Shown piece after piece: positions 1-17,889 of a DNA stretch of 17,889 nucleotides (position 1 is its first letter; each line of letters starts with the position of its first letter). The translations under genes were made by a program, and so were the position numbers. The notes under the pieces are model-generated. The model saw only the letters and a program-made list of their open reading frames with translations. It searched no databases and was not told the origin of the DNA. Source of the DNA: Trueperaceae bacterium (GTDB lineage Bacteria > Deinococcota > Deinococci > Deinococcales > Trueperaceae); assembly GCA_011390455.1 (NCBI GenBank), contig JAABSI010000016.1:26828-44716 (forward strand), in the 5' to 3' direction.

Positions 1-834
1 GCCGAGGTGACGCCGGTGTTCTTCGGCAGCGTGCTCAACAACTTCGGCGTCGACATCTTCCTCGAGCACTTCGTGCGTCTGGCGCCGGCGCCCGGCGACC
101 TGCACCTGTTGGACGGCGGCACCCTGCCGGTGGCGGGCCCCGACTTCACCGCGGTCGTCTTCAAGCTGCAGGCCAACCTCGACAAGCGCCACCGCGACCG
201 CACCGCGTACGCGCGCATCGCCACCGGCACCTTCGAGCGCGGGATGACGGCCACCCACGTGCGCAGCGGCCGCTCGCTGCGGCTCGCGCGCGCCCACACG
301 CTCTTCGCCGAGGAGCGCGAGACGATCGAGGTCGCCCACCCGGGCGACGTGGTCGGCCTCGTCAACCCGGGGCTGCTGCGCATCGGCGACGTGATCAGCA
401 CCCGCGACGGCGTCGCGGTGGCGCCGCTGCCGAGGTTCGCCCCCGAAGTGTTCGCCACGGTGCGCACCAAGGACGTGCAGCGCGACAAGGCCTTCCGCAA
501 GGGGCTCGATCAGCTGGCCGAAGAGGGCGTCATCCAGCGCTTCTACCCGGCGCAGGGGGCGCGCGACGCCGTGCTGGGCGCGGTCGGGCAGCTTCAGTTC
601 GAGGTCTTCGCGCGCCGCATGCAGGACGAGTACGGCGTCGAGGTGATCCTGACCGCCGAGCCGTTCACGCAGGTGCGCTGGCTCGACGCCACCCCCACCA
701 GCACCGGCCGCTTCGGCAAGCTGGTGCACGACCCCGACGGCGCGCCCGCGGTGCTGTTCCGGCACGCGCGCGAGATCGACTACTTCCAAGAGGAGCACCC
801 CGGCCTCGGGGTGCGTTCGCTGCCGGCGCTGTGA
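1..834 (+). CDS. prfC: Peptide chain release factor 3 (RF3), C-terminal part, 5' end outside window
   Basis: RF3 is the translational GTPase that recycles RF1/RF2 from the ribosome after peptide release. The frame is open from base 1 and gives 277 residues, a little over half of a typical RF3 (about 530), so the GTPase domain lies upstream of the window. Seen directly: the opening residues TPVFFGSVLNNFGV match the segment joining the G domain to domain II. The RF3 hallmark FKLQANLDKRHRDR lies near residues 54-67, and the domain III segment GAVGQLQFEVFARRM lies near 193-207. These separate it from EF-G, LepA and TypA. A GTG at base 7 is only an internal valine codon. The stop overlaps the next gene's GTG start (GTGA at 831-834), so it is the first visible gene of a translationally coupled operon. 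Confidence 0.96.
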   Translation, partial: AEVTPVFFGSVLNNFGVDIFLEHFVRLAPAPGDLHLLDGGTLPVAGPDFTAVVFKLQANLDKRHRDRTAYARIATGTFERGMTATHVRSGRSLRLARAHTLFAEERETIEVAHPGDVVGLVNPGLLRIGDVISTRDGVAVAPLPRFAPEVFATVRTKDVQRDKAFRKGLDQLAEEGVIQRFYPAQGARDAVLGAVGQLQFEVFARRMQDEYGVEVILTAEPFTQVRWLDATPTSTGRFGKLVHDPDGAPAVLFRHAREIDYFQEEHPGLGVRSLPAL

Positions 835-1871
835 CCCCGGACCGGGCCGACGCTGGCGACGCAAGCGTGCTCGAACGCGCGCGCCTCGCGGCCCACCGCT
901 TCGCCATGCCGCTCGCGGCGCTGCTCATGGCGACGCTGTTCGCGGTCTCGTGGCGCGACGGGTTCCCCGACCGCGTCGAGGCCGTCGGCACGCCGCTGCT
1001 CGCGCTCGTGTTCGCCGCGGGGTCGGCGTTCGCCTGGGCTCGGGGCCGCCCGTCGCGGCGCTTCGAGCGGGCGGCCATGGCGGCCACGCTCGTCGTCCTC
1101 GTCGGCGGCGCCTTCGACTCGGCCCTCGCGGAGCGCTGGAACATCGGCTACCCGTACGTCCTCGGGTACCTGCCGCTGGCGTACACGGGAGCCTTCCTGC
1201 TCCTCGGCCTGCGCTGGGGGGCGATCGCGTCGACCGCCACGTACGTCGGCGTGGCGGCCGCGACCCTGATCGCGGTGGGCACGGGCGAGATCCATCTCGC
1301 GCGCGGCATCCCCATCTTGGGCGCGTCGCCCATCCTCATCGGCCTGCTCTACGCGCTGTCGTGGAGCTTGACCGCGGCGGCGCAGGCGCACGACGAGGCG
1401 CAGCACGCCGCCGCCACCGACCCCCTCACGGGCGCGTGGAACCGCCGCTCCGGAGAAGATGCGCTCGATCGCGCCCACGGCCCCTTCGCGCTGCTGGTGG
1501 TCGACCTGGACGACTTCAAGCGCGTGAACGACGAACGCGGGCACGCCGCCGGCGACGCGGTCCTCGAGGGCACCGCCCGCGCGATCCGGGCGGCGGTGCG
1601 CCCCGACGACCGCGTCGTGCGCTGGGGCGGCGACGAGTTCGTCGTCGTCGCCCTCGGCGTGTCGGCGGAGGACGCCCGAGCGCTCGCCCGCCGGATCGCC
1701 TCGTCGGTGGCCGAGACGCTGGCCACCGACGGCGTCCGCGCCAGCGTCGGCGTCGCCGTGCGCGACGGCCACGAACCGTGGCGCGCAACCTTCGATCGGG
1801 CCGACGCGCAGCTCTACGCCCGCAAGCGGCAGCTGGAGCCCGGCGCCGGCCCCGCGCTGGCGGCGCCGTGA
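831..1871 (+). CDS. Membrane-bound GGDEF diguanylate cyclase
   Basis: Predicted to make cyclic di-GMP from two GTP. Residues about 25-183 are hydrophobic and hold five or six membrane segments (about 25-41, 53-70, 81-99, 108-127, 130-150, 160-183). They do not resemble a named sensor domain I can identify. The catalytic GGDEF domain fills 195-335: DPLTGAWNRR at 197-206, the metal-site stretch VDLDDFKRVND at 224-234, and an intact GGDEF at 266-270. The inhibitory I-site RxxD is intact (RPDD, 257-260), so product feedback inhibition is expected. No EAL or HD-GYP domain follows. The GTG start overlaps the prfC stop by four bases, and its own stop overlaps the next GTG in the same way, so this gene is probably translated from the prfC transcript. 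What the membrane part senses cannot be told. Confidence 0.93.
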   Translation: MTPDRADAGDASVLERARLAAHRFAMPLAALLMATLFAVSWRDGFPDRVEAVGTPLLALVFAAGSAFAWARGRPSRRFERAAMAATLVVLVGGAFDSALAERWNIGYPYVLGYLPLAYTGAFLLLGLRWGAIASTATYVGVAAATLIAVGTGEIHLARGIPILGASPILIGLLYALSWSLTAAAQAHDEAQHAAATDPLTGAWNRRSGEDALDRAHGPFALLVVDLDDFKRVNDERGHAAGDAVLEGTARAIRAAVRPDDRVVRWGGDEFVVVALGVSAEDARALARRIASSVAETLATDGVRASVGVAVRDGHEPWRATFDRADAQLYARKRQLEPGAGPALAAP

Positions 1872-2770
1872 CCCGAGCCCCCCTGCCCGAGCCGCTCGCC
1901 CGCATCCTCGCGGATGCCGCGGGCCCGACCGCGGTCGTCGCGCGGCGGCTCGACGCCCGGGGCCCGCGCTTCGAAGCCCATGCCGAGCGCCCCTTCGCGC
2001 TTGCCAGCGTCATGAAGGTGCCGCTCCTGGTGCATCTGCTGCGCCGCGCCGACGCCGGCGTTCTCGATTTGGGCGCGCGCGTCGCGCTGGGCGACGCCGA
2101 TCGGGTGGCGGGCAGCGGGGTGCTACATCTCCTCGACGCCGGCCTCGCGCCCACGGTGCGCGACCTGCTGCGGCTGATGATGGTGATCAGCGACAACATG
2201 GCCACCGACGCGCTCCTCGCGCGCACCACGCTCGCCGCCGTGGAGCGCGAGATGCACGGGCTCGGGTACCCGAGCGTGCGCCTCCCCCACCCCATCCGCA
2301 CCATGCTGGCGAGCCTGACCACGCTCGGCGTCGACGCCGACTACGCGGCGATGCGCACCGCCTTCCGCGACCCGGACCGGCCGACGCCCGCCGACCCCGA
2401 AGGCGCCTCCGCCGAGCACGGCGACCGCGCCACCCCCGCGGACCTGGCGCAGCTGCTGGTCGACCTGCACGAGGGTCGGTTGCTGACGCCGGCCTCCACC
2501 GCGTTGGCGTGCACGATCCTCGAGGACTGCCAGACGAACGCGCGGATCCCGGCCGACCTCCCCCGAGGGGTGCGGGTGGGGCACAAGACCGGTACCCTGC
2601 CGGGCCGCACCAACGACGTCGGCGTGGTGCACGCGCCATCGGGCCCCTTCGTGCTGGTCCTGATGAACGAGGGCGAGACCGACGAGCGCCGCGCGAGCCA
2701 GGTGCTGGCCCGCGCGGCGCGGTGGGTGTACGAGGCGTTCGAGGTCGGCGACGGCGCGGCGGCCGGCTGA
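1868..2770 (+). CDS. Serine beta-lactamase-fold hydrolase (class A-like / PF13354 type)
   Basis: A 300-residue protein with the three serine-hydrolase motifs of the class A beta-lactamase fold: SxxK at 47-50 (SVMK), SDN at 108-110 and KTG at 240-242. The S-to-SDN spacing of 61 matches class A enzymes. Two things are unusual. The region that should hold the omega-loop ExxLN with the deacylating Glu166 has no such motif, and it carries about 30 extra residues. No signal peptide is visible from the GTG start at 1868. That start is favoured by the GTGA overlap with the preceding stop, and the frame continues upstream only as a shadow of the cyclase gene. It is therefore better called a serine hydrolase than a proven antibiotic-resistance enzyme; peptidase, esterase or penicillin-binding roles are alternatives. 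It ends the prfC-cyclase operon and is convergent with the next gene (4-base gap). Confidence 0.88.
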   Translation: MTRAPLPEPLARILADAAGPTAVVARRLDARGPRFEAHAERPFALASVMKVPLLVHLLRRADAGVLDLGARVALGDADRVAGSGVLHLLDAGLAPTVRDLLRLMMVISDNMATDALLARTTLAAVEREMHGLGYPSVRLPHPIRTMLASLTTLGVDADYAAMRTAFRDPDRPTPADPEGASAEHGDRATPADLAQLLVDLHEGRLLTPASTALACTILEDCQTNARIPADLPRGVRVGHKTGTLPGRTNDVGVVHAPSGPFVLVLMNEGETDERRASQVLARAARWVYEAFEVGDGAAAG

Positions 2771-2774
2771 CGCG

Positions 2775-3581
2775 TCAGCCCCCGATCGTGCGCCGCAAGA
2801 AGGCCCGCAACAGGTCCCACGCCTCGCCCTGGACCGGGTCGCGGGCGATGGCGTCGGCGGTGGTCACGAAGGCGTGCCCCACCCCGTCGAACACGCGCAC
2901 CTCGTGCTCGACGCCCGCGGCTTCGAGCCCCTGCTCGAAGGCCGCCACCTCGGCGAGCGGGATCGACGCGTCCTCCGCGCCGAACACCCCGAGCACCGGG
3001 CCAGCCAGGCGCGCGAGCACGTCGGCGTCGCCCGGGACGTTGCCGTAGAACACCCCGGTGGCACGCACCTGCGGGCGCTCGAGCGCGTAGCGCAGCGCGT
3101 GCCGACCCCCGAAGCAGAAGCCCATCACCGCGAGCCGCTCGGCGTCGACGGCGAGCTCCGGCGCGAGGTCGTCGGCGGCGGCGAGCACGGCGTCGAGGTC
3201 CGCGCGCACGCGTTCGTCCGGGGTGCGGATCGTCTGCCAGATGGCGCTCGGCAGCCAGCGGGTGGTGCGGCCGCGCATCAGGTCGGGCGCCACCACGAGG
3301 TAGCCGTCCTCCGCGAGCAGCTCGGCCTTGCCGATCGTCGCCTCGTCGAGCCCCCAGAACTCGTGGATCATCACGACGACCGGGAACGGGCCGTCGCCCG
3401 CCTGGGGACCGGCGACGTAGGCGTGCAGCGGGCCGTCGGGGCCGGGGACGGTGGCGTTGGCGAGGCGCTCGACCGTCCCGCGCGCGAGCCAGCGGTCGAC
3501 GGGGATGGAGACGGCGATGGCGGCGACCACCGCCAGGAGGGCGACGAGCAGGCCGACGAGGACGCGCTTGAGGAGCAGCAT
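2775..3581 (-). CDS. Membrane-anchored dienelactone hydrolase family alpha/beta hydrolase
   Basis: A 268-residue protein of the dienelactone hydrolase family (COG0412 type), a thiol-dependent alpha/beta hydrolase. Residues 5-27 form one hydrophobic segment after LLLKR, acting as a signal anchor or uncleaved signal, so the catalytic domain is probably outside the cytoplasmic membrane. The predicted triad is Cys156 in the nucleophile elbow GFCFGG, Asp204 in GAED and His236 in GVGHAF. Glu74 in HEFWGL is the residue that in family members activates the cysteine. The presence of Cys rather than Ser in the elbow supports this family over general esterases. The substrate is unknown: true chloroaromatic dienelactone degradation is unlikely without pathway neighbours. 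A TAGGCT -10 box ends five bases before the ATG, so the mRNA is probably leaderless. Confidence 0.9.
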
Positions 3582-3586
3582 GCCGA

Positions 3587-3592
3587 AGCCTA
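3587..3592 (-). promoter_or_regulatory. -10 box TAGGCT, leaderless start of the dienelactone hydrolase gene
   Basis: On the minus strand TAGGCT (TANNNT class) is followed by five bases and then the ATG at 3581. That spacing puts transcription initiation at the start codon itself. No Shine-Dalgarno sequence fits between. No convincing -35 box is visible. Confidence 0.6.
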
Positions 3593-3660
3593 GACCGGCG
3601 CGCGCGGCGCGTCGGTGGGCGGCGTCGCAGCGCGCCCTCGAGCCCCATGTCCAGGTCCCC

Positions 3661-3689
3661 TTGACGCGCCCCCAGCCAGCGTGTAGTGT
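3661..3689 (+). promoter_or_regulatory. Sigma-70-type promoter of the cold-shock gene
   Basis: TTGACG (3661-3666, five of six consensus bases) and TAGTGT (3684-3689, TANNNT class) are separated by the ideal 17 bases. Initiation near 3696 would leave a leader of about 115 bases before the cold-shock start codon, which fits the long structured leaders of CspA-family genes. Confidence 0.68.
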
Positions 3690-3733
3690 TCGGACGTCCC
3701 TGGATGGCAGCCAAAGCGCTCTCGTTCCGAGAC

Positions 3734-3756
3734 CCGATGCAGCTTATGCGCATCGG
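3734..3756 (+). promoter_or_regulatory. Leader hairpin 1 of the cold-shock mRNA
   Basis: A perfect 7-base-pair inverted repeat (CCGATGC at 3734-3740 with GCATCGG at 3750-3756) encloses a 9-base loop. It lies inside the predicted 5' leader of the cold-shock gene. Its role as an RNA structure is inferred. Confidence 0.5.
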
Positions 3757-3768
3757 TACGTGAATGAA

Positions 3769-3787
3769 CGCCATGCACACCATGGCG
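3769..3787 (+). promoter_or_regulatory. Leader hairpin 2 next to the cold-shock ribosome binding site
   Basis: CGCCATG (3769-3775) pairs perfectly with CATGGCG (3781-3787) around the loop CACAC. It sits four bases upstream of the Shine-Dalgarno-like AAGGAAG at 3792-3798, so its folding could affect ribosome access or mRNA stability. It is the second 7-base-pair hairpin in this leader. Confidence 0.55.
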
Positions 3788-3810
3788 GCTCAAGGAAGAT
3801 AGGTACGACA

Positions 3811-4059
3811 ATGGCTACCGGAACTGTCAAGTGGTTCAACAACGAAAAAGGCTTCGGCTTCATCGCGGTCGAGGGCGGCGGCAAGGACGTCTTCTGCCAC
3901 TTCTCCGCGATCACCGGCGACGGCTACCGCTCGTTGAACGAAAACGACGAAGTCGAGTTCGAGGTCGAGCAGGGCGCCAAGGGCCCGCAGGCCAAGCAGG
4001 TCAAGGTGCTCCGCAGCGCTGGCCCCTCCATGGGCGGCGGCTCGCGCGACCGCTACTGA
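3811..4059 (+). CDS. CspA-family cold-shock protein
   Basis: An 82-residue single cold-shock domain that binds single-stranded RNA and DNA and acts as an RNA chaperone. The fold is complete from residue 1: TGTVKWFN at 3-10, RNP1 KGFGFI at 13-18 and RNP2 DVFCHFS at 26-32. RNP2 has Cys29 where many homologues have valine. The tail [12 protein letters not shown] is a short glycine-rich extension beyond the usual 65-70 residues. The ATG at 3811 gives the conserved N-terminus and has AAGGAAG at 3792-3798 upstream, spaced rather widely (12 bases). The gene has its own promoter and a structured leader of about 115 bases, followed by a strong hairpin, so it is probably monocistronic. A desaturase gene follows in the same direction, suggesting a shared cold-adaptation theme. 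Confidence 0.96.
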
Positions 4060-4082
4060 TCCCACCCCACACCCTCTGACGC

Positions 4083-4116
4083 GTGCGGCGCTCGACCTTC
4101 GGGTCGGGCGCCGCAC
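4083..4116 (+). terminator. Long hairpin with TTCG tetraloop after the cold-shock gene
   Basis: A 15-base-pair stem (one G-U pair) runs from 4083-4097 to 4102-4116 with the loop TTCG, 23 bases after the stop codon. It is shaped like an intrinsic terminator, but only a loose TCATACTCAT follows instead of a T-run. Confidence 0.72.
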
Positions 4117-4136
4117 TCATACTCATGCACCTCGGG

Positions 4137-4142
4137 TAGGCT
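4137..4142 (+). promoter_or_regulatory. Candidate -10 box of the desaturase gene
   Basis: TAGGCT, identical to the -10 box proposed for the gene at 2775-3581, lies 28 bases before the ATG. Initiation near 4149 would leave a leader of about 22 bases carrying the AGGAG ribosome binding site. No clear -35 box is seen. Confidence 0.45.
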
Positions 4143-4170
4143 GCGGGGCGAAGAAGTGCAGGAGCTCTCC

Positions 4171-5232
4171 ATGAACCAGACCCCGACCACCCTCCCCACG
4201 AAGACGACGCGCGCCGGCGGCAAGCCGCGCGACGCCTATGGCGAGCTCAAGCAGCGCGTCAAGGACGCGGGCCTGCTGGCCAAGGCCCCCGGGTACCTGT
4301 TCACCAAGATGGCGCTGAACGCCGTCCTGCTCGCCATCGGGATCGGCGTGCTCTTCGCCACGGACCTCTGGTATGTGCAGGTCGTCAACGCGCTGTACCT
4401 CGGGTTCGTGTTCGGCCAGTTCGGGTTCATCGCCCACGACGCCGGCCATCGCCAAGCCTTCGCGACCCCACGCCAGAACGACGTGGCGGGGCTGATCCAC
4501 ACCACCTTGCTCATCGGCATGGGGTACGGCTGGTGGCTCGAGAAGCACAACGCGCACCACGCCAACCCCAACGCGATCGACCTCGACCCCGACATCGACA
4601 TCCCGGTGCTCGCGTTCTCCACCGAGGACGCGCTCGAGAAGAAGGGCGTCGCCCGCGCGATCGTCCGCCAGCAGCATCGGTGGTTCTTCCCGATCCTGCT
4701 GCTCCAGGCGATCCACCTGCGGGTCGAGACCGTCAAGTGGCTCCTCCGCAACCCCGACTGGCGGTACCGGAACCTCGAGTGGGGGCTCTTCACCCTGCAC
4801 CACGTGATCGGCCTCGGCCTCGTGTTCTGGGCCCTGCCCTGGCCGCTGGCGATCGTCTTCGTGCTGATCCAACAGGCGTTCTTCGGCGCCTACCTCGCCT
4901 CGGTCTTCGCCCCGAACCACAAGGGGATGCTGCTCATCCACCCCGAGGACGACTACGACTTCCTGCACAAGCAGGTGCTCACCGCGCGCAACGTCAAGGC
5001 GTCGCCGGTCGTCGACTTCTGGTACGGCGGGCTCAACTACCAGATCGAGCACCACCTGTTCCCGACCATGGGGCGGATCCACCTGCGCAAGGCGCAGAAG
5101 ATCATCCGTTCGTTCTGCGAGGACCACGGCATCAGCTACTACGAGACCACCGTGATCCAGAGCTACCGCGAGATCCTCGACGTCCTGCGCGAGGTCAGCA
5201 AGCCGCTCCGCGACGAGCCGAGCCCGGCCTGA
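4171..5232 (+). CDS. Membrane fatty-acid desaturase, front-end/linoleoyl-CoA desaturase type
   Basis: A 353-residue di-iron membrane desaturase that introduces double bonds into acyl chains and so adjusts membrane fluidity. All three histidine boxes are present: HDAGH at 89-93, HNAHH at 126-130 and QIEHH at 291-295. A glutamine in the third box is characteristic of front-end (delta-6-like) desaturases rather than delta-9 or DesA types. Hydrophobic segments surround the boxes (about 47-63, 72-90, 108-122, 172-185, 205-245). No cytochrome b5 domain is fused, so an external electron donor such as ferredoxin must serve it. The ATG at 4171 is preferred because AGGAG at 4160-4164 sits six bases upstream; an in-frame GTG at 4156 precedes that site. 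It follows the cold-shock gene, and its stop lies 7 bases from the convergent pepF stop. Regioselectivity cannot be read from sequence. Confidence 0.93.
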   Translation: MNQTPTTLPTKTTRAGGKPRDAYGELKQRVKDAGLLAKAPGYLFTKMALNAVLLAIGIGVLFATDLWYVQVVNALYLGFVFGQFGFIAHDAGHRQAFATPRQNDVAGLIHTTLLIGMGYGWWLEKHNAHHANPNAIDLDPDIDIPVLAFSTEDALEKKGVARAIVRQQHRWFFPILLLQAIHLRVETVKWLLRNPDWRYRNLEWGLFTLHHVIGLGLVFWALPWPLAIVFVLIQQAFFGAYLASVFAPNHKGMLLIHPEDDYDFLHKQVLTARNVKASPVVDFWYGGLNYQIEHHLFPTMGRIHLRKAQKIIRSFCEDHGISYYETTVIQSYREILDVLREVSKPLRDEPSPA

Positions 5233-5239
5233 CCCTGGC

Positions 5240-7060
5240 CTACGCGCGCCCGAGCCGCTCCGCGTGCGCCTCCAGGCGCGCCACGAACCCCTCGACGACG
5301 TCGAAGGCGGCGTCCATCGGGGCCGGTGTGGCGACGTCGTACCCCAAGCGCGCGAAGAGCTCCTTCGGCGCCACGGAGGCGCCCGCGTCCATGGCGGCCA
5401 GGTAGGCCTCGGCCGCGCCCGGCTCGCCCGCCTCGATGCGCGCCACCTGGGCGAGCGCCACGGACAGTCCGACGGCGTACTGGAAGGTGTAGAACGGCGC
5501 GTACAGGTGCGGGAACTCGGCCCACGCGATGCCGGATCGCTCGTCCGCGGTCACCTCGGGGCCGTACGCCTCCTGGAAGAAGCCGGTCAGGGTCGCCGTG
5601 AGCTCCTCGGCCGACGGCGGCTCGCCCGCCTCGACCCGGGCGTGCGCCCACCGTTCGAGCCGCACCAGCGTGGGCATGACGAACAGGTAGCGGTGCAGGT
5701 TCTGGAAGGCCTCGTCGAGCAGGCCGAGGTCGAAAGCGGGGTCGGCCGCCTCGCTCGAACGCGCGACGTAGCCGCGCATCAGCGCCTGCTGCCCGTTCGA
5801 GAAGGTCTCGGCGACGGTCATCGAGAGCTCGTCCACCCCGTCGAGCGGCATCTGGCGGGCGTCCGATCGCGCCGCGTGCAGCGCGTGCCCCAGCTCGTGC
5901 GCCAGGGTGCTCGCGCTGGGCAGGTCGTCGACGTAGCTGAGCAGCACGTACGGGTGCGCCCCCGGCGCCGCATCGCAGAACGCGCCCAGGCGCTTGCCGG
6001 CGTTGGGGCGCAGGTCGACCCAGCGTTCGTCGCGCAGGCCGCGCTCGAGGGTGGCCACCACGTCGTCGCCCAGCGGGGCGGCGGACGCGACGATCCAGTC
6101 GATGGCGCGTTCCACCGGGACCGCCACCGCGTCCACCGGGTACGGCGCGAAGACGTCCCACGCCTCCAGGCGCTCGACGCCCAGCAGGCGCCGCCGCACC
6201 GCCCAGTAGCGGTGCCACACCGGCAGCCGGCGCGTGAAGGCCTCGAGGGTGGCGTCCAGCACCTCGGGCTCGACATGGAAGGTGGCGAGCGCGGACGCCT
6301 CGGCGCTGGGGTATCCGCGCACCCGAGCCTCGAAGGCGGTGCGCCGCGCGCGGGCCGCGTACAGGTCGGCGAGCGTGTCGGCGACGCCCAGGTGGCCGTC
6401 GGCCCAGCGCTCGAAGGCCGCCCGCCGCACCGCGCGGTCGGGATCGCCGAGCAGCGCGCGGACGCTCGCGGGGGCCACCGGCCGCGGGCCCTCGGGCGCC
6501 TCGACGGCGCCGAAGTCCACGTCCCCCTCGACGAGCGTGGCGCGCGCCTCCTCGTACGCGTCGAAGGTGGCGTCCGCACCGGCCAGCACGTCCTCGACCT
6601 CGGCCGAGCGCACGTGCGCGCGGCGCCGCGCCAACCGCGCGAGGAAGGGGCGGTGGCGCGCGAGCGCCGGATCGCCGAGCCAGGCCTCGAACGTCGCGGG
6701 CGGCGCGGCCAGCAGCTCGGCGTCGACGAAAGCGAGGGCGGAGGCCCAACCGGCGGCCGCGGCACGGAAGCGGCCGGCGGCGGCGCGTGCGCCGGCGTCG
6801 CCGCGATCGGCGCTCGCCGGGAGCGTCGCGTAGAGCCGCAGGCGCTCGGCGCGGGCGAGCAGGTCGCCGTAGGCGTCGAGCGAAGAAGCCAGGACGCGGG
6901 CATCGGTGGCCAGCGCCCCCCGGCGGGCGGCGAAGCTCGCCACGTCGGCGGCCAGGGCGCGCTGCGCCGCGTCGAAGTCGTCGGAGGTCGCGAACAGGTG
7001 GTCGAGGGCCCAGGTCTCGTGGACCGGGACGTCGGCGCGGGCGAGCAGGGTGCGAGGCAT
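5240..7060 (-). CDS. pepF: Oligoendopeptidase F-like M3 zinc metallopeptidase
   Basis: A 606-residue cytoplasmic peptidase of the thimet/oligopeptidase F (M3B) family that degrades short peptides. The zinc site is HELGH at 388-392, with the third ligand probably Glu418 in the segment SMTVAETFSNGQ 26 residues after the last histidine. The region AFCDAAPGAHPYVLLSYVDDLPSASTLAHELGHALH is typical of PepF just before the active site. The conserved C-terminal part with FYTFQYAVGLSVAL, and full family length (about 600), argue against truncation. No signal peptide is present. The ATG at 7060 is five bases downstream of a TACGCT -10 box on the same strand and has no clear Shine-Dalgarno sequence, so the transcript is probably leaderless. 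The frame stays open far upstream, which is only a GC-rich artefact. It is divergent from the secreted protease. Confidence 0.94.
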   Translation of the reverse strand: MPRTLLARADVPVHETWALDHLFATSDDFDAAQRALAADVASFAARRGALATDARVLASSLDAYGDLLARAERLRLYATLPASADRGDAGARAAAGRFRAAAAGWASALAFVDAELLAAPPATFEAWLGDPALARHRPFLARLARRRAHVRSAEVEDVLAGADATFDAYEEARATLVEGDVDFGAVEAPEGPRPVAPASVRALLGDPDRAVRRAAFERWADGHLGVADTLADLYAARARRTAFEARVRGYPSAEASALATFHVEPEVLDATLEAFTRRLPVWHRYWAVRRRLLGVERLEAWDVFAPYPVDAVAVPVERAIDWIVASAAPLGDDVVATLERGLRDERWVDLRPNAGKRLGAFCDAAPGAHPYVLLSYVDDLPSASTLAHELGHALHAARSDARQMPLDGVDELSMTVAETFSNGQQALMRGYVARSSEAADPAFDLGLLDEAFQNLHRYLFVMPTLVRLERWAHARVEAGEPPSAEELTATLTGFFQEAYGPEVTADERSGIAWAEFPHLYAPFYTFQYAVGLSVALAQVARIEAGEPGAAEAYLAAMDAGASVAPKELFARLGYDVATPAPMDAAFDVVEGFVARLEAHAERLGRA

Positions 7061-7065
7061 GCCGC

Positions 7066-7071
7066 AGCGTA
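7066..7071 (-). promoter_or_regulatory. -10 box TACGCT, leaderless start of pepF
   Basis: Minus-strand TACGCT is followed by GCGGC and then the pepF ATG. The five-base gap is the same as at three other genes of the window and implies initiation at or next to the start codon. A plus-strand TAGCCT (7088-7093) lies only 16 bases away. Confidence 0.62.
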
Positions 7072-7087
7072 TCCGAGCGTCGCCTTG

Positions 7088-7093
7088 TAGCCT
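7088..7093 (+). promoter_or_regulatory. Candidate -10 box of the secreted protease gene
   Basis: TAGCCT (TANNNT class) 84 bases before the protease ATG would give a leader of roughly 80 bases. It faces away from the pepF -10 box 16 bases to its left, so the two promoters could compete. No good -35 box is seen. Confidence 0.4.
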
Positions 7094-7177
7094 GCGCGTC
7101 GACGGTCCGGCTGGGCACCCGACCCGGCGCGAAGACCTGCGGCCGCGCACCTCCCTCGGCGCGGCCCTGGAGGCACG

Positions 7178-8809
7178 ATGCAGATCCGAAGGCTCCTGAT
7201 CGCGCTCGTCGCGCTCGCGGCGACCGCCGCGGCGTTCGCCCAGTCGCTCCCCCGCGAGCTCCGCGAACGCATCGTCCAGGCCGTGGTCGAGGTCAACCGG
7301 TACAGCCCCAGCGCGGGCGCCACGATCGCGGCCGGCTCCGGCACCATCGTCAGCCCCGATGGCTTCATCCTGACCAACTTCCACGTGATCGGCGACATCG
7401 ACACGGGCTACGCCGACGAGTGGCACGCGATCGGCGTCACGGATCCGGCCGCGCCCGACCGTCCGCCGGAGCATCGGTACTGGGCGCGCTACGTGGCCGG
7501 CGAGCCGCTGTACGACCTCGCCATCCTGCAGATCCTCGAGAACGCCGACGAATCCCCGATCGCGCCGGGTACGGTGTTCCCCTTCCTGCAGGTCGGCGAC
7601 TCGAACACCGTCTACCCGGGCGACCCGGTGTTCGTCTTCGGGTACCCGGGGATCTCGGGGAGCACGATCACCTTCACCCAAGGGTCGATCAGCGGCTTCC
7701 TCGGCGAGGACCTGACCACGGGCGGCAAGCAGTGGATCAAGACCGACGCGAAGCTCGCGCGCGGCAACTCCGGCGGCACGGCCGTCGACGAGAACGGGAT
7801 CCTGATCGGCATCCCCACGCTGCGCTACCAGACCGAGGACGGCGGCTACATCGAGGCGCAGGACTACCTGCGGCCGGTGGCGCTGGCCTGGCCGCTGCTC
7901 GAGGTCAACGTCCGCAACGTCGCGGACGCGCGCGGGCCCAGCTCGGGCGGCCTCGGCAACCAGGTCGCGAGCACGCCCGCCGCCGCGGCGGCCGCGGCCG
8001 ATCGCCCGAGCGAGCCCGCCCCGGCCACGCCGGCCCCCGCCGCGTCGACCTCCACGGCCCCCACCGAGACCGTCGACGGACGCCTCACCTTCTACGAGGC
8101 GGCCGCCCTGACGACCTCCTCGCCGGTGCTCGACAACGGCGAGCACTTCCTCCTCTACGAGCGCTCGCTCACCGCGGGCGTCCCGGTCTACGTCGAGCTC
8201 ACGTCGGGCTCCTTCGATCCCTACCTGGTCGTCCTCGATCCGAACGGCGAACTCGTGCTCGAGGTCGACGACAGCCCCGGCATGGACCTGAACGTCGCCG
8301 AGCGCTTCACGCCCACCACCACCGGCACCTACGTGCTGGGCGTCACGAGCTACGGCCCGGGCGAGACCGGCGCCTTCGAGCTGCTGGTGCGCGAGGGCGG
8401 TGCGGCGTCCGACGGCGTCGCGCCGGGCGCCACCTTCTCCGCCGCCGCGGTGGGCGACGGCAGCGGCTTCGTCGGCTCGCTCGCCCTCGGCCAGCTCACG
8501 CGCACCCAGCTCGCCGGTTCGGCCGACGCCACGCCGTGGCACACGTACCGCATCGACGTCGCACCCGGCACCCCGCGGCTGGTCGTCGACCTGGCCACCG
8601 ACCCCGGCATCGACCTCGACCTGTTCGTGCGGTACGGCGAGGAGGTCACCAACTGGGGCGACGACGGCGACTGGGACCTGCGCGACGTCTCGCTCGAGAC
8701 GCGCAACAGCCTGGTGATCGACGCGCCCGCCGCCGGTCCCTGGTTCATCGACGTGGTGTGGCCCGGGGCCGAGGCCGGCTCGGCGCGCTACTCGCTGCGG
8801 GCGCGCTGA
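7178..8809 (+). CDS. Secreted trypsin-like serine protease with two C-terminal PPC-like domains
   Basis: A 543-residue exported protein. Residues 1-21 are a signal peptide (MQIRR, hydrophobic core, cleavage after AFA). A chymotrypsin/HtrA-like protease domain spans about 28-250, with catalytic His69 in TNFHV, Asp113 in YDLAIL and Ser198 in GNSGG. No PDZ domain follows, unlike DegP. Instead an Ala/Pro/Ser linker (about 255-295) leads to two beta-sandwich units resembling pre-peptidase C-terminal domains. The first is at about 317-407, with FDPYLVVLDPNGELVLEVDDS and the late motif GTYVLGVTSY. The second is at about 450-543, with IDLDLFVRYG and a matching WFIDVVWPG ending. These may bind substrate or act as removable folding modules. 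GGAGG at 7169-7173, four bases before the ATG, supports the start. The gene is divergent from pepF and ends in a strong hairpin. Confidence 0.93.
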   Translation: MQIRRLLIALVALAATAAAFAQSLPRELRERIVQAVVEVNRYSPSAGATIAAGSGTIVSPDGFILTNFHVIGDIDTGYADEWHAIGVTDPAAPDRPPEHRYWARYVAGEPLYDLAILQILENADESPIAPGTVFPFLQVGDSNTVYPGDPVFVFGYPGISGSTITFTQGSISGFLGEDLTTGGKQWIKTDAKLARGNSGGTAVDENGILIGIPTLRYQTEDGGYIEAQDYLRPVALAWPLLEVNVRNVADARGPSSGGLGNQVASTPAAAAAAADRPSEPAPATPAPAASTSTAPTETVDGRLTFYEAAALTTSSPVLDNGEHFLLYERSLTAGVPVYVELTSGSFDPYLVVLDPNGELVLEVDDSPGMDLNVAERFTPTTTGTYVLGVTSYGPGETGAFELLVREGGAASDGVAPGATFSAAAVGDGSGFVGSLALGQLTRTQLAGSADATPWHTYRIDVAPGTPRLVVDLATDPGIDLDLFVRYGEEVTNWGDDGDWDLRDVSLETRNSLVIDAPAAGPWFIDVVWPGAEAGSARYSLRAR

Positions 8810-8830
8810 CCCGGACGACCGTCGCATCGT

Positions 8831-8860
8831 GGCCGCTGGACGTCCCCACGTCCAGCGGCC
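8831..8860 (+). terminator. 13-base-pair hairpin after the secreted protease, abutting the next -35 box
   Basis: GGCCGCTGGACGT (8831-8843) pairs perfectly with 8848-8860 around the loop CCCC. It begins 21 bases after the protease stop and so fits a terminator, although no T-run follows. The next promoter's TTGACA starts two bases after it, so as DNA it could also be an operator. Confidence 0.65.
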
Positions 8861-8861
8861 G

Positions 8862-8890
8862 TTGACATTCGTGCGCTCGTGCCCCAGAAT
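8862..8890 (+). promoter_or_regulatory. Sigma-70-type promoter of the DUF4062-STAND gene
   Basis: A perfect TTGACA (8862-8867), a 17-base spacer and CAGAAT (8885-8890, four of six consensus bases). Initiation near 8897 gives a leader of about 60 bases. This is the best consensus promoter in the window. It also rules out a GTG at 8879 as the real start codon. Confidence 0.72.
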
Positions 8891-8956
8891 CTCCTGGCCA
8901 CGACCGATCGGGGTGCCACGGGCATCGTTCGGCGCGGCGCGGGAGGCGCGGGGGCC

Positions 8957-11900
8957 GTGGAGCTGTTCTTGGCCGTGCTTGGCGCGACGGGTGTCGTCAT
9001 GGCGATCGCGGCGAACGCGACCTCGATCGCGAAGTACGTCGGTGAGCGCCGGGGCACGAAGCCCGCGCGCGGGGGTCGCGCCGGCGGCCCAGGGGCCTCG
9101 CTCGCAACCGTCGCTTCCGCGGCGACGCCTGCGCCGAGCCCGCCGGCCGCCGCCCCGCCGCGCCCCCACCCCGTGCCCATCCGGACACCGGACCAACGCG
9201 TGCGCGTCTTCGTCAGCTCGACGCTCGCCGAGCTCGCGCTCGAGCGCGCCGCAGCGCGCGACGCGATCGAAGCGCTGCGCCTGACGCCGGTCCTCTTCGA
9301 GCTCGGCGCCCGACCGCACCCGCCGCGCGACCTCTACCGGGCGTACCTCGCCCAGAGCGACGTGTTCGTCGGGATCTACGGCGAGCGCTACGGCTGGATC
9401 GCGCCGGGCGAAGACGTCTCGGGCCTCGAGGACGAGTACCGCCTCGCGGTCGACCTCCCCAAGCTGGTCTACGTTCGGGACGCGACCACACCGCGCGAAC
9501 CCGCCCTGGAGCAGCTGCTCGACCGGATCCGTCGCGACGATCGGGCCTCCTACAAACGGTTCCGCAGCGCTGAGGAGCTCGGCGCCTTGATCGGCGACGA
9601 CCTGGCGGTCCTCCTGAGCGAGCGCTTCGCCCTCGCCGGCACCACCGCGTCGAGCGCGGCGGCGCCGAGCCCGCCGCCGGTCCCGGCGCCGAGCACCGTC
9701 GTCGATGCGGCCCTGCCGCCGCAACCGACGTCCTTCGTCGGCCGCGACGCCCTCATGGCCGAACTGGCCGACGCGATCCTGCGCCCCGAGGTCCGCCTCC
9801 TCACGCTCTACGGACCGGGGGGCGCCGGCAAGAGCCGGATGGCGATCGAGCTCGCGATCCGGATCGGCGACCGCCTGGGCGACGAGGTCCGCTACGTCTC
9901 CCTCGCGGCCGTGCGCGACCCCCTCCTCGTCGCCTCGTCGCTGGCGATCGGGCTCGGCGTCCAGGAGGAGGTCGGGCGCACGACCGTCGCCGCCCTGCAA
10001 CGGGCCCTCACCGGGCGCCACGGCCTACTCTTGATCGACAACTTCGAGCACCTGGTCGACGCCGCGCCGGTGGTCGCCGACCTCGTCGCAGGCCTTCCCG
10101 GGTGGACCGTGCTGGTGACGAGCCGCTCCGTGCTGCGGCTCCGCGGCGAGTTCGTCTACCCGATCCCCCCGCTCGACCTGCCGGAAGTGGCCGGTACGGC
10201 CCCGCCCGAGGGCCTTCTCGACTTCGGCGCCATCCGCCTGTTCGTCGAGCGAGCGCGCGCGGTCGACCCGTACTTCGAGCTGGACGCCGGCAACGCGGCC
10301 GCGGTCGAAGAGATCTGCCGACGGGTCGACGCCCTGCCGCTGGCGATCGAACTGGCCGCCGCGAGGGTGCGCTCGCTGTCGCCGACCGCGCTGCTCGCCC
10401 GCATGCACCGGCGCCTGCCGCTCCTGAGCGGCGGACCGCGCGACGCACCCGAGCGCCAGCGCACGCTGCGCGACGCGATCGCCTGGAGCGTGGCGCTGCT
10501 CGACGACGCCGAGCGCACCTTGTTCGAGCGCCTGTCGGTGTTCGACGGCTGCTCGTCGACGCGGACCATCGAGCGCGTCCTCGGCGCGAACGGCGACGTC
10601 CTCGAGGGCATCACGTCCCTCGTCGACAAGAGCCTGCTGCGGCGGCTCGATCCCGGTTCCGGCGAGCGGATCGCGATGCTCGAGACCGTTCGCGAGTTCG
10701 CGGCCGAGGCGCTCGAACGGGATCCGGCGGCGGCCGACATCCGATCGCGGCACGCACGCGCGTACCTCGAGCTCGCAGAAGAGGGGGCCGAGGCCCTCAA
10801 GGGCTCGGATCAGACGCGCTGGCAGCGTCTGCTCCAAGACGACCTGGGCAACCTGCGTGCGGCGATGAGCGCCTTGCTCGCCGCTGACGCCACCGGCGAA
10901 GCGCTGCGCTTGGCGACGGCGCTGCGGCCCCTCTTCATGGCGCGATGCCACTACGAGGAGGGTGCGCGCCTGCTGCGAACGGCGCTCGCGGCCGGGCCGA
11001 CGAACGCGGACGGCGCGGTCCGCGCAGCGGCGCTGCTGGCGCTCGGAGCGCTCACCTGGCGCCAGGGCGATCTCGAGGCTTCGCGGGCCCCGATCGAAGA
11101 GAGCCTCGCGACGTACCGGGCGCTCGGCGACCTCGCGGGCGCGGCCGCGGCGCTGCGTCTGTACGGCGTCCACGCCCACAACTCCGGTTGCTACGACGTG
11201 GCGCAGGGACGGTTCGAGGAGGCGCTGTCGTTGATGCGCCGGCTCGGGGATCGCGAGGGGGTCGCGAACACCCTCCTCGGCCTCGGCAACGTGGCATTCG
11301 ATCGCGGCGAGGCCACCGCCGCCGACCGCTACGAGGAGAGCCGCGCCATCGCCGCCAGCATCGGCGACACGCTCGGCGTGGCCTACGCACTCGACAACCT
11401 CGGGGCCCTCGCCTGGTGCCACGGCGACCTGGGCGCCGCGGACGCCCACACGGACGCGGTCGCCACCCTCTACGCCCAGCTCGACCACCCGCTCGGGAAC
11501 GCCAACGTCGCCCATCGCCGCGGCCTCCTCGCCATCGCGCGGGCCTCGTACGACGAGGCCGAGGCCCACCTGCGCGCCAGCCTCGCCATCCGCGAGGCGA
11601 TCGGCGAGATCCGCGGCGCGGCGTTCGTTCGCCACGACCTCGGGCGCGTGGCGCTCGCGCGCGGCGACCTGGACGGTGCCGCTCGGGAGTTCCTCGTCGG
11701 CCTGGACCTCGCCGAACGGCACCGCGCTCCGCTGATCCTGGTGCTCTACCTGGAGGGGCTCGCAGCCCTGCGCGCCGAGCGGGGGGCGCCGGACCAAGCA
11801 CTCGAGCTCCTGGCGACGGCGCTCGCCTGGCGCCGCTCGGAGCGCGTCCCGCTCTGCGCGGTCAACCGCACGCGCCACGAGGCGCTCGTCCGGAGCCTCC

Positions 11901-12025
11901 ACACCTCCGTCGAACCCTCCGCCTGGCGGACGATCGAGGCGACGGGTGCGGCACGCTCGGTCGCGGAAGCCGTCGCGCACGCGCGTGCCGGCATGAAACG
12001 GCCACCCGAGCCGGCGCCGCGCTGA
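8957..12025 (+). CDS. Membrane-anchored DUF4062 - STAND (NB-ARC-like) ATPase - TPR protein
   Basis: About 1022 residues; function unknown. A hydrophobic segment (2-19), followed by KYVGERRGTK, should anchor it with the bulk in the cytoplasm. A Gly/Ala/Pro linker (35-78) leads to DUF4062 (about 81-222): RVFVSST at 83-89, the SDVFVGIYGERYGW segment at 134-147, and LEDEYRLA at 157-164. A second Pro/Ala linker (228-258) precedes the STAND ATPase: entry motif TSFVGRD, Walker A GPGGAGKS at 286-293, Walker B LLLIDNFEH at 357-365, TSR at 388-390, and LPLAIELAAAR at 460-470. A winged-helix/ARC-like part (about 500-600) contains LVDKSLL and LETVREFA. Roughly six or seven TPR repeats (about 685-960) end the protein. 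No LuxR or SARP DNA-binding domain is present. The GTG at 8957 has GGAGG at 8942-8946 upstream. Such proteins usually gate an N-terminal effector by ligand sensing through the repeats; defence or signalling are both possible. Confidence 0.88.
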   Translation: MELFLAVLGATGVVMAIAANATSIAKYVGERRGTKPARGGRAGGPGASLATVASAATPAPSPPAAAPPRPHPVPIRTPDQRVRVFVSSTLAELALERAAARDAIEALRLTPVLFELGARPHPPRDLYRAYLAQSDVFVGIYGERYGWIAPGEDVSGLEDEYRLAVDLPKLVYVRDATTPREPALEQLLDRIRRDDRASYKRFRSAEELGALIGDDLAVLLSERFALAGTTASSAAAPSPPPVPAPSTVVDAALPPQPTSFVGRDALMAELADAILRPEVRLLTLYGPGGAGKSRMAIELAIRIGDRLGDEVRYVSLAAVRDPLLVASSLAIGLGVQEEVGRTTVAALQRALTGRHGLLLIDNFEHLVDAAPVVADLVAGLPGWTVLVTSRSVLRLRGEFVYPIPPLDLPEVAGTAPPEGLLDFGAIRLFVERARAVDPYFELDAGNAAAVEEICRRVDALPLAIELAAARVRSLSPTALLARMHRRLPLLSGGPRDAPERQRTLRDAIAWSVALLDDAERTLFERLSVFDGCSSTRTIERVLGANGDVLEGITSLVDKSLLRRLDPGSGERIAMLETVREFAAEALERDPAAADIRSRHARAYLELAEEGAEALKGSDQTRWQRLLQDDLGNLRAAMSALLAADATGEALRLATALRPLFMARCHYEEGARLLRTALAAGPTNADGAVRAAALLALGALTWRQGDLEASRAPIEESLATYRALGDLAGAAAALRLYGVHAHNSGCYDVAQGRFEEALSLMRRLGDREGVANTLLGLGNVAFDRGEATAADRYEESRAIAASIGDTLGVAYALDNLGALAWCHGDLGAADAHTDAVATLYAQLDHPLGNANVAHRRGLLAIARASYDEAEAHLRASLAIREAIGEIRGAAFVRHDLGRVALARGDLDGAAREFLVGLDLAERHRAPLILVLYLEGLAALRAERGAPDQALELLATALAWRRSERVPLCAVNRTRHEALVRSLHTSVEPSAWRTIEATGAARSVAEAVAHARAGMKRPPEPAPR

Positions 12026-12028
12026 GCG

Positions 12029-12745
12029 TCAGGGGCGGTCGGCCATCCGGGTCCGGTCGACCAGGAGCGGGAGCGGGTCGAAGGCGCGATGGCGGCAGGT
12101 CTCGGGCTCGAACGCGTACGCCCCGAAGTGCAGGTGCGGCGGGGTACCGGCGGCGTTCCCGTCGCTGCCGACGTAGCCGAGCACGGTCTCCGGGGTGACG
12201 GCCATGCCCTCGCGCAGGCCATCGGCGTACGCGTCGAAGTGGGTGTAGAAGTACCGCACCCCGCCCGGGCCGAGCACCATCACGCCGCGACCGCCCGTGA
12301 AGCGGTCGCTGACCTCGAAGACGATCCCGTACGTGGCGGATCGGACGGGCGTACCCCGGGGCGCGAACACGTCCTGGCCCTGGTGCCCGCGGCCGCCGCC
12401 GCGCGGCGCGCCCCAGGTGTCGGCCACCTGCGCGACGCGCACGCCATCCACCGGCATCCACAGCACGGCGTCGGGCTCGCCCGGCAGGCGCGCGAGGTAG
12501 TCGGGCAAGAGGGCGCGGTAGCCGTCGCGGTGCGCCGCGCGGGCGAGCTGCTCGGCGGTCGGTGGCGTGGTCCACGTGCGCTCGGGGCACACGAGCGCCA
12601 GCGCCGCCGGATCGAGGATCGGCAGCTCGGGGTCGGGCAGCGTCTGGCCGAAGGCGAGCGTCAGCGCGCCGGCCACGGCCACCGCTAGAGCGACGATCGG
12701 CGTCGCCGGGCGCCGGGCCAACCGTTCGAGAACGAGTACGTGCAC
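12029..12745 (-). CDS. Exported M23 family zinc metallopeptidase
   Basis: A 238-residue peptidase of the lysostaphin/LytM type, expected to cut peptidoglycan cross-bridges or stem peptides in the envelope. Residues 8-33 form a signal peptide or anchor (two arginines, then hydrophobic to ALTLAFG). The M23 domain lies at about 97-212, with the zinc ligands HxxxD at 121-125 (HQGQD), His169 in YTHFD, and HLH at 204-206. All expected ligands are present, so it is probably active and not a degenerate LytM activator. The GTG at 12745 is chosen because a near-perfect Shine-Dalgarno GGAGGTGATC on the minus strand lies directly before it (GGAGG to GTG, five bases). A GTG 60 bases upstream (12805) lacks such a site. 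It converges on the STAND gene with only three bases between stops. Its ribosome binding site is in a hairpin. Confidence 0.9.
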   Translation of the reverse strand: MHVLVLERLARRPATPIVALAVAVAGALTLAFGQTLPDPELPILDPAALALVCPERTWTTPPTAEQLARAAHRDGYRALLPDYLARLPGEPDAVLWMPVDGVRVAQVADTWGAPRGGGRGHQGQDVFAPRGTPVRSATYGIVFEVSDRFTGGRGVMVLGPGGVRYFYTHFDAYADGLREGMAVTPETVLGYVGSDGNAAGTPPHLHFGAYAFEPETCRHRAFDPLPLLVDRTRMADRP

Positions 12746-12749
12746 GATC

Positions 12750-12776
12750 ACCTCCGGGACGGCGTCGACCGGAGGT
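12750..12776 (-). promoter_or_regulatory. Hairpin occluding the Shine-Dalgarno sequence of the M23 gene
   Basis: In the mRNA, ACCTCCGG (from 12776-12769) pairs perfectly with CCGGAGGT (12757-12750), the latter containing the Shine-Dalgarno GGAGGT. Inside the loop, GAC and GTC add three more pairs. The start GTG follows four bases after the stem. Folding would hide the ribosome site, suggesting translational control. The structure is seen in sequence; the regulation is inferred. Confidence 0.65.
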
Positions 12777-12816
12777 CCGGTTCGGGTGCCGTCCGCGCTG
12801 CCCACGCGCTCTCGAG

Positions 12817-12822
12817 ACGGTA
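12817..12822 (-). promoter_or_regulatory. Weak candidate -10 box of the M23 gene
   Basis: Minus-strand TACCGT (TANNNT class) would place initiation near 12811 and give a leader of about 65 bases that includes the whole occluding hairpin. No -35 box supports it, so the call is tentative. Confidence 0.3.
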
Positions 12823-12947
12823 TCCGCCGTCGGCGACCGGCGCGTGTGGTGAAGCACCCGGTGCGCGCGCTCGGTCAAACGGACGACCGACGCCGGCATC
12901 GGCGAAGCGGCAGGCTACACGTACCCCAAGCTCCGGAGGTACACCCC

Positions 12948-13436
12948 ATGAACCGACGCGTCCGCCGCATCACCCTCACCGCCAGCGCCGTGCTCGCCGC
13001 CCTCGCGCTCGCCTTCGTCGTCGCGCAGGACGCGATGACGGACCACCGCCCCGAGTACGCCGACTGGACCCGCCTGAACCCACAGAAGAACTTCATCCAG
13101 AGCGCGCACCCCACCGCCAAGGACGTCTACGTCAACGACGCGGGCCGCGACGCCGCGCTGGCGCGCAGCTTCCCGTTCCCCGAAGGGAGCGAGCTGGTCA
13201 AGGAGTCGATCGACGTCGACACGCTGAACGTCACCGTGATCACCGCGATGCGCAAGGTCGCCGGCTTCGACGCGGAGAACGGCGACTGGCAGTACGGCAT
13301 GTTCGAGCGCATGGACGACGGCTCCTTCGGCGGCATGTGGGCCGAGGCCGGCACCGAGATGCACCTGATGTGCGTGAGCTGCCACACGGGCGCTGCCGAC
13401 AACGACTACGCGTTCCTGACCTACACCGGCGACTGA
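12948..13436 (+). CDS. Exported c-type cytochrome, P460-like
   Basis: A 162-residue exported haem protein. Residues 1-27 are a signal peptide (RRVRR, hydrophobic core, cleavage probably after VVA). The haem-attachment motif CVSCH lies at 142-146, close to the C-terminus, preceded by an all-beta-like region with YADW, KDVYVNDAGRDA and TVITAMRK. A C-terminal CxxCH after a beta domain is the arrangement of cytochrome P460 and cytochrome c'-beta. Family members either oxidise hydroxylamine (P460, with a lysine-haem cross-link) or bind NO (c'-beta); which applies cannot be told without aligning the cross-linking lysine. GGAGG at 12935-12939 lies eight bases before the ATG. No ammonia-oxidation genes are nearby, so NO or reactive-nitrogen handling is more likely. 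A 17-base-pair hairpin follows. Confidence 0.82.
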   Translation: MNRRVRRITLTASAVLAALALAFVVAQDAMTDHRPEYADWTRLNPQKNFIQSAHPTAKDVYVNDAGRDAALARSFPFPEGSELVKESIDVDTLNVTVITAMRKVAGFDAENGDWQYGMFERMDDGSFGGMWAEAGTEMHLMCVSCHTGAADNDYAFLTYTGD

Positions 13437-13459
13437 CCGCGCCGGTCGACCCACCGATC

Positions 13460-13496
13460 GGCGGAGGCGCCGCGGCATTGCCGCGGCGCCTCCGCC
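13460..13496 (+). terminator. 17-base-pair perfect hairpin between convergent cytochrome and crp genes
   Basis: Bases 13460-13476 and 13480-13496 are perfectly complementary around the three-base loop ATT. It lies between two convergent stop codons (13436 on plus, 13529 on minus) and could end transcripts from both sides. There is no T-run on either strand. Confidence 0.75.
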
Positions 13497-13528
13497 TCGC
13501 TACGGGCAGCGCCGTCGACGCCGATGGG

Positions 13529-14236
13529 TCACGGTTCCGGGTCCTCCGCCGCGTCCGCGAGCCCGGCGAGGTGCAGCCGGTACCGCCCGCGCGTCCCCTG
13601 CAACACCCCCGCCTGCCGCAGGCTCGCGAACGCCGAAGTCACCGAGACGCGCGTGGCCGACACCATGGCGGCCAGGTCCTCGTGGCGCAGCTCGGTGACG
13701 AGGTCGACCCAACCCTCGTCGGCGTCCGTCCCGTAGCGCGCCCCTTGCGCCAGCAGCTCCGCGGCCACGCGTCCGCGGATCGGCGCCTCGACGCGCGCCA
13801 ACTGGTCGCGGCAGGCGAACACCTTGTCGGCCAGGATGCGCGTGAAGGCGACCACGAAGCCGGGCGCGTGGAGCGCCAGCCGCCGGTACTGCTCCTGGTC
13901 CATCGGGCACGTCACCACGTCGGTGAGCGCCACCGCGTCGAGGCGGTAGACGTCGTCTTCGGCGCCCACGAAGGCCTCGCCGAACAGGTCGTCGGGACCG
14001 ACCACCGCGAGGATGCGCTCGCGGCCCTCCGCCGTGGGCACGACCAGCTTCACCTGACCGCTCGCCACGACGTGCAGATGCGTCGCAGGATCGCCCGCCC
14101 GGAAGAGCGTGCTGCCCTTCGGATGCACCCGCTCCGGGCAGACCTGCATGAAGGTGCGCAGGTCGGCCTCGCCCACGCGCCGCTTGAAGCCCGTGTCCTT
14201 CAGCCACCAACCGGATCCGTCCACAGGCGTCGCCAT
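13529..14236 (-). CDS. Crp/Fnr family transcriptional regulator
   Basis: A 235-residue DNA-binding regulator. The N-terminal cyclic-nucleotide-binding-like beta-roll covers about 30-115: HPKGSTLFRAGDPATHLHVV, SGQVKLV and LFGEAF at 84-89. A dimerisation helix (about 118-150) and a winged helix-turn-helix (about 160-222) follow, with the recognition segment LAAMVSATRVSVTSAFASLRQAG at 188-210. The phosphate-binding part keeps GE (86-87), but the Arg-Ser/Thr pair of true cAMP receptors reads RL (98-99), so cAMP binding is uncertain. No N-terminal cysteine cluster of Fnr type is seen. The ATG at 14236 follows a TACCCT -10 box by five bases and is probably leaderless. It is divergent from lhgO with 42 bases between the start codons, making lhgO and crp itself natural target candidates. 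Confidence 0.93.
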   Translation of the reverse strand: MATPVDGSGWWLKDTGFKRRVGEADLRTFMQVCPERVHPKGSTLFRAGDPATHLHVVASGQVKLVVPTAEGRERILAVVGPDDLFGEAFVGAEDDVYRLDAVALTDVVTCPMDQEQYRRLALHAPGFVVAFTRILADKVFACRDQLARVEAPIRGRVAAELLAQGARYGTDADEGWVDLVTELRHEDLAAMVSATRVSVTSAFASLRQAGVLQGTRGRYRLHLAGLADAAEDPEP

Positions 14237-14241
14237 GACGC

Positions 14242-14247
14242 AGGGTA
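14242..14247 (-). promoter_or_regulatory. -10 box TACCCT, leaderless start of the crp-type gene
   Basis: Minus-strand TACCCT plus five bases (GCGTC) precedes the ATG at 14236. It faces away from the lhgO -10 box, with 20 bases between the two boxes. Confidence 0.62.
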
Positions 14248-14267
14248 CCGGCCCCGACGGACCGGGG

Positions 14268-14273
14268 TACGCT
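14268..14273 (+). promoter_or_regulatory. -10 box TACGCT, leaderless start of lhgO
   Basis: TACGCT plus five bases (CGCGC) precedes the ATG at 14279. It is the same hexamer and the same spacing as the pepF promoter on the other strand. No Shine-Dalgarno sequence fits. GTACC (14245-14249) and GGTAC (14266-14270) form a dyad spanning the two -10 boxes. Confidence 0.64.
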
Positions 14274-14278
14274 CGCGC

Positions 14279-15550
14279 ATGACCCGAGCCACGCCCGCCG
14301 CGGGCGCGCCCGAAGACCCACGCCCCGTCGTCCCGACCGCGGCCACGATCGAGGCCGACGTCGTGGTGATCGGTGGCGGCATCGTCGGCCTCGCCACCGC
14401 CGACGCGCTCGTCCGCGCCCACCCCGGCCTCAAGCTGGTCCTCCTCGAGAAGGAGGACGACGTCGCCACCCATCAGACGGGCCGCAACAGCGGCGTCGTC
14501 CACGCGGGGATCTACTACACCCCGGGTTCGCTCAAGGCGCGCCTGAGCGTGTCGGGCGTCGTCAAGCTGCGCGACTACTGCGCCGAGCACGGCGTCGCGT
14601 ACGACGCGGTGGGCAAGGTGATCGTCGCGACGTCCGAGGAGGAACTCCCGCGGCTCGACGCGCTGGTCGAGCGCGGCACGGCCAACGGCGTGCCCGGCTT
14701 GCGCGTGATCGACGCGGACGAGCTCCACGCCATCGAGCCCTTCGCGGCCGGTCTGCGTGCGATCCATTCGCCCGGCACCGCGATCGTCGACTACCCAGGC
14801 GTCTGCCGATCGCTGGCCGACGGTCTGCGCCGCGCGGGCGCGCGCGTCGAGACCGGCGCGCCCGTGGTCGCGATCGCCGAGGACGCGCACGGGCTCACGG
14901 TCACGACCCCCAAGCTGCGGGTGCGTGCGGGTCGCCTGGTCTCGTGCGCCGGTCTGCACGCGGATCGCATCGCCCGCATGGCGGGCGCCGACCCCGACGT
15001 CTCGATCGTCCCGTTCCGCGGCGAGTACTACTTCCTGCAACCGCACGCGCAGGACAAGGTGAAGGGCCTGATCTACCCGGTCCCCGACCCGACGCTGCCG
15101 TTCCTCGGGGTCCACTTCACGCGCACCGTCCACGGCGAGGTCGAGGCCGGCCCCAACGCCGTCCTCGCGCTCGCGCGCGAGGGCTACACCCACACGACGA
15201 TCAGCGGCCGCGACCTCGGCGAGACGCTCGCCTTCCCCGGGTTCTGGAAGCTGGCCGGGCGCTTCTGGCGCACCGGCGCGTACGAGTACTGGCGCTCGTT
15301 CCGCACCGCAGCCTTCGTCCACTCCCTGCAGAAGCTGATGCCCTCGATCACCGCGGCCGACGTCCGCCGCGGGGGCGCCGGCGTGCGCGCCCAAGCGATC
15401 GGGCGCGACGGCAAGCTGGTCGACGACTTCGCCTTCGCCGAGACCGAGCGCGCGCTGCACGTCCTGAACGCGCCATCGCCGGCGGCGACGGCGTCGATCG
15501 CCATCGGGGAGCACCTCGCCGGGCGGATGCGGGCCTGGTTCGAGGCCTGA
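14279..15550 (+). CDS. lhgO: L-2-hydroxyglutarate oxidase/dehydrogenase (FAD-dependent)
   Basis: A 423-residue FAD enzyme that oxidises L-2-hydroxyglutarate to 2-oxoglutarate and passes electrons to oxygen or the quinone pool. The Rossmann motif GGGIVGLATA lies at 32-41 after a 25-residue extension rich in Ala and Pro. The signature GRNSGVVHAGIYYTPGSLKA at 68-87 is diagnostic for LhgO and separates it from glycerol-3-phosphate dehydrogenase, D-amino-acid dehydrogenase and related DAO-family members. The substrate domain has FRGEYYFL, LGVHFT and the C-terminal GVRAQAI-DGKLVDDF and NAPSPAATASIAIGEHLA segments. Length matches the E. coli enzyme closely. The ATG at 14279 is set by the TACGCT box five bases upstream. 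It is divergent from a Crp-type regulator, and a hairpin 20 bases after the stop suggests a single-gene transcript. Confidence 0.95.
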   Translation: MTRATPAAGAPEDPRPVVPTAATIEADVVVIGGGIVGLATADALVRAHPGLKLVLLEKEDDVATHQTGRNSGVVHAGIYYTPGSLKARLSVSGVVKLRDYCAEHGVAYDAVGKVIVATSEEELPRLDALVERGTANGVPGLRVIDADELHAIEPFAAGLRAIHSPGTAIVDYPGVCRSLADGLRRAGARVETGAPVVAIAEDAHGLTVTTPKLRVRAGRLVSCAGLHADRIARMAGADPDVSIVPFRGEYYFLQPHAQDKVKGLIYPVPDPTLPFLGVHFTRTVHGEVEAGPNAVLALAREGYTHTTISGRDLGETLAFPGFWKLAGRFWRTGAYEYWRSFRTAAFVHSLQKLMPSITAADVRRGGAGVRAQAIGRDGKLVDDFAFAETERALHVLNAPSPAATASIAIGEHLAGRMRAWFEA

Positions 15551-15569
15551 CGGCATGGGCGTACCAAGG

Positions 15570-15597
15570 CGCCGCCCGGTCGAGCCGTCGGGCGGCG
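15570..15597 (+). terminator. Hairpin after lhgO
   Basis: CGCCGCCCG (15570-15578) pairs perfectly with CGGGCGGCG (15589-15597) around a ten-base loop, 20 bases after the lhgO stop. It is followed by TTCGTG rather than a real T-run. Confidence 0.65.
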
Positions 15598-15833
15598 TTC
15601 GTGATCGGCCGCGGTGCACCGTCGAGCACCGCCGCGACGCCTCATGAGACGAACATAGTTCACTCATCTCCGAAGGTCCCGGTATGGCGTTCGGCGGTGG
15701 CCGCCATCGCATCCTCGCCTGCAGCACGACGATCCGAGTCCTTCGCCCCATTGGCCGAAGATGAGCGTTCGGCCGAGGCGCTTTCGCGTTCGCACGAGTG
15801 ACGTACGGATGGGGGGCCGCCTCGGCGAGCCCA
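15598..15833. other. Non-coding gap with several dyads upstream of the PRC-barrel gene
   Basis: I see no convincing gene here. Short frames exist, including a 26-codon one from 15684, but none resembles a protein family. The stretch is less GC-rich than its surroundings around 15641-15680. It contains inverted repeats GCGGTGC/GCACCGC (15611-15617 and 15626-15632), the nested dyad at 15644-15667, and GGCCGAA/TTCGGCC (15753-15759 and 15768-15774). These may be regulatory sites or a small RNA; neither can be shown from sequence. Confidence 0.5.
15644..15667. promoter_or_regulatory. Nested dyad, operator-like
   Basis: ATGAG (15644-15648) and GAAC (15651-15654) face GTTC (15658-15661) and CTCAT (15663-15667), giving a two-tier inverted repeat about 24 bases long in an AT-richer pocket. 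It looks like a site for a dimeric regulator. It lies about 170 bases before the PRC gene's predicted promoter, so its target is unclear. Confidence 0.35.
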
Positions 15834-15842
15834 TGCTAGCTT
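15834..15842 (+). promoter_or_regulatory. Extended -10 promoter (TGCTAGCTT) of the PRC-barrel gene
   Basis: TG-N-TAGCTT is an extended -10 element of the TANNNT class, which can work without a good -35 box; none is seen at the expected distance. Initiation would fall near 15849, right at the first base of the leader hairpin. Confidence 0.55.
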
Positions 15843-15848
15843 CGAACT

Positions 15849-15902
15849 CCACCCCGGTATGCGGGGTGGCGTGTACATGCGCCGAACGGCGCGATGGAGT
15901 TC
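15849..15902 (+). promoter_or_regulatory. Structured leader of the PRC-barrel mRNA
   Basis: CCACCCCG (15849-15856) pairs with CGGGGTGG (15862-15869) around GTATG. GCGCC (15879-15883) pairs with GGCGC (15888-15892). GGAGTTC (15896-15902), which holds the Shine-Dalgarno GGAG, is complementary to GAACTCC at 15844-15850. With initiation near 15849, the first hairpin would be the very 5' end of the mRNA, a known way to stabilise transcripts. Confidence 0.5.
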
Positions 15903-15905
15903 CAA

Positions 15906-16688
15906 ATGAAGAACCTACTGATCGTACTAGCCATGGGCGCCGTGCTGGCGCTAGGGACCGCATTCGCTCAAGGCGACGTCATGTTCGAAGCGACCGGCGT
16001 GGAGGGCGACCTCTTGGCCACCGAGCTCGTCGGCGCCGACCTCTACACGACGGTCACCGCCATCGACGAGCACCGCTTCCAGGTCGACGCCGTGCCCGAC
16101 GACTGGGAGCAGATCGCCTCGATCAGCGACCTCGTCCTCGGCATGGACGGCCAAGTCCGCGGCCTCCTCGTCGACGTCGGCGGCTTCCTGGGCATCGGCG
16201 CGCGCACCGTGATGCTCGGCATGGACTCGGTCCGCATCGCGACCCAAGCCGATGGCGACCTCGTCTACGCCGTCATCAACGCCACTCGTGAAGACCTCGA
16301 AGCGGCGCCCGAGTACGAGCCCTACGACCGCTCCGACCTGATGAACGACGAGGCCACCTTGCCCCGCATCGGCGTCGCCGAGCCCCAAGAGGGCTTCGTG
16401 GTCGTCGACTGGTCGACCCTCACCGTCGACCAGCTCCGCGGCGCCGCGGTCTACGACATCGACAACGAACGCGTCTCGGACATCGAGGACGTCTTGCTCG
16501 GCACCGACGACACCGTCGAAGCCGTCTTGATCAACGTCGGCGGGTTCTTGGGCATCGGCGCCCGCACGGTCGCCGTCCCGATGGACCAGCTTGAGATCCA
16601 GGGCAACGAGGACGTCAGCGACCTCCGCGTCTACCTGGCGATCACCGAAGAGCAGCTCGAGGCGCTCCCCGAGTACGAAGACAACTGA
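15906..16688 (+). CDS. Exported protein of two tandem PRC-barrel-like units
   Basis: A 260-residue protein; exact role unknown. Residues 1-21 are a signal peptide (MKNLL, hydrophobic core, cleavage after AFA). Two PRC-barrel-like units follow, centred on about 38-115 and 175-232. The 12-residue core VGGFLGIGARTV occurs at 91-102 and again at 211-222, exactly 120 residues apart. The flanks also match: DLVLGMDGQVRGLLVD versus DVLLGTDDTVEAVLIN, and the unit ends LEAAPEYE versus LEALPEYE. This is an internal duplication. The protein is very acidic. PRC barrels occur in RimM, photosynthetic reaction-centre H subunits and many stress-related bacterial proteins. The ATG at 15906 is preferred over one at 15894 because GGAG at 15896-15899 is spaced six bases before it and the signal peptide then starts correctly. 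A hairpin terminator follows. Confidence 0.88.
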   Translation: MKNLLIVLAMGAVLALGTAFAQGDVMFEATGVEGDLLATELVGADLYTTVTAIDEHRFQVDAVPDDWEQIASISDLVLGMDGQVRGLLVDVGGFLGIGARTVMLGMDSVRIATQADGDLVYAVINATREDLEAAPEYEPYDRSDLMNDEATLPRIGVAEPQEGFVVVDWSTLTVDQLRGAAVYDIDNERVSDIEDVLLGTDDTVEAVLINVGGFLGIGARTVAVPMDQLEIQGNEDVSDLRVYLAITEEQLEALPEYEDN

Positions 16689-16727
16689 AGACGGCTCGAC
16701 CGCCGCTTCCTCGCGTACGTGAGCGAG

Positions 16728-16759
16728 GCACGGGAGCGACCTCCGGGTCGCTTCCGTGC
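16728..16759 (+). terminator. Hairpin after the PRC-barrel gene
   Basis: A 14-base-pair stem (16728-16741 with 16746-16759, one G-U pair) has the loop TCCG. A smaller inverted repeat, CCTCGC/GCGAGG (16709-16714 and 16723-16728), comes just before. The apex CGACC-loop-GGTCG is the same as in two other terminator-like hairpins of the window. The tail is TCCCATCC, not a T-run. Confidence 0.7.
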
Positions 16760-16848
16760 TCCCATCCGACCCCGAAGCCATCGCGCCCCCTCGTCCGACG
16801 GCGCCGGCCTCGGGTCGGTCTGATGCCGTGCCCCACGGAGGTACCAAC

Positions 16849-17343
16849 ATGTCCATCAAGAACATCGAAGACGTCCTGTACCACTCCATGAAAGACCTGT
16901 TGAGCGCCGAGAAGCAGTTCCGCGATGCGCTGCCCAAGCTCACCGAGGCCGCCGACAGCGAAGAACTCGCGGCCGCCTTCCGCGATCATCGCGAGCAGAC
17001 CGTCGTCCACATCGAGCGCTTGGAGCGCGGCTTCGAGTTGCTCGGCAAGCCCGCGCGCTCGGAACTCTGCGAAGCCGCCAAGGGCCTGGTGACCGAAGGC
17101 GAGAGCGCGATCGAGGAAGAGGGCGAGGGCGAGGCCAAGGACCTGCTGCTCGCGGGCGCGGGCCGCAAGGTCGAGCATTACGAGATCGTCTCGTACGCGG
17201 ACGCCGTCGAACAGGCCGAAGCGGCGGGCCTCGACGACCTCGCCAAGCTGCTCGGCACGACCCTCGACGAGGAACGGCAGGCCGACGAGAAGCTCCACGC
17301 GCTCGGGCAACGACTGGTACGGCGCACACCGATGCCGGCCTGA
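16849..17343 (+). CDS. DUF892/YciF-type ferritin-like stress protein
   Basis: A 164-residue four-helix-bundle protein of the DUF892 (YciE/YciF) family, cytoplasmic and often induced by stress. Family features seen are the opening NIEDVLYHSMKDLLSAEKQFRDALPKL (5-31), HREQTVVHIERLERGFELLG (47-66), KVEHYEIVSYADAVEQAEAAG (107-127) and the closing EERQADEKLHALGQRLV (141-157). Candidate di-metal ligands are Glu21, Glu49, His54, Glu109, Glu112 and Glu142, a ferritin-like set. Length matches the family (about 165). A GGAGG at 16837-16841 lies seven bases before the ATG. No clear promoter is visible in the 160 bases after the PRC-barrel gene, so some read-through of the hairpin at 16728-16759 is possible. 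The biochemical function of the family is not firmly known. Confidence 0.92.
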   Translation: MSIKNIEDVLYHSMKDLLSAEKQFRDALPKLTEAADSEELAAAFRDHREQTVVHIERLERGFELLGKPARSELCEAAKGLVTEGESAIEEEGEGEAKDLLLAGAGRKVEHYEIVSYADAVEQAEAAGLDDLAKLLGTTLDEERQADEKLHALGQRLVRRTPMPA

Positions 17344-17379
17344 GCGAACGGCGCACGGACGCCGCGCCCCCGCACGCAC

Positions 17380-17414
17380 GAGCGACGCCCGACCGATGCG
17401 GTCGGGCGTCGCTC
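17380..17414. terminator. Bidirectional hairpin between convergent genes
   Basis: A perfect 15-base-pair stem (17380-17394 with 17400-17414) has the loop GATGC. Outside it, CACGCAC (17373-17379) can pair with GTGCGTG (17421-17427) across a six-base bulge. It lies between the DUF892 stop (17343, plus) and the stop of the minus-strand gene (17435), so it can serve both. The apex again reads CGACC-loop-GGTCG. Confidence 0.75.
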
Positions 17415-17434
17415 TTGGTCGTGCGTGGGTGCGC

Positions 17435-17889
17435 TCAGGAATCGCGTTCCCGTTCGTCCACCGGACGCTGCGCCCCCCCGTCGTCTTGCAGTCGGGTCTC
17501 GGCGTCGATCTCCGCTTCGGTCGGCGTCGGCTGCGGGTCGGGCCGCTCGGCGGGCAGGTCGACGGCGTTCGCACCGGACGGTTCCGAGGACGGCTCGGTC
17601 GACGGCGCGGCGGACGGGTGGGCGGACGGCTGGGCGGACGGCGCGACCGACGGTGCACCGGACGGCGCGGCGGGCGGCGCAGGCGGCCCGGCAGGCGAAG
17701 CCGGCGGCGTGGGGGGAACCCACGGGGTCGCCGTCGGGGCCGTGTGCGGGTCGGTCGCGGCTGCCGTCGGGCCTGCATGCGTCGGTACGCCAGCGGCGAG
17801 CGCTGCGCGCACTTGCTCGGCGGCGAAGCGCCACTGGCGACCCACCCGCAGCGCCGGAAGTCGCCCGTCGGCGGCCATCCGGTAGACGG
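17435..17889 (-). CDS. Excisionase-type helix-turn-helix protein with PSxx-repeat tail, 5' end outside window
   Basis: Only the last 151 codons or so are visible and the frame is open to the window edge. The first residues, VYRMAADGRLPALRVGRQWRF, are the second half of a MerR/excisionase-type DNA-binding domain (HTH_17, PF12728 type), whose motif ...VYRxxxxGxLPAxRVGxxWRF is very characteristic. The first helix must lie upstream, so the ATG at 17878 is an internal methionine. After EQVRAAL the protein becomes a long disordered tail of about 90 residues rich in Pro, Ala and Ser, including eight consecutive PSxx units. It ends in an acidic, charged stretch (EAEIDAETRLQDD...). Despite the family name, no phage genes are nearby; such domains also occur in ordinary regulators. 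Confidence 0.82.
   Translation of the reverse strand, partial: VYRMAADGRLPALRVGRQWRFAAEQVRAALAAGVPTHAGPTAAATDPHTAPTATPWVPPTPPASPAGPPAPPAAPSGAPSVAPSAQPSAHPSAAPSTEPSSEPSGANAVDLPAERPDPQPTPTEAEIDAETRLQDDGGAQRPVDERERDS
17577..17672 (-). repeat. Eight tandem 12-base units coding PSxx repeats
   Basis: On the plus strand every 12 bases begins with GACGG (eight units, the third and eighth identical). In the minus-strand gene each unit codes for Pro-Ser plus two variable residues (GA, VA, AQ, AH, AA, TE, SE and a final G). The constant and variable codons show a degenerate in-frame minisatellite. Confidence 0.85.

Follow-up and report, generated by a model that had tools for sequence, protein, structure and literature searches.

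DUF4062 has been described as a TIR-like NADase in Swarozyc and TEP1 in a 2026 preprint, where NAD+ depletion and abortive infection are reported for the bacterial DUF4062 protein that was examined in detail (PMC13174449). In the same preprint, the Swarozyc protein KpSwz grips the phage portal with a short HTH/winged AUX domain, and human TEP1, NWD1, NWD2 and NPHP3 carry DUF4062 beside a STAND/NACHT ATPase; TEP1 was active and NWD1, NWD2 and NPHP3 showed no NADase activity, so DUF4062 does not guarantee activity (PMC13174449). The main text mentions neither transmembrane, membrane nor TPR (PMC13174449).

The window (the whole 17,889-nucleotide stretch of Trueperaceae DNA analysed here) encodes a protein that shares the DUF4062 TIR-like effector and the same catalytic-type Glu with KpSwz, but carries a STAND ATPase and TPRs instead of the AUX domain, plus a hydrophobic helix. 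The human proteins, which are eukaryotic, share DUF4062 beside the ATPase. NPHP3 additionally carries TPRs and is attached to membranes by an N-myristoyl group, which would make it the closest counterpart to the layout of the window protein. Plant TIR-NLRs (RPP1, RPS4/RRS1) and Apaf-1 share an N-terminal effector or adaptor, an NB-ARC/STAND switch and C-terminal repeats, but their effector family is different and they carry LRR or WD40 repeats where the window protein has TPRs; we know of no such N-terminal TM helix among them. AfsR/MalT and the Avs/bNACHT defence STANDs have the STAND chassis and C-terminal repeats in common with the window protein, which, unlike AfsR/MalT, has no SARP/LuxR DNA-binding domain. 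All kinds of components are already known, and the membrane tether on a DUF4062-STAND protein appears to be new, although the DUF4062 architectures set out in the S1 figures of the preprint may include it.

The window protein is best explained as an NLR-like one-protein switch, membrane-tethered and with a NADase DUF4062 domain; we give this reading, built on sequence comparison and a structure model, a probability of about 0.6. Its helix would tether the protein to the cytoplasmic membrane on the inner side, and at rest the ADP-bound STAND module would keep the DUF4062 domains apart. Binding of a trigger to the TPR arm would lead to nucleotide exchange and oligomerisation, after which the clustered DUF4062 domains would cleave NAD+, releasing nicotinamide and ADP-ribose, and the cell would stop or die. 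The tether would raise the local concentration and possibly position the protein where the trigger appears. Phage infection is the likeliest trigger, taking perhaps half of the probability, and envelope stress is the main alternative. The proposed switch resembles plant and animal immune receptors and would place the very recently described DUF4062 NADases (2026) on a receptor chassis that is common in bacteria, probably at the membrane. A bacterial tether-DUF4062-STAND-TPR protein could also show how receptors with a similar layout, such as NPHP3, whose DUF4062 showed no activity, are switched on.

Gene borders and neighbourhood

The features of the locus are listed in Table 1. The gene predicted in the sequence-only reading proved to be real and correctly delimited: it starts with GTG, codon-position GC is 0.78/0.53/0.92, and the start residue is identical in the nearest homologues.

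Table 1. Coordinates of features of the DUF4062-STAND-TPR gene within the window
Feature	Position	Strand	Remark
Hairpin, 14-bp, between upstream protease gene and DUF4062-STAND gene	8830..8861	+	
Sigma-70-like promoter TTGACA-17-CAGAAT	8862..8890	+	consensus match only
Likely ribosome-binding site GGGAGG	8941..8946	+	by eye
Complete gene, helix-linker-DUF4062-STAND-TPR	8957..12025	+	1022 aa
Hydrophobic N-terminal helix, residues 2-31	8960..9049	+	likely N-out/C-in anchor, predicted
Pro/Ala-rich disordered linker, residues 32-80	9050..9196	+	
DUF4062 TIR-like domain, residues 83-233	9203..9655	+	Pfam, AF2 model
E160 codon, KpSwz E97 equivalent, inferred catalytic Glu	9434..9436	+	alignment
STAND/NB-ARC-like ATPase module, about residues 255-590	9719..10726	+	approximate borders
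Walker A GPGGAGKS, residues 286-293	9812..9835	+	
Walker B region LLLIDNFE, residues 357-364	10025..10048	+	
TPR helix pairs, seven, residues 686-962	11012..11842	+	plus cap; AF2 model

The gene had been described as standing alone under its own strong promoter. One candidate promoter was found by consensus match only, at 10 of 12 positions (shuffles, 0.0 +/- 0.1), which does not bear out the word 'strong'. Isolation of the gene was confirmed, as the hairpin lies between it and the upstream gene on the same strand, and the downstream gene is convergent, with 3 bp separating both stop codons. The hairpin has no T-run and was not called a terminator. The upstream gene encodes a secreted trypsin-like protease, and a functional pair with it was rejected, weakly, because the hairpin and the promoter-like site intervene.

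Sixteen window ORFs were scanned with PADLOC, comprising 15 likely genes and one wrong-frame ORF (13500-14321, overlying a CRP-like gene whose right frame was also scanned). The trypsin-like gene partially matched the protease part of RT-Protease_XI (E 3e-10) and those of LmuA and PDC-M35A, a cold-shock gene matched CSD_V, a generic model (E 3e-15), and a further two matches lay above E 0.001; nothing in these 16 ORFs marks a defence island. At 11 related actinobacterial loci, neighbour ORFs were picked by simple GC frame and 103 of 107 were scanned, four being left out as likely antisense or overlapping (one of these, L009:8944-10017, is the 7-TM gene treated below). At 1e-10, a single ORF was matched by each of five AAA-type models (four IetA, one TRIP13), possibly the same ORF every time; this is an uncontrolled count. 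No tRNA was found as an integration mark, and a scan of viral contigs with P0001 gave 18 pattern matches, none encoding a relative. A defence-island context was not borne out for the window or the 11 related loci, whose surroundings look housekeeping-like, with some cell-envelope genes (M23, PBP) near the window or relatives. About 20% of Swarozyc homologues lie in islands and over half beside one defence homologue, according to the preprint (PMC13174449).

DUF4062, STAND and TPR modules

The presence of DUF4062 was confirmed by Pfam (PF13271, 72.2 bits vs a cut-off of 24.7, E 4e-20, residues 83-164), and the modelled domain extends beyond this match. The domain family matched KpSwz in a profile comparison (E 2e-7). 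Foldseek alone returned weak matches with PurE first; the modelled domain resembles nucleotide N-glycosidases and TIRs, as anticipated when a structure check of this region was proposed. The suggested effector role of DUF4062 agrees with this fold and with the preprint (PMC13174449), NADase output being predicted.

E160 aligns with an Ala of the E97A chain as deposited, which is position 97 under an inferred numbering that takes chain index 2 as residue 15. Its position is occupied by Glu in 206 of 211 homologues as judged by motif, and by Thr in one. E158, two residues earlier, is Glu in all 60 rows of alignment A1 (60 rows chosen among 121 proteins), one of which is a chance alignment (P0118, without DUF4062). 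E158 was rejected as the catalytic Glu because KpSwz numbering indicates E160 and two Microbacteriaceae genes carry Ala158.

The proposed STAND ATPase with intact Walker A and B was likewise upheld, G286, G289, G291, K292, D361 and E364 being invariant in A1. AAA_22 and AAA_16 remained below Pfam cut-offs, and PF25872, the winged helix of STAND modules of this type, was a precomputed match for the protein; P-loop, Walker B, winged-helix module and repeats were all found in a single chain. With seven helix pairs plus a cap, the earlier count of six or seven TPRs was fair. When the full model was compared with the PDB, RPP1 and Apaf-1 ranked among the best matches. A Pfam scan of the protein gave no DNA-binding output domain, in line with the stated absence of the AfsR/LuxR type, and NCBIfam AfsR scored 53 bits vs a cut-off of 1430. 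PADLOC (2023 library, E 0.1) gave no Avs/bNACHT match for the protein, just a TPR model and one weak oxidoreductase model.

Homologues were classified for 217 proteins, taken from best-120 lists and so not a random sample. DUF4062-STAND-TPR proteins commonly occur without the helix. Among the genomes searched, a Trueperaceae genome has the best match (47% over residues 2-741), RF3 matching there over only 42 residues at a contig edge, and an anchored homologue bears the name Trueperaceae. One Trueperaceae genome gave 32 matches, and apart from the top one they all start at or after query residue 179; by sequence comparison, this genome holds many STAND relatives that lack the N-terminus of the window protein. 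DUF4062 was lost at least twice in the anchored clade and one member lacks the catalytic Glu, so NADase output cannot be the sole function of the anchored chassis. Rows off the P-loop pattern (P0019, P0185 and two of 45 sampled unanchored proteins) were left out of the tree.

Such losses, with anchor, STAND and TPR kept, favour a membrane-tethered signalling switch without suicide, in which ADP-ribose or a derivative would be a signal, or DUF4062 an adaptor, in envelope-stress or developmental regulation. The housekeeping-like, partly cell-envelope neighbours and the relatives lacking this N-terminus (31 of the 32 matches) fit it as well. Against it stand NAD+ depletion and abortive infection by the well-studied bacterial DUF4062 protein (PMC13174449), and a distribution resembling that of conflict genes: DUF4062-STAND genes occur patchily, in 26 of 150 Microbacteriaceae, and in tandem, with four consecutive genes in G076. 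We consider this signalling role rather unlikely. In the literature, nothing relevant was found among the matches listed for Trueperaceae with STAND or in passages of PMC13092281, and nothing under the name 'Swarozyc', which in print perhaps has an accent.

The N-terminal helix

Mean Kyte-Doolittle hydropathy of residues 1-19 is 2.18, a value reached by 14 of 10000 shuffles of residues 1-74, and AF2 models a single helix (pLDDT about 70) followed by the disordered linker. The hydrophobic helix noted earlier is therefore present. Its role as a membrane anchor, a likely one by prediction, agrees with the hydropathy, the AF2 helix and a strongly basic stretch behind the core. Because the basic residues come after the helix, a signal peptide was rejected. 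The K/R count before the core is low (0.08), which says little because mostly just 3 residues precede it; with its conserved Asn and Thr, the helix may instead lie in the membrane plane or be soluble.

The helix matches DUF4062 in its degree of conservation, and the linker falls short of it (29-45% identity over residues 33-74 in eight close homologues). Along the helix, conservation shows a periodicity at 100 degrees that 29 of 10000 permutations equalled, in a test on 48 rows chosen without the motif, with P0019, P0131 and P0133 left in on a wrong or unrelated stretch; another test used motif-chosen sequences and was biased. The conserved face is G12-A16-N20-I24 (G-xxx-A-xxx-N-xxx-I), whose small residues and Asn may pack helices within the oligomer.

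This periodicity, the conserved Asn20 and Thr22 inside a moderately hydrophobic helix, and borderline insertion scores (summed Hessa-type scores of -1.3 to +2.2 for motif anchors, approximate scale) would also suit a cytosolic amphipathic or coiled oligomerisation helix. Such a location is distinctly improbable, however, given that K, R, D, E and H are absent from a core of up to 22 residues in all but one of 40 motif sequences (P0030, with a single His), and given the basic stretch behind it, the 7-TM partner in relatives, and replacement of the helix by unrelated or much diverged TM segments in P0015, P0017, P0019, P0036 and P0178, that of P0019 being strongly hydrophobic (KD 3.29).

P0020, P0118 and P0122 keep the helix but lack DUF4062, with only a linker before STAND. 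These proteins and the conserved face could point to the helix itself as an effector that perturbs the membrane or forms pores when the protein oligomerises, DUF4062 then being the second effector; cell-death systems are known to act by perforating membranes (PMC8195603). We regard this as a long shot, since there is only one, moderately hydrophobic helix and plain anchoring better fits its replacement in the five homologues. A search with residues 1-40 of P0118 alone found 2 proteins among 47 candidates, a search too insensitive to gauge the spread of the helix.

A 7-TM gene beside unanchored relatives

Next to many of the unanchored relatives in Actinobacteria lies a separate 7-TM gene, a new observation from sequence. 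In a first scan, 8 of 13 DUF4062-STAND loci had the adjoining gene, four head to head; the other five (L001, L002, L003, L007 and L018) had none, with no match anywhere in their genomes. In all 20 Microbacteriaceae 7-TM loci that were fetched, the 7-TM gene comes after a DUF4062-STAND gene and usually overlaps it, each 7-TM start being taken as the start codon closest to the upstream stop, which favours small gaps. The Walker A pattern occurs in 19 of the 20, with no match in L088. No strong 7-TM match was obtained in 5 of the 26 Microbacteriaceae genomes with DUF4062-STAND, and 7-TM copies without DUF4062-STAND in the fetched stretch were seen in L093, L101, L102 and L094 (contig edge). The gene is absent from the window and from the Trueperaceae anchored locus. 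The inference that any defence function would be single-gene may hold for the window but not for the many relatives that adjoin the 7-TM gene.

The best Pfam match of the family had E 0.0097 (22 members), HdeD of NCBIfam matched one of three members at 1e-4, and PDB sequences gave none at E 1. As a new gene family, the 7-TM partner leads to a clear prediction, namely physical coupling with the DUF4062-STAND protein. Because so many unanchored relatives adjoin it, membrane coupling may be general, in cis as in the window or in trans through the 7-TM protein. At somewhat below even odds, coupling would be built into DUF4062-STAND-TPR systems by several routes (the helix, unrelated TM segments, 7-TM), the membrane part being an envelope-injury sensor or a second, pore-type effector. 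If true, such systems would act as NADase receptors that guard the membrane; this layout is known from animal receptors and, to our knowledge, not described for DUF4062.

The Cellulosimicrobium copy (L015/L100), used for comparison only, has STAND in two frames and a stop inside the 7-TM match.

Domain layout and the putative catalytic glutamate

The sequence-only reading had placed an N-terminal helix, DUF4062, STAND and TPRs in one polypeptide, and this layout was confirmed by Pfam, an AF2 model and codon-position GC, which backed the whole frame (0.78/0.53/0.92). Pfam assigned DUF4062 to residues 83-164 (E 4e-20) and matched TPR_12 in three stretches, AAA families remaining under the cut-off. 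In the AF2 model of the full-length protein (input 60 aligned sequences, mean pLDDT 86.8), residues 2-31 formed a helix (pLDDT about 70), followed by a linker (residues 31-80, pLDDT <50), a beta/alpha domain with five strands (residues 83-233), the STAND core, and seven TPR pairs with a cap.

The protein was aligned with Swarozyc (KpSwz), a bacterial DUF4062 TIR-like NADase (PMC13174449), placing KpSwz SFTEKAFDYA opposite S155-G-L-E158-D-E160-Y. KpSwz E97, its catalytic-type Glu, would correspond to E160, because the alignment Ala is position 97, the site of the published E97A change; this numbering assumes that residue 15 of the published 15-C construct has chain index 2. E160 was present in 58 of 60 alignment rows, the exceptions being P0118, which lacks DUF4062, and P0013, with Thr at this position. 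A motif search of 211 proteins gave Glu at both the 158 and 160 positions in 206 and Glu/Thr only in P0013; the motif was not matched in the remaining four, of which three have SGLEDEW. Among 20 Microbacteriaceae genes, E160 was found in 20 and E158 in 18. Since Thr replaces the E160 equivalent in P0013, this anchored homologue (FVSAA in place of FVSST) is a candidate for a naturally inactive enzyme. The window protein is best seen as a predicted membrane-tethered NADase switch, which may serve phage defence, envelope surveillance, or both.

Distribution and conservation of the predicted N-terminal anchor

In a homologue search over 5.8 billion proteins, 7994 of 7997 scored candidates were accepted, a set that may include matches confined to the STAND-TPR part; a second search, with scoring restricted to residues 1-240 of the homologue P0033, accepted 4082 of 7995. 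DUF4062-STAND-TPR proteins are therefore common. By eye, precomputed Pfam lists contained DUF4062 in all of the best 120 of the 7994 except P0018, P0020 and P0118. The special feature of the window protein is its N-terminal helix, not this layout. Following our own N-terminus classes, 217 proteins (P0001 and P0003-P0218) comprised 37 with the motif anchor, 166 without TM segment, 8 with other TM segments (three of them motif variants by eye), 3 with the motif lacking DUF4062, and 3 others. From names and precomputed Pfam, DUF4062 was also seen fused to class 3 adenylate cyclase and STAND-type domains (P0146, P0205, P0213) and to beta-propeller and solute-binding domains (P0155, P0189).

Identity among eight close homologues was 71-100% in the helix, 74-91% in DUF4062, 65-87% in STAND and 29-45% in the linker. 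In 40 motif sequences, the hydrophobic core (at most 22 residues) held neither charge nor His, except for one His in P0030. The 15 residues C-terminal of it averaged 5.7 K/R and 1.95 D/E; its N-side averaged 0.08 K/R, but only 0-3 residues lie there in 36 of the 40. This distribution would be the one expected for an N-out/C-in orientation. In an ungapped alignment of 45 distinct TM-bearing N-termini, entropy was lowest at A6, G12, V13, A16, N20, I24, R31 and R32, and 29 of 10000 permutations gave as strong a helical moment of conservation. G12, A16, N20 and I24, spaced four residues apart, form one helix face, which we take to resemble small-xxx-small packing faces. At the helix position, P0015, P0019, P0036 and P0178 carried a hydrophobic but unrelated segment and P0017 a strongly diverged one.

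For the STAND core, a quick ML tree was computed from 91 rows, with SH-aLRT as the sole support measure; 32 of its 88 inner branches are open. Forty-one rows, including the window protein, formed one supported clade (98), with 34 motif anchors, 3 motifs without DUF4062, 2 other TM segments and 2 odd N-termini. Anchors outside it occurred in P0044/P0071, beside the unanchored P0088, and in P0036 and P0178. TM presence changed at least six times on this tree, although wrong gene starts could lie behind some 'unanchored' cases, e.g. P0088. DUF4062 was lost at least twice, once in P0020 and once in P0118 and P0122; all three retain the same N-terminal helix, linker and STAND, with TPRs per precomputed Pfam.

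A putative 7-TM partner of unanchored relatives

A neighbour comparison showed that three Microbacteriaceae DUF4062-STAND genes are immediately followed by a gene for a protein of 269-285 aa containing 7-8 hydrophobic segments. Among 150 Microbacteriaceae genomes, this 7-TM family matched in 22 (21 strongly) and DUF4062-STAND in 26, which included all 21 strong ones (hypergeometric 3e-21, kinship ignored). Twenty of the 21 strong loci were fetched, and in each the 7-TM gene immediately follows a full-length DUF4062-STAND gene of the same strand; in the last genome, a STAND match lies beside the 7-TM gene on a short contig. Gaps from STAND stop to 7-TM start, taken as the nearest start codon, were -10, -10, -7, -7, -3 (12 times), 0, 5, 9 and 14. 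In these STAND proteins, the start codon nearest the domain is 4-11 residues ahead of it, and the open frame above contains no segment reaching a mean hydropathy of 1.6.

The family occurred in 9 of 14 genomes (hosts of 13 DUF4062-STAND loci plus one Trueperaceae) and adjoined DUF4062-STAND in 8 of the 13 loci, counting L004, L008 and L027, L008 also being in the 150-genome set. The other five of these eight were L005, L006, L009, L010 and L015, the last (Cellulosimicrobium) with the 7-TM gene 3' in a copy that looks frameshifted. In the remaining four, from two Blastococcus, a Geodermatophilus and a Kineosporiaceae genome, the genes stand head-to-head (31-37% identity to the query). Because both orientations occur, these data argue for a functional link over inherited order. 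Copies without nearby DUF4062-STAND were found at L093, L101 and L102, and L094 is cut by the contig end. The contig of L093, a Trueperaceae 7-TM relative, also carries a KaiC-like P-loop reading frame by eye.

Twenty-two family sequences shared 46 invariant columns, including one His (99); D101, H104 and H107 were nearly invariant. Pfam, NCBIfam and PDB gave no relative worth naming. The putative 7-TM partner, together with the unrelated TM segments, suggests that selection maintains membrane contact rather than a particular helix sequence. Kaur et al. (PMC7159879) and a later eLife paper (PMC8195603) report TIR-related DRHyd domains on STAND-like proteins and, for one ternary system, TM segments in about 28% of its vWA components; these therefore offer a precedent for membrane placement of such systems. 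The main text of PMC13174449 and literature search listings yielded no account of the anchored form or the 7-TM partner; the 7-TM family next to DUF4062-STAND genes appears to be undescribed.

Genomic surroundings and tandem copies

Coordinates of the window gene, its 5' neighbour and a tandem array
Feature	Position	Strand	Remarks
DUF4062-STAND-TPR gene	8957-12025	+	1022 aa, GTG start, GGGAGG 5' of start
Secreted trypsin-like protease with PPC domains	7178-8809		5' of the window gene
Four tandem DUF4062-STAND genes	G076:C1:1889238-1899875		7-TM gene at one end

The gene order is RF3 3' part, GGDEF, beta-lactamase-like, dienelactone hydrolase (-), cold-shock protein, fatty-acid desaturase, M3 oligopeptidase (-), secreted trypsin-like/PPC, DUF4062-STAND-TPR, M23 (-), cytochrome P460, CRP-like (-), DAO oxidoreductase, PRC-barrel, DUF892 and HTH_17 (-). 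No tRNA was found in the window. PADLOC, run on 16 window ORFs (one in the wrong frame), gave partial matches to the trypsin-like gene (E 3e-10 and weaker, including RT-Protease_XI and LmuA protease parts), a match of the cold-shock gene to the generic CSD_V model (3e-15) and two others, both E >0.001. Among 103 neighbour ORFs from 11 actinobacterial DUF4062-STAND loci, scanned with no control set, four IetA models and one TRIP13 model each matched one ORF (1e-10).

Of the 32 matches in one Trueperaceae genome (G008), most covered the STAND-TPR part, which points to a large set of relatives there. The genome with the four-gene array had two more matches elsewhere. Three Agrococcus loci (L002, L003, L018) each carried two tandem DUF4062-STAND genes, reminiscent of paired NLRs; the pairs of L002 and L003 overlap stop to start (-3, -6).
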